NCBI GenBank assembly: GCA_937141935.1
Contig: CAKZQS010000040.1
Span: 1 to 64,000, forward strand
Source: an uncultured Ectothiorhodospiraceae bacterium
GTDB lineage: Bacteria > Pseudomonadota > Gammaproteobacteria > Nevskiales > Oceanococcaceae
Length of the DNA stretch: 64,000 bases
Direction of reading: 5' to 3'
Shown piece by piece: positions 1-64,000 of this stretch. The notes under the pieces were generated by a model. That model saw only the letters and a list, made by a program, of their open reading frames with translations. It did no database searches and was not told the DNA's origin. Every line of letters begins with the position of its first letter. The stretch's first letter is position 1. The position numbers and the translations under genes were made by a program.

Positions 1-1
1 C

Positions 2-688
2 GCACCTGAGCCGCGCCCGGCCGCGGCTGCGCCACCGCCGCATGCGGCCACGCGCGCCGCGGCTTCGGCGCCCGCGGCCGGCACGTCCGCCGCGGCGGCC
101 GAGGACGCCGATGCCGAGCTCGCCGCACGGATCGCGCACATGGACTGGGACACGCTTGCGGCCGAGTTGGCCCGGCGCAGCCGCCCGCCGGCGACCCAGG
201 GCGTCTTTGGGGTTGGCGACCGCGGCGCGCGGCTGTTCGTGATCGGCGAGGCACCGGGCGCCGAAGAAGACCGGCGCGGCGAGCCCTTTGTCGGCCGTGC
301 CGGCAAGTTGCTCGATGCGATGCTGGGGGCCATTGGCCACAGTCGCGCCGACAACACCTACATCGCCAATATCTGCAAGTTTCGCCCGCCGGACAACCGC
401 GACCCGCGGCCCGAGGAGATCGCGCAGGACCTGCCATTGCTGCTGCGGCAGATCGCGCTGGTGCAGCCCACCCTGCTGCTCGCCGTGGGCCGCATCGCGG
501 CGCAAACACTGCTGGGCAGCACCCAGCCCATCGGCCGGCTGCGCGGGCAGGTGCACACGCACCCGGACAGCGGCCTGCCACTGGTCGTGACCTACCACCC
601 GGCTTATCTGTTGCGCAGCCCGCTGCAGAAGGCCAAGGCCTGGGATGACCTGAAGCGGGTGCGCGCGGTGCTGGCCAGCGGCGGATGA
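2..688 (+). CDS. Family-4 uracil-DNA glycosylase, 5'-truncated by window edge
   Basis: Removes uracil from DNA to start base-excision repair in the cytoplasm. The frame is open to the left edge, so the start lies outside; an Ala/Pro-rich linker (about 40 residues) precedes the catalytic domain, which begins near base 140. Visible family motifs are GEAPGAEED, PFVGRAGKLLD, an RPPDNRDP segment and the C-terminal TYHPAYLL loop. The four cysteines that bind the [4Fe-4S] cluster in typical family-4 enzymes are not at their expected places: the segment before GVFGVGD reads RRSRPPATQ, the KCRPP motif is KFRPP, and the later cysteine is replaced in EEIAQDLP. The only cysteine in the shown domain lies just before KF. 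The stop overlaps the rimI start (ATGA). Family assignment is firm; the cluster-free state is inferred by comparison with remembered family sequences. Confidence 0.9.
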   Translation, partial: APEPRPAAAAPPPHAATRAAASAPAAGTSAAAAEDADAELAARIAHMDWDTLAAELARRSRPPATQGVFGVGDRGARLFVIGEAPGAEEDRRGEPFVGRAGKLLDAMLGAIGHSRADNTYIANICKFRPPDNRDPRPEEIAQDLPLLLRQIALVQPTLLLAVGRIAAQTLLGSTQPIGRLRGQVHTHPDSGLPLVVTYHPAYLLRSPLQKAKAWDDLKRVRAVLASGG

Positions 689-1140
689 TCCGCCCGGCCA
701 CTGCGGCCGACCTCGACGCGCTGCTGGATCTGGAGCAGGCCGCGCAACGCCGGCCCTGGAGTCGGACGCAACTCTCGTCGTTGCTGGATTCGCCGGCCCT
801 GTGCTGGGTCGATGCCCCGGTGCAGGCTGCCGGGGCGCGGGCGGCCGCGCTGCAGGGCTGGCTGGCCGTGCACGCCGCCGCCGATGAAGCGGAAATCCTG
901 AATCTGGCCGTGCATCCGGCGGCGCGCCGCCAGGGCCACGCGCAGGCGCTGCTGGCGGCGGCCCGCGCCGCACTGCCGCAGGCACGGCACTGGTTCCTGG
1001 AGGTGCGTGCCAGCAACCATGCGGCCCAGGCCCTGTACGGGCGGCTGGGCTTTGCGCCGCAGGGCCGCCGGCCGGCCTATTACCGCAATGGCGAGGGCGG
1101 CCGGGAAGACGCGCTGTGCCTGCGCTGGCAGGCGCCCTAG
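685..1140 (+). CDS. rimI: Ribosomal-protein S18 alanine N-acetyltransferase RimI
   Basis: A GNAT-fold acetyltransferase of 151 residues that acetylates the N-terminal alanine of ribosomal protein S18, and in some species other proteins. Its length is normal for RimI. The acetyl-CoA loop region (HPAARRQGHAQALL, near residues 77-90) and the RimI signatures LEVRASN and ALYGRLGF followed by GRRPAYY and EDAL are all present. The ATG overlaps the upstream glycosylase stop, so the two are translationally coupled; rimI next to a uracil-DNA glycosylase is common in proteobacteria. Its TAG stop shares a CTAG palindrome with the stop of the convergent dehydrogenase, so there is no intergenic space at that end. 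Confidence 0.93.
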   Translation: MIRPATAADLDALLDLEQAAQRRPWSRTQLSSLLDSPALCWVDAPVQAAGARAAALQGWLAVHAAADEAEILNLAVHPAARRQGHAQALLAAARAALPQARHWFLEVRASNHAAQALYGRLGFAPQGRRPAYYRNGEGGREDALCLRWQAP

Positions 1141-1904
1141 CGTCCTTCGACGCGGTGGGCGATCCACCAGGAAAAGCCGGGCAGCCAGCGGCGTAGCCAG
1201 AGGCTGATCCGCGTCAGCGGGCCGGGGAAGACCCACAGCCGACGTTTCGCGATGGCGCGATCCACAGCGTCCAGCACCTTGGCCGGCTCCAGCGGCGGCC
1301 ACAGGTCGAAGAGCTTGGGCCACACCGTGTCGCGCGCCTGATCCAGCAGCGGTGTCGCCACCATCGGCGGGCATACGCAGACCACGTGCACGCCGCTGTC
1401 ACGCAGCTCGTGGGCCAGCACTTCGGTGTAGGCCACGCAGGCGAACTTGGAGGCGTTGTAGGCGCTGATGTAGATGGCCGGAATCCAGCCCGCCAGCGAG
1501 GCGAAGCTGACCAGCGTGCCGCGGTCGCGGGCCTGCATGCGCCGGCCCACGGTCTGCGCCAGGTTGACCAGCCCGCCGTAGTTGATGTCCATGATGCGCC
1601 GCTGCAACTCGGCCGACTGCTCCAGCGCCAGCCCCAGCGGCATGATGGCCGCCGCATGCCAGGCCTCGTCGATGGGGCCGAGTTCGGCTTCGGCCTGCTC
1701 AACGGCCGCGGCCACGGCCGCGTGGTCGCGCACGTCGACGCGCGCCCGGTGCAGGCCGGGCGCCTGCGGCAGGCTGGCCAGGGCGGTCTCGTCCACATCC
1801 CAGGCCAGCACCCGCTGGCCGCGCGCCAAGGCGCGCTCGGTCGCCAGCCGGCCCATGCCGCTGGCCGCTCCGGTGATCAACACCGTGGTCGTCTTGGTAT
1901 CCAT
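1137..1904 (-). CDS. SDR family oxidoreductase
   Basis: Classical short-chain dehydrogenase of 255 residues, a cytoplasmic NAD(P)-dependent oxidoreductase. The N-terminal Rossmann motif TGAASGMG lies at residues 11-18, an acidic residue after the second strand (WDVDE) suggests NAD preference, and the catalytic YNASK lies near residue 150 with a serine upstream (SFASLAG). The C-terminus has a Trp-rich, possibly membrane-associating stretch (LTRISLWLRRWLPGFSWWIAH), seen in SDRs acting on lipophilic substrates. A purine-rich GGGGGAG precedes the ATG closely. It stands alone: the next minus-strand gene upstream is the cyclase-distant part of another operon and rimI converges. Substrate unknown. 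Confidence 0.88.
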   Translation of the reverse strand: MDTKTTTVLITGAASGMGRLATERALARGQRVLAWDVDETALASLPQAPGLHRARVDVRDHAAVAAAVEQAEAELGPIDEAWHAAAIMPLGLALEQSAELQRRIMDINYGGLVNLAQTVGRRMQARDRGTLVSFASLAGWIPAIYISAYNASKFACVAYTEVLAHELRDSGVHVVCVCPPMVATPLLDQARDTVWPKLFDLWPPLEPAKVLDAVDRAIAKRRLWVFPGPLTRISLWLRRWLPGFSWWIAHRVEGR

Positions 1905-1949
1905 GTCTCCCCCTGAACGGGCGCGATCCTGCGCCCCCGGCAGTCTATG

Positions 1950-3947
1950 TCAGCCGCCGGGCGCGCGGGGCGGCCGCCGGCGCGCCGGCCAGGCGCGCAG
2001 CGCCCGCCGCAGCCCGCGCAGCAGCTCGGGGTCGGCGGGCTCGCGGCGGGCGTAGCGCAGCCGCGTGTAATGCGCCAGCAAGCGCTCGCTGTCGGCGTCC
2101 CACAGCCCGGCCTCGCGCAGCGCGGCCTCGATTTGCCGCGGCCCGCGCTGCGCCGGTGGCAGCTCGATTCCCGCCCGGCGCAGCAGGCGCTCGCGGATGG
2201 CGCGCAGGGGGTCGGCCTCGGGCTTGCGCCGGTGCGCCCAGGTGACCTGGGCCGCCAGCAACAGCCCCACCAGCGCGATGGCCGCGACCAGCGCATACAG
2301 CATGTCGCGCAGCTCGTTGACGCCGAAGCGGCGCAGGAAGTCCCGCTGCAGGCTGGGCCCGAAGGCCAGCACGGTGCGGTTCCAGGCGGCGTCGAGCCGG
2401 TCCCACTGCAGCAGCAGGCGCGCCGCCAGATCGCGCCGCCGCTCGTAGCCACGCGCCAGGCCCGGCAACAGCGCGGAGTCGCCCAGTGCGGCGCCCAGGC
2501 CATACTCGATGCGCTCCGGCGCAATGGCCGCGGTCGGATCGACGCGCATCCAGCCGCGGCCCTCGATCCAGACCTCCGCCCAGGCGTGGGCATCCGACTG
2601 CCGCACGATGTGGTAATCGCCATTCGGCTCGGAGCCCTGGTAGCCGGTGACCACACGTGCCGGCAGGCCGACGAAGCGCATCAGCACGACGAAGGCCGCC
2701 GCGTAGTGCTCACAAAAGCCGGCCCGGGTCTCGAAGAGAAACTGGTCGATGCGGTGCCGGCCAGTCAGGCGGGGGGGCTCGAGCGTGTAGCGGTAGGGCT
2801 GCTGGCGAAAATGCCGCAGCACCCTGTCGACAAAGGCTTCGCTGTCGGCGCTTTCTGCCGCCCAGGTGGCCGCCAGGGCCTGCGTTTGCGGGTTGATGCC
2901 GCTGGGCATGCGCCGATAGTTGCCCAACTGCCAGCGCGGCGCGTCGGCGGCCAGCTCCCAGCGCGTGCTGGCGCGTAGCGGCAGCAGGCGCGCGTCCATC
3001 ACCGGCTGCCGGCTCTTGAGCACGTAGTCGGCGTTGAGATAGGTCTGCGCGGGCAGGGGCGCCAGCGGCATGTCCAGGGCCAGCAGGTATTTGCGGCCGT
3101 GGGCCTCGAGCTGAATCTCGTAGTCGATCAGCGGGCCGGAGGTTTGCAGCGCCGGGACCGGCAGGCCGCCCTCATCGGGCAGCGGGTCCCAGCGGATGCC
3201 GTCGAAGCGCGACAGCACCGGGCCGCGCCAATACAGCTCCCGGTTGGGCGGCGCCGGGCCATCAAAGCGCACGCGGAAGGCGACGGCATCCGATTGCGCC
3301 AGCTGCGACACATTGCCCGGCTCCATCGAATCGCTCAGGCCCGTGCGCCCCGACCCTTCCTGTGGCAGGCCCCAGAGCGGGCCCGGGATACGCGGGAACA
3401 GCACGAAAAAGACCAGCGCCAGCGGGATCGCCTTCAGCGCCAGCAACCCGGCGCGGCGCAAATTGCCCCGCATCGGCAGCAGGGCCTGCGGATGCTGCAG
3501 GTCGATCAGCACCGCGAGGTTGAGCACGACGCCGAGCAGCATCCAGACCAGCCAGGGCATGTCCTGCGAGCGCAGCACCTGCCCCAGCAGGAGCAGAAAG
3601 CCCAGATAGATCAGCAGGCGACAATCACGCCGCGAGCGGGTTTCCAGCGCCTTCATCGCGGTCATCGCCACCAGCAGGGCCATGCCGGCTTCCAGGCCAT
3701 TGAAGCTGCCGTAGTGCAGCGCCAGCGCCGTGGCCAGCGCGCCGGCCAGCAGCAGGCGCAGCAGCAGCGGCGGCAGCCGCAGGCCGCGGCGTGCGATCCA
3801 CAGTCGCCAGGCGCCGATCAGCAGCACCGCCGCGCTGGCCCAGGGCGGCATCTGCAGCATATGCGGCAGCGACAGCAGCCCCAGCAGCGCCAGGATGCGG
3901 CCGATGCGCGGCGCGGCCAGCCACTCGGTGGCGTTATCCCTGGCCAT
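1950..3947 (-). CDS. tgpA: Transglutaminase TgpA family membrane protein (DUF3488 + transglutaminase-like)
   Basis: A 665-residue inner-membrane protein. The N-terminal third (residues about 10-190) is a set of hydrophobic helices of the DUF3488 type; a large periplasmic transglutaminase-like domain follows with a Cys-His-Asp triad visible in AGFCEHYA, SDAHAWAEVW and RVDPTAA; one further helix (near MLYALVAAIALVGLLLAAQV) precedes a cytoplasmic C-terminal DUF4129-like tail. The ATG at 3947 was chosen because it overlaps the end of the DUF58 gene by 14 bases; reading further upstream gives a low-complexity shadow of that gene. It is the third gene of a MoxR-DUF58-transglutaminase operon, a conserved trio. 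In Pseudomonas aeruginosa TgpA is essential, but the trio's biochemical task is poorly known. Confidence 0.9.
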   Translation of the reverse strand: MARDNATEWLAAPRIGRILALLGLLSLPHMLQMPPWASAAVLLIGAWRLWIARRGLRLPPLLLRLLLAGALATALALHYGSFNGLEAGMALLVAMTAMKALETRSRRDCRLLIYLGFLLLLGQVLRSQDMPWLVWMLLGVVLNLAVLIDLQHPQALLPMRGNLRRAGLLALKAIPLALVFFVLFPRIPGPLWGLPQEGSGRTGLSDSMEPGNVSQLAQSDAVAFRVRFDGPAPPNRELYWRGPVLSRFDGIRWDPLPDEGGLPVPALQTSGPLIDYEIQLEAHGRKYLLALDMPLAPLPAQTYLNADYVLKSRQPVMDARLLPLRASTRWELAADAPRWQLGNYRRMPSGINPQTQALAATWAAESADSEAFVDRVLRHFRQQPYRYTLEPPRLTGRHRIDQFLFETRAGFCEHYAAAFVVLMRFVGLPARVVTGYQGSEPNGDYHIVRQSDAHAWAEVWIEGRGWMRVDPTAAIAPERIEYGLGAALGDSALLPGLARGYERRRDLAARLLLQWDRLDAAWNRTVLAFGPSLQRDFLRRFGVNELRDMLYALVAAIALVGLLLAAQVTWAHRRKPEADPLRAIRERLLRRAGIELPPAQRGPRQIEAALREAGLWDADSERLLAHYTRLRYARREPADPELLRGLRRALRAWPARRRPPRAPGG

Positions 3948-4902
3948 GTCGCGCCAGCGCCTCCAGACATTGGTCGCGGTGGCCGTCGCCCAGCCCGGGG
4001 GGGATGCGGGTGGCGCCCAGGGCCAGGCCGAAGGGCTGGCGCCGGCCATGCAGGGCCATCACCCAGCGGCACAGCAGGGAGAGCCGCTCCTCGAGGTCAT
4101 GGCCGGGCGTGGCCGCAAGGTCCAGCCACACGACCTCGCTGCGCGGGTCGGCGAAATTCTTGCTGGCCAGCTGGTCGTGCGCGGCCAGGCTGCGCCAATG
4201 GATATGCCGTGGGTTGTCGCCCTGGACGTACTCGCGCAGCCCGGCGAGCTCCTCCTGCCCGCGCTCCAGCCCTATCTCCCCGGCGGGGTCGTGGCTGCTG
4301 TGCGGCGGCTCGCCCCCGCCGGCGGCGGGCTTGGGATACACGACCTGATCCTGGGCCAGATGCACCCAGCTCCAGGCGCGAAACAGCCCCAGCGGCCAGT
4401 CGCTGGACAGGGCGAAGCGCGGCGGGCGGTGCACGCCGCGGGCTTGCGGGGTCCAGCGCAGGTACAGATGCGCCTCGCTGTCGCAGTCGCTGATCTCCGC
4501 CGCCACCTCGGCGAGGCGGTCCTGCGAGATGGTCAGCGCCGTGCGGGCCTTGCGGCTGCTATTGCGCAGGTGCACCGGCTGGTGGGCGGCCTCGCCGGCG
4601 AAGACCGGCTCGGGCGGGCCCAGGCGGACCTCGATGCCGAGCAGGTTGGCATGGGTCTCGTGCATGGCCACGAAGCCCACGGCCGCCATCCAGAAGGCCA
4701 GCATGAAGCCCAGCGAATTGGAATAGTTCATGGCCGCCAGCAGCACGATCAAGGCGCCGGCGCCATAGCCCCAGCCGGCCCGGCTGGGCAGGATGTAAAT
4801 GCGCCGGCGGTTGATGCGGTAGGGGCCGGCGCGCCGCGGGTGGTGGCGGCGCATCCAGTCATCGACCTTGCGCTGCCAGGCGCGGCGCAGCGGCCCGAGC
4901 AT
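3934..4902 (-). CDS. DUF58 domain-containing protein
   Basis: A 322-residue protein. Two hydrophobic stretches near residues 40-85 anchor it in the membrane, followed by a beta-rich region and the DUF58 signature LREYVQGDNPRHIHWRSLA (about residues 226-244). The family resembles von Willebrand A-type partners of MoxR AAA ATPases. It lies between moxR and tgpA, 11 bases after moxR and overlapping tgpA, so the three are surely co-transcribed. The conserved gene order implies the ATPase remodels or activates the DUF58/TgpA pair at the membrane; this is inference from family context. The C-terminus is rich in Gly and His and partly lies in the overlap. Confidence 0.88.
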   Translation of the reverse strand: MLGPLRRAWQRKVDDWMRRHHPRRAGPYRINRRRIYILPSRAGWGYGAGALIVLLAAMNYSNSLGFMLAFWMAAVGFVAMHETHANLLGIEVRLGPPEPVFAGEAAHQPVHLRNSSRKARTALTISQDRLAEVAAEISDCDSEAHLYLRWTPQARGVHRPPRFALSSDWPLGLFRAWSWVHLAQDQVVYPKPAAGGGEPPHSSHDPAGEIGLERGQEELAGLREYVQGDNPRHIHWRSLAAHDQLASKNFADPRSEVVWLDLAATPGHDLEERLSLLCRWVMALHGRRQPFGLALGATRIPPGLGDGHRDQCLEALARHGQG

Positions 4903-4913
4903 CCTGACCGGCC

Positions 4914-5843
4914 TCAGGGAACCGCGACGGTGGACAGCAACACGCGCGCCAGGTGCTCACCGCCATGGCTCTCGTGATGGGCCTGGCGTGGTTGCAGCCG
5001 GTGGGCAGCGCAGGCCACGAACACGGCCTGCACATCCTCGGGCAGCACATGCTCGCGGTCATCCAGCCAGGCCCAGGCCTGTGCCGCGGCCCTTATGGCC
5101 AGGCCGGCGCGGGGCGACAGGCCCAGGCGAATGTCGGCGTGCTCGCGCGAGGCGGCCAGCAGCGCATGGATGTAGCTGACCAGCGCGGGGCTGGTCAGCA
5201 CGGCGGCGCAGGCCTGCTGCATCGCTTCGAGCTGCGGGGCATCGAGCAGCGGCTGCAGCCGCGCCAGCACCGCGCGACGGTCCTCGCCGGCCAGCAGGGC
5301 CTGTTCGTCGCGGGCCTCCGGGTAGCCCATCGAGACCCGCAGCAGGAAGCGGTCGAGCTGCGACTCCGGCAGGGCGAAGGTGCCCACCTGATCCAGCGGG
5401 TTCTGCGTGGCAATGACGAAGAAGGGCTCGGGCAGGGGGCGGGTGTCGCCGTCGGCGGTCACCGCGCGCTCCTCCATCGCCTCCAGCAGCGCGCTCTGCG
5501 TTTTGGGGCTGGCGCGGTTCAGCTCGTCGGCGAGCAGCACCTGGGTGAACACCGGCCCCGGCTGCCAGCGAAAGGCGCCGGCGTTGCGGTCGTAGATCGA
5601 CAAGCCGACGATGTCGGCCGGCAGCAGGTCCGAGGTGAACTGCACCCGGCCGTAGTCGAGACCACAGAGCCGGGCCAGGGTTTGCGCCAGCGTGGTCTTG
5701 CCGACCCCGGGCACGTCCTCGATGAGCAGGTGGCCGCGGGCGAGCAGGGCGGCGAAGGCCAGGCGCAGCGGCACCGGCTTGCCCAGGATGATCTCGCCGG
5801 CCGCGTCGAGCGCCCGGCGGGCGCGGTCGTGGGTGCTATCCAT
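4914..5843 (-). CDS. MoxR family AAA+ ATPase
   Basis: A 309-residue chaperone-like AAA+ ATPase. Walker A is EDVPGVGKTTLA (about residues 41-52), Walker B is LLADELNRASPK, and the sensor region reads FVIATQNP, followed by the MoxR-typical LPESQLDRFLLR. The ATG at 5843 (MDSTHD) matches the normal start just before the helical ARRALDAAGEIILGKP segment; an upstream in-frame codon would add an unlike stretch. First gene of the MoxR-DUF58-TgpA operon. It is divergent from the patatin gene, with about 90 bases between them that must hold both promoters. The family couples ATP hydrolysis to maturation of metal- or vWA-containing partners; the partner here is presumably the DUF58 protein. Confidence 0.93.
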   Translation of the reverse strand: MDSTHDRARRALDAAGEIILGKPVPLRLAFAALLARGHLLIEDVPGVGKTTLAQTLARLCGLDYGRVQFTSDLLPADIVGLSIYDRNAGAFRWQPGPVFTQVLLADELNRASPKTQSALLEAMEERAVTADGDTRPLPEPFFVIATQNPLDQVGTFALPESQLDRFLLRVSMGYPEARDEQALLAGEDRRAVLARLQPLLDAPQLEAMQQACAAVLTSPALVSYIHALLAASREHADIRLGLSPRAGLAIRAAAQAWAWLDDREHVLPEDVQAVFVACAAHRLQPRQAHHESHGGEHLARVLLSTVAVP

Positions 5844-5934
5844 GGGCCGGCATTGTCGGTGCACCTTGGGCGTCTGTCCATGACACAATCGAAGACCGCA
5901 CGCCAGCCGGCGTAATAAACCCGGGAGTCCGCCC

Positions 5935-7416
5935 TTGATTGCACGCGCGAAGACCCGCCAGCTCCGCCGGGAGCTCAGCGAAGCCCAGACCTATGAGCAG
6001 TGGCGGGAAGTCGCCGAAGACGTCGACCGGCACACCGGCGCCTGGGAATGGCGGGCCATCGACCGCAGCGAGGATTACGACTACAAGCTGGTGCGTGCGC
6101 GCACCGCCGAACTGCGCCGGCTGCGCGCCGAGAATCGCGCCGATGCGCTGCTGCATGAGCTGCGCCAGGGCCTGCACTGGAATCTGGGCAACATGGGCAA
6201 TGCCGCCCTGTACCAGCCCAGCCTGGTCGGCACCAAGCACCTGATCGAGCAATACCTCGACGAGGTGACAACGGCGATGGACTGGCTCTGCGACAGCCAC
6301 TTCAACAGCGTGACGCGGGCGGACAAGCTGGAGCTATTCGAGTCCATCGGCCGCAGCTACGGCCGCAGCGCCCTGATGCTGTCGGGCGGGGCCACGCTGG
6401 GGCTGTTCCACGTGGGGGTGGTGCGCTCGCTCTACCTGCAGGATTTGCTGCCGGATGTGCTCTCGGGCTCCAGTGCCGGCTCGGTCGTGGGCATGGCGCT
6501 GGGTTCGCGCTCGCGCAGCGAGGCCGAAGCGCTGCTCGACCCCGAGAACATTTACGTCGACAACTGGGGCCTGCTGCCGCTGTTTGAGGCCTGGCGGCGC
6601 GGCGGCCTGATGGACCAGAACAAGCTGCGCCGCGGCATTGCCGCCAACATCCCGGACGTGACCTTCGAGGAGGGGCACGCGGTGTCGGGCTTGTCGATGA
6701 ACATCACCGTCAGCCCGGTGGCCGCCAACCAGCCCGCGCGGCTGCTGAACTATCTGACCTTCCCCTATCTGTATGCGCGCGAGGCGGTGCTGGCCTCCTG
6801 CGCCGTGCCGCTGCTGTTCCCGCCGGTGCAGATGGCCACACGCAACATGCAGGGGCGCCGCGAGGCCTACATGCCCAGCCTGCGCTGGGCCGACGGCTCG
6901 TTGAAGAGCGATTTGCCGCGCATGCGCCTGCGCCGCCTGTTCAACGTCAACCATTTCATCGTCAGCCAGACCAACCCGCACGTGCTGCCCTTCATCCACA
7001 GTGGTGACCCGCACGCGCGTGGCATCAGCAATGCGCTGCGCCATGTGGTCTACGACACGGTGCGGGTCGGCGCACGCAATGCCCTGCACGCCGTGCGGGC
7101 CAATCTGCCGCGGCCGCTGGATCGCACCCGGCAAAGCCTGGATGACATCCACGGCATTCTCGAACAGGACTATCGCGGCAACGTCACGATCATGCCGCGC
7201 CTGGATCTGCGCAATTACGCGCGGGTCATCCGCAACCCCACCGACGGCGACGTGATGCGCATGATCCGCCAGGGCGAGCTGGCGGCCTGGCCGAAGATCG
7301 CCATGGTGCGTGACCAAACGATCATCAATCGCACGATCAGCGCCTGCCTGGAGCGGCTGCGCAAGCAACCCGGCGCCGGTGCCGAGCGGCCCAAGAGCAT
7401 CGCGGAATCCGCCTAG
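5935..7416 (+). CDS. Patatin-like phospholipase/lipase with DUF3336 domain
   Basis: A 493-residue serine acylhydrolase. The N-terminal DUF3336 domain (about residues 5-140) is followed by a patatin domain with the oxyanion-hole GGATLG, nucleophile elbow GSSAGS (serine near 183) and a catalytic aspartate in the RWADGSLKSD segment. This two-domain layout is shared with yeast and plant triacylglycerol lipases of the Tgl/SDP1 type, so neutral lipids or phospholipids are likely substrates. The start is a TTG preceded by GGGAG at suitable spacing; no ATG fits. There is no signal peptide, so it acts inside the cell, probably on membrane or storage lipids. The next gene begins one base after the stop, so they form an operon. 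Confidence 0.9.
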   Translation: MIARAKTRQLRRELSEAQTYEQWREVAEDVDRHTGAWEWRAIDRSEDYDYKLVRARTAELRRLRAENRADALLHELRQGLHWNLGNMGNAALYQPSLVGTKHLIEQYLDEVTTAMDWLCDSHFNSVTRADKLELFESIGRSYGRSALMLSGGATLGLFHVGVVRSLYLQDLLPDVLSGSSAGSVVGMALGSRSRSEAEALLDPENIYVDNWGLLPLFEAWRRGGLMDQNKLRRGIAANIPDVTFEEGHAVSGLSMNITVSPVAANQPARLLNYLTFPYLYAREAVLASCAVPLLFPPVQMATRNMQGRREAYMPSLRWADGSLKSDLPRMRLRRLFNVNHFIVSQTNPHVLPFIHSGDPHARGISNALRHVVYDTVRVGARNALHAVRANLPRPLDRTRQSLDDIHGILEQDYRGNVTIMPRLDLRNYARVIRNPTDGDVMRMIRQGELAAWPKIAMVRDQTIINRTISACLERLRKQPGAGAERPKSIAESA

Positions 7417-7417
7417 C

Positions 7418-8524
7418 GTGCGCCGCGCGCTGCTCGCCTCGGCGCTGGGGCTACTGCTGGCGGCCTGCGCCGTTGGGCCCCGCTGGGACGGGCCGGAAAC
7501 GGCGCACTTCGATGGCGAGCGCTTTGTGCCGCAGGAGCGCTTCGACAAGTCCATTGCCGACCTGTGGCGCTACTGGCGCGAAAAACCGCCCAGTCAGTGG
7601 CGCCGCGACCTGTCCCTGCCGCCGGGCCCGCCGCCGCCGCGACGCGTGCCGGCCGGCGCGTTGCGCGTCACCTATGTCAACCACGCCACGCTGCTGGTGC
7701 AGGCCGATGGGCTGAATCTGCTGACCGACCCCATCTGGTCGGAGCACGCCGGTCCGGGTGGCTGGCTGGGTCCGCGCCGCTTCCGCCCGCCCGGCCTGGA
7801 TTTCGCCAGCTTGCCGCCCATCGATGTGGTGCTGGTCAGCCACAATCACTACGACCACCTCGACTGGCCCACGCTGGCGCGGTTGCAGGCGGCGCATCGG
7901 CCGGTGTTTGTCGTGCCGCCCGGCGACGGAGGCTGGCTGCGCGAGCGCGGCCTGCAGCGCGTGGTCGAGCGCGACTGGGGCCAGCATTGGGAGCTGCCCA
8001 ATGGCTGCCGCCTGTACGCGCTGGAGGCCCGCCACTGGTCGCAGCGCCAGTTCCTGCCCTCGGATCGCAACCGCAGCCTGTGGCTGGCCTTTGGCTGGGA
8101 GACCACCCAGGGCTGGGTGTATTTCGCCGGCGATACCGGCTACGGCCCGCACTTCGCCGCGACCGCCGCGCGCCTCGGCCCGCCGCGCCTCGCGCTGTTG
8201 CCCATCGGCGCCTACGAGCCGCGCTGGCTCACCGGCTACCAGCATCTCGATCCGGCCCAGGCCGTGCGCGCGCACGTCGAGCTGGGCGCGCTGGCCAGCC
8301 TGGGGATGCACTGGGGCAGCTTTGAGCTCTCCGCCGAGGGGCCCTACGAGCCGCTGGCCGACCTCGGCGCCGCGCTGCACGCCGCGGGCCCGGACTTGGC
8401 GCCCTTTGCCGTGCCGGCACATGGGCAGGGGATCGACTATGCTGCGCCGCCGCCCAAGGCGCGCCCGCAGCCGGCGGGTCGCTGCCGGCCCCAGGCCGGC
8501 TCCCCGCGCGGCCCGCGCAGCTGA
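7418..8524 (+). CDS. NAPE-PLD/RomA-like metallo-beta-lactamase-fold lipoprotein
   Basis: A 368-residue MBL-fold hydrolase. The start is GTG, one base after the patatin stop; it gives a lipoprotein signal ending in the lipobox LLAAC, so the mature protein is lipid-anchored. The fold's metal motif HNHYDHLD is present with upstream TDPIWS and downstream GDTGY, as in N-acylphosphatidylethanolamine-hydrolysing phospholipase D and bacterial RomA-like proteins. Coupling to a patatin lipase suggests shared lipid turnover. The last 30 or so residues are Pro/Arg-rich and low complexity, beyond the usual end of the domain. Substrate is not decided by sequence. Confidence 0.87.
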   Translation: MRRALLASALGLLLAACAVGPRWDGPETAHFDGERFVPQERFDKSIADLWRYWREKPPSQWRRDLSLPPGPPPPRRVPAGALRVTYVNHATLLVQADGLNLLTDPIWSEHAGPGGWLGPRRFRPPGLDFASLPPIDVVLVSHNHYDHLDWPTLARLQAAHRPVFVVPPGDGGWLRERGLQRVVERDWGQHWELPNGCRLYALEARHWSQRQFLPSDRNRSLWLAFGWETTQGWVYFAGDTGYGPHFAATAARLGPPRLALLPIGAYEPRWLTGYQHLDPAQAVRAHVELGALASLGMHWGSFELSAEGPYEPLADLGAALHAAGPDLAPFAVPAHGQGIDYAAPPPKARPQPAGRCRPQAGSPRGPRS

Positions 8525-8562
8525 CGCCGCGCGCCTTCCCCTGCCGCAACGCCCAGACCGCC

Positions 8563-9093
8563 ATGCCCGCAGAAACGCAGCCCGACCGCCAGACGGTTCC
8601 CGCCCACCAAATGGTTGAAGTCCTCACCACCGGCGGCACCATCGACAAGGTCTATTTCGATGCCTTGTCCGAATTCCAGATCGGCAATCCGCAGGTCGGC
8701 CGCGTGCTGCAGCAGGCGGGCGTGGCCGGCGAGTACACGATCACGCCGCTGCTGCGCAAAGACAGCCTGGAGCTTAATGACGCCGATCGCGCCGCGCTGC
8801 GCCACGCGGTTGCGCAATCCCCCGCGGCGCGGCTGATCATCACCCACGGCACCGACACCATGGTCGAGTCGGCCCGCGCGCTGGCCGGCATCGCCGGCAA
8901 GACCGTCGTGCTGGTCGGCGCCATGCAGCCCGCCGGGCTGCGGGTCAGCGACGCCGAATTCAACATCGGCTTTGCCTGGGCCTGTGTGCAAACGCTGCCG
9001 GCGGGCGTATACATCGCAATGAACGGCCAGGTCTTCGACCCCGCCCACGCGCGCAAGAACCGGGCGGCCCATCGCTTTGAGCCGCTGCCCTAG
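8563..9093 (+). CDS. Single-domain asparaginase-like protein
   Basis: Only 176 residues, about half of a type I/II L-asparaginase. It holds the N-terminal catalytic half: TTGGTID near residue 24 supplies the first catalytic threonine, and THGTDTM near residue 94 supplies the second threonine and aspartate; LVGAMQPAG is also typical. The C-terminal domain, which completes the active site from the neighbouring subunit in full-length enzymes, is missing. There is no frameshifted remainder: the next 66 bases are non-coding and the following gene is unrelated. Short proteins of this kind exist as a family, so it is probably not a pseudogene. A start at 8611 (MVEVLTTGG) is also possible. Asparagine hydrolysis is unproven. 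Confidence 0.85.
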   Translation: MPAETQPDRQTVPAHQMVEVLTTGGTIDKVYFDALSEFQIGNPQVGRVLQQAGVAGEYTITPLLRKDSLELNDADRAALRHAVAQSPAARLIITHGTDTMVESARALAGIAGKTVVLVGAMQPAGLRVSDAEFNIGFAWACVQTLPAGVYIAMNGQVFDPAHARKNRAAHRFEPLP

Positions 9094-9159
9094 GCGCGCG
9101 GACTGGGGCATCATGGCCGGGCACGTAGGTGGCCGCGCGGGCGGCCGGGGGAGACAGTC

Positions 9160-9951
9160 ATGACGAGCGCGACACACAAGGTGGCCGAGGGTAATGGGCC
9201 GGCCGGGGCCACACCGGATCGGGCGGCAGCCGCACCGGCCTGGGCGCAGCGCATGCGAGCCATCAACGACCGCCTGCTCTACAACCTGGGCGGCGGGCCA
9301 AGGCCGCTGAAGTTCGCCTGGATCATCAACGCGCAAAAGGCGGGCACCTTCGCCTTCCTGGGTCTGTTGATGTGGCTGTACGCGCCGCATACGCCGGCCG
9401 CCACCAGCACGGCGGCCTGGGTCTACCTGGCGCTGCACGGCAGCTATGGCCTGGCCTGGCTGATCAAGGACGTGGCCTTTCCGGACCCCAGCTGGCAGGT
9501 GCGCATCACGCTGCCGTCGGCGCTGGTGGGCCTGACCGGCCTGGGCCTGTACTGGAGCTTTGGCTGGCTGCTGATCTCCGGCACGGCGCAGCCCAGCTAC
9601 CCGCTGCCCGACCCGGCCTGGTTCTGCCTGTGCATTTCGCTGGTCGTCGTGGGCACCACCATCATGATCGCGGCCGACGCGCAAAAGACCTTCACGCTGC
9701 GCCAGCGCCCCGGCCTGATCACGGACGGCATGCTGCGCTATGTGCGCCACCCGAACTACCTGGGGGAGATGCTGCTGTACCTGGGCTTCGCGCTGATGGT
9801 CTGGCACCCCTGGCCCTTCCTGGTGCTGGCGCTGTTCTGGGGCGGGCTGTTCGCCACCAATATGGCGATGAAGGAGGCCCGCATGAGCCGCCACCCCGGC
9901 TGGGCGGAATACAAGCGCCGCAGCTGGTGGCTGCTGCCGTGGGTGTTTTAG
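9160..9951 (+). CDS. Isoprenylcysteine methyltransferase/DUF1295-like integral membrane protein
   Basis: A 263-residue polytopic membrane protein with about six hydrophobic helices. The signature RYVRHPNYLGEM near residue 193 and the C-terminal HPGWAEYKRRSWWLLP are shared by the ICMT/steroid-5-alpha-reductase C-terminal (DUF1295) superfamily, which binds AdoMet or NADPH on the cytoplasmic side. GGGAGA precedes the ATG. The first 40 residues are Ala/Gly-rich and probably cytoplasmic. Whether it methylates or reduces cannot be told from sequence; a lipid or isoprenoid-like substrate is likely. It is monocistronic, converging on the small membrane-protein pair. Confidence 0.82.
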   Translation: MTSATHKVAEGNGPAGATPDRAAAAPAWAQRMRAINDRLLYNLGGGPRPLKFAWIINAQKAGTFAFLGLLMWLYAPHTPAATSTAAWVYLALHGSYGLAWLIKDVAFPDPSWQVRITLPSALVGLTGLGLYWSFGWLLISGTAQPSYPLPDPAWFCLCISLVVVGTTIMIAADAQKTFTLRQRPGLITDGMLRYVRHPNYLGEMLLYLGFALMVWHPWPFLVLALFWGGLFATNMAMKEARMSRHPGWAEYKRRSWWLLPWVF

Positions 9952-10096
9952 GCGGGGCGCCGCGCCTGTGGCCGGCAAGCGGTGCATGCGGCCGGCGAGC
10001 CAGACCTCGCGGCAAACGGGCGGCGCTTGGGGGCCGCGCTACAGGGCGGGCAGGGCGGCGAATTAAAGGTGGCCCATCCTTGGGCCGGCCCGGCGA

Positions 10097-10330
10097 CTAC
10101 CGTCCGTGGGGGTCGCGCGGGTTTTCGCAGTCCACTGCGGTCCAACTTTCGAGCAGCAGCCACAGCATCGGCAGGCCGGTCAGGGCCAGCAGCGCCAGGC
10201 CGACGGCGTGCTCGGGGCGGGCGAAGAGCAGCGCGCCTGCGGCCAGCACCCAGGACGCGGACAGAATCGCGTAGGGGTGCAGGCGGTGTTCGGCCAGCAG
10301 CTGCGGCGGGCCGTCGTCGAGTCGTGCCAT
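10097..10330 (-). CDS. Small two-helix membrane protein, copy 2 of a tandem pair
   Basis: A 77-residue protein with two hydrophobic segments (ILSASWVLAAGALLF and VGLALLALTGLPMLWLLL) and a charged tail ending DPHGR. The ATG at 10330 overlaps the TAA of the upstream gene (TAATG), so translation is coupled. It is visibly paralogous to that neighbour: both share an L-x-P start, an ASW-L core and GLP-LWL-x-x-E at the end of the second helix. No known family is recognised. It is the last gene of a co-directional run that begins with desC. Confidence 0.6.
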   Translation of the reverse strand: MARLDDGPPQLLAEHRLHPYAILSASWVLAAGALLFARPEHAVGLALLALTGLPMLWLLLESWTAVDCENPRDPHGR

Positions 10331-10554
10331 TAGCGGTGCGCGACCGAGCGCGGGCTCGGCGCCTGTGCCGGGGCGCCATTGCCCAGCTCCCAGGCCAGCC
10401 ACAGGGCGGGCAGGCCGAACAGGGCCAGGGCCGAAAGCAGGGCGGCCATCGCCCCGTCAAAGCCCTGAACGGCGGCGGCCGTCAGCAGCCAGGAGGCCGC
10501 TATCACCAGCGCCGGGCGCAGGGCCGGGCTACCGGGGAACATCGCATCGGACAT
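10330..10554 (-). CDS. Small two-helix membrane protein, copy 1 of a tandem pair
   Basis: A 74-residue protein with two hydrophobic segments (ALVIAASWLLTAAAVQG and LLSALALFGLPALWLAW) followed by a polar tail. The ATG at 10554 (MSDAMF) was preferred over an in-frame upstream start because the upstream part is Arg-rich and unlike the paralog. It overlaps the next gene by one base and lies 58 bases after the 357-residue unknown protein, so it probably belongs to the same transcript. No family recognised. Aligning it with its neighbour shows matching ASW and GLP-LWL motifs at the same spacing, so the pair arose by duplication. Confidence 0.6.
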   Translation of the reverse strand: MSDAMFPGSPALRPALVIAASWLLTAAAVQGFDGAMAALLSALALFGLPALWLAWELGNGAPAQAPSPRSVAHR

Positions 10555-10612
10555 CGAAACGCTCGCATGCAGTCTTGAGCGCAAGGCTGCACGCGGCGGC
10601 GTCAAGGGCGCG

Positions 10613-11686
10613 TCAAGACTTCGGCGCCACCTGCAGGGCCTGGGCGCAGGCCGCCGAGCTGTAAAAGCCCGCCAGCTGCGCGCGCACCAGCGGCTCCAGC
10701 AACTTGCGCCGCTGCAAGGCCTTGATGACCGGCGGCGCGAAGCGCAGCGCGTCCTCCAGCATCATCTCCCGGCTCAGGCCGATCCGTTCCAGGATCTCGG
10801 CCAGCGTCAGTGGGGCGAGCTGGGCGTAGACCTCGTCCACGCCACGGCCGAGCAGCTCTGCGAACAGCGGGTTCTGGCGCAGGTCCTGCCAGTACTCGTA
10901 GCCGATGACGAAGAGTTCCTCGATGTCCAGGCCGCTGGCGAAACGGCCGATGGAGGCCAGGCTGCGGTGCTTGTGCTCATCCCACAGCTCGCGCAGCGCG
11001 CGGCGCAGTTCCTCGCCCTCGATGGCCTCGAGCAGGAAGCGCTCGCTGACCCGCAGGCTGGCCTGGGTCTGCTTTTGCACGAAGGTGCGCAGGCCCTCGT
11101 CCAGCACCTGCCCCAGGTCGGGCCGGGCCCGCTCGACCACGCGCCGGCCCAGCTTCAGCGCGCTACGCGCCCCCGGCACGCGGGCGGAGGCCTCCTCGCC
11201 GCGGCGCAGGTAGTCCCGGATGCCGGTGTGCAGCAGCTCGGCGACCAGGCCGGCGAAGATCGGGTTGGAGACCGACTGCCGCGCCAGCGTCTCGCGCAGG
11301 GTGCGCAGCTCCAGCAGCTTGTCGAGCAGCTCCTCGAACTGGGCGTCGCTGCACAGCTCCTCCAGCCGCGTCTGGCTGCGCATGCCGTAGTTGTACAGCT
11401 CGCGGGCGACCTGGCCGGAGAGTTCCGGGATCAGGCCGCCGATGCGGATGTCCGCGGTGTATTTCAGCGCGACCGCACGCACATCGCCGGCGCGGACTAC
11501 GTCCTTGAGCTTGAGCTGGGTAAACACCGCCAGGGCGCGGTCGAGCTGCGCGCCCAGCGCTTGCTCCAGCGCCGCGCCCTGCAGCTGCTCGAGCTGCCAG
11601 GCCACGTGCGCGTCGAGCAGCGCTTGCGCCCGTGGGTCGGTGGGTGGGCTGGGCTCGGCGATCAGCGGGGCTTTGCGACGCGGCAT
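10613..11686 (-). CDS. Uncharacterised 357-residue helical protein linked to desB
   Basis: No family recognised. The protein has no signal peptide or obvious membrane helix and is almost wholly amphipathic helix, rich in Leu, Glu, Arg and Ala. The best-looking conserved-type blocks are IRIGGLIPELSGQVARELYNYG (near residues 80-100, containing most of the few Gly residues), ELLDKLLELRTLRETLARQS and the C-terminal FAPPVIKALQRR segment. It starts 45 bases downstream of desB in the same direction and precedes two small membrane proteins, so it is likely co-expressed with fatty-acid desaturation. A role as a scaffold or regulator of the desaturase is a guess from position only. Coding quality (codon use, length) is like its neighbours. 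Confidence 0.75.
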   Translation of the reverse strand: MPRRKAPLIAEPSPPTDPRAQALLDAHVAWQLEQLQGAALEQALGAQLDRALAVFTQLKLKDVVRAGDVRAVALKYTADIRIGGLIPELSGQVARELYNYGMRSQTRLEELCSDAQFEELLDKLLELRTLRETLARQSVSNPIFAGLVAELLHTGIRDYLRRGEEASARVPGARSALKLGRRVVERARPDLGQVLDEGLRTFVQKQTQASLRVSERFLLEAIEGEELRRALRELWDEHKHRSLASIGRFASGLDIEELFVIGYEYWQDLRQNPLFAELLGRGVDEVYAQLAPLTLAEILERIGLSREMMLEDALRFAPPVIKALQRRKLLEPLVRAQLAGFYSSAACAQALQVAPKS

Positions 11687-11731
11687 ATACGCTGTGTGAT
11701 GGGTGGCGGAAGGCGGCAGCCTAGCACCCGC

Positions 11732-12874
11732 TCAGGCGGCCTCGGGCAGGGCGGTGGTCGCGGGGGTCGCCGCGGCCGGTGCGGGCAGGCCACGCACGCG
11801 GCGTTCGCCACGGCCGGGCAGGGCCAACGCGAAGATCCGCCGCACCACGCTGCCGAACTGCCGCGACAGCGGGCCGCTGTTGTAGCGCAGCCCGTGCGCC
11901 TCGCAGACGGCGCGCACCTCGGGGCCAATCTGCGCGTAGCGCCAGGCCGGCAGCATCGGGAACAGGTGGTGCTCGATTTGGTGGCTCAGGTGGCCGCTGA
12001 AGATGTGAAACAGCCGGCCGCCCTCGATGTTGGCCGAGCCGAGCAGCTGGCGGTAATACCAGTGGCCGCGGCTCTCGTCCTCCAGCACCGACTTGTGGAA
12101 TTGCTCGGTGCCGTCGGGGAAGTGGCCGCAGAAGATGATGGTGTAAGCCCACAGGTTGCGCGCCAGGTTGGCCGTGGCGTTGCCCAGCAGCACCGGCAGG
12201 AAGAAGGGGCCGGCCAGCAGCGGGAACAGCAGGTAGTCCTTCAGCGTCTGCCGGCGGGTCTTGCGCCACACGCCGCGCAACACGGCCAGTGCCTCGCGCG
12301 GGCTCTTGCGCCCATCGCGCACGCGCTCGACTTCGACGTCATGCAGCGCCACGCCGTACTGGAAGAACACGGCCAGCAGCGTCGCCCACAGCGGGTTGCC
12401 CAGGTCCTTCACGCGCCAGGGCTGCTCCTCGCTCATGCGCAGTACGCCATAGCCGATGTCGCGGTCGACCTCCTGCACGTTGGTAAAGGTGTGGTGCATG
12501 TAGTTGTGCGAGTGCTGCCACTGGCGGCCCGGGCAGGCGGTGTCCCAGTCGAAATGCCGCGAAGACAGCGCCGGATCATTCATCCAGTCGTACTGCCCGT
12601 GCATCACGTTGTGGCCGACCTCCATGTTGTCGAGGATCTTGGCGGCCGCCAGCGCGGCGGTGCCGGCCAGCCAGGCGGGCGGGAAGATGCCGGCGAAGAG
12701 CAGGGCACGGCCGCCCAGCTCCAGGCGCCGCTGACGACGCAGCAGGCGGCGGATGTAGCGCGCGTCCGTGGGGCCCAGGTCGGCCAGCACGCGGTCACGG
12801 ATCGCATCGAGTTCACGGCCCAGCGATTCCAGCGTGGCTTCGCTGGGGCGGGTGTCGGTTGTGGGGAGGCTCAT
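11732..12874 (-). CDS. desB: Membrane fatty-acid (acyl-CoA) desaturase, DesB-like
   Basis: A 380-residue di-iron membrane desaturase that introduces a double bond into acyl chains. All three histidine boxes are present: GHNVMH (H88, H92), HSHNYMHH (residues 121-128) and HQIEHH in the C-terminal third, separated by hydrophobic helices. The ATG at 12874 has GGAG ten bases upstream. The reductase gene ends 25 bases before it, and a TetR gene is divergent, the same arrangement as desT-desC-desB in Pseudomonas aeruginosa, where DesB is a Delta-9 acyl-CoA desaturase fed electrons by DesC. The assignment to DesB rests on that synteny plus the motifs. The last 25 residues are Ala/Pro-rich and poorly conserved in type. 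Confidence 0.92.
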   Translation of the reverse strand: MSLPTTDTRPSEATLESLGRELDAIRDRVLADLGPTDARYIRRLLRRQRRLELGGRALLFAGIFPPAWLAGTAALAAAKILDNMEVGHNVMHGQYDWMNDPALSSRHFDWDTACPGRQWQHSHNYMHHTFTNVQEVDRDIGYGVLRMSEEQPWRVKDLGNPLWATLLAVFFQYGVALHDVEVERVRDGRKSPREALAVLRGVWRKTRRQTLKDYLLFPLLAGPFFLPVLLGNATANLARNLWAYTIIFCGHFPDGTEQFHKSVLEDESRGHWYYRQLLGSANIEGGRLFHIFSGHLSHQIEHHLFPMLPAWRYAQIGPEVRAVCEAHGLRYNSGPLSRQFGSVVRRIFALALPGRGERRVRGLPAPAAATPATTALPEAA

Positions 12875-12899
12875 GGCTCGACTCCTTCGCAAGAATGGA

Positions 12900-14063
12900 T
12901 TACAGATCCAGCGTCACCGGGCCTACCGGTGCGCTGACGCAAATACGGATGTCTTCGGCACCGGCGCCGGAGAGACGGCCGGTCTGCAGGTCACGCACCT
13001 GGCCGTCGAGCTTGCGGCAGCGGCAGCTCGCGCAGATGCCCATGCGGCAGCCGTGCGCCGGCTGCAGCCCGGCGCTTTCGGCCTGCTCCAGGATCGGGCG
13101 GCCGTCGCTGGGCAGGTCCAGGGCGCTGCGTGCCAGCCGCAGCTGGCCGGCCTCGTCGCTGCGCGCGGGCGCGGGCGCGCTGAAGGCCTCGACGGCCAGC
13201 CGCTCCTGCGCTCCGGCCGCCTGCCACAGCGCCTGGGCCTGCTGCTGCAGGGCGGCCGGGCCGCAGACATAGGTTTGCGCCGCGTAGGCCTCGGGCACCA
13301 GGCCCTGCAGCTGCGCAGCATCCAGGTGGCCCCGGGCCGCGCCGCCGCTGCCGCGGGTGTACACGGGGTACAGGCTCAGGTTGCTGTGTTGCGCGGCCAG
13401 CGCATCCAGCTCGCGGGCGTAGAGCCGCTCGCGGGCTTGCGGGGCGTACTGCAGCAGGTCGATGCGGCCGCGATGGCCCTGGGCCAGCAGCGTGCGCAGC
13501 ATCGACAGCAGCGGGGTAATCCCGCTGCCGCCGGCGATCAGCAGCAGATGCTCCGGGGGCGTCGCGCCCAGAACAAATTCGCCCTGCGCGGGTTCAAGCG
13601 CCAGGATGCGCCCCACCTGCGCCTCGCGGGACAGGGTGTCGGTAAAGCCGCCTTCGGCGCCCAGCCGCAGGGTCAGCTCGATGCGATCACGTTCGCTCGC
13701 CGCATTGGCGGGCGAGAAGCAGCGCTGCTGGCGCACGCCGTTCACGTCCAGCGCAATTTGCAGATGCTGGCCGGCGCAGAAGCCCGGCCAGGCGGCGTTG
13801 GGGCGCAGCTCCAGCGTCAGCGTGCCCGGCGTCTGGTTGCGCCGCGCCAGCACCTGGGCGTGGATACGACGGCGGGTCCACATGGGCGACAGCGCCTCGA
13901 GGTAGTCATCCGGCGCATGCGGGTGGGCCAAGGCGCGGGTCAGCGCCGAATCGAGAACCCGGTCCAGCGCGCGGCTCAGGCGCCGCTTGCTCACAGGGGG
14001 CGCGATCGGCGCGGTGGACGCAGGGGCACTCAAGCGGGAAACGGGAGCAGGGATCGGGGGCAT
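12900..14063 (-). CDS. desC: Ferredoxin reductase-type electron donor to desaturase, DesC-like
   Basis: About 387 residues. Domains in order are a leader (about 1-55), an FAD-binding domain with RQQRCFSPANA in place of the RxYS motif, an NAD(P)-binding domain (LLLIAGGSGITPLLSMLR and the later CGPAAL), and a C-terminal plant-type [2Fe-2S] domain with C-x4-C-x2-C (GCRMGICASC) and a final Cys in RICVS. It passes electrons from NAD(P)H to the desaturase. It starts the desC-desB run. The exact start is uncertain: ATG at 14063 is used here, and a TTG at 14075 would run to the edge of the upstream palindrome. A later start is possible because the first 30 residues are Ala/Pro/Ser-rich. Confidence 0.9.
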   Translation of the reverse strand: MPPIPAPVSRLSAPASTAPIAPPVSKRRLSRALDRVLDSALTRALAHPHAPDDYLEALSPMWTRRRIHAQVLARRNQTPGTLTLELRPNAAWPGFCAGQHLQIALDVNGVRQQRCFSPANAASERDRIELTLRLGAEGGFTDTLSREAQVGRILALEPAQGEFVLGATPPEHLLLIAGGSGITPLLSMLRTLLAQGHRGRIDLLQYAPQARERLYARELDALAAQHSNLSLYPVYTRGSGGAARGHLDAAQLQGLVPEAYAAQTYVCGPAALQQQAQALWQAAGAQERLAVEAFSAPAPARSDEAGQLRLARSALDLPSDGRPILEQAESAGLQPAHGCRMGICASCRCRKLDGQVRDLQTGRLSGAGAEDIRICVSAPVGPVTLDL

Positions 14064-14076
14064 CGGGCTGCACAAA

Positions 14077-14100
14077 GTGAACGTGTGTACACACTGTCAC
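14077..14100. promoter_or_regulatory. Putative DesT-type operator 1
   Basis: The bases gtgaacgtgtgtacacac and a following tgtcac form an imperfect palindrome centred in gtgtacac, sitting 14 bases upstream of the desC start codon used here. It shares GTGAAC with the second site and has the look of a TetR-family operator in a divergent tetR-target promoter. Control by the adjacent TetR protein is inferred. Confidence 0.6.
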
Positions 14101-14115
14101 GCAGTTCCGCTTCAA

Positions 14116-14132
14116 TGTCAACACATGTTCAC
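14116..14132. promoter_or_regulatory. Putative DesT-type operator 2 overlapping a -35-like element
   Basis: Read on the minus strand this is GTGAACATGTGTTGACA. From memory it closely resembles the site bound by Pseudomonas aeruginosa DesT upstream of desC (GTGAAC-xxx-TGTTGAC). On the minus strand the site also holds TTGACA, a perfect -35 hexamer facing desC, so a bound repressor would block desC transcription. No convincing -10 was found at the standard spacing. Confidence 0.65.
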
Positions 14133-14227
14133 AGAAATATCGCGCGGCCGCATGGCAGCGACGATTGCGCCGGTCAGCGCGTGGCCCGCGGCGGCGCCGG
14201 TGATGCCCGTGCGGCTACACTGTTCGC

Positions 14228-14869
14228 ATGAGCGAAGCCCGTAGCCGCCCCCGTCGCAGCAGCCGCCGCGGCGATACCCGCAAGGCGCTGATCAACGGCG
14301 CCTTCACGCTGCTCGATGGGCAAAAGAGCTTCGACGGCCTGTCGCAACGGGAACTGACGCGCTATGTGGGCATCGTGCCCACCGCCTTTTACCGGCATTT
14401 CGCCTCGATGGACGAGCTGGGCCAGGCCCTGGTCGACGAGGCCTTTCGCGCGCTGCGACAGATCCTGGAAGACGTGCGCACGGATGTGCGCGGGAGCAAG
14501 CGGCCCGTCAGTACGCTGGTGCGCTCGCTGTTGCAGCATGTGCGCGCCCACCGCTCGGCCTTTCGCTTTATTGCCGCCGAGCGCTTCGGCGGGGCCGGGG
14601 GCATCCGCGGCGCGATTCGCCGCGAAATGCGGCTGGTGCAAGCCGAGCTCGCCGTCGAACTGGCCCGCTTCCCCTACCTGAAGGACTGGTCTTCGACCGA
14701 CCTGCACATGATTGCCGCTCTGATGGTCAACGCGATGGTGGCCATCGTCGAGGAAGTGCTGGACCGCTCGGCCGCCGACAAGGCCGCCGAGGCCGAGCTG
14801 ATGGCCCTGGCCGAAAAGCATTTGCGCCTGATCGTGCTCGGCATCCCGCACTGGCGGAGTCAGGCTTAG
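14228..14869 (+). CDS. desT: TetR family regulator, DesT-like
   Basis: A 213-residue TetR protein. An N-terminal helix-turn-helix spans about residues 17-62 (KALINGAFTLL, then LSQRELTRYVGIVPTAFYRHF), followed by a helical ligand-binding domain. It is divergent from desC with two palindromes in between. In Pseudomonas, DesT senses the saturation state of the acyl-CoA pool and represses desCB when unsaturated acyl-CoA is abundant. HTH sequence type, gene order and operator resemblance all support the same role here; ligand specificity is inference. Confidence 0.87.
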   Translation: MSEARSRPRRSSRRGDTRKALINGAFTLLDGQKSFDGLSQRELTRYVGIVPTAFYRHFASMDELGQALVDEAFRALRQILEDVRTDVRGSKRPVSTLVRSLLQHVRAHRSAFRFIAAERFGGAGGIRGAIRREMRLVQAELAVELARFPYLKDWSSTDLHMIAALMVNAMVAIVEEVLDRSAADKAAEAELMALAEKHLRLIVLGIPHWRSQA

Positions 14870-15021
14870 CCAATCCGCGACGTTCAGCCGAGCAGCCAGG
14901 CTTAGCGGGCGCGTGCGGAAAAGTGGGCGACCGGCTCGGCTCGCGGCTCAGCCGGCAATCGCCAGTCGCGGCGCTGCTATATTGAGCCGGGACCCGCGCA
15001 GGGCGGGGCAGAGGAGACAGC

Positions 15022-15822
15022 ATGGACGGCCAGCCGCGCGCAGATTCGCGCCGTGGGGCGCGGGGCGCCCGGGGCCACGCATGGCTGCTGGGCGGCCTGA
15101 TATGGCTGGGGGGCTGTGGCGGCGACTATGACGGTCGTGCCGGCGACGACCTCGCGGCGCCGGGCGGTGATCCTGGCACGCCGCCGAGTGGCGAGGCCTT
15201 CTTTGCCCAGCGCGTCCAGCCGCGCCTGAATTTCTGCCGCAACTGCCACGTGCCCGAGGGCGTGGCCGATGAGCCCGAGGGCGAGCGCTTCATGCTCAGC
15301 ACCGACAGCTCCCAGGACGAGACGCGCCTACGCGAGAGTTGGGAACGCCTGGGCGGCAATGACCCGGTCTCGCCGATATTGACCCACGCCTCCGGCGCGG
15401 AGGAACACAGCGGCGGCGCGCCCTGGCCGGAGGGTTCGCAGGCCTATCGGGACGTCGAGGCGCAGCTGCGCTGCTATGAAAGCCCGGAGCGCTGCGAGGA
15501 GTTCTATGCCGAGGCGGACGCGGACAGCGCGAAGGCGGACCGCACAGCGGCTGGAAAAGCGGGTCCCGATGCCGCGGCCGCGGCTTATGCACGGCTCGCC
15601 GGCGTCTGGGCGACGGCGGAATGCGGCGCCTGTCACCAGCCGGCCTCCTGGCGGCTCAATCCCGACGATGCCGCTGCGTGGCATGCGGGCCCGCCGGTGG
15701 CCTGCCTTGCGGCCCACCCAGCGCTGGCACTGGCGGTGCGGTTGCCCACGGCGCGGTGCGGGGCACTGGGCGGCTGGGCGGGGCCGATGCTGGGCCGCCC
15801 CCTGGCGGGGTCGACGAGATGA
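15022..15822 (+). CDS. Predicted diheme c-type lipoprotein
   Basis: A 266-residue predicted lipoprotein: a hydrophobic stretch after a twin-Arg-rich start ends in LGGC. Two CxxCH heme sites are visible, C72-RN-C75-H76 and C201-GA-C204-H205. The 125 residues between them are acidic and contain two further Cys (CYESPERC). It therefore looks like an outer-membrane or periplasm-facing diheme cytochrome rather than a soluble monoheme one. GAGGAGA lies upstream of the ATG. It begins a six-gene plus-strand run with DUF4266, DUF3570, ApbE, a TlpA-like thioredoxin and another cytochrome. The C-terminal 45 residues are Leu/Ala/Gly-rich with no methionine ligand I can assign. No named family recognised. 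Confidence 0.8.
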   Translation: MDGQPRADSRRGARGARGHAWLLGGLIWLGGCGGDYDGRAGDDLAAPGGDPGTPPSGEAFFAQRVQPRLNFCRNCHVPEGVADEPEGERFMLSTDSSQDETRLRESWERLGGNDPVSPILTHASGAEEHSGGAPWPEGSQAYRDVEAQLRCYESPERCEEFYAEADADSAKADRTAAGKAGPDAAAAAYARLAGVWATAECGACHQPASWRLNPDDAAAWHAGPPVACLAAHPALALAVRLPTARCGALGGWAGPMLGRPLAGSTR

Positions 15823-15863
15823 TGGGGCAGCGGGCAGAGCGGAGGCGGCAGCGGCCAGGGCGT

Positions 15864-16094
15864 ATGAGCAAATCGCGCAACCGGTTGCTGCGAGCCGCTA
15901 CCGCCGCGCTGCTGGGGCTGGTCGTGTCCGGCTGCGCCCACGTGCAGCCCTGGGAGCGCGAGCGTCTGGCCGCGCCGGAGATGGCGCCCGAGGGACCGGC
16001 GCTGATTGCCGACTACCGGCGGCACATCGCCCAGAGCAAGGAGGCCGCCCGCATTGCCGGTGGCAGCAGTGGGAGCGGCTGTGGCTGCAACTAA
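15864..16094 (+). CDS. DUF4266 domain-containing small lipoprotein
   Basis: A 76-residue lipoprotein with signal RNRLLRAATAALLGLVVSGC, followed by AHVQPWERERLAAPEM, the core of the DUF4266 family, and a Gly/Ser/Cys tail ending CGCN. Only about 55 residues remain after processing. DUF4266 proteins are usually encoded beside DUF3570, ApbE and thioredoxin genes, exactly as here. Function unknown; the size and paired cysteines at the C-terminus would suit a metal- or redox-linked accessory factor. The DUF3570 gene starts inside its last 14 bases. Confidence 0.85.
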   Translation: MSKSRNRLLRAATAALLGLVVSGCAHVQPWERERLAAPEMAPEGPALIADYRRHIAQSKEAARIAGGSSGSGCGCN

Positions 16095-17292
16095 GCGGCC
16101 GGCATCCTCGGCCGCGCAGGCGCTGCGAGCGCTGCGCGGCGCCGCCGCGGGCCTGGGGGCGGCCTGCACGCTGCCGGGGCCGGCCGCGGCGGTCGAGGCC
16201 GATTTCGCCTGGCTGCGCTACGACGAGGGCCCGGTGGCGGCCGCCGACGCGGCCAGTGGCGAGAGCGAATCGCGTTTCGCCATCGACTCGCAGCGGTTGC
16301 GCCTGGCCGGCGAGGGCGCGCGCACGCGCTGGCAGGCCGGGTTGACGCTGGAAAGCCTGAGCGGCGCCTCGCCCTGGTATGCGATCCCCGATGCGCAGGA
16401 CGGCCGCCCGCTGCAGGTTCTGAGCGGCGCCAGCATCCGGGAGCAACGCACCGCGCTGGATGTGTCGCTGGAGCACGGCCGCGCCGGCGAGCGCCGCTGG
16501 CAGTGGCAGGCCGGCTATTCGCAGGAGGACGACTATCGCTCCGCCGGCCTGGGGCTGGGCCTGGCCTGGGACAGCGCCGACCGCCTGTGGACGCACGCGC
16601 TGGCGGTGCACGCGCGCGACGACCAATTGCGGCCCACCGAGGGCGGCAGCGAGCGCTACCCCGAGCGGGTCCGGGCGGCCGACAAGCGCGTACTGGCGGT
16701 GGACGCCAGCAGCGAGGCGGTCCTGTCACGGCGGGCCGTGGCGCAGCTGGCGCTGACGCTGTCGCGCGAGCAGGGATTCTTGTCCGACCCCTACAAACTG
16801 GTCTGGGTCGCCAGCGAGGCCAACACGGCGCCGGACCGGCGCCCGCGCGAGCGGGATGCGCTGGCGCTGGCCCTGCGGGCGCGCTACCACCTGGGCGGCG
16901 GCCAGGCGCTGCACCTGGAGTGGGCGCACAGCCGGGACGACTGGAAGCTGCGCAGCCACACGCTCTCGCTGCGGCTACAGGCGCTGGCCGGCGAGCGCGG
17001 CCGGGTGGCCTTCGGCCTGCGCTGGTACAGCCAGAGCCAGGCGGCGTTCTACGCGCCCTTCTTCACCACGCGCCCCGATTCCGGCGAGCAGAGCAGCGAC
17101 CCGCGCCTGGCGCCCTTTGGCGCGCTCGCGGTGCAGCTGGACCTGCAGCGCCCGCTGGGCGACTGGCGCCTAGGCGGCGGGGTGGAGGCCTACGCGGCCG
17201 ATGCGGACTACGCGCTGCGTGAGGTCGCGGTCGAGGCGCCGGGCCTGACCCGCTATTGGAGTGCCTACCTCAGTCTGGGGCGCCGCTGGTGA
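16081..17292 (+). CDS. DUF3570 family outer-membrane beta-barrel-like protein
   Basis: A 403-residue protein of the DUF3570 type. The GTG at 16081, preceded by GGGAG, gives an N-terminal hydrophobic signal (ALRALRGAAAGLGAACTLPGPAAA) and mature protein starting near VEADFAWLRYDEG. The rest is alternating hydrophobic/polar strands with aromatic girdles and ends in RYWSAYLSLGRRW, an aromatic-terminated final strand typical of outer-membrane barrels. It overlaps the DUF4266 gene upstream and the ApbE gene downstream, so all are translated from one message. Function unknown. A structural role as the outer-membrane part of an envelope redox system is inferred from barrel character and neighbours. 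Confidence 0.84.
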   Translation: MAATKRPASSAAQALRALRGAAAGLGAACTLPGPAAAVEADFAWLRYDEGPVAAADAASGESESRFAIDSQRLRLAGEGARTRWQAGLTLESLSGASPWYAIPDAQDGRPLQVLSGASIREQRTALDVSLEHGRAGERRWQWQAGYSQEDDYRSAGLGLGLAWDSADRLWTHALAVHARDDQLRPTEGGSERYPERVRAADKRVLAVDASSEAVLSRRAVAQLALTLSREQGFLSDPYKLVWVASEANTAPDRRPRERDALALALRARYHLGGGQALHLEWAHSRDDWKLRSHTLSLRLQALAGERGRVAFGLRWYSQSQAAFYAPFFTTRPDSGEQSSDPRLAPFGALAVQLDLQRPLGDWRLGGGVEAYAADADYALREVAVEAPGLTRYWSAYLSLGRRW

Positions 17293-18305
17293 GCGCGACG
17301 CAGCGGCATGACTTCGTGGCGCTCGGCGGGCCTTGCCGTCTGTGGCTGCGCGATGTGCCCGCCGCGCGTGCCGCCCAGGCCTTCGCGGTGGCCGAGGCGG
17401 AGGTCCGCCGCATCGAGGCCAAATACAGCCGCTACCGTGCGGATAGCGTGCTCAGCCGGCTCAACGCCGCTGCGGGGCAAGGGCCGCAGGCGGTCGATGC
17501 CGAGACCCGCGGCTTGCTCGAATTCGGCCTGCAGTTGCAGCGGCAATCCGCCGGGGCCTTCGCGCTGAATGCGGGCGCTTTTCGCCGCCTGTGGAACTGG
17601 CAGCGGCCGCGCCCACCGGCCGCGACTGCGGTGGCCGAGCTGGCCCGGGCCCTCCGCGCCGAGGGGCCTGCGCTTGACGCGCAGGGGGGCTTGTTGTTGC
17701 CGGCCGGCCAGGAAATCGACTTCGGCGGCTTTGGCAAGGAATACGCCGTAGATCGTGCCCATGCGCTGCTGCGCGCCCACGGGGGCGAGAGTGCGTTGGT
17801 CGACCTGGGCGGCGACCTGCGCGCCAGCCTGGCGCCCGAGGCGCCGGCGCAGCAGGCCTGGCGGGTGGGCATCGCCGACCCGCGTGCGCCGGATCGGGCT
17901 TGCCTGCGGCTGGCGCTGCGCAGCGGCGCGCTGTGCACCAGCGGCGACTACCAGCGCGGTTACTGGCATCGCGGGCGGCGCTATCACCACCTGCTTGACG
18001 CCCGCAGCGGCTGGCCGGTACAGGGCGGACCGCGTGGCATCAGTGTGCTGGGCGATGACGCCATGAGCTGCGGCGGGGTGGCCACGCTGGCCATGCTGCG
18101 CGGGTCCCAGGCTCTGAGCTGGTTGCAGGACCTGCCCTGGCCCTGGCTCGCGGTGCAGGAGCATGGGCAGCTTGATGGCCCGCTTGCGCAGGGGGCAGAC
18201 CTTGGGCCGCGGCGGGTAATGCCGGCCCAGGCCCAAGCCCAAGCCCAAGCCCAAGCCCAAGCCCAAGCCCAAGCCCAAGCCCAAGCATGGACGGTGCCCG
18301 CATGA
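17289..18305 (+). CDS. apbE: ApbE family FAD:protein FMN transferase
   Basis: A 338-residue flavin transferase that covalently attaches FMN from FAD to Thr/Ser of target proteins outside the cytoplasm. Family motifs are ARAAQAFAVAEAEVRRIEAKYSRY, the DFGGFGKEYAVDRA segment (about residues 151-164), ALVDLGGDLRA and HHLLDARSGWP. The GTG start forms GTGA with the DUF3570 stop. No obvious signal peptide is present with this start, unlike lipoprotein ApbE homologs, so export is uncertain. The C-terminus carries a run of ten Ala-Gln repeats encoded by a perfect hexanucleotide array. Neighbouring proteins lack a clear flavinylation motif (Asp-x-x-Ser-Gly-Ala-Thr type), so the substrate is unknown. 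Confidence 0.9.
   Translation: MSATQRHDFVALGGPCRLWLRDVPAARAAQAFAVAEAEVRRIEAKYSRYRADSVLSRLNAAAGQGPQAVDAETRGLLEFGLQLQRQSAGAFALNAGAFRRLWNWQRPRPPAATAVAELARALRAEGPALDAQGGLLLPAGQEIDFGGFGKEYAVDRAHALLRAHGGESALVDLGGDLRASLAPEAPAQQAWRVGIADPRAPDRACLRLALRSGALCTSGDYQRGYWHRGRRYHHLLDARSGWPVQGGPRGISVLGDDAMSCGGVATLAMLRGSQALSWLQDLPWPWLAVQEHGQLDGPLAQGADLGPRRVMPAQAQAQAQAQAQAQAQAQAQAWTVPA
18225..18284 (+). repeat. Hexanucleotide tandem repeat (GCCCAA x9 plus one GCCCAG)
   Basis: Ten in-frame 6-base units, the last nine identical (GCCCAA), encode ten Ala-Gln pairs at the end of ApbE. The array stops 17 bases before the thioredoxin start codon. Such perfect arrays change length by slippage; a 6-base change keeps the ApbE frame but alters both its tail and the leader of the next gene. 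Confidence 0.97.
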
Positions 18306-18856
18306 GCGCCTGGCACTGGCGTCGGCGGCTTGCGCTACTGCTACTGCTCGGAGGCGGGCTGGGAACGCCGGCGCTGGCCGCCGAGCTGCGCCCCGTGCCC
18401 GAGGACCAATCGGCGGTGCTGCCGGCCGATGCCAAGCTGGTGCTGCTGGATTTCTGGGCCTCCTGGTGCGCACCCTGCCGGCAGTCCTTTCCCTTCATGC
18501 AGTCGCTGCAGCAGCGCTATGGCGCGCAGGGGCTGCGTGTTGTGGCGGTCAGCCTGGATGCCCGGGCCGAAGACGCACAGCGCTTCCTGGATCAGCGCCA
18601 GCCGGACTTTGCGCTGTGGCATGACCCCCAGGCCCGCCTGGTCGTGGACTACCCCGTGCAGGTCATGCCAACATCATTTTTGCTCGACGCTCAGGGCCGG
18701 GTGCTGCATCGCCATAGCGGTTTTCGCGCCGCCGACGCGGCTCCGCTGGAGGCGCGCATCCGCTATTACCTGGCGACCGGAACGGCGCCGGCGGCAGCGG
18801 GCGCGCAGGCTTCGGCCCCGGTTCCCGCACAGGCGTCGGAGGAGAGGAGACGATGA
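18302..18856 (+). CDS. TlpA-like secreted thioredoxin-fold protein
   Basis: A 184-residue thioredoxin-fold protein. A signal peptide (RRRLALLLLLGGGLGTPALAAEL) sends it to the periplasm; the active site is WCAPC near residue 57 and the cis-proline segment is VMPTSFLL. This is the TlpA/ResA type, which reduces disulfides in apocytochromes or other envelope proteins. The ATG overlaps the apbE stop (ATGA). Two diheme CxxCH proteins in the same run are obvious possible clients. The last 30 residues are Ala/Pro-rich and end in EERRR. Confidence 0.9.
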   Translation: MSAWHWRRRLALLLLLGGGLGTPALAAELRPVPEDQSAVLPADAKLVLLDFWASWCAPCRQSFPFMQSLQQRYGAQGLRVVAVSLDARAEDAQRFLDQRQPDFALWHDPQARLVVDYPVQVMPTSFLLDAQGRVLHRHSGFRAADAAPLEARIRYYLATGTAPAAAGAQASAPVPAQASEERRR

Positions 18857-21060
18857 CAAAGAGCAGCAGGCCGCGCACGCGCAAGCGAATTCGCGTGGCC
18901 ATACCCCGCGTGCGGCACCTTGGCGCGTGCCATGCGGCACTGGCGGACCGACGGTCCGCGCGCCCTCCGTCCCTCCTGCCGGGCCTGCTCACCGTGCTGG
19001 CTTTGGGCCTGGTCGCCTGCGAGGGCGGGCGCACGCCCGCCGGCGCCGCGCTGCCGGCGGTGGCCGATGCCCGCAGCGATGCCCCCTTGCTGGGCAGCAA
19101 GCGCGGCCGCCACCTGTGGGCGCAGTACTGCGCCAGCCGGGGCGACGCGGCCGTGCTGCCCGCGGACCCGCGCAGCCGCATCCTGCCGGGCGCCAATGCA
19201 GGGCGGCATGTGCATTTCAACGGCTGGTGGGAGGACTGCCACCAGAATCTGCCCGCGGCCGAGCAGGCGCCGCAGACCTGCGGCGAATGGCGGGCCCGGC
19301 GTGATCGCGGCGCGCACTTTTTGCTTGATGAGCTGCCCGTGGCGGCCATGTCGGCCGCGGACTACGACAACAGCTGGCAGGCCTGGGGGCTGGAGAGCCG
19401 GCCGGACAATTTCGATGCGCTGTACACGCTGCGCTATGGCTTGAACCACGCGCCTTTCCACAACCCCTATCCGCGTCCGGGCGAGGACCCCAACGAGACC
19501 GATGGGGGCAGCGGGCAGTTGCCGCTCGGCCTGCGCCAATTGCGCGACGCCGAGGGCCGCTGGACGGGGCAGATCGGCTCGGCCGCCTGCTTCCAGTGCC
19601 ACGGCGGGCAGATCGGCGACCCGCGCGCGGGCGAGCCGGATTATGTCGGCGTGGCCAGCCTCGGCCTGGGCAACAATAACTTCGACGTGGTGGCCAGTGC
19701 ACGCGACGGCTCACCCTTCGCCGGCAGCCCGCTCGCCGAGTACTTCCCCGGCGTCGACGAGAACACCATCTTCAACATCGGCATCCGCCAGCGTGGGCAG
19801 AACAACGCCGTCGGCGCCTTCGAGTTCCTGAATACCCTGCTGGACCTGGACTCGCTGGGGGTGAACCCCAACCCGCTCAAGCTGATTACGCCGGGCGGCG
19901 CACAGGGCGTGCAGGACATCGCCCATCCGCTGGCCCATACGCAGGACACGCCGCCCTGGTGGAACATGGGTTCACGGCCGCGCAAGTTCTTTGATGCCGG
20001 CGTGTCCAACGATTCCACCCGCATCATCATGGCGGCCGGCCCCGGCGAGTTTGGCGAGCTGTTCTCGGCCGACGGCGCCTATTACCGCGCGCGCATCGAG
20101 GAGTGGGATCAGGACCTTGAGGCCTTCTTCCTGTCGCTGGAATCGCCGGCCTACCCCGGGGAGATCGACAGCGGCCTGGCCCAGGCCGGCGCGATTCTGT
20201 TCCACAGCAAGGACCTGTGGGCGGAAGAGGGCAACGCCGACCGGCCACGCCCGCCGGGCGGTAACGGCAGCTGCGCCAGTTGCCATGGCGCCTACAGCCC
20301 GCGCTATGTGCAGGATCCGGCCTGGCTGGAGGATCCGGTCTTCGAGGGCATCGCCTCGCATATCTCGACACTGGAGCTGATCGGCACCGACAGCGCCCGC
20401 AGCGACATGCTGACGCCCACGCTGCGCGATGGCTGGGGCACCACCTTCTGGGGCTACCCCGAAGGGGCGCCGGGCTGGGTGCCGCCGGAGAGCAAGAACT
20501 ATCTGGTGGAAACGGCCGACGACCTGGCGCCGGACCGCCCCGAGGGGCTATGCGGCTGGCAGCGCGAGATCATCGGCTACCAGGCGCCGCCGCTGTATGG
20601 CGTGTGGGCCACCGCCCCCTATCTGCACAATGGCTCGGTGCCCACGCTGCAGGCGTTGCTCGACTCCACGCAGCGGCCGGTACTGTGGCAGCGCTTGCTG
20701 CAGGAGGAGCAGGGGATCCGTGGCTACGACCAGCGCCTGGAGGTCGCCTATGACCACGCGGCCGTGGGCTGGAAGCATACGGTGCTGAGCTGCTCCGACC
20801 TGCCCGGCGAGCCGCTGCTGAACTGCAGCCCGATGCAGGACGAGGGGCCCTCGCTGCTGCAGATCGTGCGCAACTTCCTCAACGACACGGTGAGCTACAC
20901 GGGCATGGTGTCGGCCGTGGATCCGACGCCGGGCGCCTATGAGCGGCGGCTGGTCTATGACAGCCGCATCCTCGGCAATGGCAACCAGGGGCATAGCTTC
21001 AGCGATGTGCTCAGCGCGGCCGAGCGGCGCGCCATCATCGAGTACCTGAAGACTTTGTAG
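18853..21060 (+). CDS. Large diheme cytochrome, RoxA/CCP-like, with a degenerate third heme site
   Basis: A 735-residue exported cytochrome. A hydrophobic segment (LLPGLLTVLALGLVAC) with a lipobox-like end lies after an Arg-rich 40-residue leader. Two intact heme motifs are C246-FQ-C249-H250 and C474-AS-C477-H478; the spacing (about 228 residues) and the closing segment GVWATAPYLHNGSVPTL resemble the RoxA-like/diheme-peroxidase superfamily. Near the N-terminus, YC93ASRG looks like a former CASCHG from which the second Cys and His are gone. It overlaps the thioredoxin gene by four bases. Rubber or peroxide chemistry should not be assumed: the superfamily covers oxygenases, peroxidases and uncharacterised members. 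The mature protein is rich in aromatic and acidic residues. Confidence 0.83.
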   Translation: MTKSSRPRTRKRIRVAIPRVRHLGACHAALADRRSARPPSLLPGLLTVLALGLVACEGGRTPAGAALPAVADARSDAPLLGSKRGRHLWAQYCASRGDAAVLPADPRSRILPGANAGRHVHFNGWWEDCHQNLPAAEQAPQTCGEWRARRDRGAHFLLDELPVAAMSAADYDNSWQAWGLESRPDNFDALYTLRYGLNHAPFHNPYPRPGEDPNETDGGSGQLPLGLRQLRDAEGRWTGQIGSAACFQCHGGQIGDPRAGEPDYVGVASLGLGNNNFDVVASARDGSPFAGSPLAEYFPGVDENTIFNIGIRQRGQNNAVGAFEFLNTLLDLDSLGVNPNPLKLITPGGAQGVQDIAHPLAHTQDTPPWWNMGSRPRKFFDAGVSNDSTRIIMAAGPGEFGELFSADGAYYRARIEEWDQDLEAFFLSLESPAYPGEIDSGLAQAGAILFHSKDLWAEEGNADRPRPPGGNGSCASCHGAYSPRYVQDPAWLEDPVFEGIASHISTLELIGTDSARSDMLTPTLRDGWGTTFWGYPEGAPGWVPPESKNYLVETADDLAPDRPEGLCGWQREIIGYQAPPLYGVWATAPYLHNGSVPTLQALLDSTQRPVLWQRLLQEEQGIRGYDQRLEVAYDHAAVGWKHTVLSCSDLPGEPLLNCSPMQDEGPSLLQIVRNFLNDTVSYTGMVSAVDPTPGAYERRLVYDSRILGNGNQGHSFSDVLSAAERRAIIEYLKTL

Positions 21061-21071
21061 CGAGTGGCGCC

Positions 21072-21521
21072 CTAGCGTGTGGCGGCGCCCTCGAGTCGCG
21101 TGCTCAGACGCAGCGCCGGGGCGCGCTGCTGCTGCGCCGCCGCCTCGGCCTGGACCCGCAGCGCGCGCCGCGTGGTGGGCTGGACGGTGGCGCTGGCGAC
21201 CGCGGCCTGCAGCGTGCCCAGCGCGGAGCGCTGGCGCAGGCTGGCCGGCAGCGCCTGCACCGCTTTCACACAGGCCGCGCCGGCGTCCAGCAGCGGCCCC
21301 ACATCGGCGCGCAGCAGGATGCCATAGCGGGCCTCCAGCCGTTCGGCCACGGCCGGCGCCAGTTCCGGGCACTGGGCGACGCGCGCGGTCAGCGCGCGCA
21401 GCAGCTCGGCCTCCGCGGGCGCATCGCCGGCGCGTTGCCAGGGAGCCGTGGTTGCGGACAGAAGCAGCATGGCCAGCAGGGTGGCCAGGCCGGTGAGCAG
21501 CAGGCGGGGGGAGGGCGGCAT
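21072..21521 (-). CDS. Hypothetical exported or anchored protein
   Basis: A 149-residue protein with an N-terminal hydrophobic helix (RLLLTGLATLLAMLLLSATT) and an Ala/Leu/Arg-rich helical remainder containing two cysteines (VAQCPELAP and GAACVKA). No family recognised. ATG at 21521 chosen; an ATG at 21551 adds ten residues and neither has a clear ribosome-binding site. Convergent with the RoxA-like gene (11 bases apart). Confidence 0.55.
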   Translation of the reverse strand: MPPSPRLLLTGLATLLAMLLLSATTAPWQRAGDAPAEAELLRALTARVAQCPELAPAVAERLEARYGILLRADVGPLLDAGAACVKAVQALPASLRQRSALGTLQAAVASATVQPTTRRALRVQAEAAAQQQRAPALRLSTRLEGAATR

Positions 21522-21892
21522 GGGAGGGGCGTGTCCAAGTCTCGCGGCCATGCTCGCGAGTTGGCTGTCAAGAAAACGTCAGTTCCCCCGCCGGCGCCGT
21601 CGGACACGCGTCAACACGGGCCATTCCCGGCGCAGGCAGCGCGGCGCGTCAAGCGCCCGACGCGGCCCCCGCGCCGCGGCGGGCCGGTCGGGCGCGGCGC
21701 CCCAGCGGCCACGGCCGGAAACTTGCAACAGCCATGCCCCGCCGCGGGCGGCCGGTCTTTTGTCATGGTCGCCGCCCCGCCGACAGATGCCTGATTTACC
21801 ATGAGACTGTTTACGCCGAATCGCCGCCTCCGCCGCATGGACATTGTGACCCCGCGTCGGCCCGCCTGTAATCCGTCACGCTGAGCCCGCCG
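21522..21892. other. Divergent intergenic region, no gene seen
   Basis: About 370 bases between the minus-strand hypothetical gene and the cyclase gene. The central part is GC-only and rich in short self-complementary stretches (gcgccgcggcg type). The part next to the cyclase has lower GC (ttttgtcatgg, gatttaccatgagactgtttacg) and is the likely promoter side. No convincing small gene. Confidence 0.5.
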
Positions 21893-23440
21893 GTGAGCCG
21901 CCACGAGAATCTGACCATCGTGTTGACCGACATCGTCGGTTACACACGCATGACCTCCGAGAGCAGCCGCGCGGCCATGCGCCAGCTGCTCGCGCAGCAC
22001 GACGCCACGGTGTTGCCGCTGGTGCGTGCCTATGGCGGGCGGCACGTCAAATCCATCGGTGATGCCCTGCTGCTCAGTTTCCGCTCGGCCACCGACGCGG
22101 TGCTGTGCGCGATGGCGATTCAGGACGCTATTGCCGAACTGCGCGAGCGGGATGCGGCCTGCACCGAACTGCACCTGCGCATCGGCATTGCGCTGGGCGA
22201 GGTGCGGGTCGAGCGCCGCGATGTCTTTGGCGAGGCCGTCAACATCGCCGCAAGACTCGAAGCGCTGACGCCCGCGGACGAGATCTACCTCAGCGATACC
22301 GTCTACCTCGCCATGAGCAAGGGGGACGTCGACGCGCGGGAGATCGGCCAGCAGACGCTGCGCGGCGTGCACCGCCCGGTGCAGGTCTATGCCGCCGTCG
22401 CGCCGGTCGGCATGGCCGGTGAGCCCGACCCGCGGCGACCCTTCGGGGGGCTGCACCGCGAGCAGGTGCGGGCCCGCCCGATGGTCGCCCGCACACGCTC
22501 GGCGTTGACCCTGGCCGCCACGACGGCCCGCGGGGTCTGGGTCCAGCAGTCGGCGCGCCTGAGCCGTGGCGCGGCCCGGGGCCTGGGCGCCGCGGTGGGG
22601 GCCGGTGTGGCCTCGATTGCGCTGACGGTCGCGATCACCTCGCTGGTCGAGCGCCAGCTCTCCGCGCCCATTCCAGGCGCCACCGCCACCAGCGTGGTGG
22701 AGCCGCCCGACGCGGCCATCGCCCCCCCGCAGGCGCAAGGCGAGCCCGCGGCCGCCGCGGACCCGCTGCAGCTGGCTCGCCTGGACCTGCCGGCCCCGAC
22801 GCCCGTGCCGGTGTCGCCGGAGCAGCGCGTCGCCGACTGGTACCGGGGCAGTTTGCGGGCGCTGGAAGCCCAGGATTACCCGGCGCTGGAGCAGCGCCTG
22901 CAGCAGGCGCAGGGCGATGGCGAACTGGACGGCGCCGCGGATCTGATCGCCGGCCACCTCGCCTATGCCCAGGGCCGCGCGAGCACGGCGCTGGACGCCT
23001 ACGAGGCCGCCGTGCCGGTGGTGGGCGACCTGGCTCTGGACCCGCGCCTCGGGCGCAACCTCGTGGGCATGCTGGCCAAGCACACGGCGCGCGCCGAGTC
23101 GCTGCTGCGCCAGGTGGCCAGCCCGGCCATGGTCGAGGCGCTATCGCAGCGCAGCGGCGAGGCCGGCTTCTATGGCCGCCATCACGCCGTGCGCATCCTC
23201 AGCGACCTGGGCCTGCAGGCGCGCGTGCGCTGGTACGACTACGCCATCGAAGAACTCAACGGCCGCAGCGAGTGCGAAGACCGGCGCGCCGCCGTGCACC
23301 TGCTGCATGAGCTGGGGGACCCGCGCGCCATCCCGCACCTGGAGCAGGCCCGCGGTGAGGGTTTTGGTGGGTGGATGCGCAATCGCTGCCTGCGCCGCTC
23401 GGCCGATCGCGCCATCGCGGCCCTGAAGGCCGCCGGCTGA
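21893..23440 (+). CDS. Class III adenylate/guanylate cyclase with transmembrane helix and C-terminal helical domain
   Basis: A 515-residue protein starting at GTG. Residues 1-170 form a class III nucleotide cyclase domain with metal-binding D13 (LTDIVGYTR) and D57 (HVKSIGDALL), and the transition-state residues Asn/Arg in FGEAVNIAARLE; K53 fits adenine recognition. A hydrophobic segment near residues 230-255 is followed by a Pro/Ala-rich linker and a helical, HEAT-like region (LLHELGDPRAIPHLEQA). If the single helix spans the membrane, the cyclase is cytoplasmic and the helical part periplasmic. It converges on a histidine kinase gene. Confidence 0.88.
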   Translation: MSRHENLTIVLTDIVGYTRMTSESSRAAMRQLLAQHDATVLPLVRAYGGRHVKSIGDALLLSFRSATDAVLCAMAIQDAIAELRERDAACTELHLRIGIALGEVRVERRDVFGEAVNIAARLEALTPADEIYLSDTVYLAMSKGDVDAREIGQQTLRGVHRPVQVYAAVAPVGMAGEPDPRRPFGGLHREQVRARPMVARTRSALTLAATTARGVWVQQSARLSRGAARGLGAAVGAGVASIALTVAITSLVERQLSAPIPGATATSVVEPPDAAIAPPQAQGEPAAAADPLQLARLDLPAPTPVPVSPEQRVADWYRGSLRALEAQDYPALEQRLQQAQGDGELDGAADLIAGHLAYAQGRASTALDAYEAAVPVVGDLALDPRLGRNLVGMLAKHTARAESLLRQVASPAMVEALSQRSGEAGFYGRHHAVRILSDLGLQARVRWYDYAIEELNGRSECEDRRAAVHLLHELGDPRAIPHLEQARGEGFGGWMRNRCLRRSADRAIAALKAAG

Positions 23441-23474
23441 TCGGCGCGCAGGCTTTCCGCCCAGCTCGATCAGC

Positions 23475-23489
23475 CCCGGCCCAGCCGGG
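23475..23489. terminator. Short GC hairpin between convergent genes
   Basis: A 6-base-pair stem (cccggc/gccggg) with a three-base loop in the 66-base gap between the convergent cyclase and kinase genes. No T-run follows on either strand, so it is a weak candidate terminator. Confidence 0.3.
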
Positions 23490-23506
23490 CCGCCGCTCCT
23501 GACGCC

Positions 23507-25102
23507 CTAGGCGTCCTCGCCGGGAAGCAATTCGGCCAGGGCGCGGCGCAGCTGCGTGGCATTGAGCGGCTTGACCAGGTGGCGATCAAAGCCCGCGCGG
23601 GCGCTGCGCTCGCGATCCTGCGGCAGGCCGTAGCCCGTCAGCGCAATCAGCGGCAACTCGCTGTGATCCTGCTCGCCGTCGCCACGCAGGCGCAGCGCGA
23701 AGTCATAGCCGCTCATGTCCGGCAGGCCCACATCGCAAAGCACGGCCTCGAAGCGCTCGCGGGCGATCAGGCCCAGGGCCTCGCGGGCGCTCGCGGCCAC
23801 CCGCACCGTGTGGCCCTCGCCCTGCAGCAGGTGCCGCAGGACGAGCCTTTCGTCGGCGTTGTCCTCGACCAGCAGCAGGTGGTGGCTGTTGCTGTGGGGG
23901 CCGCTGGGCAGATCCTCAACCGACTCCTGCGGTGGTTCGCTCAGCGGCAGGTGCATCTCGAACATGCTGCCCTGGCCGAGCCCCGCGCTGCTGGCGCGGA
24001 TGCGGCCCCCGTGCAGCGTCACGATGCCCTCGCACAGCGCCAGGCCCAGCCCCAAGCCCCCGCTGCTGCGGGCCAGGTCCTGCGGGCCCTGCTGGAAGGG
24101 CTGGAAAATTCTCTCCAGCAGCTCGGGCGCGATGCCGATGCCGCTATCGCGCACTTGTATACAGGCCTCACCCGCGGCGCTGCTGAGTTCCACGTGGATG
24201 TCACCCGGCGGCGGCGTGAATTTCAGCGCATTGCCGAGCAGGTTGTCGAAGACCTGCGTCAGCCGGACCGGGTCGCCACGCACCCATACCGGCTCGGCGC
24301 CCAGCTGCGCGTGCAGGCGCACGGGGGCCTTGCTGTCTTCGATGCCGCGGTCGCGCAGCACCGCGTCGAGCGTGTGCCGCAGATCCAGCGTCTCTTCGCT
24401 CAAAAAGATCTTGCCGCGGGCCACACGCGAGACTTCCAGCAAGCCGTCGATCAGCCGCGTCATCTGGTTGACCTGGCGGTCGAGGACCTGGCTGATCTGG
24501 TCGAAGATGCGCGGGTCCTTGCGCGCCTGCGGCATCAACTGGGCGACGCCGGAGATCGCGGCCAGCGGGTTGCGCAGCTCATGGCCCAGCATGGCCAGGA
24601 ACTCGTCCTTGCGCCGGTCGGCCTCGCGCAGGCGCTCCTCGGTTTCCAGCCGCTCGGTAATGTCGGTGTTGGTGCCGAACCAGCGCAGGATCGCGCCGTC
24701 GGCGTTGCGCACCGGCACGGCGCGCGACAGGAACCAGCGGTACTCGCCTTGCGCGCTGCGCAAGGGGAAGGTGTCTTCCCAGATCTCGCCGGCCGCGAAG
24801 CAGCGGGCGATCTTCTCGGTGACCCGCTCGACGTGCTCGGGGTGGTGGCAGCGCTTCCAGCCCCAGCCTTCGGCATCGGCGAGCGTGGTGCCGGTGTATT
24901 CGTACCAGCGCCGGTTGTACCAAAAGATGTGCCCATCGCTGTCGGCCATCCAGGCCAGTTGCGCGATGTTGTCGGCGAGCGAGCGAAAGCGTTCCTCGCT
25001 CTGCTCGGCCAGGCGCTGCAGCTCGCCCTCAATGGCGGCGAGTACCGATTGCTGGCTCAAGGCTGCCTCGGCCGCCTGCGGCTGCGGCGCCCCGGGAAGC
25101 AT
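23507..25102 (-). CDS. PAS hybrid histidine kinase/response regulator
   Basis: A 531-residue soluble sensor kinase. In order: a short coiled N-terminus, a PAS domain with PAC tail (about residues 40-155; WMADSDGHIFWYNRRW, FGTNTDITER), a HisKA domain with phospho-acceptor His in MLGHELRNPLAA, an ATPase domain (N-box DNLLGNALKFT, G-boxes DSGIGI and GGLGLGLAL), and a C-terminal receiver with LVEDNADE, aspartate in CDVGLPDMSG and the conserved Lys in HLVKPLN. There are no membrane segments, so it senses a cytosolic signal or a flavin/heme-bound PAS ligand. ATG at 25102 preferred over a TTG at 25156, which would overlap the DUF3096 gene. No separate output regulator lies nearby. Confidence 0.92.
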   Translation of the reverse strand: MLPGAPQPQAAEAALSQQSVLAAIEGELQRLAEQSEERFRSLADNIAQLAWMADSDGHIFWYNRRWYEYTGTTLADAEGWGWKRCHHPEHVERVTEKIARCFAAGEIWEDTFPLRSAQGEYRWFLSRAVPVRNADGAILRWFGTNTDITERLETEERLREADRRKDEFLAMLGHELRNPLAAISGVAQLMPQARKDPRIFDQISQVLDRQVNQMTRLIDGLLEVSRVARGKIFLSEETLDLRHTLDAVLRDRGIEDSKAPVRLHAQLGAEPVWVRGDPVRLTQVFDNLLGNALKFTPPPGDIHVELSSAAGEACIQVRDSGIGIAPELLERIFQPFQQGPQDLARSSGGLGLGLALCEGIVTLHGGRIRASSAGLGQGSMFEMHLPLSEPPQESVEDLPSGPHSNSHHLLLVEDNADERLVLRHLLQGEGHTVRVAASAREALGLIARERFEAVLCDVGLPDMSGYDFALRLRGDGEQDHSELPLIALTGYGLPQDRERSARAGFDRHLVKPLNATQLRRALAELLPGEDA

Positions 25103-25118
25103 GGGAAGCCTGCTGGGA

Positions 25119-25265
25119 TCAGCTGAAGGTAATGTCGAAGAGGCCGATGACGCCAACCAGGATCAGGTAGCCAGCCACGATGTAATTGAGAAGGCGCGGG
25201 ACGATCAGGATGGCGATGCCGGCGGCCAGCGACAGCAGCGGGGCCAGTTCAAGGTGCAGGGTCAT
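25119..25265 (-). CDS. DUF3096 small membrane protein
   Basis: A 48-residue protein made of two hydrophobic stretches (LAPLLSLAAGIAILIVPRLLNYIVAGYLILVGVIGLF) with the PRLLNYIVA turn typical of DUF3096 proteins. It lies 16 bases before the kinase start and in the same direction, so they may be co-transcribed. Family function unknown. Confidence 0.8.
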   Translation of the reverse strand: MTLHLELAPLLSLAAGIAILIVPRLLNYIVAGYLILVGVIGLFDITFS

Positions 25266-25423
25266 GGGGGGCTCCAGGCAGGGCAGGGGCGCCGCGGTGC
25301 GGCAAGGGATGCACGCACTGTCGCGCGCCTCCGGGGTGGGCGTCAAGACGTTGACGTCCGCCGGGCCGGCTAGAATCGGCAACATTCGACGCGGGATACC
25401 GCGACCCTAGGCCTGGAGGATAC

Positions 25424-27229
25424 GTGAGCCTGAAGTTCAACCGCCGCGAGCTCGATTTTCTGCTCTATGAGTTTCTCGATACCGAGGCGCTGTGCGCGCA
25501 GCCGCGCTATGCCGCGCACGACCGCGAAACCTTCGATGCCATCGTCGACAGCGCGCTGGCCGTGGCCGGCGAGACCTTCGCCAACCACGCCGCCGAGATC
25601 GACGCGCAGGAGCCGGAATTTGTCGACGGCCGCGTGCGGATGCTGCCTGCCGTCAAGCAGGGGCTGGATGCCTTCGTCGACAACGGCTTCATGGGCGTGG
25701 GTTTCGCCGAAGCCGATGGCGGCCTGCAACTGCCCTACACGATCTCGCAGGCGCTGAACTGGGTCTTCACCGCCGCCAACACCGGCACCTCCGGCTATGC
25801 CTTCTTGACGATGGCCGCCGCCAACCTGCTCAGTGCCCATGGCAGCGAGGAACAAAAGGCGCGCTACATGCGGCCGATGATTGCCGGCCGCTACTTCGGC
25901 ACGATGTGCTTGTCGGAGCCGCACGCGGGCTCGTCCCTGGGCGATATTCGCACCCGCGCCGAGCCGTGCGCGGACGGCAGCTATGCGCTGTCCGGCACCA
26001 AGATGTGGATCTCCGGCGGTGAGCACGAGCTGGCCGACAACATCGTGCACCTGGTGCTGGCCAAGATTCCCGGCAGCCCGCCGGGCACCAAGGGCATCTC
26101 GCTGTTCCTGGTGCCCAAGTACCGGCTGGATGCGCAGGGCGAGCCGGCCGACTTCAACCATGTCGTGCTGGCCGGGCTGAACCACAAGATGGGCTACCGC
26201 GGCACCGTGAACACGCTGCTGAACTTCGGCGAGGGCGGCGAATGCCGCGGCTGGCTGGTGGGCGAGGTCAACCAGGGCCTGGCCTGCATGTTCCACATGA
26301 TGAACGAGGCCCGCATCGGCGTCGGGCTGAATGCGGCGATCCACGGCTATGCCGGCTACCTGCACTCGCTGGACTATGCCCGCGAGCGCCCGCAGGGGCG
26401 GCCCACCGGCCAGCGCGACCCCGCATCGCCGCAGGTGCCGATCATCGAGCATGCCGACGTCAAGCGTATGCTGCTGCTGCAAAAGGTTTACAGCGAGGGC
26501 GCGCTGGCGCTGGGGCTGTACGGTGCGGCGCTGGTCGACCAGCAGCACACCTCGGATGAGGCCGATGTCCGCGCCGAGATCGGGCTGGAGCTGGAAATTC
26601 TGACGCCGATCATCAAGGCCTGGTCGGCGCACTTCGCCTTGCAGGCCAATTACTGGGGCCAGCAGATACTCGGCGGCTATGGCTACACCCGCGACTACCC
26701 GCTGGAGAGGATTTACCGCGACAACCGCCTGAACCCCATCCACGAGGGCACCAATGGCATCCAGTCGCTGGACCTGCTGGGCCGCAAGGTCGTGGCGCAG
26801 CGCGGTGCCGCCTTCCAGCTCCTGATCCGCCGCATGCAGGCCAGCGTGGAGGCGGCCAGCGCGGACGCCGAATTGGCGCCCCATGCGCAGGCGCTGGCCG
26901 CGGCCATCGAGGTGGTCACCGGCACCACGACCAAGCTCGGCATGGCCGCGGCGCAGGGCGAGGTCGAGCGCTTCTTGGCGAATTCCTGGGAATACCTGGA
27001 GATGCTGGGCCACACCGTCATCGCCTGGGTATGGCTGCGCCAGGCCCAGACGGCCCAGCGCGGCCTGGCGCGCAGCGATTGCTCCGCCGAAGCCCGGGCC
27101 CACTATGCCGGCAAGCTCGCCGCCTGCCGCTATTTCTACCGCTGGGAGCTGCCCAAGATCCGCCGTCAGGCCGAGCTGCTGAGCGCGCTGGACGACAGCG
27201 TGCTGCAAATGCCCGCCGAGGGCTTCTAA
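25424..27229 (+). CDS. Acyl-CoA dehydrogenase, DmdC-like long form
   Basis: A 601-residue FAD-dependent acyl-CoA dehydrogenase of the long subfamily that includes 3-methylmercaptopropionyl-CoA dehydrogenase (DmdC). Visible are an extra N-terminal helical region (FNRRELDFLLYEFLD), the FAD-binding CLSEPHAGSSLGDI and ISGGEH segments, HKMGYRGT, the flavin/catalytic-region stretch GGYGYTRDYPLERIYRDNR with HEGTNGIQ, and a C-terminal extension of about 130 residues. GGAGG precedes the GTG start. Members oxidise varied medium or long acyl-CoAs, so a dimethylsulfoniopropionate role is only one option and no other dmd gene is in the window. Monocistronic by spacing. Confidence 0.9.
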   Translation: MSLKFNRRELDFLLYEFLDTEALCAQPRYAAHDRETFDAIVDSALAVAGETFANHAAEIDAQEPEFVDGRVRMLPAVKQGLDAFVDNGFMGVGFAEADGGLQLPYTISQALNWVFTAANTGTSGYAFLTMAAANLLSAHGSEEQKARYMRPMIAGRYFGTMCLSEPHAGSSLGDIRTRAEPCADGSYALSGTKMWISGGEHELADNIVHLVLAKIPGSPPGTKGISLFLVPKYRLDAQGEPADFNHVVLAGLNHKMGYRGTVNTLLNFGEGGECRGWLVGEVNQGLACMFHMMNEARIGVGLNAAIHGYAGYLHSLDYARERPQGRPTGQRDPASPQVPIIEHADVKRMLLLQKVYSEGALALGLYGAALVDQQHTSDEADVRAEIGLELEILTPIIKAWSAHFALQANYWGQQILGGYGYTRDYPLERIYRDNRLNPIHEGTNGIQSLDLLGRKVVAQRGAAFQLLIRRMQASVEAASADAELAPHAQALAAAIEVVTGTTTKLGMAAAQGEVERFLANSWEYLEMLGHTVIAWVWLRQAQTAQRGLARSDCSAEARAHYAGKLAACRYFYRWELPKIRRQAELLSALDDSVLQMPAEGF

Positions 27230-27727
27230 GGGCCGCCTACGCGCGGCAGGGAAATCGGCAGGGGGCCCAAGGCCCCCCGCCGCGGCGCCCCGGCCGGATT
27301 GGCGGCGGCCGGGGCGCCCAATGCGCTCCGTGCCCGGAGCCATTGAGGACCCACGAATATCGAAAAGCGGCTCCAGCCTGCGCGTGCGCCGGCCGGATGT
27401 CTGTGCCAACGCGCACAGGGCGGGGCCGCGCAGGTGCGCCGCCGTCATCGCGATGTCATTGCCGCCGAATAGTCTGCGGCCGGATCGAAGGCGGGCGCAG
27501 CACGAGGGCGCGCGCGCCGCACCCTCGCTGGAGCTTCAATGACCCCGCCACGCCTCGCCAGGCCACTGCTGGCCGCGCCCGCCTTGCCGCAGGCGCCGAC
27601 TGATTGCCCTTCCGTCCACGCCCTGGCGTGCCACCGCGCGGCAGGGCCCGCGCCCGGTCGCGCGGGGCCTGCGACGGGCGGTGGCCCAGTCCGCCGAAGC
27701 CGGTCGGCGCTGTCCAGGGCGACCCGG
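27230..27727. other. Intergenic region with strong hairpins
   Basis: About 500 bases between the acyl-CoA dehydrogenase and the chosen start of the glycerophosphodiesterase. It holds two GC hairpins just after the dehydrogenase stop. The frame of the phosphodiesterase stays open back to an ATG at 27539, but that 63-codon stretch is Ala/Arg/Pro-rich and would bury the signal peptide, so I treat it as untranslated. Nothing else is recognisable. Confidence 0.5.
27261..27318 (+). terminator. Twin stem-loops downstream of acyl-CoA dehydrogenase
   Basis: First stem: gggggcc/ggccccc (27261-27267 with 27271-27277, three-base loop). Second stem: a perfect 13-base-pair pairing of 27284-27296 with 27306-27318, nine-base loop. 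Neither is followed by a T-run, so termination would be factor-assisted or the stems protect the 3' end. Confidence 0.5.
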
Positions 27728-28954
27728 ATGCGCGCCCTGGCCGCCTTGTTGCCCCTGTTGGCGTTGGCCCCGCCCCTGGGCGCCCAGGTCCCGGAGATTC
27801 CGCCCGCGGAGGCGCCCTGCGCCGAATCGCCGGAGCCGGCGCGCTGGCTCGATGGCGGCACGCCGGATGTCGGGCGCGCGGTACCGCTGGTCTCCTCGCA
27901 CCGGGGCGCGCTGACCCTGGCGCCGGAGAACACCATCTATGCCTACCGCTACGCCTTCGCCTACGAGGTTGCGCTGATCGAAGTCGACGTGCGGCAGACC
28001 CTGGACGGGCGCTTCGTCGGCTTTCACGACCAGAGCATCGATGCCAAGACGGACGGCGAGGGCACCATCGAGGAGCGCAGCTACGCGGAGGTGCGGGCGC
28101 TGAACGCAGCGGACTACGAGCCCTGGATCGGCAGCGTGTACGACCCCGCGCAGATCGTGTCGCTGGAGGAGGTGCTGGAGCTGGCCGCCGAACTGGGCCA
28201 TGGCATCGAGTTCGACAACAAGTCGGTGACCGACTACGTCGGTTTCGCCGCGCTGGTCAATCAGTACCCCGAGGTGCTCAAGCGTTCGATCATCAACCTG
28301 CCGCCGCCGCTGTCGCTGCTGGTCCGGGCACTGATTCCCGAGGCACGCTTCATCTACAACACGCGCGGCGACGAGACGCCGGCCGAACTCTTTCTGGAGT
28401 CGGAAGTGGCCAGCGTCTTCGGTTCGCGGCTCGATGAATACTCGGCCGAAAAGATCGCGGCGATCCACGACGGGTGCGGTCTGGTGATGCCGCATTCCTA
28501 TGACGAGGGCGGGGAGGGCGAGGCCGCCGAAATCCTGCGCGCCCGCGACATGGGCGCCGATGGGGTGCAGACCAACCAGCCGGCGCTGGCCCGGGCGCTG
28601 CTCGCGGGGCCGGTGCCCACGCGGCTGCTGGCCGAGGCCCCCAACCGCATTTGCCTGGTGAATGCGAATAACGGCATGGGGCTCAGTGAAAAGCCGTTGC
28701 GCCTGCTTAGCCATCAGGGCGAGTTCACGCTGCGCACGGCGCTGGCCGGTTGCGCGCAGTGGCCGGCGGACGGTGCGCCGGATCAGGTCATCTTCGACGG
28801 CGATGCCTCCGCCGCGGCGGCTCAGTGGGGGCCGGACGGGAGCCGGGCCGCGCCCATCGGCCGCGGCGGCAGCCCGGGCTTGCTGAGCCTGACGATTCTG
28901 CTGCTGTGGGGCTCGGCGCGGTTGCGCCTAGTCCGCGTCTTGCGCCGGGTTTGA
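27728..28954 (+). CDS. Secreted glycerophosphodiester phosphodiesterase with GlyGly-CTERM-like tail
   Basis: A 408-residue GDPD-family enzyme that hydrolyses glycerophosphodiesters to glycerol-3-phosphate and an alcohol. ATG at 27728 gives a clean signal peptide (MRALAALLPLLALAPPLGAQV). The TIM-barrel motifs are SSHRG, APENT, EVDVRQTLDG and GFHDQSID, with the catalytic His pair in SSHRG and GFHD. The C-terminus is RGGSPGLLSLTILLLWGSARLR plus a short basic tail: Gly-Gly, a hydrophobic helix and arginines, the layout of GlyGly-CTERM sorting signals, though with eight extra residues. The last 27 bases overlap the convergent mrpG gene. Its role is likely phosphate and glycerol scavenging. Confidence 0.87.
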   Translation: MRALAALLPLLALAPPLGAQVPEIPPAEAPCAESPEPARWLDGGTPDVGRAVPLVSSHRGALTLAPENTIYAYRYAFAYEVALIEVDVRQTLDGRFVGFHDQSIDAKTDGEGTIEERSYAEVRALNAADYEPWIGSVYDPAQIVSLEEVLELAAELGHGIEFDNKSVTDYVGFAALVNQYPEVLKRSIINLPPPLSLLVRALIPEARFIYNTRGDETPAELFLESEVASVFGSRLDEYSAEKIAAIHDGCGLVMPHSYDEGGEGEAAEILRARDMGADGVQTNQPALARALLAGPVPTRLLAEAPNRICLVNANNGMGLSEKPLRLLSHQGEFTLRTALAGCAQWPADGAPDQVIFDGDASAAAAQWGPDGSRAAPIGRGGSPGLLSLTILLLWGSARLRLVRVLRRV

Positions 28955-29338
28955 TACGGCGTCGGTCAGCGGCGCGTCTGGCTGCGTGTAACCCTGCAGG
29001 CGCTTGGTCTGCTCGCCGTACTGCCCGGTGAGGTCGTCCTGGATGGTGCGATCCCACAGCGGCACGCCGGCCAGGTAGCCCGCGCGGCCGAGCAAGTGGG
29101 CGGCCAGTGGGGCGGTGAAAAACAGAAAGACCAGCCCGGTCACCGCGCGCACGGCGATTTCCAGCCGGCCGGCTTCGAGCATGATGGCCAACAGGACCAG
29201 GCCGGCGCCCAGCGTGCCGGCCTTGGTGGCCGCATGCATGCGCAGGTACAGATCCGGCAGCCGCACCAGGCCGATGCCGGCAATCAGCGAAAAGCCGGCG
29301 CCAATCAAAATCAGCACGCCCCCGATCAAATCAATCAT
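28928..29338 (-). CDS. mrpG: Na+/H+ antiporter subunit MrpG
   Basis: A 136-residue membrane subunit with three helices and the family core IGLVRLPDLYLRMHAATKAGTLG. ATG at 29338 overlaps mrpF by eight bases. The C-terminal 45 residues are a polar cytoplasmic extension. Last gene of the mrpABCDEFG operon; its 3' end overlaps the convergent phosphodiesterase gene. Confidence 0.93.
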   Translation of the reverse strand: MIDLIGGVLILIGAGFSLIAGIGLVRLPDLYLRMHAATKAGTLGAGLVLLAIMLEAGRLEIAVRAVTGLVFLFFTAPLAAHLLGRAGYLAGVPLWDRTIQDDLTGQYGEQTKRLQGYTQPDAPLTDAVSNPAQDAD

Positions 29339-29729
29339 TGCGCGAGCCTCCGGGCTCATTGGGCTCATCGTCGGTCCGGGTCAGCAGCGGCTCCGGGCCG
29401 CCGGGCGCCGGAGGCCCGGCCGGGGCGCTCGCGACGCCTTCGCGGCCCTGCGCGCCGCGGTAGATGTAGCGGGCGAAGGCGGCGGTGGCCAGAAAACCGA
29501 CCAGCGCCAGGGCGATGGCCACATCCAGGTAGGCGTATTCCTCGGTGGCCACGGCCACGATGCCGATGAAGCCGATGCCCAGCAACGCCAGCATGTCCAG
29601 CGCCACGACGCGATCGGCCAGGCTGGGCCCGCGCATCAGCCGGTACACGGTGAGCCCGGCGCTGATCAGCATCGCCACCAGGGCAATGGAGACGGCCACG
29701 TCCAGAAACTGCGCGCCGAATTCCTGCAT
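29331..29729 (-). CDS. mrpF: Na+/H+ antiporter subunit MrpF
   Basis: A 132-residue subunit with three helices and the conserved RGPSLADRVVALDMLA segment between the first two. The tail after residue 95 is Gly/Pro-rich and longer than in many MrpF proteins. It overlaps mrpE by one base and mrpG by eight. Confidence 0.93.
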   Translation of the reverse strand: MQEFGAQFLDVAVSIALVAMLISAGLTVYRLMRGPSLADRVVALDMLALLGIGFIGIVAVATEEYAYLDVAIALALVGFLATAAFARYIYRGAQGREGVASAPAGPPAPGGPEPLLTRTDDEPNEPGGSRND

Positions 29730-30199
29730 CAGGCAAAGGCCTCCCGAATCGCGCGCTCGAAACCGGACTTGATCTCGTCGCGAAGGTGCTGCGGGTCGTC
29801 CACGTGCATGGCGTGCACATAGAGCGTCGTGCGGTCGGCGGACACGTCCACGCTGAGCGTGCCCGGCGTCAGGCTGATCAGGTTGGCCAGCAGCAGGATC
29901 TCCACGTCACTTTGCAGGTCCAGCGGCACGGCGATGATGGCCGGACGGAAGATCATGCGCGGCCGCAAGGTGTCACGGGCCACGCGAAAGGCCGACAGGC
30001 ACAGCTCCACCAGGAACAGCCCGGCCAGCATCAGCAGCTTGCGCGGGCGGTTGAAATCGCGGCGCTTGAAGCGGTGCCGTACCAGCCACAGCGACACGAA
30101 ACCCAGCACAAAACCGAACAGCAGGTTGCCGGGGGAGAAGCTCGCGGTGACCGCCGCCCAGACCAGCGCCAGCACCAGGTTGGTGAACAGCAGATTCAC
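29729..30199 (-). CDS. mrpE: Na+/H+ antiporter subunit MrpE
   Basis: A 156-residue subunit with N-terminal membrane helices (LVLALVWAAVTASFSPGNLLFGFVLG) and a cytoplasmic domain carrying LLANLISLTPGTLSVDV, the family hallmark. It overlaps mrpD by four bases. Confidence 0.93.
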   Translation of the reverse strand: MNLLFTNLVLALVWAAVTASFSPGNLLFGFVLGFVSLWLVRHRFKRRDFNRPRKLLMLAGLFLVELCLSAFRVARDTLRPRMIFRPAIIAVPLDLQSDVEILLLANLISLTPGTLSVDVSADRTTLYVHAMHVDDPQHLRDEIKSGFERAIREAFA

Positions 30200-31734
30200 G
30201 GTCGCAGCTCCGCGGTGCCGAGCACCGCATCGAAATAGGGCCCAGGCGCCCGCAGCTCCGACGCCGCACGCAGCGCCACCTCGACCACCGGCGCCGCATA
30301 CAGGCCCAGCAGCAGTGTCAGCAGCACCAGCGCGCCCAGGGCGTAGCGCAGATGCCGCCCGCCGCCGGCCAGGGCGGCCGAAGCGCCCGGCGCCGGACTG
30401 GCGGGCGTGGCCGCGGATTCGGCCTCACGCCAGAACACCAGCGCGAAGCTGCGCCCCACGGTCAGCAGCAGCAGAAAGCCCGACAGCAGCACGGCCACCA
30501 CCAGCATGTGCGCGCCGGCGTCCAGGCCGGCCTGCACCAGGTAGACCTTGGGCCAGAAGCCGGCCAGCGGCGGCACCCCGGCCAGCGACAGGCCGGCGAG
30601 CAGGAAGGCCACGGCCAGCCAGGGCACGCCCTTGTACAGCCCGGACAACTGCTCGATGTCGGCGCTGCCGGCGCTGCGCACCACCAGGCCGGCGGCCATG
30701 AACAGCGCCGCCGAGATGATGATCGAGTGCACGATGTAGAAGATGGCCGCGAGCAGGGCCGCCTCGCTGCCGATGGCCAGCCCGGCCACCATCACGCCGA
30801 CGCCGCTGACCACGGTATAGGACACCAGCCGGCGCAGGTCCACCTCGGCCAGCGCGCCCAGCGCGCCGAGCAGCATCGTCGCCGCGGCCGCCCAGGCCAT
30901 CGCCTCGCGGGTCAGGGCGAAGCCCTCGGGGAAGACCGTCGTGAACACGCGGATCAGCGCATAGACGCCGACCTTGGTCAGCAGCGCGGCGAACAGGGCC
31001 GATACCGCCGGCAGGGGCGTGTGGTAGGCCGCCGGCAGCCAGAAATACAGCGGGAACAAGGCCGCCTTCATGCCCAGCGAAACCAGGAACAGCAGCGCGA
31101 TGGATTCCAGCGCCGCGCCCGGCGGCAGCTGCGCCACCTTGGCGGCCAGGTCGGCCATGTTCAGCGTGCCGGTCAGGCCGTAGAGCAGGCCGATGGCGAT
31201 CAGCAGCAGCGTGGTCGCCAACAGGTTCAACACCGCGTACTTGACGGCGCCATCGATCTGCTCGCGCCGTCCGCCGAGCACGATCAGCCCGAAGGAGGAG
31301 ATCAGCGTGACCTCGAACCACACGTAGAGGTTGAAGATGTCGCTGGTCAAGAAGGCCCCGGCCACGCCGGTCATCAGCGCCAGCACCAGCGGGAACAGGC
31401 CGCCGCTGCGTTGTTCCGGTGTGCTGTCGGCCCAGGCATAGACCGCGATGGCCAACGCGACCAGCGTGGCGATGAGCGTCAGGCCCGCGCCCAGCGTGTC
31501 GGCCGCCAGCGCGATGCCAAAAGGCGCCGCCCAGCCGCCCATCGACATCGCCAGCGGCCCCTGCGCCCAGACCTGCACGAACAGCGCCAGGGCGGCCACG
31601 AACTGCGCCAGCAGGCCGGCAAAGCCGATCAGCGTCTGGGTGCGCTCGCGGCCCCAGGCCACGACGGCCAGCGCCGAGGCGAGCACCGGCAGCAGGATCG
31701 GCCAGACCAGCAGCCAGCCCGTCATCTCAGACAT
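30196..31734 (-). CDS. mrpD: Na+/H+ antiporter subunit MrpD
   Basis: A 512-residue polytopic subunit homologous to NuoN/NuoM-type proton channels of complex I. Key family residues appear in NLYVWFEV (the glutamate), the MKAALFPLYFWLPAAYHTPLPAVSALFAALLTKVGVYAL block with its lysines, and the late GVPPLAGFWPK lysine. ATG at 31734 overlaps mrpC by eight bases; ATG at 31725 is an alternative. It forms one of two antiporter-like modules of the complex. Confidence 0.94.
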   Translation of the reverse strand: MSEMTGWLLVWPILLPVLASALAVVAWGRERTQTLIGFAGLLAQFVAALALFVQVWAQGPLAMSMGGWAAPFGIALAADTLGAGLTLIATLVALAIAVYAWADSTPEQRSGGLFPLVLALMTGVAGAFLTSDIFNLYVWFEVTLISSFGLIVLGGRREQIDGAVKYAVLNLLATTLLLIAIGLLYGLTGTLNMADLAAKVAQLPPGAALESIALLFLVSLGMKAALFPLYFWLPAAYHTPLPAVSALFAALLTKVGVYALIRVFTTVFPEGFALTREAMAWAAAATMLLGALGALAEVDLRRLVSYTVVSGVGVMVAGLAIGSEAALLAAIFYIVHSIIISAALFMAAGLVVRSAGSADIEQLSGLYKGVPWLAVAFLLAGLSLAGVPPLAGFWPKVYLVQAGLDAGAHMLVVAVLLSGFLLLLTVGRSFALVFWREAESAATPASPAPGASAALAGGGRHLRYALGALVLLTLLLGLYAAPVVEVALRAASELRAPGPYFDAVLGTAELRP

Positions 31735-32110
31735 CCCGGCCTCGCAGTCGCGCGGCGCGCGGCGCGGGCTCGGCCACACGCATGGCCTCGGTGTCCACGG
31801 TGTGCAGGCTGCGGTGGGCGCGGTAGGTCAGCACCAGCACGAAGGCAAACAGCGAAAAGCTGATGACGATCGCGGTCAGGATCAAGGCCTGCGGCAGCGG
31901 GTTGGCGATGCCGGCCTCGGCCACCTTCATGCCCTCGGCGATCAGCGGCGGGTTTTCGCGGGTCAGCCGGCCGGCCACGAAGATCAGCAGGTGGGTGGCG
32001 TTGCTCAGCACGAACAGGCCCATCACCAGCCGGATCAGCGAGCCCGACAGCAGCAGGAACACGCTGATGGCGAACAGTGCGCCCACGACGATGGCGATCA
32101 GCGGTTCCAT
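31727..32110 (-). CDS. mrpC: Na+/H+ antiporter subunit MrpC
   Basis: A 127-residue NuoK-like subunit with three helices; GLFVLSNATHLLIFV and DPLPQ-type NPLPQALILTAIVI are the family motifs. ATG at 32110 shares a base with the mrpB stop. The C-terminal 25 residues are polar and Arg-rich. Confidence 0.94.
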   Translation of the reverse strand: MEPLIAIVVGALFAISVFLLLSGSLIRLVMGLFVLSNATHLLIFVAGRLTRENPPLIAEGMKVAEAGIANPLPQALILTAIVISFSLFAFVLVLTYRAHRSLHTVDTEAMRVAEPAPRAARLRGRDV

Positions 32111-32523
32111 CAGGTCTCGTCCTCCAGGCCGATGATGATCGCCAGGATGGCGCCGACCACGACCAGGTAGACGCCGATATCGAACAGCACCACCGTCGAC
32201 AGGTACTTCAGCTCCGGGTTGAAGGCGGGGAACCACCACTGGCCCGTGAGGAAGGCGTCGCCGAAGAGCAGCGAGGCTAGGCCGGAGGCGCCGGCAATCA
32301 GCAGGCCGATGCCGGCCAGCGCGATGGGTGAGAGCACCAGCGCGCGCCGGGTCGCCGCAGCGCCCTCGGCCAGCGTGTAGGTGGCGAAGGCCGAGGCCCC
32401 GATCAGCCCGCCAATGAAGCCGCCGCCGGGTTCGTTATGCCCGCGCAGCAGCACATAGATCGAAAACAGTACCGTCAGGCCCACCAGGAAGGGACTGGCC
32501 GTGCGCAGGATGATCGAATTCAC
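32110..32523 (-). CDS. mrpB: Na+/H+ antiporter subunit MrpB
   Basis: A 137-residue subunit with four helices and the signature [16 protein letters not shown] near residue 26, then [16 protein letters not shown]. It overlaps mrpA by four bases. Confidence 0.94.
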
Positions 32524-34832
32524 GAGGATGACTCCGGTGCGGCCTTGTCTTCGGCGCGCGGCCCCAGCAGGCCCAGCACGGCCACGGCGGCAATCAGCAC
32601 GACGGCGATCTCGCCAAAGGTGTCCAGCGCGCGAAAATCCACCAGGATCACGTTGACGATGTTGCGGCCATAGGCCTCGGTGTAACTCTTGGCCGCGAAG
32701 TACTCACTCAGGCTCATGTCCAGCGGCACGCCGGTCACCGCCAGCAGGATCAGCGTGATCGAGGCGCCGATGACGATGGCCAGCGTGGCATCGCCCACGG
32801 CCCGGCCCCAGCCGCGGGTGTCGTTCTCGGAGACTGGCACGCGCGCGATGATCAGGGCCAGGATCACCACCGACAGCGTTTCCACCATCAGCTGGGTAAA
32901 CACCAGATCCGGCGCGCCGAACATCAGGAACACGAAGGCCACGGCCAGGCCCAGCACGCCCATGGCCAGGATGGCCACCAGCCGCGATTGCGTGAAGGCG
33001 ATGGCCAGGCCGCCGGCCACCGTCAGCAGGGCCACGCCCCAGACGTACAGGTCGCCCATGGGCATCGCAAAGCTGGCCGCGCCCAGGCCGTGCCGCAGCA
33101 AGGGGCTCACGAGGGCCAGCGCCAGCACCGCAAAGCCCAGCAGCAGGTAGCGGCGCAGCGAGCCGGTCTGCACGCGCGCACTCACCGCGCGGGCAAAGCC
33201 CATCAGGCCATCCAGAAACTGATCGTAGCCCTGATCCGGGCCCCAGAGCCGACCCAGGCGGCGGGCCAGCGCCGCCTGCAGCGGCCGTGCCCGCCACAGC
33301 AGCAGCGCGCCCAGCGCGACGGTGGCCAGGCTCAGCCACAGCGGCGCCTTGAAGCCGCCCCAGAGGTACAGGTCCACCGGCACCGGCGCGCCGGCCACGG
33401 CGGCCACGGCGGGCGCAATCAGCAGGCGCTCGGTGGCGTTGAACAGCAGGCCCGTCAGCAGGCCCAGCGTGGCCAGCACCAGCGGCCCCAGCCACAGACC
33501 CGGCCCGCCCTCGTGCGGTGCATGCGGTGTGGCCGTCCGCGCGCCGAGGAAGGGCTTGAAGCCGACCAGGCACGCCACCGCGAACATCAGCGCGTTGCCG
33601 ATGACGGCGCAGGCGGTCACCGCCAGCGCGGCGGGGCCGTCCAGCGTGCCCTTGTAGACAAACTCCTTGGCGATAAAGCCAAACAGCGGCGGCAGGCCGG
33701 CCATCGATACGGCCGCCAGCGCGCCCGCGGCGAAGGTCAGCGGCATCGCCCGGCGCAGGCCGCCCAGGGCCGTCAGCTCGCGCGTTCCACTGCCGTGGTC
33801 GATGCTGCCGGCCACCATGAACAGCGCGCCCTTGAACAGCGCGTGGGCCAGCAGATAAGCCATGGCGCCCTGCAGCGCCAGCTCCGTGCCCACGCCGATC
33901 AGCAACACCAGCAGGCCGAGGCTGGCGACCGTGGTCTGCGCCAGCATCAGCTTCAGGTCGGTGTTGCGCAGCGCCAGCACCGCGCCCACCAGGAAGGTGA
34001 GGCCGCCGAAGATCACCAAGGTGGTCTGCCAGGCCTCGGTGCCGCCCAGGCCGGGGTTCATGCGCGCCAGCAGATACACGCCGGCCTTCACCATCGTGGC
34101 CGAGTGCAGGTAGGCGCTGACCGGGGTCGGCGCCTCCATCGCATTGGGCAGCCAGAAGTGGAAGGGCAGCTGCGCCGACTTGGTAAAGGCCCCCAGCAGC
34201 ACCAAGGTCAGCATCGCGGCGTAGGCTGGGTGCGCGCGCAGCAGTTCGCCCTGCGTCAGCAGCACCGACAGCTCCAGCGAGCCGCCGACCTGCGCCATCA
34301 GCAGCAGGCCGGCCAGCAGGGCCAGCCCGCCGCCGCCGGTCACCACCAGCGCCTGCACCGCCGCGCGGCGCGAGCGCGCCTCGCGGTGGTTGAAGCCGAT
34401 CAGCAAGAAGGAGGTGATCGAGGTCAGCTCCCAGAACACAAACAGCGTGATGACGTTGTCCGCCAGCACCAGGCCGAGCATCGAGCCCATGAAGAGCAGG
34501 ATGAACAGCAAGAAGCGCCCGAGGTCGGCGTGGCCGTGCAGGTAGGCCGCGGCATAGGCCACGATGAAGCTGCCAATGCCGCAGATCAGCAGCGCAAACA
34601 GCAGGCTCAGCCCGTCGATGTAGAAGGACAGCATGACGCCGCTGCCCGGCACCCAGGGCGTGCTGAAGCTCAGCGCTTCGCCGGCGGCCACCGGGCCGAG
34701 CAGGGTGGCGAAATACAGCGTCAGGGCCGCGGGCCCGGCCGCCAGCAACCAGCCGGCAGCGGGACCGGCCCAGCGCCGGACCGCGGGCGCGGCCAGGGCC
34801 AGGACGAAGGGCGTGAGCACGGCCGCAAGCAT
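32520..34832 (-). CDS. mrpA: Na+/H+ antiporter subunit MrpA
   Basis: A 770-residue polytopic subunit, normal length for MrpA. The N-terminal part is NuoL-like ([31 protein letters not shown] with the key Glu, [38 protein letters not shown]) and the C-terminal part carries the MrpA-specific MbhD/MbhE-like segment ([23 protein letters not shown] and [14 protein letters not shown]). ATG at 34832 chosen because the upstream extension is Pro/Arg-rich. First gene of the operon; with mrpB-G it forms the hetero-oligomeric antiporter exporting Na+ in exchange for H+, giving alkali and salt tolerance. Confidence 0.95.
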
Positions 34833-35030
34833 TCTGTGTCGTGTCCTGAATCCGGGTAACGGGGGCTGGGCGCGTGGCCCGGTCTTCCCGCCAGCGAGGG
34901 GCACGCCACCTCGCCGGCAGGGCTGAGCTTACGCGATGGGCGGGTAGCGGGCGAGGGTCCGCCGCGGCCGCTGCCGCCGGTCGCGCTCGAAGGTTGGCGC
35001 TGGCCGCGCCTGACGTTGTCGGTGGATTGC

Positions 35031-35058
35031 GGCGGCCGCGCCCGCAGGCGCGGCCGCC
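35031..35058 (-). terminator. 12-bp GC hairpin after the S8 protease gene
   Basis: A perfect 12-base-pair stem (35031-35042 with 35047-35058) and a four-base loop, starting eight bases past the protease stop. No T-run follows on the minus strand. Confidence 0.5.
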
Positions 35059-35066
35059 CACATGGT

Positions 35067-37610
35067 TTAAGGCAGCAGCGCCTGCGCCTTGACCGCCATC
35101 TCGGCGAACTCGGCGCGGCTCAGCTCCCGCTGTGGCCGCAGGTAGTAGCGCAGCCCCTCGCGCTCGGCCTGGATAATCCCCAGCATCGCCGCGTCGGCCA
35201 GGTGGCCGCGGCGCTCCGGTGCGATCTCATCGGCATCGGACACCGGGTACATCTCGCCGTCTTCGCCCGTGATCATGATCTGCCCGGAGTGCGAGGAGGC
35301 CTCGGTTTCCCGGCCCAGGCCCTGCACCAGCGCGTAGGCCGCATCGGCGCGGGTCACGCTGGCCTGCGGCTGGAACTGGTTGCCGTCCAGCTCGATCAGC
35401 GCGCGCGAGCGGTCGGTGTCGTCCAGGATCAGCTGACCGCGCGTGGTCACCGCCTCGGCCGCGGCCGTCTGCCGCGCCGACACGGTGTCGACGAAGCGCG
35501 TGGCGCCACTGTGGTCGCGGGTCTGGCGCACGCCCCAGGCCATCAGGTACTCGGCAAATTCGCCGCGCGCCAGCAGCGCATCGGGGGCAAAGCCGCCCTC
35601 GCGGGCATCGACGAGCTGCTCAAACACGGCCTTTTCGATGAAGGCCTGCCGCGGGTGGCCCACGATGTCATCGAGCCCCACCGGCGCGCCGGCCAGGTAT
35701 TGCTCCACCACCACGTCGGCGCTGCCCGGCGGCGAGGGGCCGTTGGTCAGGCCGAGCGGGTCGACGGCCACGCCGGACAGCGTGCTCAGGCCGCGCACCG
35801 ACACCGTCCAGGTGCCGGCCTTGGCCGGCGCCGCGGCGGCGACGCGCGGCGACAGCACGGGCAGCGCGACGCCGGAGGCGTAGACCACGCCATCGGGGTT
35901 GGTCAGCGTGACCGCGCAGGTGCAGGTGGCGGTGTCCGGCCGCTCCCAGTAGGCAATCACGATGGCCACATCCGGGCCCACTTCGAATTGCTCGGCGCCC
36001 GTCGGGCCGGCCGGCAGGAAGTCGATGGTGTAGCCCTCCTCACGCACGCCGTCGATGGGCAGGAAGGCCTTGCGGGCGTAGTTCAGGTTGTTGGTGCTGC
36101 CGTAGTCGCTGCGCAGCTCCAGCGCCATGGCCAGGGCGGCCTCGACGTTGGCATAGCCGGCGCCGACCTCCCAGGCGTCATAGCCGGGCATGTTGGTCGC
36201 GGTGGTCTTCAGGATGTCCTTCACGCTGCGCCAGGTCAGCGCCGGGTTGGCCTCCAGCAGCAGCGCCACCAGGCCCGCCAGATGCGGCGCCGCCATCGAG
36301 GTGCCGCTCTTGTAGGTGTAGAAGGGCAGGTGCTGCGGCGCGATTTCGCCGGAGCCCACGTCGCCCACGAGATCGGTTGGCAGGAAGGGGTCCACGGCCA
36401 CCGCGCGCGGGGCGATGTAGTCGGTGCCCGGCGTCACCACGGTGGGCCGGTCCTCGACGGTGAAGATTTCCCCCTCGACCTGGGTGGGGTACACGCCATC
36501 GGCAATGGCGCCGCGCGAGGAGGAGCGGGCCAGGTGGCCATCCTTGGTGCCATTGGCGGCCATCAGGATCCACGGCGCCTTTTTGAAGTTGCCGGTAATG
36601 CTGTCCGGCCCCGAGCCGGAGTTGCCGGCCGAGAAGACCACGATCAGGCCGCGGTCCGACAGGATCTTGGTGGCGATATTGGTCGGGTCGTCCGGGTCAA
36701 ACACGGTGCCCTGATCGCTGGTCTGGCCAAAGGAGTTGGTGACGATGCGTAGGTTGAGCTCCGGGCGCGTGTCCAGCAGCTGCAGCGCGTAGTCGAAGCC
36801 GCCGGTGCTGTCGAGCACCAGCAGCGTCGCGCCCGAGCCATAGCCCGCCAGCGTCGCGCCCTTGGCGGCGCCTTCGTAGCGGCCATTGGAGTGCGCCCCG
36901 CTGCCGGCGGCGATGCCGGCCACATGGGTGCCGTGCGAGCCGCCAACGTCGGTATTCGGCAGGCCCTCCAGCGGGGTGAAGGGCTGGCTGGCGACATAGG
37001 AGCGCAGGTTGGTATGGCCCAGCGCATTGGCGCGCACCTTCTCGCCGAAGAGCAGGTCGAGGTGGGTGCCGTCGATGCCCGAGTCATTGACCAGGATCGT
37101 CACGCCCTCGCCGGTGACCGGCAGCCCGTCGTTGGCGGCGATCAGCGCCGGGTCTTCCTCGGCCATCGTCACCGAGGTCATGTACAGCGCGCGCTGGTCC
37201 TCATACTGCAGCTCCGCGTTGTGCCACAGCGAGCGCACCTCGGGCTTGTCCATCAGCGCATGGATCTGCACGGGCGTGGCCAGCACGCCGGCGATGGGCA
37301 GGTGGCGCATGTACAGGGCCACCAGGCCCAGTTCTTCCAGCAGCGCGAGCTGCTCGGGCTGCACGCCGCTCTGGCCGGGGAAGCTGACCACGACCTCGAG
37401 CTGGTCTTCGGGGTTGGCGGCCTCCAGCAGGCGCAGCAGGTCGCGGTCGACGGCCACACCGGCGGCGGTTTCGACCGAGCGGTCCACCGGCCGCAGGGTG
37501 TCCAGGAGTTCGGCGGCGCGTTGGGTGGGCGCATCCAGGCTGCGGCCGCCGCTGCAGGCGCTCAGCGCCAGCACGGCACCCGCGACAAGCGCGAGGGGCA
37601 GGGTTCTCAT
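35067..37610 (-). CDS. S8 subtilisin-like protease lipoprotein with C-terminal SLH-like repeats
   Basis: An 847-residue protein. A lipoprotein signal ends in LSAC. A propeptide-like region (EVVVSFPGQSG...) precedes the catalytic domain with Asp in VNDSGIDGTHLD, His in GSHGTHVAGIAAG, the oxyanion Asn in FSAGNSG, and Ser in [12 protein letters not shown]. After a beta-sandwich-like domain with an unusual CTCAV motif, the last 230 residues contain repeated helical segments (FIEKAVFEQLVDA, RADAAYALVQGLG, LSRAEFAEMAVKAQALLP) resembling S-layer homology domains, which bind envelope polymers. Together this suggests a surface-attached protease. It is monocistronic. Confidence 0.88.
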   Translation of the reverse strand: MRTLPLALVAGAVLALSACSGGRSLDAPTQRAAELLDTLRPVDRSVETAAGVAVDRDLLRLLEAANPEDQLEVVVSFPGQSGVQPEQLALLEELGLVALYMRHLPIAGVLATPVQIHALMDKPEVRSLWHNAELQYEDQRALYMTSVTMAEEDPALIAANDGLPVTGEGVTILVNDSGIDGTHLDLLFGEKVRANALGHTNLRSYVASQPFTPLEGLPNTDVGGSHGTHVAGIAAGSGAHSNGRYEGAAKGATLAGYGSGATLLVLDSTGGFDYALQLLDTRPELNLRIVTNSFGQTSDQGTVFDPDDPTNIATKILSDRGLIVVFSAGNSGSGPDSITGNFKKAPWILMAANGTKDGHLARSSSRGAIADGVYPTQVEGEIFTVEDRPTVVTPGTDYIAPRAVAVDPFLPTDLVGDVGSGEIAPQHLPFYTYKSGTSMAAPHLAGLVALLLEANPALTWRSVKDILKTTATNMPGYDAWEVGAGYANVEAALAMALELRSDYGSTNNLNYARKAFLPIDGVREEGYTIDFLPAGPTGAEQFEVGPDVAIVIAYWERPDTATCTCAVTLTNPDGVVYASGVALPVLSPRVAAAAPAKAGTWTVSVRGLSTLSGVAVDPLGLTNGPSPPGSADVVVEQYLAGAPVGLDDIVGHPRQAFIEKAVFEQLVDAREGGFAPDALLARGEFAEYLMAWGVRQTRDHSGATRFVDTVSARQTAAAEAVTTRGQLILDDTDRSRALIELDGNQFQPQASVTRADAAYALVQGLGRETEASSHSGQIMITGEDGEMYPVSDADEIAPERRGHLADAAMLGIIQAEREGLRYYLRPQRELSRAEFAEMAVKAQALLP

Positions 37611-37889
37611 CGTGGTTCTCCAACCAGTCTTTATCGTTGAGCCGGCTGGTCTGGGCCTCGTGCCTCTTGTGCCGCCGGTGCAGAAATGGTAGCGCAGCCA
37701 CGCGCGGGCCTCAATGCCCCGTCGCGCCGCTCGCGGCAGGCGGGCCGCCGGCTGCCATGGGCCGTTCGGGATGCTGTGTCCATGCGGCGCCCGCGTGCTG
37801 CCACCGCGGGACAGGCCCGGCCCCGGGGCGCCCGCGAGCTGCCAGAATCGCGCTCAGGTTTGGCAACCGGATCCGCCCTGGACAACCGC

Positions 37890-38372
37890 ATGAGCGACCC
37901 ACGCCCTACACGCCGCAGGACCCAGCTCGCGGCCGACCTCGGCCCCCCGGGCGACTTAAGCCTGGAGGGCTTTCTCGCCAGCATGCTGCTGCTGTTGATC
38001 GCCTGGACGCTGGTGATCAAGTATCTCTTCCCGATGGCCTGGAGCCTGGCCCATGGCTTGCCGCTGACGCAGCGCATCTATTGGGACCTGTGGCCGCTGG
38101 CGCATGGCCTGCTGGCCTGGGCCCTGCTGGCCCGGCCGCCCTGGCTGCGGGCGTTGGCGCTGGGCATGGCGCTGGTCGAGATCGGCATCATCGTCACCAA
38201 GTTCGCGCTGTTTCTGCCTGACCCCGAGTGGTCGATCTGGCGCACGAACTGGTTCATCAACAAGCTATTCGTGCTGGCCTGCTTCCTCCTGGTGCTGGTC
38301 GTGGCGCTGCCGCGCGAACGCTGGCGGCCGCGGCCGGTCGAAGACGCTTTGCCGCCGGGAGAGGGCCGATGA
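37890..38372 (+). CDS. Hypothetical four-helix membrane protein
   Basis: A 160-residue protein with about four hydrophobic helices and short charged ends. Notable polar-aromatic stretch: IYWDLWPLAHGLLAW. No family recognised. ATG at 37890 chosen because the upstream frame is Arg-rich noise. It overlaps the aldo/keto reductase start (ATGA), so the two are coupled; a membrane partner for the exported reductase is possible. Confidence 0.75.
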   Translation: MSDPRPTRRRTQLAADLGPPGDLSLEGFLASMLLLLIAWTLVIKYLFPMAWSLAHGLPLTQRIYWDLWPLAHGLLAWALLARPPWLRALALGMALVEIGIIVTKFALFLPDPEWSIWRTNWFINKLFVLACFLLVLVVALPRERWRPRPVEDALPPGEGR

Positions 38373-39319
38373 CACGAGGCTGGACGCGACGCGAACTGCT
38401 GCAGCTGGCCGCCGCCGCACCGGCGCTGGCCGCCTGGCCAGCCTTGGCTGGCGCGCAGGCGGATCATCCCCGGCCGCAACGCAAGGCCCTGCCCAAGCCC
38501 ACACCCGGACGCGAAGACACGCTGCCGGTCATTGGCATGGGCACCTCGCAGACCTTCAATGTGGGCAGCGACCCCAAGCTGCGCGCCGAGCGGACCGAGG
38601 TGCTGCGTGCCTTTTTCGCGCACGGCGGCGGCATGGTCGATTGCTCGCCGATGTATGGCTCCTCGGCGGCCGTGCTCGGCCATGCGCTGCAGCAGCTCGA
38701 TAAGCCGGCGGGCCTGTACAGCGCCGAGAAGGTCTGGACCGACGACGGCGACGCCACCCGCGCGCAGGTCGCCGAGCAGGCCCGGCTCTGGGGCCTGCCA
38801 CGCTTTGACCTGATGCAGGTGCACAACCTGCGTGCCACCCAGCCCCACCTGCGGACCTTGCGGGCGATGCAGGAGGCCGGCGAGCTGCGCCACATCGGCG
38901 TGACCACCTCCCACGGCCGGCGGCATGAGGACCTCGCCGCGCTGCTGCGCCGCGAGCCGCTGGATTTCGTGCAGCTCAGCTACAGCATTGCCGAGCGCGA
39001 GGTCGAATCGCGCCTGCTGCCGCTGGCGCAGGATCGCGGCATCGCGGTGATTGCCAACCGGCCCTACGCGCGGGGCCATCTGATCAAAGGGCTGCAGCGC
39101 AAGGGCGCCGCGGTTCCCGAATGGGCGCGGGTCGAGCTCGAATGCCGCAACTGGGCCGATCTCTTGCTGCGCTTCATCGTCTCGCACCCGGCGGTGACCG
39201 TGACCATTCCGGCGACGACCAAGGTGGCGCACATGCACGAGAACATGGCGGCCGGCGCCGGGCCCATGCCGGACGCCAAGCAGCGCCAGCGCATGATCCG
39301 CGACGTCGAGGCGCTGTGA
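38369..39319 (+). CDS. Tat-exported aldo/keto reductase
   Basis: A 316-residue AKR-fold protein. The start TRRELLQLAAAAPALAAW fits a twin-arginine signal, implying export of a folded, cofactor-loaded enzyme. The AKR tetrad appears to be complete: Asp in MVDCSPMYG, Tyr in the same segment, Lys in YSAEKVW and His in LMQVHNL. Later motifs include HIGVTTSHGR and FVQLSYSIAERE. Most AKRs are cytosolic NADPH enzymes; exported ones are a distinct minor group with unknown substrates. It lies between two membrane-protein genes in one run. Confidence 0.88.
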   Translation: MTRGWTRRELLQLAAAAPALAAWPALAGAQADHPRPQRKALPKPTPGREDTLPVIGMGTSQTFNVGSDPKLRAERTEVLRAFFAHGGGMVDCSPMYGSSAAVLGHALQQLDKPAGLYSAEKVWTDDGDATRAQVAEQARLWGLPRFDLMQVHNLRATQPHLRTLRAMQEAGELRHIGVTTSHGRRHEDLAALLRREPLDFVQLSYSIAEREVESRLLPLAQDRGIAVIANRPYARGHLIKGLQRKGAAVPEWARVELECRNWADLLLRFIVSHPAVTVTIPATTKVAHMHENMAAGAGPMPDAKQRQRMIRDVEAL

Positions 39320-39383
39320 GCGGCCGCGAGCGGCCGCGGGCCGCAGGGCACGGCGGGTGCAGGCCCTTGGCCGGACGGCGCTG

Positions 39384-40067
39384 ATGGAAGACTGGAGCAG
39401 CTACCGTCCGGCGCACTTCGTGCTCTACGGGCCCGAGGTGTGGTTTCGCCTGGTCGAGCGCGCGCATGAGTTCGTCGGCTACTGGGGCCTGCTGGGCCCG
39501 CTGGCGGGCCTGCTCGCGGCCGCGCTAGTCGTCGCCGGGCGCTGGCGCGGCGCGCTGCCGCTGCTGGCCCTGGGCTGGCTGTTCTGCGCCTATGGCTTCT
39601 TTGGGCGCCTGTATGCCGAACTGAGCTGGGTCGGCCCCTGGCTGGCCGGCGTGTTCCTGGCGCAGGCGCTGCTGTTGCTGCTGGCACTGCTGCGCCGCCC
39701 CGCGCCCGCGTCGACGGTTGCGCGCTGGGGCCTGCGCGGGGCCGCGGTGGGCGCGGGCGGGCTGCTGGCGACGCTCGGCTTCGCGCTGCTGGGGCCCGCG
39801 TCCGGCGCGGGCTGGCCGCGGGCCGAGGTCTTTGGCCTGCACCCCGATCCCACGGCCCTGATCACGCTCGCGCTGTTGCCGGGGCTGCCCGGCGGCTGGC
39901 GACGGGGCCTGCTGGCGCTGATCCCGCTGCTGTGGCTCGCGCTGTCGGCCCTCCACCTGCAGGTTCTGCAGGCGGCCTGGTGGCCGCTGTTGTTGCTTGC
40001 TGCTGGCGCCAGCCTGCTGGGGCTGCTGCTCGTTGGCCTACGCGACCGCGGGGCCGCGCCGCGCTAG
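39384..40067 (+). CDS. DUF6064-like integral membrane protein
   Basis: A 227-residue membrane protein with six or seven helices. The beginning (FVLYGPEVWFRLVERAHEFVGYWG) and the late segment AEVFGLHPDPTALITLALLPG are like those of DUF6064 proteins. ATG at 39384 used. It lies 64 bases after the reductase gene in the same direction. Function unknown. Confidence 0.7.
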   Translation: MEDWSSYRPAHFVLYGPEVWFRLVERAHEFVGYWGLLGPLAGLLAAALVVAGRWRGALPLLALGWLFCAYGFFGRLYAELSWVGPWLAGVFLAQALLLLLALLRRPAPASTVARWGLRGAAVGAGGLLATLGFALLGPASGAGWPRAEVFGLHPDPTALITLALLPGLPGGWRRGLLALIPLLWLALSALHLQVLQAAWWPLLLLAAGASLLGLLLVGLRDRGAAPR

Positions 40068-40093
40068 CCTCGCGGCGCCGGGGGCAGGACGGC

Positions 40094-41797
40094 CTAGACC
40101 ACGTCGATGCGGGCCGTGCCCGAGGGCACGCTGAGCGTGGCGTCCAGCGTCTGCTCATCGCTGGGCGCCGTGACGGTGGGTACCAGCCAGTATTCGGCCT
40201 GCAAGCGATCGCGATTGATGTCGACGATGAGGTAGCCATTGCGGCTGTCGAAATACTGCCCGTGCGGGTTGACCACCCGCAGCAAATCCCCGTTGGCGGC
40301 AATCAGATCCTCAAGGATGTTGTCCGGGTCGTCGCCGGGGTTGGGGATGCTGCTGACATCGCCGCCGGAGCTGATCGACGGCGTCACGAACTCCACCGCA
40401 TGCGTGCCGATGCCGGTGCGCGGCAGGTAGACGGCGGGGTTGTTCGGGTCGCGGGTCACCTCGAAGGCCAGCGCGGCATGCACGTCGCCGGTCAAAAACA
40501 CCACGTTGTCGACGCCGCCGGCCTCAATGGCATCCAGGATGCGCTCGCGCGCCGGCTCGTAGCCATCCCACTGGTCGGGGTTGGCGTAGATGCTCAGGCC
40601 GGTGGCATTCGGTGCGCCAAAGATCTTGATCTGCGCGAAGACCACCTGGTTGCCCACCAGCCGCCAGGTGGCCGGACTGGACCGCAGCGCATTGATGAAC
40701 CAGGCCTCCTGCTCGGCCCCGAGGATGTGCCGCTCGGGGTCGGTGAATTCGCCGCTCTGGGTAAAAAAGCCGCCCTCGGCGTTGGGCTCGCCCTGGCGGT
40801 CGCGGCCGATGCGGCGCGTGTCCAGCATTATCAGGTCCACCAGGTCGCCGAACTGGAAGCGCCGGTAGATGCGCTCGGGGTTGGCCTCGGGTTCGGGCAG
40901 GCGGATCGGCAGCCACTCAAAGGCCGCGGTGCGCGCCGCCAGCTTGCGCGCGCCGAAGTCGCCGTCCTCGGCCGGGTCATGGTCGTTGGGGTCGGCGCCG
41001 TTCATCCAGGTGCCGTCGACCGTCTCGTGGTCATCCCAGACCCAGATCATCGGGTGCGCCGCGTGCACCGCCTGCAGCTCCGGCTCGGCGCGGTAGCTGG
41101 CGTAGCGCGCGCGGTATTCGTCCAGGCTGCGGATCTCGACCGGCGGCTGGTGCGCGCGCACGCGGTCGCGGTCGGTCTCGTAGATGTAATCGCCCAGGTG
41201 CAGCACGGCGTCGATGTCCTCGCGCTCGGCCAGGCGGGCATAGGCATTCCACAAGCCGCGCGAATAATCGCCGCAGGTGGCCACGCCCAGGCGCAACTGC
41301 TCCAGCGCGCCGCTGGGCGCGGTGCGCGTGCGGCCCACGGGCGAGCGCTGGCCCAGGGCCTCGAAGCGGTAGTAGTAGCGGGTGCCCGGGCGCAGGCCGC
41401 TGACGTCCAGCTTGAGGGTGTAGTCGCGCTCCGGGCCGGTGACATTGGCGTCGGCGGCGCCGGAACTGTCGTCAACGCCATCGCCAGCACGGCGCACGAT
41501 GTTGGTGAAGTCCGGATCGGTGGCCACCTCCCAGCCCACCCGCACCGCGCTGCCGGCCGGCGCGCCGCTGATGCGCGTCCACAGAATCACCGCCCCGGGC
41601 AGCGGGTCGCCCGAGGCCACGCCGTGGCGGAAAACGCGGCCGTCGTCGTCCGGGGCGGGCGATGTCGGGCCGGGCGCGGGGGTGGGGGCGTCCACCGCCC
41701 CGGCGCCCGGGCGGCCACCCTGACAGGCGGGCAGGGCGGCCAGCGCGGCCAGCGAGGCGCCACCCTTGAGCAGCGTGCGGCGGTTCGGCGGCGCCAC
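40094..41797 (-). CDS. phoD: PhoD-type alkaline phosphatase/phosphodiesterase, copy 1
   Basis: A 567-residue PhoD-family enzyme that hydrolyses phosphomono- and diesters outside the cytoplasm, using Fe/Ca ions. The start RRTLLKGGASLAALAALPAC combines a twin-arginine motif and a lipobox-like Cys, so it is Tat-exported and perhaps lipid-anchored. The N-terminal beta domain ([19 protein letters not shown]) and metal-binding segments ATCGDYSRG, HLGDYIYE, WDDHETV and FLTGDVHAA are intact. It starts one base after the PLC-like gene ends, so the two are co-transcribed and may act in sequence on phospholipid headgroups. A second PhoD lies about 7 kb away. Confidence 0.93.
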   Translation of the reverse strand: MAPPNRRTLLKGGASLAALAALPACQGGRPGAGAVDAPTPAPGPTSPAPDDDGRVFRHGVASGDPLPGAVILWTRISGAPAGSAVRVGWEVATDPDFTNIVRRAGDGVDDSSGAADANVTGPERDYTLKLDVSGLRPGTRYYYRFEALGQRSPVGRTRTAPSGALEQLRLGVATCGDYSRGLWNAYARLAEREDIDAVLHLGDYIYETDRDRVRAHQPPVEIRSLDEYRARYASYRAEPELQAVHAAHPMIWVWDDHETVDGTWMNGADPNDHDPAEDGDFGARKLAARTAAFEWLPIRLPEPEANPERIYRRFQFGDLVDLIMLDTRRIGRDRQGEPNAEGGFFTQSGEFTDPERHILGAEQEAWFINALRSSPATWRLVGNQVVFAQIKIFGAPNATGLSIYANPDQWDGYEPARERILDAIEAGGVDNVVFLTGDVHAALAFEVTRDPNNPAVYLPRTGIGTHAVEFVTPSISSGGDVSSIPNPGDDPDNILEDLIAANGDLLRVVNPHGQYFDSRNGYLIVDINRDRLQAEYWLVPTVTAPSDEQTLDATLSVPSGTARIDVV

Positions 41798-41798
41798 G

Positions 41799-43178
41799 CT
41801 AGTTCTCCGCGGCCGTGCGGAAGCTCCAGACGAAGGGCTCGCCCAGCGCCTTGCCGCGTTCGTCGCGCGCCCGGGTGGTCAGCACGGCGGTGTATTCGTG
41901 GTCGGGCAGCAGGGTCTCGCGGATACGCACGCCCAGGCCGTGCGAGCCGCCGCCCTGGTACAGGCGGGCCTGCATGTCTACGGTGTCGGTCGGCACCACG
42001 TTGCCAGCCTCGTCAAAGAGCACCAGCACCCCGGCGCGCTCGGTCTCGGGCACCGCGGCCCAGTGCACCGCGCTGGACAGGTAGGCGCGCAGGTAGCGAT
42101 CCGCCGAGCGGCCTACCGGCACATCGCGCTCGCCGTTCTCCGGGTGCAGCCCGGCCAGCCGCGGCGGGCGGGACTCCGCCACGCCCTGCTGCAGCTTGTC
42201 CCAGAGCTGCTCGTAAAGCGCGGCAATCATGTGCCCCGTGTCGATGACGCCGCCGGAGCCGGTGAAGTAGTGGCCGGCGCCGAAGGGCATCTGCTGGCGC
42301 ACACGGTCGAACTCGACGGCGGCGCCGGCGCGTTCGGCCAGCACCAGCGTGCGCGTGCCCAGCGCGGCGGCCTCGATGCGCTCGGCGCTGGCGCCCTCGG
42401 TGCCGATCTGCTCGTAGACGCTGAGCAGGGTCTGTGTGGGCGGGAAGGTCAGGTAGGGCACATCCGCCCAGATGTCCTGCTCGCGGATCGCGATGACATC
42501 CATGGAATATTCCATGCTGTTCAGCGAGGCCGAGCCGAAGCCGGAGGCAAGCAGGTCAAAGGGCTCGTCGCCAACCACGGCGCGCAGCGCATCGCCAACG
42601 CTGCTGTCGGCGCCGGGCGGGAAGGCATCCGCCGTGTAGGCCGGCGAGGATTCCAGGTCCTCGCCGCGCTCCTGCAGCTGCGGCTCGAACAGCGAATCCC
42701 AAACCTGATCCCCCAGGCCGTGCGCGGCCATGCCCATCGCGAAGGCGATCTTGGTGCCGCAGCTATCGTCGATGCGCACCTCGGCCAGCGGCAGCACCTC
42801 CTCCAGCACCCGGTCGTAATAGTCCAGCGTGCCGTTGAACACCGGAATCTCCAGCCCGTTGCCCTGCGTGCAGCCCTCGGCGCGCAGCTGCTCCATCAGG
42901 GGGTTGTGGAAGTACTCCCAATGCGCGTGTTCGGCGATGTCGCGCCCCGCGGGGTCGACGATGCCGGTGAAATAGCCGCCGTCCGGGTAGATCGCGCCGG
43001 CCAGCAGCGCCGGGCGGTGGGCCGTCAGGATCGCCTTCAGCGGATGGCTGTCCGCCAGGTAGGTGCGGCCGTACTCGGCCATCAGCGCGTGGGTGGCCAT
43101 GCCGGCGGCATGCAGCGGCAGGCTGGCGAAGCCGAGCAGCAGGCTGCCGACGGTGGCGGGGAGCAGGGAAGGCTTCAT
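41799..43178 (-). CDS. Secreted zinc-dependent phospholipase C-like protein
   Basis: A 459-residue exported protein with a signal peptide ending LPLHAAG. The N-terminal 250 residues are helical with many His/Asp/Trp in the pattern of Zn-dependent PLC/S1-P1-like folds: MATHALMAEYG, AGAIYPDGGYF, EHAHWEYF, and GMAAHGLGDQVWDSLFE. The last 110 residues are an Ig-like beta domain (LHPENGERDVPVGRSADRYLRAYLSSAV). It likely releases phosphorylated headgroups from phospholipids. Immediately upstream of phoD in the same operon. The family assignment rests on motif pattern, not on overall similarity. Confidence 0.78.
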   Translation of the reverse strand: MKPSLLPATVGSLLLGFASLPLHAAGMATHALMAEYGRTYLADSHPLKAILTAHRPALLAGAIYPDGGYFTGIVDPAGRDIAEHAHWEYFHNPLMEQLRAEGCTQGNGLEIPVFNGTLDYYDRVLEEVLPLAEVRIDDSCGTKIAFAMGMAAHGLGDQVWDSLFEPQLQERGEDLESSPAYTADAFPPGADSSVGDALRAVVGDEPFDLLASGFGSASLNSMEYSMDVIAIREQDIWADVPYLTFPPTQTLLSVYEQIGTEGASAERIEAAALGTRTLVLAERAGAAVEFDRVRQQMPFGAGHYFTGSGGVIDTGHMIAALYEQLWDKLQQGVAESRPPRLAGLHPENGERDVPVGRSADRYLRAYLSSAVHWAAVPETERAGVLVLFDEAGNVVPTDTVDMQARLYQGGGSHGLGVRIRETLLPDHEYTAVLTTRARDERGKALGEPFVWSFRTAAEN

Positions 43179-43208
43179 CGATGGGCGCTCCGGTGGGGCA
43201 CGCAGGAT

Positions 43209-43562
43209 CTAGGGTTGGCTGGGCGCCGCCTCGCGCAGGGCGCGGCGGCGGGCAAAGGCCTCGCGGGCCTCCACCAGCGCCGCTTCGGGCACGGGCGTCG
43301 GCGTGGGCGTGACAGTCGCGGTGGGCGTCGCCGTGGGGGCGGCGCTGGGCGAGGTCGTGGGCGCCGCGGTCGTGACCGGTGTGGCCGGGGGCGTCACGGC
43401 GGGCGTCGGCGAAGGCTCGCTCGTCGGGCGCGGGGTGGGCGTGGTGGCCGGCGTCGGCGATGCCGAGCCCAGCGGCGCACCGCGATTGCCGTCATCGCCA
43501 TCGCCGCCACAGGCCGCCAGCAGCAGCGCCAGCAGCAACAGGGGCACGGAGAGTCGGCTCAT
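43209..43562 (-). CDS. Thr/Pro-rich lipoprotein
   Basis: A 117-residue lipoprotein: signal SRLSVPLLLLALLLAAC, a Gly/Asp patch, then about 60 residues of Thr-Pro-Ala-Ser repeats and a short charged helix (EAREAFARRRALREA). The repeat zone is an extended spacer. No family. It lies 30 bases before the PLC-like gene, in the same direction. Confidence 0.7.
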   Translation of the reverse strand: MSRLSVPLLLLALLLAACGGDGDDGNRGAPLGSASPTPATTPTPRPTSEPSPTPAVTPPATPVTTAAPTTSPSAAPTATPTATVTPTPTPVPEAALVEAREAFARRRALREAAPSQP

Positions 43563-43740
43563 GCGCAGACCATGGCAGGAAAAAAGCAGCCTGACATCGT
43601 CGCCGAAAAAGATGACGACGCGGCGACAGGGCTCGCGCAGGCGCTGCGGGCGCCAGCCTGGGCCCAGGCCCAGGACCAGCCCCGGGCTCGGCGCCGGGCC
43701 GACAAGGGCCGGCTGCGGGTCGGGAGTACGGGTGCCGCGC

Positions 43741-44190
43741 TCATCGTGGCTTCGCCGGGCGGTGCAACAGATCCTCGCGGCGCGAGCGCAGCTTGGGCTT
43801 CTGCGCCAGGGCCTCCAGGCGGCTGTCCGCCGGGGCGGCCGCGGGCGCCGCGGCACCGCTTGCTCGCGCGGCCCCGGTCGCCCGCGCGCCCCCGCTCGCC
43901 CGCGGTCGTTCCTCGGGCGCTGCCAGGTCGGGGTCCTGGCGGCCGCGCAGCATGCGGCTCAGTTCCCAGAAGCACCACAGCAGCGCGGCGTAGACGATGG
44001 CGGTCTTCAACAGCAGCGCCGGCCCCAGCCACGCCGGAGCACGCGTCTCCAGGTAGGCCGCGATGTCCGCATAGACCCAGGCGCTGGTCAGCGCGAAGGC
44101 CACCGCAAACAGCATCCGCAGCAGCCGCGCCCGATAGCGCCGCAGCAGCGTGAGCAGCGCGGCGGTGCGGGCAAAGCGGTACAGCGACAT
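43741..44190 (-). CDS. Hypothetical membrane protein
   Basis: A 149-residue protein with two or three hydrophobic helices in the first 80 residues (LLRMLFAVAFALTSAWVYADIAAYL, ALLLKTAIVYAALLWCFWEL) and a long Ala/Gly/Arg-rich cytoplasmic tail. No family recognised. It begins six bases after the 78-residue gene, so the two are coupled. Confidence 0.65.
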   Translation of the reverse strand: MSLYRFARTAALLTLLRRYRARLLRMLFAVAFALTSAWVYADIAAYLETRAPAWLGPALLLKTAIVYAALLWCFWELSRMLRGRQDPDLAAPEERPRASGGARATGAARASGAAAPAAAPADSRLEALAQKPKLRSRREDLLHRPAKPR

Positions 44191-44196
44191 GGCCCG

Positions 44197-44433
44197 CTAG
44201 AAGAGGTTGATGCCCAGCAGGGCCAGCGCACCCAGCAGCCCGGTTTGCTTGATGTCGGCGAGCACATCCTTCTCGGCATCGGCCAGCAGGTATTCCAGGT
44301 CCTGCGTGGACAGCTCGCTCTCGCTTTTGCCGGCCAGGATCAAATCCTTACGCACCCGCCGCACAGCGGCCTCACGCACGCGGCGGCGGATGACCTTGTG
44401 CGGCAGGTAGCGGCCGAGCGTTTCCAGGTCCAT
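44197..44433 (-). CDS. Small hypothetical protein with hydrophobic C-terminus
   Basis: A 78-residue protein: a basic N-terminal half (PHKVIRRRVREAAVRRVRKDL), an acidic helix (TQDLEYLLADAEKDVLADIK) and a hydrophobic end (TGLLGALALLGINLF) that could insert into a membrane. ATG at 44433. No family recognised. Operon partner of the next membrane protein. Confidence 0.65.
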   Translation of the reverse strand: MDLETLGRYLPHKVIRRRVREAAVRRVRKDLILAGKSESELSTQDLEYLLADAEKDVLADIKQTGLLGALALLGINLF

Positions 44434-44520
44434 GGCGGGCGGGCAGGGGGCGAGCCCCGATTGTATCGCCGCGCCCGGCCGCTGCAGCGCGTCCCCCTGC
44501 TGCGGCAACGCCTCGCCGCG

Positions 44521-45285
44521 TCAGGCGGCGGCTGCTCCGTGCAGGGCCTGTGGGCCGGCAGCCAGCATCGCGCGCAGCTCGCCGCCCAGCGCCAGGCTCA
44601 GGTCATGCGGGTGCAGCGCGATTCGCAGGCTCGCGCCGGAACGCCGGGCCAGGGCGAGCTGGGCGTGGTTCCAGCGCCGCAGCAAGGCGGCGCGCCAGGC
44701 CGTGTCGGCCTCGAAGCCGAGCAGCGGAAGGGCTTGCGAGCGGCCGCTGGCGCAATCGAGCAAGCCGGCCGCGGTTTCCACCTGGCGGTAGGGCAGCCGC
44801 CGCAGGTCGCCGCGCCGCAGCGGCCCCAGCGCCCAGGCTGGCGGCACGTAGAGCGCGGGCGGGGGCAGGCCCTGCGTGGCGAACCACTGCGCCGCCCGGC
44901 GCATCAGGCTCAGGGCCTGGCCGCGCGACAGGGCCAGATGCTCGCCGGCGTCCCGCGAGATCAGCGCCGCGTGCAGGCGCGAGCGCAGCCCGCGCACATG
45001 CCCCAGGCGATGGGTCCAGCCGTGCGCGGCCAGGGGGTGGCCCTGTGCGGACCAGGCCCGGAGCTGCGCCACTTCGGCCGGCCGCCACGCTCGCCCCGGC
45101 ACGACCAGCAAGGTGGCCGGGGGCCAGCCGGCCGCGCGCAGCAAGGCCAGCAGTTCGCGACAATCGTCCAGCGTCTCCGGCATGACGTCGTGCACGGAGA
45201 CCGTGGGTGGCGGCAGCGGCGGCGAGGACGGCGCCGTGGCTGAGGCGGGCTCTGCCGGCCCGGCCGGCAACAGGCGCGCGGCCAT
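44521..45285 (-). CDS. Polysaccharide deacetylase-like protein (DUF2334)
   Basis: A 254-residue protein of the DUF2334/NodB-like type, a beta/alpha barrel that removes acetyl groups from sugars. Metal-site candidates are VSVHDVMPE near residue 31, HGWTHRLGH near residue 90 and the late LHPHDLS. ATG at 45285 shares a base with the glycosyltransferase stop. No signal peptide, so it would act in the cytoplasm on a lipid-linked or nucleotide sugar, or be exported otherwise. Confidence 0.8.
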   Translation of the reverse strand: MAARLLPAGPAEPASATAPSSPPLPPPTVSVHDVMPETLDDCRELLALLRAAGWPPATLLVVPGRAWRPAEVAQLRAWSAQGHPLAAHGWTHRLGHVRGLRSRLHAALISRDAGEHLALSRGQALSLMRRAAQWFATQGLPPPALYVPPAWALGPLRRGDLRRLPYRQVETAAGLLDCASGRSQALPLLGFEADTAWRAALLRRWNHAQLALARRSGASLRIALHPHDLSLALGGELRAMLAAGPQALHGAAAA

Positions 45286-46463
45286 CAACGGGGCCCGCGC
45301 CTGGGCCGGGCGTGCTGCTCGATCAGGGCCAGCCATTGCCTGAGGGTCTGCGCGTTCAGCGCCTCGGCGGCCTGGCGGGCCTGGCGGCCCACGCGCCGCC
45401 AGCGCGCGGCGGGCAGGCCGCGCAGCGTCTCCAGCCCTTCCAGCACGCTTTGCCCCGGCTCCAGCCGGAACAACCCGCCGCGCAGTTGCGGCCAGTCGTG
45501 GATGCCGGCGCCGGCGGCGACCAGGGCAGGGCGCCCGCGGGCCATCGCCTCCAGCGCGATGGTGCCAAAGGTTTCCAGCGCCGATGGCAGCAGCAGCAAG
45601 TCGGCGGCGTCCAGCTCGTGGCGCAAGGCCGCGCGGCTGAGCCAGCCGTGAAAGCGCACGTTGTCCAGGCCGCGGGCCTGCCGGCGCAGGGCCTGGCGCA
45701 GGGGGCCGTCGCCGCAGATCGAAAAGTCCACCTGTGGCAGTTCGGCCGCGGCCGCGATGATGGCGTCGACGTTCTTCTCCGGCGCCAGGCGGCCGGCGAA
45801 CAGCACCCGGTGCAGCGCGCCGCTGAGCGGACGCGGCGGCGCCTGCAGGAAGGCCGGCGCCAGCGGGGTGCCCATGACATCGGTCTGCGCCGCCCCCAGC
45901 GCGCGCACGGTTTCGATCAGCCGCGGGTTGTGCACCATGACCGTGGCGCTGTGCCGGCAGATCAGCCCGTTCGTGGCGCTCAGGTAGGTATTGGCCAGGC
46001 GCCGCGACACGGGGTTCCAATACAGCCGCGACAGCTCCTCGAACTGGGTGTGAAAGCCGGAGATGAAGCCGCAGCCCTGCTGGCGTGCCAGCGCCAGCCC
46101 CAGCAGCCCGAAGGGGCCGGGCGTGATCGCCACCACGACATCGGGCCGCAAGGCGGCAAAGCGGGCCCAGATCTTGGGCACATTGGGCGTCAGCAGCTTT
46201 TGCGTGGCATCGCCGGGCAGCGGCAGGGCCACCCGCGGCAGCCGGGCGCGCGCCGCCGGCTGGAACATCGCCACCGCCTCGATCCGCGTTTCCAGATGGC
46301 CCATCAGGTCGTGGTAGTAGCTTCCGGCCCCGTTGCGCTCGGGCAGGGCATCGGAGAAGAAAGCCACGCGCAGCGGCCGCAGGCCGCCGCGGGCCGTTTG
46401 CGCCGGCGCCCGCGCCAGGCGTGCCGGGGCCGCCTCCGCGACCGCGAGTTCAGGATGCCTCAC
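45285..46463 (-). CDS. GT4-family glycosyltransferase
   Basis: A 392-residue retaining glycosyltransferase with the GT-B fold. N-terminal acceptor domain: VAFFSDALPERNGAGSYYHDL and ITPGPFGLLGLALARQQG followed by FHTQFEELSRLYW, as in glycolipid-forming MgtA/SqdX-like enzymes. C-terminal donor domain: LFAGRLAPEKN, CGDGPLR, FHGWLS and the E-x7-E region PSALETFGTIALEAMA. The start is GTG with GGAG nine bases upstream, overlapping the sulfotransferase by 14 bases. Sugar donor and acceptor unknown. Confidence 0.9.
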   Translation of the reverse strand: MRHPELAVAEAAPARLARAPAQTARGGLRPLRVAFFSDALPERNGAGSYYHDLMGHLETRIEAVAMFQPAARARLPRVALPLPGDATQKLLTPNVPKIWARFAALRPDVVVAITPGPFGLLGLALARQQGCGFISGFHTQFEELSRLYWNPVSRRLANTYLSATNGLICRHSATVMVHNPRLIETVRALGAAQTDVMGTPLAPAFLQAPPRPLSGALHRVLFAGRLAPEKNVDAIIAAAAELPQVDFSICGDGPLRQALRRQARGLDNVRFHGWLSRAALRHELDAADLLLLPSALETFGTIALEAMARGRPALVAAGAGIHDWPQLRGGLFRLEPGQSVLEGLETLRGLPAARWRRVGRQARQAAEALNAQTLRQWLALIEQHARPRRGPR

Positions 46464-47601
46464 GCAATCTCTCTCCTTCCTGGGCGAGCAAACATTCGTA
46501 ATCGGCCTGCATCGGCGGGCTGTCGAGGTGTTCGGGCCGATGCCGATGCGCGCTGCGGTAGCGGCGGCTGGCGCTCTCGGCGGCGGCCAGCGCGGCCTGC
46601 AGCTCGGGCCCCGCGGGCAGGGCAAGCTCGGCGAGCAGGCGCTCCAGCGTGCTGCCGGCGTGCTGCTTCAGCGTGGCCATGTCGAGCACCCGCACGCGCT
46701 CGGGGTAGCGCCGCTGCGCCTGGCGCAGGTGCGCATAGCCCTGCTCGTAGGCGCGGCGAAATTGTTCGGGGTAGAGCCGGTCCGGGCGCGTGCCGAGCAG
46801 GCTGTGGCCCGGCGCGACGGCGCTGAGCTGGGAACTCAGGGCCGCCTCCGGCTCCCGGATGCACAGGAGGAAACGGGCATCCGGGAAGGCCTCGGCCAGG
46901 GCCTCGACCCAGGTCGCAAAGGCGGCGTTCTTGCTCAGCAGGCGGCGCTGGCCGCCGTCGGCGTAGAGCTGCTTTTGCAGCATGCGCCGGTAGAACCCGA
47001 CGATGAGTTCGCGCTCGGGCGCGCCCATGCGGTCCAGCGCCGCCAGCCGCCACAGGGCGGCGCTGTGCGGGAAGGCCAGTGCCAGGATGAAGCAGGCGCC
47101 GGCGGGCAGCAGCGCGAGGTAGTCCTCCTCGGCGGCCTCCAGCGCGGTCTCGTGGATGGCGTCCAGTTGCCCGAGCAAGCGCCGACTCAGGGCGTCGACG
47201 CCGCGGCGGCCCCAGCCGCCGAGCCGCGCGTCGGCGGCGATCAGCGCCCGCCAGGCCTTGCGTTCGCTGACGGAGGGGGCGAGCAGCGCCTCCCAGGTGC
47301 GCATGGTGCAGCGATCCGGGTCGGCGGCCAGCGTGCGGTGCACAAAGGTGGTGCCGCTGCGCGGCACCCCCAGGATGAACAGCGGGGCCTCGATGCGCTG
47401 GCGGCGGTAGCCGGGGTAGAGCACTTCGTCCAGCGCAAAGCCCAGCCAGTGCAGCGACTGCAGCGTCAGGTAGGGCGGCAGGCCCAGCGCCAGCGTCGCC
47501 ACACGCCGTGGCGTCAGGGGCGCCGCGCTCTGTCCGGGGCGCAGCGCCTGGCCGATCCAGGTGCCGTGCAGGCGCAGGCTGCGGGTCAGGGCGGCAAACA
47601 T
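46450..47601 (-). CDS. Sulfotransferase family protein
   Basis: A 383-residue PAPS-dependent sulfotransferase. The 5'-phosphosulfate loop is GVPRSGTTFVHRTL near residue 80; a second region, KNAAFATWVEALAEAFPDARFLLCIREP, supplies the 3'-phosphate-binding Arg/Ser. It belongs to the group acting on lipids or glycans rather than small phenols, judging from size and the N-terminal helical region. First gene of the eight-gene minus-strand run; together with the glycosyltransferase it suggests a sulfated glycolipid or glycan. ATG at 47601. Confidence 0.88.
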   Translation of the reverse strand: MFAALTRSLRLHGTWIGQALRPGQSAAPLTPRRVATLALGLPPYLTLQSLHWLGFALDEVLYPGYRRQRIEAPLFILGVPRSGTTFVHRTLAADPDRCTMRTWEALLAPSVSERKAWRALIAADARLGGWGRRGVDALSRRLLGQLDAIHETALEAAEEDYLALLPAGACFILALAFPHSAALWRLAALDRMGAPERELIVGFYRRMLQKQLYADGGQRRLLSKNAAFATWVEALAEAFPDARFLLCIREPEAALSSQLSAVAPGHSLLGTRPDRLYPEQFRRAYEQGYAHLRQAQRRYPERVRVLDMATLKQHAGSTLERLLAELALPAGPELQAALAAAESASRRYRSAHRHRPEHLDSPPMQADYECLLAQEGERLREAS

Positions 47602-47774
47602 GGGCGCATTGTCAAAGCCGCCGATGACGCTTTGGTTGCCGCAGTGTTGCGGCTTTGCGTCAGTGCCGGCCCGTGGCGGGGCGCGCGGCCCCGCCCCGCA
47701 AACCAAGCGGGCTGCGCCGGGAGCATTCGGCGACAATGCGGGTCTGAGTGTTTGGGTTGTCCGTCGGGGGCGAG

Positions 47775-48545
47775 ATGTCGTCTGTGCGAAATCGCATCGT
47801 TTTGAATGCCCGGCCCTTAGCGGCTGCGGGGGCGGCTGTGGGGTCAGCTCTGGCGCGCGGGCGCGGGGCCGTGCGGCAGGGGCGCCGTGTGGCGGCGGGG
47901 CTGCTGCTGTGGCCGCTCGCTGCGTTGCTCGGCGGCTGCGCCACCTTGAGTGCCGACGAATGCCACAACGCCAACTGGCGCGACCTGGGCCACACCGAGG
48001 GTGCGCAGGGTTACCGCATGACGCGCTTTCGCGAGCACATCAAGGCCTGCAGCGCGCATGGGGTGTCGCCGGTGCTGGATGATTACCTCAAGGGCCACCG
48101 CGCCGGCCTGGCGCAGTGGTGCGAGCGCCCCAGCGCCGGCTTCGAGCGGGGCCGCAGCGGCGGCGACCGCCCGGAAGGGCTGTGTGAACCCACGCAGGCC
48201 CGGGCGATCCTCGCGGCCTGGGAGCACGGCCATGGCGTGCGTCAGGCCGAACTCGATTACGAGCGCGCCGAGCGCGACTACGAGCAGGCCCGCCACGACC
48301 TCTACCGCATCGAGGGCGAGGTCGACCGCCTGCGCCTGGCGCTGATCCACGACGAGGGCAACCCCGAGCACCGCCGCGAGCAGCTCAATCGGCTCGATTA
48401 TCTGCGCGCCCGGGCGGTGGAGGAGTCCTTCCGCCTGCAGCGGGCCCGCCGCGATGCGCTGCGCGCGCAGGCCGAGTACGACCGCCGCCTGGCCGACTGG
48501 CGGGCCGAACAGCGGCGCCAGGAGGCGCGCGCTAGCGCGGGTTGA
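47775..48545 (+). CDS. DUF2799 lipoprotein
   Basis: A 256-residue lipoprotein. The long leader (about 45 residues, Arg-rich) ends in a hydrophobic stretch and lipobox LLGGC. The DUF2799 core follows (DECHNANWRDLGHTEGAQG, then a repeated C..HG-DY pattern), and the last 110 residues form an extended charged coiled coil (LDYERAERDYEQARHDLYRIEGEVDRLRL). ATG at 47775 chosen; it is preceded by GGGGGCGAG. Its end overlaps the convergent second PhoD gene by 14 bases. Function unknown; the coiled coil implies a periplasmic stalk. Confidence 0.8.
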   Translation: MSSVRNRIVLNARPLAAAGAAVGSALARGRGAVRQGRRVAAGLLLWPLAALLGGCATLSADECHNANWRDLGHTEGAQGYRMTRFREHIKACSAHGVSPVLDDYLKGHRAGLAQWCERPSAGFERGRSGGDRPEGLCEPTQARAILAAWEHGHGVRQAELDYERAERDYEQARHDLYRIEGEVDRLRLALIHDEGNPEHRREQLNRLDYLRARAVEESFRLQRARRDALRAQAEYDRRLADWRAEQRRQEARASAG

Positions 48546-50526
48546 GCTCGCCCTCGGGGGCCAGCGGCGCGGCGCGGCTGCCCTGCGTCGGGCTGACCAT
48601 CATCCCGTGCACCGTCACGGCATCGATCTGGTCGCGGTAGCGCGGGCTGGGCAGCGCCGCGGGGTCGTCGCTGGCGTAGCTGATCATCTGCTGGCCCAGC
48701 ACGTCGGGCGAATCCGGCGTCAGCTTGTCCTGCCACCAGTATTCGAAGGTGGCGGCCTCGGCGGTCAGGTGCAGCAGGCCGTAGCCGTGGTCCACCCACT
48801 CGATGTACTGGCAATTGCGGTCGGCGTTGATGACCAGCTGCTCGATGGCCCGGCTGCCCAGCACCTGGTCGGCGCGGGTGCTCAGCGGGTTGGCATTGGC
48901 GATCAGCTCGTCGGCGCCGCCGCGGCCCATGGAGGTGGGCGCGAACTCCACGCCCACCGATTGCGCGCGGTTGTTCAGCAGCGCCGTGTTGCCGGAGGTG
49001 GCGCGCATGAAGCCGGCGAGCTGGTTTTCGAGGGTCGAGCCGCTGCGCGGGTTCAGGATCGGCAGCCCGCTCAGGTAGCTGCTGGCGACGCTGAGGCTTT
49101 CGACCAGGTCCGAGGCCCAGTTGCCATGGGTGTCGCCGGAGAGCACGACATTGTTGGCGATGCGGCTGCCGGCCGGGTTGTCGCCGCGCAGGTAGGCAAA
49201 CAGGCGGTCGCGCTCCTGCGTGTAGCTGGCCCAGCGTGACAGGCCCAGGAGCTGGCTGTCGTCGCCGGGGATCAGCTGCGGCTCAATCGGCGCCAGCCAG
49301 TGCTGGTTCACCAGCAGGCGCCAGGTCTTGCCGGCGGCGGCCGACTCCGACAGGCCGGCCGTCAGCCACTCGAACTGGGGCCGGCCCAACTTGCTCGGGG
49401 CGCCGTCGAGGTGGCTGCTGTCGGTCTCCACCTCGCCCGTGGTCCGCGACCAGGTGTCCAGGCAGAAAATGTCGGCCAGCGGGCCGTAATCGAGCTTGCG
49501 GTACAGCAGCGGCTGGCGCGGCGCCTCCGGGTAGGAGCCATCCTCGACCAGCAGGAACTCGCCGGAGCCGTCGGGGCGCGGTGGGCGCGAGGGCGTCCAC
49601 TCCCAAAACGCCTGCACCACGTCCTCCAGCGTGGTGGTCGATTCCAGATCCGGCGCGGCCAGCTCGTTGCCGTAGCCCACCGAGATGTCGTGGTTGTCCC
49701 AGATGATGCTCCAGGGGTGCTGCTGGTGGGCCCGCAGGTGGTTGGGGTCCGAGCGCCACAGCGCATAACGGCGGCGCACCTCGTCCAGGTTGGTCCAGTC
49801 GCGATAGTCGACGTCGTTGGTGTCGAAGCGGTCCAGTCGGGCGCGCACTTCCTCGTCGTTGTCGACGAAGTCGTAGATGTAGTCGCCGCAGTGCACGACG
49901 AGGTCCAGGTCCTCGCGGTTGGCAATGTGCCCATAGCCGGACCACCAGCTGGACCAATAGCTGGAGCAGGCCACCACGGCGATGCGCAAGGATTCCACCA
50001 TGCTGTCCGGCGCCGTGCGGGTGCGGCCGATGATCGAGTCGGCCCCCAGCGCGCTGAACTGGTAGTAATAGCTTCGCCCGGCGGCCAGGCCCGTGGCATC
50101 CACCTTCACCGTGTAATCGCGGGCGGCGATGGCATCCTGGCTGCCCGCGGCCACGACGCCGGTGACCTGCGGCTGCGCGCCGCTGTCGTCAAAGCCGGTG
50201 CCGATGCGCCACTGCACCGGCACGGGCTCGCCATCCGGCTGCGGGCGGGTCACGCGGGTCCACAGGATCACGCGGTCGGCGAGCGGGTCGCCACTGGCCA
50301 CGCCGTGGGCAAAGGGCAGGGGCGTGACCTGCGGAAAGTCGAAATCCAGTGCGCCGGGGTCGGTACCGGGGTCGGCACCGGGGTTGTTGCCCGGGTCCGG
50401 GGCCGGCGCAGCCGGCCCGCCGCCCGGCGTCGAATTGGCGCCATCGCAGGCGCCAAGCAGTGGCAGGCTGCCCGCGGCGGGCAGGGCGCTCAGGCCTTTC
50501 AGCAGGGTACGGCGGGTCGTGCTCAT
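48532..50526 (-). CDS. PhoD-type alkaline phosphatase/phosphodiesterase, copy 2
   Basis: A 664-residue PhoD-family protein, about 100 residues longer than copy 1. The start [25 protein letters not shown] is a twin-arginine signal with a lipobox; a Gly/Pro/Asp linker precedes [19 protein letters not shown]. Metal-site segments: [27 protein letters not shown] and LSGDTHGNW. The pairwise layout matches copy 1 but the sequences have diverged well, so they probably differ in substrate. It has no operon partner. Confidence 0.92.
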
Positions 50527-50767
50527 GGGGCGGTTCGGCGGCGGTCAGGCGCCCACGATAGCGCCGCGATGTAACGAAGGTGCGACAGTGTTGCAGCCCC
50601 CGACCCCGTGGCCGTGCGGTGGCCGCGCGGCGGCTGCGGGAAACCTAAGCCGGCGCACCGGGTCGGAGAGCAACGCGCCTGCCGGGCTGGCGGAGGACCC
50701 TCTGCCCGCGCAGTGCCGACAACAACGCCCAACAAGGTTCTTTCATGCAGAACCGCACGAGGACGCC

Positions 50768-52783
<2,016 letters not shown>

Positions 52784-52818
52784 CGCGACGAAAACGGACT
52801 AACAGCCCCGGACTGACC

Positions 52819-52849
52819 GGGTCGGCCGGCCTGCAATGCCGGCCGGCCC
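52819..52849. terminator. 12-bp hairpin between convergent genes
   Basis: A 12-base-pair stem with one G-T pair (52819-52830 with 52838-52849) and a seven-base loop in the gap between the S8 protease and the dioxygenase, so it could serve both strands. No T-run on either side. Confidence 0.5.
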
Positions 52850-52912
52850 AGCGTGGCGCGCGGCGAGGGCTGGCCGTACGCGCCCTTGGCCTCGGGTTGC
52901 CCGCTCGCGGCT

Positions 52913-53827
52913 CTAGGTGTTGGCCTGCTCGCGCTTTTGCTTGCGCAGCTGCTCCTGCATCGCGAAGTCGCGCCAGCTGGCCGCCTTGGCCGCGGCACGG
53001 TAGGCCGGCCAGGGCGAGTCCTGCGCCCGCTCGGGCTGGTCGCCCATCACGGTAACGCGCTGAATCACGCGCTCGCCCTCGAAGTCGTCCAGCACGTAGT
53101 GTTGGGTGCAGCGGTTGTCCCACATCGCCACGGTGCCGGCCTGCCAGCGGTAGCGCACGGTAAAGCGGTGGCTCGCGGCCCAGCGGCTCAGGTAGCCCAG
53201 CAGCATGTCGCTTTCGGCGTCGCTGAGTTCAACGATGCGGCGGGTGAAGTGGTGGTTGACGAACAGGCTGCGCCGGCCGGTCTCCGGGTGCACCCGCACC
53301 ACCGGGTGGATCGCCCGCTGCTCGGGCTTGAAGTGGGGCGAGGCGTCGTGCAGCGCCGTCAGCCCGTCGCAGAGCGCGCGCATCGGCGCCGACAGCTCCG
53401 CGTAGGCCTTGTACATATTCGACCACAGCGTGTCGCCGCCGACCTCCGGGCACTTTTTCATGTGCAGGATGGCCAGCAGCGAGGGCTCGTGCTGGCAGCT
53501 CAGGTCGCTATGCCACTCGTCGGCCACCGCGCCGGCGCCGCCCATGGCCCGCAGCTCGAAGAACTCCGGCCGCTCTCCGCCCAGCTTCAGGTTGGGGTGC
53601 GATTCCAGCTCGCCGAACAGCCTGCCAAAGGCGATGTGCTCGTCGGGTGTGGGGGCCTGATCGGGGAAGAACAGTACCAGGTGTTCGGCCAGCAGCGCGC
53701 GGATGGCGGCGGCCTGTTCGGGCCCCGCCTCGGCCAGCCGCAGGCCGCGCACCTCGGCGCCCAGCGAGCCGGACAAGCGCTGGACTGACCAGCCCTCGGG
53801 AAGGGGTGCCTTTGCGGACTCGCTCAT
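52913..53827 (-). CDS. TauD/TfdA family Fe(II)/2-oxoglutarate dioxygenase
   Basis: A 304-residue dioxygenase that hydroxylates its substrate using 2-oxoglutarate and O2. The 2-His-1-carboxylate facial triad is in EWHSDLSC (His and Asp) and WDNRCTQHYVLDDF (distal His), with the 2-oxoglutarate Arg in GERVIQRVTVMG. Length and order match taurine, alkylsulfate or 2,4-D dioxygenases; the substrate cannot be read. No sulfonate transporter is next to it. Divergent from the beta-helix giant. Confidence 0.9.
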   Translation of the reverse strand: MSESAKAPLPEGWSVQRLSGSLGAEVRGLRLAEAGPEQAAAIRALLAEHLVLFFPDQAPTPDEHIAFGRLFGELESHPNLKLGGERPEFFELRAMGGAGAVADEWHSDLSCQHEPSLLAILHMKKCPEVGGDTLWSNMYKAYAELSAPMRALCDGLTALHDASPHFKPEQRAIHPVVRVHPETGRRSLFVNHHFTRRIVELSDAESDMLLGYLSRWAASHRFTVRYRWQAGTVAMWDNRCTQHYVLDDFEGERVIQRVTVMGDQPERAQDSPWPAYRAAAKAASWRDFAMQEQLRKQKREQANT

Positions 53828-54146
53828 GCCTGTCTGTCTCCTGCCGGGGCGGTGGCGAAATGCTAGCAGGCCTATCGGGCCTGGCCCGGAAAAAACCCGG
53901 GTCGTAAAAATTCGCTACGTACGTATTTCGTGACTTTGGTCATGCTAGCTTTCACGCGCTTTTGACGCCCTTGGGGGGAGTCTTCCTCGCGCCGTCTCGG
54001 CACCCGGATCAACACGGGTTCCACCCGTGCGGGCGCCGTCGGGTCGGTACGGACCAGCACCTGGTCCCGCTACACATTCGCTGCACGACTGGCTGCCGAG
54101 GATCCGGCGGGGTTGGTACGCGTAGCGCCCAACGGAGTGCTCATTG
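53828..54146. promoter_or_regulatory. Divergent promoter region
   Basis: About 320 bases between the dioxygenase and the beta-helix protein genes. The part at 53888-53955 is AT-rich for this genome (aaaaaacccgg, cgtaaaaattcg, cgtatttcgtgactttgg) and carries the perfect palindrome tacgtacgta at 53916-53925. The GGAG at 54134-54137 serves the ATG at 54147. Confidence 0.5.
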
Positions 54147-57100
54147 ATGAGTCCGCTGCGCGCGCGCGCCTGTTCGCTGCTGTTGTCCTGTGCCGCCCTG
54201 GGGGTCACGGCGGCTCAGGCGCAAACAACCTACTACGTCGACCAGAACCACCCAGCTGCGAGGGATACCAACCCGGGGAGTGCCTCGGCCCCCTGGCGCA
54301 GCATCCAGCAAGCCGCTCAGGTGCTGGAGCCTGGCGATACCGTGCTGGTCGCCAGCGGGGTGTATACCGAGCTGTACACCGGCTACCCCAACAGTGCGCT
54401 TGGCGCCATCAAGCCGCAGCGCTCCGGCACCGTCGAAGCGCCCATCACCTATGCCGCCGCACCGGGCGCGAGCGTGGTGATTGACCAGCAGGGCGCGGGC
54501 CCCGGCTTCTACATCTTCAAGAAGGACCACTTGGTCATTCGCGGCTTCGAGATCCGCAACGCGCGCATGGGCGGCGTGTGGGTCGCGGTGGATGGCGCGC
54601 GGGGGATCCAGGTGCTGGACAACGACATTCACCACGTCGACGGTCAGGCCGGCGCCAATGTGGGCGCCGTCAAGCTCGACGGTTGCTCGCAATGTGTCGT
54701 CCAGGGCAATCGCCTGCATGACGTGACGGTGGGCGGGCAGCGCAAGCTCAACAGCGCCGGCCTGCACAGCTTCGACATGGAAGACACGCTGATCGAGGAC
54801 AACGTGGTCTTCGACGTGCACACCGGCGTGTATCACAAGCGCTCGACCGGCGGCCCCGGCGTGCAGGTGCGCAACAACCGCATTTGCCGCGTGACGAACG
54901 GGGTGCTGTATTCCGTGGCCGGCGGCGGCGACCCGGCCCACCGCAACCAGGCGGTGGTGGGCAATGACATCGTGGGTTGCGAAATCGGCGTCAAGGCCAC
55001 GGTGTGGGAAACCGGCTCGCAAAGCCGCGGGCTGGTGGTGCACCACAACGCGATACGCGAATGCGCCGAAGGCCTGTTCATGCAGGGCTACAGCGAGCTG
55101 GATATTGCCGGCAACCTGTTCGCGACCCATCGCTATGCGTTGTCGACCTTGCACACCGGGGGGCGCGAGGTCGCGCTGACCCATTCCGACGGCAACCTCT
55201 ATGCTCCGGACGGCGACTTTCTGCTGGATCGGTGGGGCGCGAACCGGCGCTATTCCGGCCTGAGCGCCTGGCAGAACGCGACCGGTTGGGACCGGCTCAG
55301 CCAGGCGGCCGACTACGCCGCCCAGGGCCCGCACGCGGCCGCGGATCCGGACTGCGATGCCGATGGCGACAATGACGGTGTGCGGGATTCGGTCGAACTC
55401 GCCCACGGCGGCAACCCGCTGGACGCCAGCGACGGCGGCGGCCCCGATGCGCCCAGCCAGGCCGCGCCGGCGGCGCCGCGGCCCACAAACCCGACGCCGA
55501 CACCCACACCGGCGCCGACCCGGGCCCCGACGCCCACACCCGCGCCGTCCTCGGCTCCGGCGCCAACCGGGCAGGCGCAGCCGGCCCCAGCTGAGCCGGC
55601 CCCGGCCGAGCCGACCCCGGCCGAGCCGACGCCTGCGCCGGAATACATTCTGCGTGTCAGCACCGAGGCCGCTCGTACACCCGCCCGCGCATTGGCCGGC
55701 GCCCAGGTGCGTGGCGATCTGTATGTTTTTCTTGAGGCCCCGGCGAGTTTGGAGCGGGTCGAGTTTCTGCTCAACGGCCGCCTGCTGAAAACCGAGCGCA
55801 CGGCGCCTTATGACCTGGCGGGCGGTTCGGTGGAGCGGGCCCGCGCCTTCGACAGCACCACGCTCGCCGACGGCCGGCATCGGCTGCGCGCGCGGGTGTG
55901 GGCCGGCGACGGCAGTCAAAGCACGGTCGAGGCCAGCTTCGTCGTCGCGAATAACCAGGCGCCGGCCGATACCGTGCGCCCCACGGTACGGCTGACCGCG
56001 CCGGCCGCGGATCAGGCCCTGAGCGGCGTCGTGACGCTGGCCGCGGTGGCTGAGGATGCCGGGGGCATTGCGCATGTCAGCTTCCGCGCCAACGGCGCCT
56101 TCGTCGGCCGCGTGCACCAGGCGCCGTACACGCTGCGCTGGGATACGCGCGAGGCCGCCGACGGCCCCGTGGAAATCATCGCCATCGCCCGTGATCTGGC
56201 CGGCAACGGCCGTCGGCAGCTGCGCAGCGTGCACCTGCGCAACGCCCCGGTGTCGACGCCGGCGCCGGCGCCGGCGCCGATGCCGGCACTGGTGCTGCAG
56301 CTGAGCCCCCGGTCCGACCGCAAGGCGCCGGTGGCGCTGGCGGGTCGCCGCGTCCGCGATGACATCTATGTATTCCTCGCCGCCGAGAGCGCCGTTGAGC
56401 AGGTGGACTTCCTGCTGAACGGCGAGCGCGTCAAGACCGAGCGCCAGGCGCCCTTTGATCTGGCCGGGGGCTCCGTCAGCCAGGCCCGCGCGCTGGATAC
56501 GCGCACCCTGGCGGACGGCCGCTACACCCTTGAGGCGCGGGTCCTGCGGGCGGACGGGCAGCGGCAACGCGTGCAGGCGCAGTTCGACATCGCCAACGCG
56601 ACGCCCCCGCCGGACACGACGCGTCCTACGCTGCGCTTTCGCGCCCCGCCCGCCGGCGAGCCCCTGAGCGGCTCCCATCTGCTGGTCGCCCGTGCCGAGG
56701 ATGATCGCGGCGTCGTGCGCGTGCAGTTCCTGCTGAACGGCGCCGTGCTGGCGGAACGCACGCAGGCCCCCTATCGCCTGCAGTGGGACAGCCGCGGCGT
56801 GGCCGATGGCGAGCATGTGCTGGCGGTGCGCGCCTTCGACGCCGCGGGCAACAGCATGCGCCGTGCCCGGCGTGTGACCGTGGCCAACAACACCGCGTCT
56901 GCGAGTGACCCTGGCCGCGAATGCGCCGAACGCGCGAACAATCCGGCGCTGATTTTCTGTGACGACTTCGAAGACCCGAATCTGGAGAGCCGCTATTTCG
57001 ACGTGGATCGAGCCGGCGGCGATCTGACGGTCAGCAGCGCCGAGGCCCTTGGCGGCCGGCGCTCGCTACGCAGCCAGTACCGCCAGGGCCGCGTGAACAA

Positions 57101-57710
57101 TGGCAATGTCAAGCTCAGCTTCGGTCGCAGCCCCCTCGGCGTGTCGCGGATCGCCGCCGACGAGAACATCGACGAGGTGTATTGGCGCTTCTACGTGAAG
57201 TTGGACGCCGACTGGGAGGGCCAGGCCCGCAAGCTCACGCGCGCCACGATGTTCACCTCCTCCAACTGGGGGCAGGGGATGATCACGCACCTCTGGGAAG
57301 GCGAGGGCGACACGCTGGGCCTGGACCCCGTCTCGCTGATCAATGCGCAGGATCGGGCGCAAGCCGATCGCTACAACGACTGGGGCGAAATGCGCTGGCT
57401 CGGCAAAACCAATGGGCACAGCCCGGTGTACGCCGCCGCGGAGGTCGGCCAGTGGCGCTGTGTGGAGGTGCACACCAGGCTCAACAGCCTCGGTCGGGCC
57501 GACGGTGAGGTCGCCTTCTGGGTGGATGGCGCGCTGGAGTCGCGCAGCAGCGGCTTGGACCTGCGCGGTCGCTACGAGGACTACGGCATCAACGCCATCT
57601 TCCTGGAGAACTACTGGAATGGCGGTGCCGCCAGGGACCAGGCGCGCTACATCGACAACTTCGTCGTCAGTCGCGAGCGGGTGGGCTGCTTGTCCGGGGC
57701 GGGCCACTAG
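54147..57710 (+). CDS. Large secreted parallel beta-helix/Ig-repeat/jelly-roll protein
   Basis: A 1187-residue exported protein. Signal peptide (ACSLLLSCAALGVTAAQAQ), then a right-handed beta-helix domain of the DUF1565/pectate-lyase type (about residues 27-390; TYYVDQNHP, NPGSASAPWRSIQQAAQ), a Ca-binding-like DPDCDADGDNDGV segment, a Thr/Pro/Ala linker, a duplicated two-Ig-domain unit (215-residue period, starting at 55638 and 56283) and a C-terminal lyase/lectin-like jelly roll (IFCDDFEDPN..., GQWRCVEVHTRLN, FWVDGALE). It looks like a polysaccharide-acting or adhesive protein; which is not decided. ATG at 54147 has GGAG nine bases upstream; the TTG at 54144 is ignored. Confidence 0.85.
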   Translation: MSPLRARACSLLLSCAALGVTAAQAQTTYYVDQNHPAARDTNPGSASAPWRSIQQAAQVLEPGDTVLVASGVYTELYTGYPNSALGAIKPQRSGTVEAPITYAAAPGASVVIDQQGAGPGFYIFKKDHLVIRGFEIRNARMGGVWVAVDGARGIQVLDNDIHHVDGQAGANVGAVKLDGCSQCVVQGNRLHDVTVGGQRKLNSAGLHSFDMEDTLIEDNVVFDVHTGVYHKRSTGGPGVQVRNNRICRVTNGVLYSVAGGGDPAHRNQAVVGNDIVGCEIGVKATVWETGSQSRGLVVHHNAIRECAEGLFMQGYSELDIAGNLFATHRYALSTLHTGGREVALTHSDGNLYAPDGDFLLDRWGANRRYSGLSAWQNATGWDRLSQAADYAAQGPHAAADPDCDADGDNDGVRDSVELAHGGNPLDASDGGGPDAPSQAAPAAPRPTNPTPTPTPAPTRAPTPTPAPSSAPAPTGQAQPAPAEPAPAEPTPAEPTPAPEYILRVSTEAARTPARALAGAQVRGDLYVFLEAPASLERVEFLLNGRLLKTERTAPYDLAGGSVERARAFDSTTLADGRHRLRARVWAGDGSQSTVEASFVVANNQAPADTVRPTVRLTAPAADQALSGVVTLAAVAEDAGGIAHVSFRANGAFVGRVHQAPYTLRWDTREAADGPVEIIAIARDLAGNGRRQLRSVHLRNAPVSTPAPAPAPMPALVLQLSPRSDRKAPVALAGRRVRDDIYVFLAAESAVEQVDFLLNGERVKTERQAPFDLAGGSVSQARALDTRTLADGRYTLEARVLRADGQRQRVQAQFDIANATPPPDTTRPTLRFRAPPAGEPLSGSHLLVARAEDDRGVVRVQFLLNGAVLAERTQAPYRLQWDSRGVADGEHVLAVRAFDAAGNSMRRARRVTVANNTASASDPGRECAERANNPALIFCDDFEDPNLESRYFDVDRAGGDLTVSSAEALGGRRSLRSQYRQGRVNNGNVKLSFGRSPLGVSRIAADENIDEVYWRFYVKLDADWEGQARKLTRATMFTSSNWGQGMITHLWEGEGDTLGLDPVSLINAQDRAQADRYNDWGEMRWLGKTNGHSPVYAAAEVGQWRCVEVHTRLNSLGRADGEVAFWVDGALESRSSGLDLRGRYEDYGINAIFLENYWNGGAARDQARYIDNFVVSRERVGCLSGAGH

Positions 57711-57741
57711 CCAGGCCTAGAGAATCGGTTGACGACCGGGC

Positions 57742-57785
57742 CGGGGTCGGGCCATCGCTTCAAGGCGGTGGTCCGGCCCCGTTTT
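57742..57785 (+). terminator. Intrinsic terminator of the beta-helix protein gene
   Basis: A 17-base-pair stem (57742-57758 with 57765-57781; three G-T pairs), a six-base loop and TTTT immediately after. The best rho-independent terminator in the window, 31 bases past the stop. Confidence 0.9.
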
Positions 57786-58009
57786 CGTTCAGGGGTCGTC
57801 TGCAGCTCGGGGTTGATTGCTCGGGAAGGCCGAGCGTGCGTCCTAAGCCTCGTTCTTCGCCTTTGTGGCGTAAGCGCTTGTCGGGCGAGTGTCCCCTGGT
57901 CGATGGCGGCGTGACGCTGAGTCCAGCAAGCGCACAACCATGCTCCTGAGGGGCCTCATGAGAATCTACGACTGTAATTCTCGTCAGCAGCGCTACACTG
58001 CGAGCGTGG

Positions 58010-58029
58010 TTGTGAACAGCCGCTCACAA
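58010..58029. promoter_or_regulatory. Inverted repeat TTGTGA-N8-TCACAA
   Basis: A perfect six-base inverted repeat with an eight-base spacer, 131 bases upstream of the DUF6351 start. The spacing differs from CRP (TGTGA-N6-TCACA), so a different dimeric regulator is more likely. Confidence 0.45.
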
Positions 58030-58159
58030 AAAAACGAACGACAGACTGTAGAACACACAACGTACGGTTTTTAGTGGAGACATCTGTACCCGCGGGCGCC
58101 ATGCCCGGTTGGGTCCGTTGTGCTGCCGCGTGCCCGAATCGTACCGACCAGGACTCGCC

Positions 58160-61100
58160 ATGCGCACAATTCGACATCTCCTCCTGCTTTGCCTCACTTT
58201 GGCTGGCACAACCGTGGCTGGCGCTACGGTTGCTGGCGCTTCGGGCACCACAGTCAAGGCGCAAGCGGACGCGGGCGCCCCGCAGGTTCGGGTGCTCTCC
58301 ACCCGCTCCGACCTGATCAGCGGCGGGAACGTCCTGATCGCAGTGACGCCCGCGAGCCACCAGACGCTGGCGGATCTGAGCCTTGAACTGAACGGCGCGG
58401 ATGTCTCCGCGGCCTTTTCCCCCCTGGGCGATGGCCGGCTCCTGGGGCTGGTCTCGGGCCTGGATTTGGGCGAGAACACCTTTGTCGCCCGTGCCGGCGC
58501 AGCTGCGCGCACAGTGACGCTGACCAACCACCCCGCTGGCGGGCCCGTGGTCAGTGGTCCGCAACTCGAGCCGTGGACCTGTCAGGCCGGCGCTGTGGAT
58601 GCCGATTGCAACCAGCCGGCACAGTTCCGCTTTCACTACCTGCCGGAAGAGGGGACGGAGCTGCAGGCCTACGACCCGGCCAACCCCGCCGATGACGTGG
58701 CGATGGTCACCACGGAAACCGGCCAGACCGTGCCCTTCATCGTGCGCGAGGAAACGGGGTACATCGACCGTGATCAGTATCGGATCGCCGTGTTGTTCGA
58801 CCCGGCGCAGGATTGGTCGGCCATCGCGCCGCAACCGCAGTTCAACGGCAAACTGATGATCACCCACGGCGCCTCTTGCGGCGTGGACTACCGGCCGCAA
58901 GGCGCGCCCAGCGTGCTGCGCTACAACCCCCTGGAGTTTGCCGGGGATTTCCCGGTATCGCCTGGCGACGACAACGTGGTCTACGCCCTGGGCCGGGGGT
59001 TCGCGGTGATGTCGAACGCCCTGAACAACTCGGGGCATAACTGCAACCTGCCCCTGCAGGCCGAGTCCATGATCATGACCAAGGAGCACGTGGTTGAGCA
59101 GTACGGCGAGCTGCGTTACACCATCGGCGTGGGCTGCTCCGGCGGCGCACTGGCCATGCAGTGGATGGCCAACGCCTACCCCGGCATCTACCAGGGCATT
59201 TTGCCCACCTGTTCCTTCCCCGATGCCTGGGGCACCGCCACGCAGTTTGCGGACTACCACCTCCTGCTGGATTACTTCTTTGAAAAGCAGGGCGGCTTTC
59301 ACGTGGAGCCCAAACACCCGGATTGGACCCTGCCGCAGATTGCCGAGGTTATGGGGCACCTGACCTTCGTCAACGCCGAAATCAGTGAAACCGCTCAGTT
59401 TCACGTGGCTGTTGCCGCTGATGACAACGGCTGCGGCGGGGTCAGTGGCGACCAGCTGTACCACCCGGAAACCAACCCGGATGGCGTGCGCTGTGCGATC
59501 CAGGATGCCGCCATCAACATCTTCGGCCCCCGTGATGCCTCGCTGTGGACCGCGCCGGAACAGGCCATCGGTCGCGGTTTCGCCGGCTTCCCGATCGACA
59601 ATGTGGGCGTGCAATTTGGCCTTTCCGCCCTGCAGCGCGGCATCATCACGCCCGAGCAGTTCATCGAGCTGAACCGGGATATCGGCGGGCTGGATATCGA
59701 CGCCAACCCCACGGCCGAGCGCTTTGCCGCCGACGAATCCACGCTGGTCAATGCCTACCGCAGCGGCATGATCAATAGTGCAAACAACCTCAACCAGACC
59801 GCCATCATTGATTGCCGTGGCCCCGACCCGGGCCTGTTCCACGATGCCTACCGCACCTTTGCCCTGCGTGCGCGCCTCGATCGAGAACACGGAAACCACG
59901 ACAACCACGTGATCTGGGGTGGGCCGGTTCCCCTCATCGCCGACAGCAACTGCCACCACAACAGTCTGCTGGCCATGGATGAATGGCTGGCTGAGGTGGA
60001 GCAGGATGATTCCCCCATCCCGCTGGCCGACAAGCTCACCGCCAACCGCCCCGCCGACCTGACCGACATGTGTTGGGATGGAACTGGCACCGCGGCCGCA
60101 CCGGTGCTGTGCCCGGAAACCGTGCTCACGGTGTACGGCACGCCCCGAATGGTGGCGGGCGATGCCATTACCACCGACACCAACAAGTGCCAGCTCAAGC
60201 CCATAAGCGCGGATGACTATCTGCCGCACGTGGGGCTGCCCTATGCGGCCGGCACCCCGGCGCCCGATGTGGCCTTGCCGCTGGTCCCCCTGCTGAGCGA
60301 TGCGCAGCTTGCCGAACTGGAAACGATCTTCCCGGAGGGCACCTGCGATTTCTCGGTGCCCGGCGTCGGCCAGCAAGGCACGGTGCCCTGGCAGACCTAT
60401 CAGGATCAGCTGGGAGATGTGATCTACGGCGGCGTCGGCCTTGCGCGCACCACCGACGGCAGTGGCGCCGGCTGGATGCACCCCAATTTTGGCGGGGTCC
60501 ACGCAGGGGCCGCGGCGGATACGGACGGTGACGGCGTGGCAGACAGCGTCGACGCCTGCCCCGCGACTCCGGCCGCGGAAATTGACAGCGTGGATGCCAA
60601 CGGCTGTGGGCCGTCCGAGCGCGACAGCGATGATGACGGGGTTTCCGACAGCGCGGACCAGTGTCCCAACACCGCGGCCGGCCAGGCGGTGGACGCGCGC
60701 GGTTGCGCGTCCGCATCCGGCGAACTGTCGGTCGAGTTGACCGCCACGCCGGCGCAGGGCGATGTGACCAACGGCCCGGTGACAGTGACCCTGAGCGCCC
60801 AGGCCAGCGTTGGTGATCCCAGCCTGTCTGGTGAACTGACCTACGTCTACTACTTTGGCGATGGCAGCAACTCAGGCGAAACCAGCGCGGCGGAAATGAG
60901 CCACGACTATGACCGCGCAGGCCGATACCAGCCCACCGTCGTGGTGAGGGATGAGAACAGCAATAGCGCCTCCGACAGCACCGAAGTGCGGATGACCACC
61001 ACCGTGACCGTGGAAGGCGACGGGGGAACCATGACGGCCAAGCTGACGATCGTCACCGATGGCAGCGCAGCCCCGGTCACCGCAACCTTCGATGCCTCGG

Positions 61101-61693
61101 GCACGCAAAACGCACCCGAGGGCGCGATCTACAGCTTCGACTTTGGCGATGGCAGTACGCGCAGCAGCACCAACCCCATTGTGGTCCACGTGTACACGCT
61201 GCCCGGCAGCTACCCCGTCAGCATGACGGTCAGCGACCCCGCAGACGCGCAGAACACCGCAACCGCGACGGGCAGCGTGACCGTGACGGCCGCCGAGCAG
61301 ACCACCGCGATCTTTACGGTCAGCCCCGCAACGGCCACGGTGGATGTCACGCCGGTGCGCTTCGATGCCAGCGCTTCCATCGCGGCTCCCGGGTCGCAAA
61401 TCCAGAGCTACCGCTTCGATTTTTATGGGGATGGCAGCGAAGTACGCGAGCAGGCGGAGCCCGAGACCACCTTCGTCTACGCCCGCACGGGCGCTTTCGA
61501 GCCGACGGTCACCGTGACCGATAGCGAAAATCGCCAGGCGACATCCAAGGCGGCGGTCCAGGTCGAGGCTCCCGCAGTCGCCCCGCCCACCGCGGGGGAT
61601 GACCCCCAGGCCCGCGACAACGGCGGCAGCGGCGCTCTGGGCTGGATGGCCCTGCTGCTGGGCTTGGCGGGGCTGCGGCGGCGCGCGGTCTAG
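58160..61693 (+). CDS. DUF6351 secreted hydrolase-like protein with TSP3, PKD and GlyGly-CTERM
   Basis: A 1177-residue exported protein. Signal peptide (RTIRHLLLLCLTLAGTTVAG), N-terminal beta domain (VLSTRSDLISGGNVLIAV...) and an alpha/beta-hydrolase-like body with GVGCSGGALAMQW (serine-elbow-like) near residue 325, together matching DUF6351 proteins. Two Ca-binding TSP3-type repeats follow (DTDGDGVADSVDACP, DSDDDGVSDSADQCP), then three PKD domains (FGDGSNSG, FGDGSTRS, FYGDGSE) and a GlyGly-CTERM tail (NGGSGALGWMALLLGLAGLRRR). It is thus anchored or exported by the T2SS/rhombosortase route. An esterase or polyester/oligomer hydrolase role is plausible but unproven. Confidence 0.87.
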   Translation: MRTIRHLLLLCLTLAGTTVAGATVAGASGTTVKAQADAGAPQVRVLSTRSDLISGGNVLIAVTPASHQTLADLSLELNGADVSAAFSPLGDGRLLGLVSGLDLGENTFVARAGAAARTVTLTNHPAGGPVVSGPQLEPWTCQAGAVDADCNQPAQFRFHYLPEEGTELQAYDPANPADDVAMVTTETGQTVPFIVREETGYIDRDQYRIAVLFDPAQDWSAIAPQPQFNGKLMITHGASCGVDYRPQGAPSVLRYNPLEFAGDFPVSPGDDNVVYALGRGFAVMSNALNNSGHNCNLPLQAESMIMTKEHVVEQYGELRYTIGVGCSGGALAMQWMANAYPGIYQGILPTCSFPDAWGTATQFADYHLLLDYFFEKQGGFHVEPKHPDWTLPQIAEVMGHLTFVNAEISETAQFHVAVAADDNGCGGVSGDQLYHPETNPDGVRCAIQDAAINIFGPRDASLWTAPEQAIGRGFAGFPIDNVGVQFGLSALQRGIITPEQFIELNRDIGGLDIDANPTAERFAADESTLVNAYRSGMINSANNLNQTAIIDCRGPDPGLFHDAYRTFALRARLDREHGNHDNHVIWGGPVPLIADSNCHHNSLLAMDEWLAEVEQDDSPIPLADKLTANRPADLTDMCWDGTGTAAAPVLCPETVLTVYGTPRMVAGDAITTDTNKCQLKPISADDYLPHVGLPYAAGTPAPDVALPLVPLLSDAQLAELETIFPEGTCDFSVPGVGQQGTVPWQTYQDQLGDVIYGGVGLARTTDGSGAGWMHPNFGGVHAGAAADTDGDGVADSVDACPATPAAEIDSVDANGCGPSERDSDDDGVSDSADQCPNTAAGQAVDARGCASASGELSVELTATPAQGDVTNGPVTVTLSAQASVGDPSLSGELTYVYYFGDGSNSGETSAAEMSHDYDRAGRYQPTVVVRDENSNSASDSTEVRMTTTVTVEGDGGTMTAKLTIVTDGSAAPVTATFDASGTQNAPEGAIYSFDFGDGSTRSSTNPIVVHVYTLPGSYPVSMTVSDPADAQNTATATGSVTVTAAEQTTAIFTVSPATATVDVTPVRFDASASIAAPGSQIQSYRFDFYGDGSEVREQAEPETTFVYARTGAFEPTVTVTDSENRQATSKAAVQVEAPAVAPPTAGDDPQARDNGGSGALGWMALLLGLAGLRRRAV

Positions 61694-61703
61694 GCGGACT
61701 TAG

Positions 61704-61738
61704 GCCCTCCTCGGCGCAGGCTGGGGAGGGCGTTGTTT
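61704..61738 (+). terminator. Terminator after the DUF6351 gene
   Basis: A seven-base-pair stem gccctcc/ggagggc (61704-61710 with 61725-61731), 14-base loop, followed by gttgttt. Only eleven bases past the stop. Moderately good rho-independent signal. Confidence 0.65.
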
Positions 61739-62255
61739 GGCGCACGCGGCGCCAAGCGGCGGCGCCATGCCGTAAAGCCGATAGAGGCCAGGGTTGTAGT
61801 AAGGCCCGCTGAACCGGCCGTCGATGCCCTGCGCCCCCGACCCAGCCACGGCGGCCGTTCATGACCAATGGGTTCAGGGCAAGGCGCGGCATCAACGGCG
61901 TCCCGGTGATCGCATGCCGTTTTTGCGGTGGGTGGGTCACCAGCCCTGCCGCTCTGTAGCGCGAATGACCGCCATGGAGCAAGCCCGCCAAGCGCGCCCG
62001 CATCTGCGGGTGTTCCGCTTTGGGCCTGAGCCGCCGTCGAATGCGGCAGCGGCAAAGCTCCGCCATGCGCCCGGTGCCGACCTTCGGGCCAGGCTAAGCC
62101 GCCGCCGCTGCGTGATCACCTCATGCAGGCGCCGACTCGGTTTCATTGACACCGACGCGGTGCTGCCGAGGCGACAGTGAGCACGGGGGTTCGGCATTCG
62201 CGGACGCGGCTACGCCCGCCCCGGCGATGGGCGCCGGGGCGGGGTGGTTTGTGCC

Positions 62256-62277
62256 GGCCCGGGCTCCAGCCCCGGCC
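62256..62277 (-). terminator. GC hairpin downstream of third S8 protease
   Basis: An inverted repeat of ten-base arms with one mismatch (62256-62265 with 62268-62277) beginning about 43 bases past the stop on the minus strand. No T-run; weak. Confidence 0.3.
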
Positions 62278-62319
62278 AATTTCCAGGCGCCGGCCGAGCT
62301 CTTGGCCAGGGCCGAAGCC

Positions 62320-64000
62320 TCAGCCGCGCCGGCGAGCGGCGGCGAGCAGCAAGGCCACCAGCAGCAATAGCGGACCCAGCGGGCCGCCACGGCTGCCCAG
62401 CTCGCTGGCTCGCGCGGGGGCGCCGGTGTCGCTGCCGCGGCTGCTGCCGGCGGCGAGCTGGACCGTTGCGGTAGCGCGGTTGTTGCGCCAGGCGCGGGCG
62501 TAGATGGTGGCGGCGGTGGTGTCGCGCAGGGTGGCGGCGAACACGCCTTCGCGCGCGCCCACCTGGGCCCAGACGGCGTCGCTGAAGTCCGGCGTGGTCG
62601 CCACCTGTACCGCGACGTGGAAGGGCGCGAAGCCGGCATTGCCGAGCACCTCGTCGGGGCCGCGGTCGGGCATGCCCACGCGGCCGGAGACGACGGTATC
62701 GCCGCCCACCTGCGTGACGGTGTCGATCGCCGCACCCATCGCCAGCGCCGGCCCGTCGGCCGGGCGGATGGTGACGGTGGAGGCGTTGGCCTCGGCGAAG
62801 CCATAGGCCCACTCGGTGGTGCCGGTCAGCGTGAAATGCACGCCCAGGCGCTCGCCCGGCAGGGCCACGCGGTCGGTGGTCAGCACGAAGTCGTAGCGGG
62901 TGTAGGCCTGCGTGGCGGTGACGTTGGTGATCGGCAGCGAGCGGCCGATTTCGCGGTCATCGGCGGTGACAAAGGCCTCCATCTGCACCGGGCCGCCTTG
63001 CAGGCTTTGCAGGTACAGCGTGATCTCGACCTCGGAGCCGGCGTGGAGCACGCCCTCCAGCTCGTCATCGGCGGCAAAGATGCCCTTGGGCCGGAAGCCG
63101 CCCACGGTGCCGGTCACGCGCGAGTCGAAGCAGGGCTCCAGGCTGTCGCCCAGGTCGCTGCGCTGGCTCATGAACTGCTGGTGGTCTTCCTCGTTGGCCG
63201 TCTGCGGCAGGCCGCAGGCCGCCGGCTCGCGGTAGGGCTCGACGGCCAGCGTGCGATACAGGCGGTATTCCAGCGGCGCGTTGAGCCGCGGCGCGCGCGG
63301 CAGGTCGGCGTCGTCGCGGGCGAAGGGCACAAAGGGCGCGGCATTGCTGACCTCGGCGCTGCCGCTGAACTCGGCCGCACTGGCCACGTCGGCGGCGCAG
63401 CTGTCGGCATTGCCGTCGCCGTCGCGGTCATAGCTGCCGTACAGCCCATCGCGGATCTCGCAGTCCACGGCGAAGAAACTGTCCTCCTCGCTGCGGTTGG
63501 GCAGCTCGGCCTGGCCCAGCAGCACCGCCAGCGCGCGCTCGGCGGCATTCGGCGCGGCCACGCCATAGCCCTCGAAGACGGTGCGGCCGTCGGCATTGGT
63601 GTTTGCGGGGTAGGGGAAGACCGAGGTGCGCGCATCCAGCGGCGCCGCGGTTTTCAGCATCACCCCGCGCAGCTCGCGCCGGGTCAGCTGGCCATCGGCG
63701 AGGTAGGGGCTGGCCACGATGGGCTGGCCCTCGGCAATGACCTGGCCGGGGCGCACGCCGGTGCGGTAGTCGCCCAGGGCCTCGCGCACGCCGCGCAGCA
63801 CATGGCCGAAGGTGCCGGCCGTGTAGGGCGCTGCGGCCGAGGTGCCGCTGTGGGCGCAGGTGGCATCCACGCCGGTGCGGCAGGCGCTGGGCAGCCAGCC
63901 ATCGCCCCAGGAGGAGATGTAGGCGGGCGTGCCTTCGCCCACGATGGCGCCGGAGGTGTCGCGGCGCAGCGCGCCCACGATCACCGTCCAGGCCGGGCCG
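62320..64000 (-). CDS. S8 subtilisin-like protease, C-terminal part, cut by window edge
   Basis: At least 559 codons; the frame is open to the right edge, so the Asp and His of the triad lie outside the window. The nucleophile Ser is in HSGTSAAAPYTAG, preceded by SSWGDGW. A Cys-rich spacer (ACRTGVDATCAHSG) precedes it. After the catalytic domain come an EF-hand-like DRDGDGNADSC segment, a beta-rich region (ITLYLQSLQGGPVQMEAFV) and a GlyGly-CTERM tail (SRGGPLGPLLLLVALLLAAARRRG). So it is a secreted, sorted protease like the neighbouring DUF6351 protein. Confidence 0.87.
   Translation of the reverse strand, partial: GPAWTVIVGALRRDTSGAIVGEGTPAYISSWGDGWLPSACRTGVDATCAHSGTSAAAPYTAGTFGHVLRGVREALGDYRTGVRPGQVIAEGQPIVASPYLADGQLTRRELRGVMLKTAAPLDARTSVFPYPANTNADGRTVFEGYGVAAPNAAERALAVLLGQAELPNRSEEDSFFAVDCEIRDGLYGSYDRDGDGNADSCAADVASAAEFSGSAEVSNAAPFVPFARDDADLPRAPRLNAPLEYRLYRTLAVEPYREPAACGLPQTANEEDHQQFMSQRSDLGDSLEPCFDSRVTGTVGGFRPKGIFAADDELEGVLHAGSEVEITLYLQSLQGGPVQMEAFVTADDREIGRSLPITNVTATQAYTRYDFVLTTDRVALPGERLGVHFTLTGTTEWAYGFAEANASTVTIRPADGPALAMGAAIDTVTQVGGDTVVSGRVGMPDRGPDEVLGNAGFAPFHVAVQVATTPDFSDAVWAQVGAREGVFAATLRDTTAATIYARAWRNNRATATVQLAAGSSRGSDTGAPARASELGSRGGPLGPLLLLVALLLAAARRRG

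Follow-up and report, generated by a model that had tools for sequence, protein, structure and literature searches.

The question raised by this locus is whether eight co-directional genes on the minus strand, between positions 40094 and 47601 of the window (the whole 64-kb stretch of DNA that was analysed), act as one system. A preliminary description had placed the genes there and suggested that they could form a single pathway, and the open reading frames of the window confirm the layout (Table 1). The families that it predicted also hold in Pfam, with Sulfotransfer_3 at 85 bits, Glycos_transf_1 in the GT4 protein at 75, DUF2334 at 49 and PhoD at 318, while its phospholipase C (PLC)-like call is borderline, the score of 26.7 bits for Zn_dep_PLPC just missing the cut-off of 26.8. 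The sulfotransferase (ST) and GT4 genes overlap by 14 bases, and the GT4 and DUF2334 genes by a single base (TGATG, containing the stop of the former and the start of the latter). The spacing splits the run after these three genes, where a gap of 87 bases precedes the 78-aa gene at 44433. Further downstream, the PLC-like gene and phoD abut (41799 versus 41797). Scans for sigma-70 promoters and terminators returned nothing useful.

Table 1. Genes of the eight-gene run and the upstream Pho-box-like site
Feature	Coordinates	Strand	Remarks
ST (sulfotransferase, PAPS type), 383 aa	46450..47601	-	PF13469, 85.3 bits
GT4 glycosyltransferase, 392 aa	45285..46463	-	PF00534/PF13692; GTG start
DUF2334 deacetylase, carbohydrate esterase 4 fold (predicted)	44521..45285	-	NF053788, 75.5 bits; Pfam DUF2334, 49 bits
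Conserved 78-aa protein of unknown function, outside the trio unit	44197..44433	-	no Pfam match; 4/85 genomes of the order
Membrane-type protein of unknown function, 149 aa, outside the trio unit	43741..44190	-	no Pfam match
Lipoprotein-like protein, 117 aa, Pro/Thr-rich, outside the trio unit	43209..43562	-	no Pfam match
Zn-dependent PLC-like protein with Big_5 domain, outside the trio unit	41799..43178	-	PF00882, 26.7 bits
PhoD alkaline phosphatase, outside the trio unit	40094..41797	-	PF09423, 318 bits
Pho-box-like site, three half-sites, 11-bp period	47624..47650	-	22 bp before the ST start

Judged from gene order across genomes, the overlapping ST, GT4 and DUF2334 genes are a conserved unit. 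In every one of the 22 distinct pair-bearing genomes examined (one with broken frames), the GT4 and DUF2334 genes are adjacent and in one direction, and ST completes a contiguous trio in 19 of these, including Gammaproteobacteria and two Verrucomicrobiota. Weak GT4 matches below 40% identity (L021-L024) were left aside. Of the 85 genomes of the order, 9 contain ST, and GT4 is found in those same 9. Two independent fusions (L042 and L045) carry the ST and GT4 domains in single open frames. One genus (G439 and G234) has the GT4-DUF2334 pair without a close ST, and no ST lacking the pair was found in the 85 genomes of the order or in the phylum sample; this pattern suggests that the sulfotransferase acts last.

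The remaining five genes show none of this conservation. The scan of relatives covered 21 loci, 19 of them distinct (L016 is the same as L032, and L017 the same as L031, each counted once), and in none is any of the five found beside the trio. What recurs in distant genomes is therefore the first three genes and not the run as a whole. The preliminary description had itself named such a lack of adjacency in relatives as the result that would count against its eight-gene unit. The PLC-like gene is distributed differently: of the 85 genomes of the order, 17 carry it and 9 the trio. Ten of the 17 are without the trio, and the PLC-like gene is missing from two genomes that have the trio. The 78-aa gene lies at other loci in all three relatives that have it, and the 149-aa and 117-aa proteins have no match in trio loci. 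The genome has six PhoD matches, this gene among them; no PhoD match lies beside the trio in the scanned loci, or near the PLC-like gene in five relatives. Upstream of 44433, where a Pho box had been proposed as a check, no Pho-type site was found, and the same is true upstream of the PLC-like gene and phoD. The PlcP of known lipid remodelling is a metallophosphoesterase rather than a Zn_dep_PLPC-type protein. The PLC-like neighbour is of the PF00882 type, and a PlcP-type gene with its own Pho-type site lies on another contig. On these comparisons, the phospholipase and phosphatase genes are unrelated neighbours of the trio. An eight-gene operon was rejected as a candidate on gene order, on the genome distribution of the PLC-like gene and on the other loci of the 78-aa gene. 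The single direction, the short gaps and the abutting PLC-like and phoD genes do allow for local co-transcription in the source species, but a phosphate-starvation operon of all eight genes, PLC-like enzyme and PhoD included, can be given very little credence.

The sulfotransferase assignment is clear at the family level, the score for PF13469 standing well above its cut-off of 27 bits. A PRSGTT loop (P80-T85), which we take to be the 5'-phosphosulfate loop of PAPS sulfotransferases, is invariant in 18 of 18 members and is preceded by a conserved hydrophobic stretch. The AF2 model is of middling quality (pLDDT 69, pTM 0.73) and matches STF1 of M. tuberculosis (E 2e-8) and STF9 of M. avium (E 4e-8). 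Mycobacterial and tyrosylprotein sulfotransferases are also matched in a PDB sequence search, and NoeE is matched at 21 bits only.

The other two enzymes have their closest family matches among enzymes that act on lipid. The best NCBIfam match of GT4 is the GlcNAc-phosphatidylglycerol synthase NF053787 (46 bits, cut-off 480), and the ExFG...E motif is invariant in 20 of 20 members. The only NCBIfam family matched by the DUF2334 protein of the window is the GlcNAc-phosphatidylglycerol deacetylase NF053788 (cut-off 280 bits), a profile matched by all 20 members. In PDB sequence searches GT4 retrieves general GT4 enzymes, and there is no significant match for DUF2334. Residues D33, H88 and H92 of DUF2334 are invariant in 20 of 20 members and presumably form the Asp-His-His metal-binding motif of the CE4 family. 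The structural model resembles the CE4 fold with Z up to 13.6 (ArnD 12.4, deacetylase part of NDST1 10.1), so that by modelled fold and triad the protein is a probable carbohydrate esterase 4. The closest characterised families of the pair are thus both enzymes of glucosaminyl-phosphatidylglycerol (GlcN-PG) synthesis, GpgS and GpgD, which act on lipid according to the available account (PMC12713373). Membership of these families was rejected at the curated cut-offs, and with scores this far below them (46/480 and 75/280 bits) homology does not fix the sugar or the acceptor. When 114 genomes of the class were searched with the GpgS profile, three exceeded the cut-off and the window genome had no match at 1e-20. 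GpgS of three genomes forms a clade separate from the trio GT4 with 100/100 support, and long branches lie between the trio proteins and GpgS or GpgD. The broken pair of G234 was omitted from the trees, as was L104, with a DUF2334 frame of 12 aa, from that of DUF2334.

Upstream of 47601, where the preliminary description had likewise suggested looking for a Pho box, there is a Pho-box-like triple repeat, GCAAC-N6-GCAAC-N6-GTCAT. The pattern GYMAY-N6-GYMAY-N6-GYMAY has this single match in the window, with 0.11 expected, and 14 matches in the whole genome (3.57 Mb) with none in the reversed control; the relaxed repeat was noticed after 11/14 sites in relatives, and its weights were set after the window site had been seen. 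Other matches lie upstream of phoB (25 bp; TIGR02154, 335 bits, over the cut-off), an OlsB-like gene (59 bp), the PlcP-type metallophosphoesterase gene (35 bp; contig C52) and a gene for an MJ1255-family glycosyltransferase (~61 bp). Counting the last of these, 10 of the 14 are not at known Pho genes, and several fall inside genes. Against the strict E. coli consensus, CTGTCATNNNNCTGTCAT, the window site scores 8/14 (p 0.57), and a strict scan of the window gives two matches at ≤3 mismatches, far from the run and equal to the chance number. With the published Pho box, 7 of 20 upstream regions of the trio in relatives score at p≤0.05 (Fisher 7e-6). After removal of the near-copies L076 and L032 this becomes 6 of 18 (Fisher 1.3e-4), above 437 control upstream regions (p 2.6e-4). 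Gene starts in the relatives were chosen, which shifts these promoter windows by tens of bases (for L044, 11607 versus 11562), and L018, in which the GtrA gene starts at a contig edge, was omitted. No Pho site was found in the upstream regions of L019, L020, L042 (GtrA gene first), L041, L046 and L047. Within the source genome, the trio promoter is predicted to have a Pho-type site in common with phoB and with the OlsB-like and PlcP-like genes.

The locus therefore offers three recognised families with intact motifs, a conserved gene unit in which ST and GT4 have twice been fused, and Pho-type sites shared with other genes of the genome. Based on these features, it seems somewhat probable that the trio is a phosphate-starvation operon for a phosphorus-free, deacetylated and sulfated amino-sugar glycolipid. 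From here we infer the sugar, the acceptor, the position of the sulfate, the order of steps and the expression. PhoB would activate the trio through the repeat at 47624-47650. GT4 would transfer an N-acetylhexosamine, probably GlcNAc from UDP-GlcNAc, to a membrane lipid, most likely diacylglycerol released from phospholipid by a PlcP-type enzyme encoded elsewhere. DUF2334 would then strip the acetyl group to leave a free amine, and ST would add sulfate from PAPS on the cytosolic side as the final step. With its amine and sulfate, the product may be a charge-balanced substitute for phosphatidylethanolamine. The earlier idea survives in part: a sulfated glycolipid made under phosphate limitation is still what best explains the trio, without the role that the idea gave to the PLC-like enzyme and PhoD. 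A more specific form must stay tentative, in which phosphatidylethanolamine gives way, in phosphate-poor water, to a diacylglycerol carrying sulfated glucosamine as its head. It would be made by an NDST-like pathway in which GlcNAc is transferred, deacetylated and sulfated, and which would also have moved into Verrucomicrobiota. The open-access full texts searched yielded neither a sulfotransferase tied to the Pho regulon, phosphate starvation or lipid together with a glycosyltransferase, nor a sulfated or plain glucosaminyl diacylglycerol.

The same steps on a phosphatidylglycerol acceptor, as in P. aeruginosa GpgSD, would give a sulfated GlcN-PG with a role in surface charge. This is unlikely, although both best NCBIfam matches favour it and the order of GT4 then deacetylase also occurs in the three GpgS loci examined; the distance from the GpgS and GpgD cut-offs and the long branches argue against it, and a Pho-type promoter suits a phosphorus-free product better. 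If the target of the trio is instead LPS, a lipid-linked glycan or an exopolysaccharide, sulfate would stand in for phosphate at the outer surface rather than in a free membrane lipid. Such a role would fit the GtrA/DPMS-type membrane protein gene directly upstream of ST in four loci, the nearness of the deacetylase fold to ArnD, an enzyme of lipid-linked sugar, and the matches of GT4 to profiles of EPS enzymes. However, most loci lack the GtrA gene, and the 20 clustered loci have no recurrent polysaccharide genes next to the trio, making this quite improbable. Scarcely to be expected is a soluble thiol-like or signal compound, made as by BshA/MshA with a deacetylase and then sulfated. Of the 20 GT4 members, 19 are matched by the BshA profile, but the GlcN-PG synthase profile finds every one and reaches a better best E-value, and DUF2334 matches a lipid deacetylase, whereas the BshB/MshB deacetylases are of a different family.

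Known phosphate-saving lipids include glycolipids, glucuronic-acid lipids, betaine lipids, ornithine lipids and SQDG, and sulfur is abundant in seawater. If the favoured reading of a phosphorus-free glycolipid is true, a sulfate-ester aminoglycolipid would add another trade of phosphorus for sulfur, one that keeps both charges of the phospholipid head, and a DUF2334 subfamily and a Sulfotransfer_3 clade would gain a function. Metagenomes can readily be searched with the trio as a marker, and the fusions offer one polypeptide for expression.

Among known systems, SQDG and sulfated Nod factors resemble the predicted product as a sulfur-bearing glycolipid and a sulfated lipo-sugar, although SQDG is a sulfonate made by SqdB. 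The heparan sulfate enzyme NDST likewise couples GlcNAc deacetylation to a PAPS sulfotransferase, but the trio proteins are separate, the likeness is one of fold, and many other CE4 enzymes align better than NDST1. PlcP-Agt remodelling places a glycosyltransferase behind a Pho box, as a Pho-box-like repeat precedes the trio; the products described in the available accounts are neutral or glucuronic-acid glycolipids, with no deacetylase or sulfotransferase in those descriptions (PMC4796936, PMC8528852). There plcP adjoins the glycosyltransferase gene in many, though not all, clusters (PMC4796936, as far as available). The source genome departs from that arrangement, with its PlcP-type gene outside the trio operon and an unconserved PF00882-type gene as the trio's neighbour. 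HexSDF of Clostridioides difficile makes aminohexosyl-hexosyldiradylglycerol and shares a glycosyltransferase, a deacetylase and a phosphorus-free anchor with the pathway proposed for the trio, but differs, in the available text, in its annotated protein families, its HexRK control and the lack of a sulfotransferase (PMC10128005). GpgSDF of Pseudomonas aeruginosa shares the order of GT4 then deacetylase gene and an aminosugar on lipid; in the account available it has no sulfotransferase, and its product contains phosphate, unlike the one predicted for the trio (PMC12713373). GpgSDF includes a GpgF-type flippase gene, while a GtrA gene is present in four trio loci, and GpgS falls in a separate clade. 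The pathway proposed for the trio is nearest to GpgSD and HexSD, but with a sulfotransferase.

The eight minus-strand genes at 40094–47601 lie on contig C40 of a 3.57-Mb, 52-contig genome, in the order ST (sulfotransferase), GT4 (glycosyltransferase), DUF2334 (deacetylase), a 78-aa and a 149-aa protein, a lipoprotein, a PLC-like enzyme and PhoD. The Pfam families of five agree with the assignments in the preliminary description, and the three small proteins have no Pfam match. That description suggested that all eight could be one phosphate-starvation run. The signal it saw is genuine, but the border was misplaced: the unit is the trio ST–GT4–DUF2334 (44521–47601) plus its promoter, and PLC and PhoD are neighbours. 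None of the downstream five matched at any of 21 relative trio loci searched with the window proteins, so the expected adjacency of the two halves is seen in 0/21. PLC is also distributed differently from the trio (17/85 vs 9/85 genomes of the order); ten of the 17 lack the trio, and PLC is missing from two genomes that have the trio. In the five relatives whose PLC neighbourhoods were inspected, PLC is flanked by neither PhoD nor the small genes. The 78-aa gene occurs in 4/85 genomes of the order, in three relatives elsewhere in the genome. Its counterparts in these three relatives, which are of the family, are 72–77% identical, and none of the other genomes of the order has it. A TACAAT lies shortly upstream of its start, and the gene may therefore have its own promoter. 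The genome has six PhoD matches, three of them on this contig, including two that lie <10 kb apart in the window.

The trio itself is consistently maintained. Neighbourhoods of GT4 relatives were fetched and searched with the window's proteins, giving 21 loci (19 distinct). DUF2334 adjoins GT4 in all 21, and ST lies just upstream of GT4 in 19 (17 of the 19 distinct). One exception, L027, ends at a contig edge, and in its genome ST sits on a different contig, ~110 bases from the end. The second is L047, from genome G439, in which a search of the whole genome gave no close ST. With the window, G625 and G234 (same genus as G439; broken pair, no ST) added to the count, 19/22 distinct genomes carry the trio contiguously. 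In G234, whose lineage lacks ST, GT4 is split over two frames and an in-frame TAG interrupts DUF2334, both left unmended; the copy is either decaying or affected by an assembly error. Both gene junctions overlap in 16/16 loci measured, taking the most upstream start of each gene. GT4 and ST co-occur in the same nine of 85 genomes of the order. GT4 of this kind is found in 10/369 sampled genomes of the class and ST of this kind in 2/299 of a phylum sample.

In two genomes ST and GT4 form a single open frame with both Pfam domains (L042, 762 aa; L045, 824 aa). The GT4 tree requires two separate events for these fusions, also after poorly supported branches are discounted, and in the ST tree they sit in different supported clades. 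Judged from sequence, the three genes act together, and the single-chain fusions are good expression targets. Trees of all three proteins recover the same main groups. The tree is gammaproteobacterial apart from two Opitutia (Verrucomicrobiota) genomes that carry the trio; their position within it points to transfer across phyla.

A Pho-box had been proposed for checking before 47601 and 44433. The strict consensus does not mark the trio promoter, but a relaxed triple repeat does (three half-sites at an 11-bp period), and no such site precedes 44433, PLC or PhoD. Weak sites precede the lipoprotein gene (p 0.02–0.04) and the second PhoD gene (start 50526; p 0.02–0.05), and one with p 0.006 over two half-sites lies before 2/4 PhoD genes elsewhere in the genome, whose starts are uncertain. 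Among relatives, 6/19 ST upstreams score 11/14 on the consensus (shuffle means 8.2 to 8.8), and 7/20 upstreams reach p<=0.05 (Fisher 7e-6; control, random windows from the same loci). With near-copies removed this becomes 6/18 (Fisher 1.3e-4), and the scores are higher than at 437 ORF upstreams (p 2.6e-4).

The triple pattern matches once in 64 kb (0.11 expected) and 14 times genome-wide (reversed pattern, 0), with relaxed half-site weights that were chosen after the window site was seen; genome-wide recovery of phoB, a classic Pho gene, played no part in that choice. The nine matches beyond the five at the trio, phoB, OlsB-like, PlcP-type and MJ1255-family genes include an acyl-CoA synthetase, a TonB receptor and a CehA/McbA-type hydrolase, and several are intragenic; the CehA/McbA-type lipoprotein gene is a possible further Pho gene. 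The candidate PlcP-type protein matches general metallophosphoesterase models, with LpxH below cut-off. PlcP is cited as a metallophosphoesterase (PMC8528852), plcP clusters are described as carrying Pho boxes (PMC4796936; PMC8528852), and a Pho box is reported before olsB in Acinetobacter (PMC11828411). Together with the trio, the four genes behind triple sites (MJ1255-family, phoB, OlsB-like and PlcP-type) look like a lipid-remodelling Pho regulon.

Coordinates of genes and Pho-type triple sites
Feature	Locus or contig	Position	Strand	Remark
ST	window	46450–47601	−	
GT4	window	45285–46463	−	
DUF2334	window	44521–45285	−	
78-aa gene	window	44197–44433	−	
Second PhoD	window	48532–50526	−	
Triple site (trio promoter)	window	47624–47650		22 bp before ST
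Triple site	L123, C18			25 bp before phoB
Triple site	L126, C30			59 bp before OlsB-like gene
Triple site	L132, C52			35 bp before LpxH/PlcP-type metallophosphoesterase
Triple site	L119, C4			~61 bp before MJ1255-family glycosyltransferase
Triple site	L130, C46	154939–154965		36 bp before CehA/McbA-type metallohydrolase lipoprotein gene
ST–GT4 fusion	L042	9227–11515	−	
ST–GT4 fusion	L045	783–3257	+	
Broken GT4–DUF2334	L110 (G234)	5325–6901		
GtrA/DPMS-type gene	L018	1–465		
GtrA/DPMS-type gene	L019	4728–5174		
GtrA/DPMS-type gene	L020	6158–6787		
GtrA/DPMS-type gene	L042	11512–12012		

The ST PAPS loop is invariant (18/18), there is a hydrophobic helix ahead of the catalytic domain, and the predicted fold is that of the mycobacterial sulfotransferases STF1 and STF9. 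GT4 has an invariant ExFG...E motif. DUF2334 is predicted to adopt the carbohydrate-esterase-4 fold, with matches including ArnD (Z 12.4), the deacetylase part of human NDST1 (Z 10.1) and chitin/peptidoglycan deacetylases, and its D33, H88 and H92 are invariant (20/20). The NCBIfam glucosaminyl-PG synthase model is matched by 20/20 GT4 and the deacetylase model by 20/20 DUF2334, the window proteins scoring far below the cut-offs. In four loci a small GtrA/DPMS-type membrane protein gene, a candidate flippase, lies directly upstream of ST.

From the sites, PhoB would activate the trio operon. GT4 would add an N-acetylhexosamine to a lipid, as in the nearest characterised families, and DUF2334, from its fold, intact motif and family, would deacetylate the product. 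Linkage and the two fusions suggest that ST sulfates it, giving a head group with an amine and a sulfate. ST acting last fits, since one genus has the pair without ST and the order and phylum samples hold no close ST without the pair. The weakest step is the acceptor, which Pho control suggests may be diacylglycerol rather than PG. The sulfated glycolipid made under low phosphate, as first proposed, agrees with the trio families and Pho-type sites; the part given to PLC and PhoD falls away. No report of such a pathway was found in the open-access literature searched, and the trio adds a new form to the lipid aminosugar and phosphate-starvation glycolipid pathways. The glucosaminyl-PG enzymes of P. 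aeruginosa are described as adding GlcNAc to PG and then deacetylating it (PMC12713373), and HexS and HexD of C. difficile as carrying out like reactions on a glycolipid (PMC10128005). Because of these lipid enzymes and the NCBIfam matches, GT4–DUF2334 most probably represents a new clade of lipid aminosugar pairs, joined here by a sulfotransferase, which both of those systems lack.
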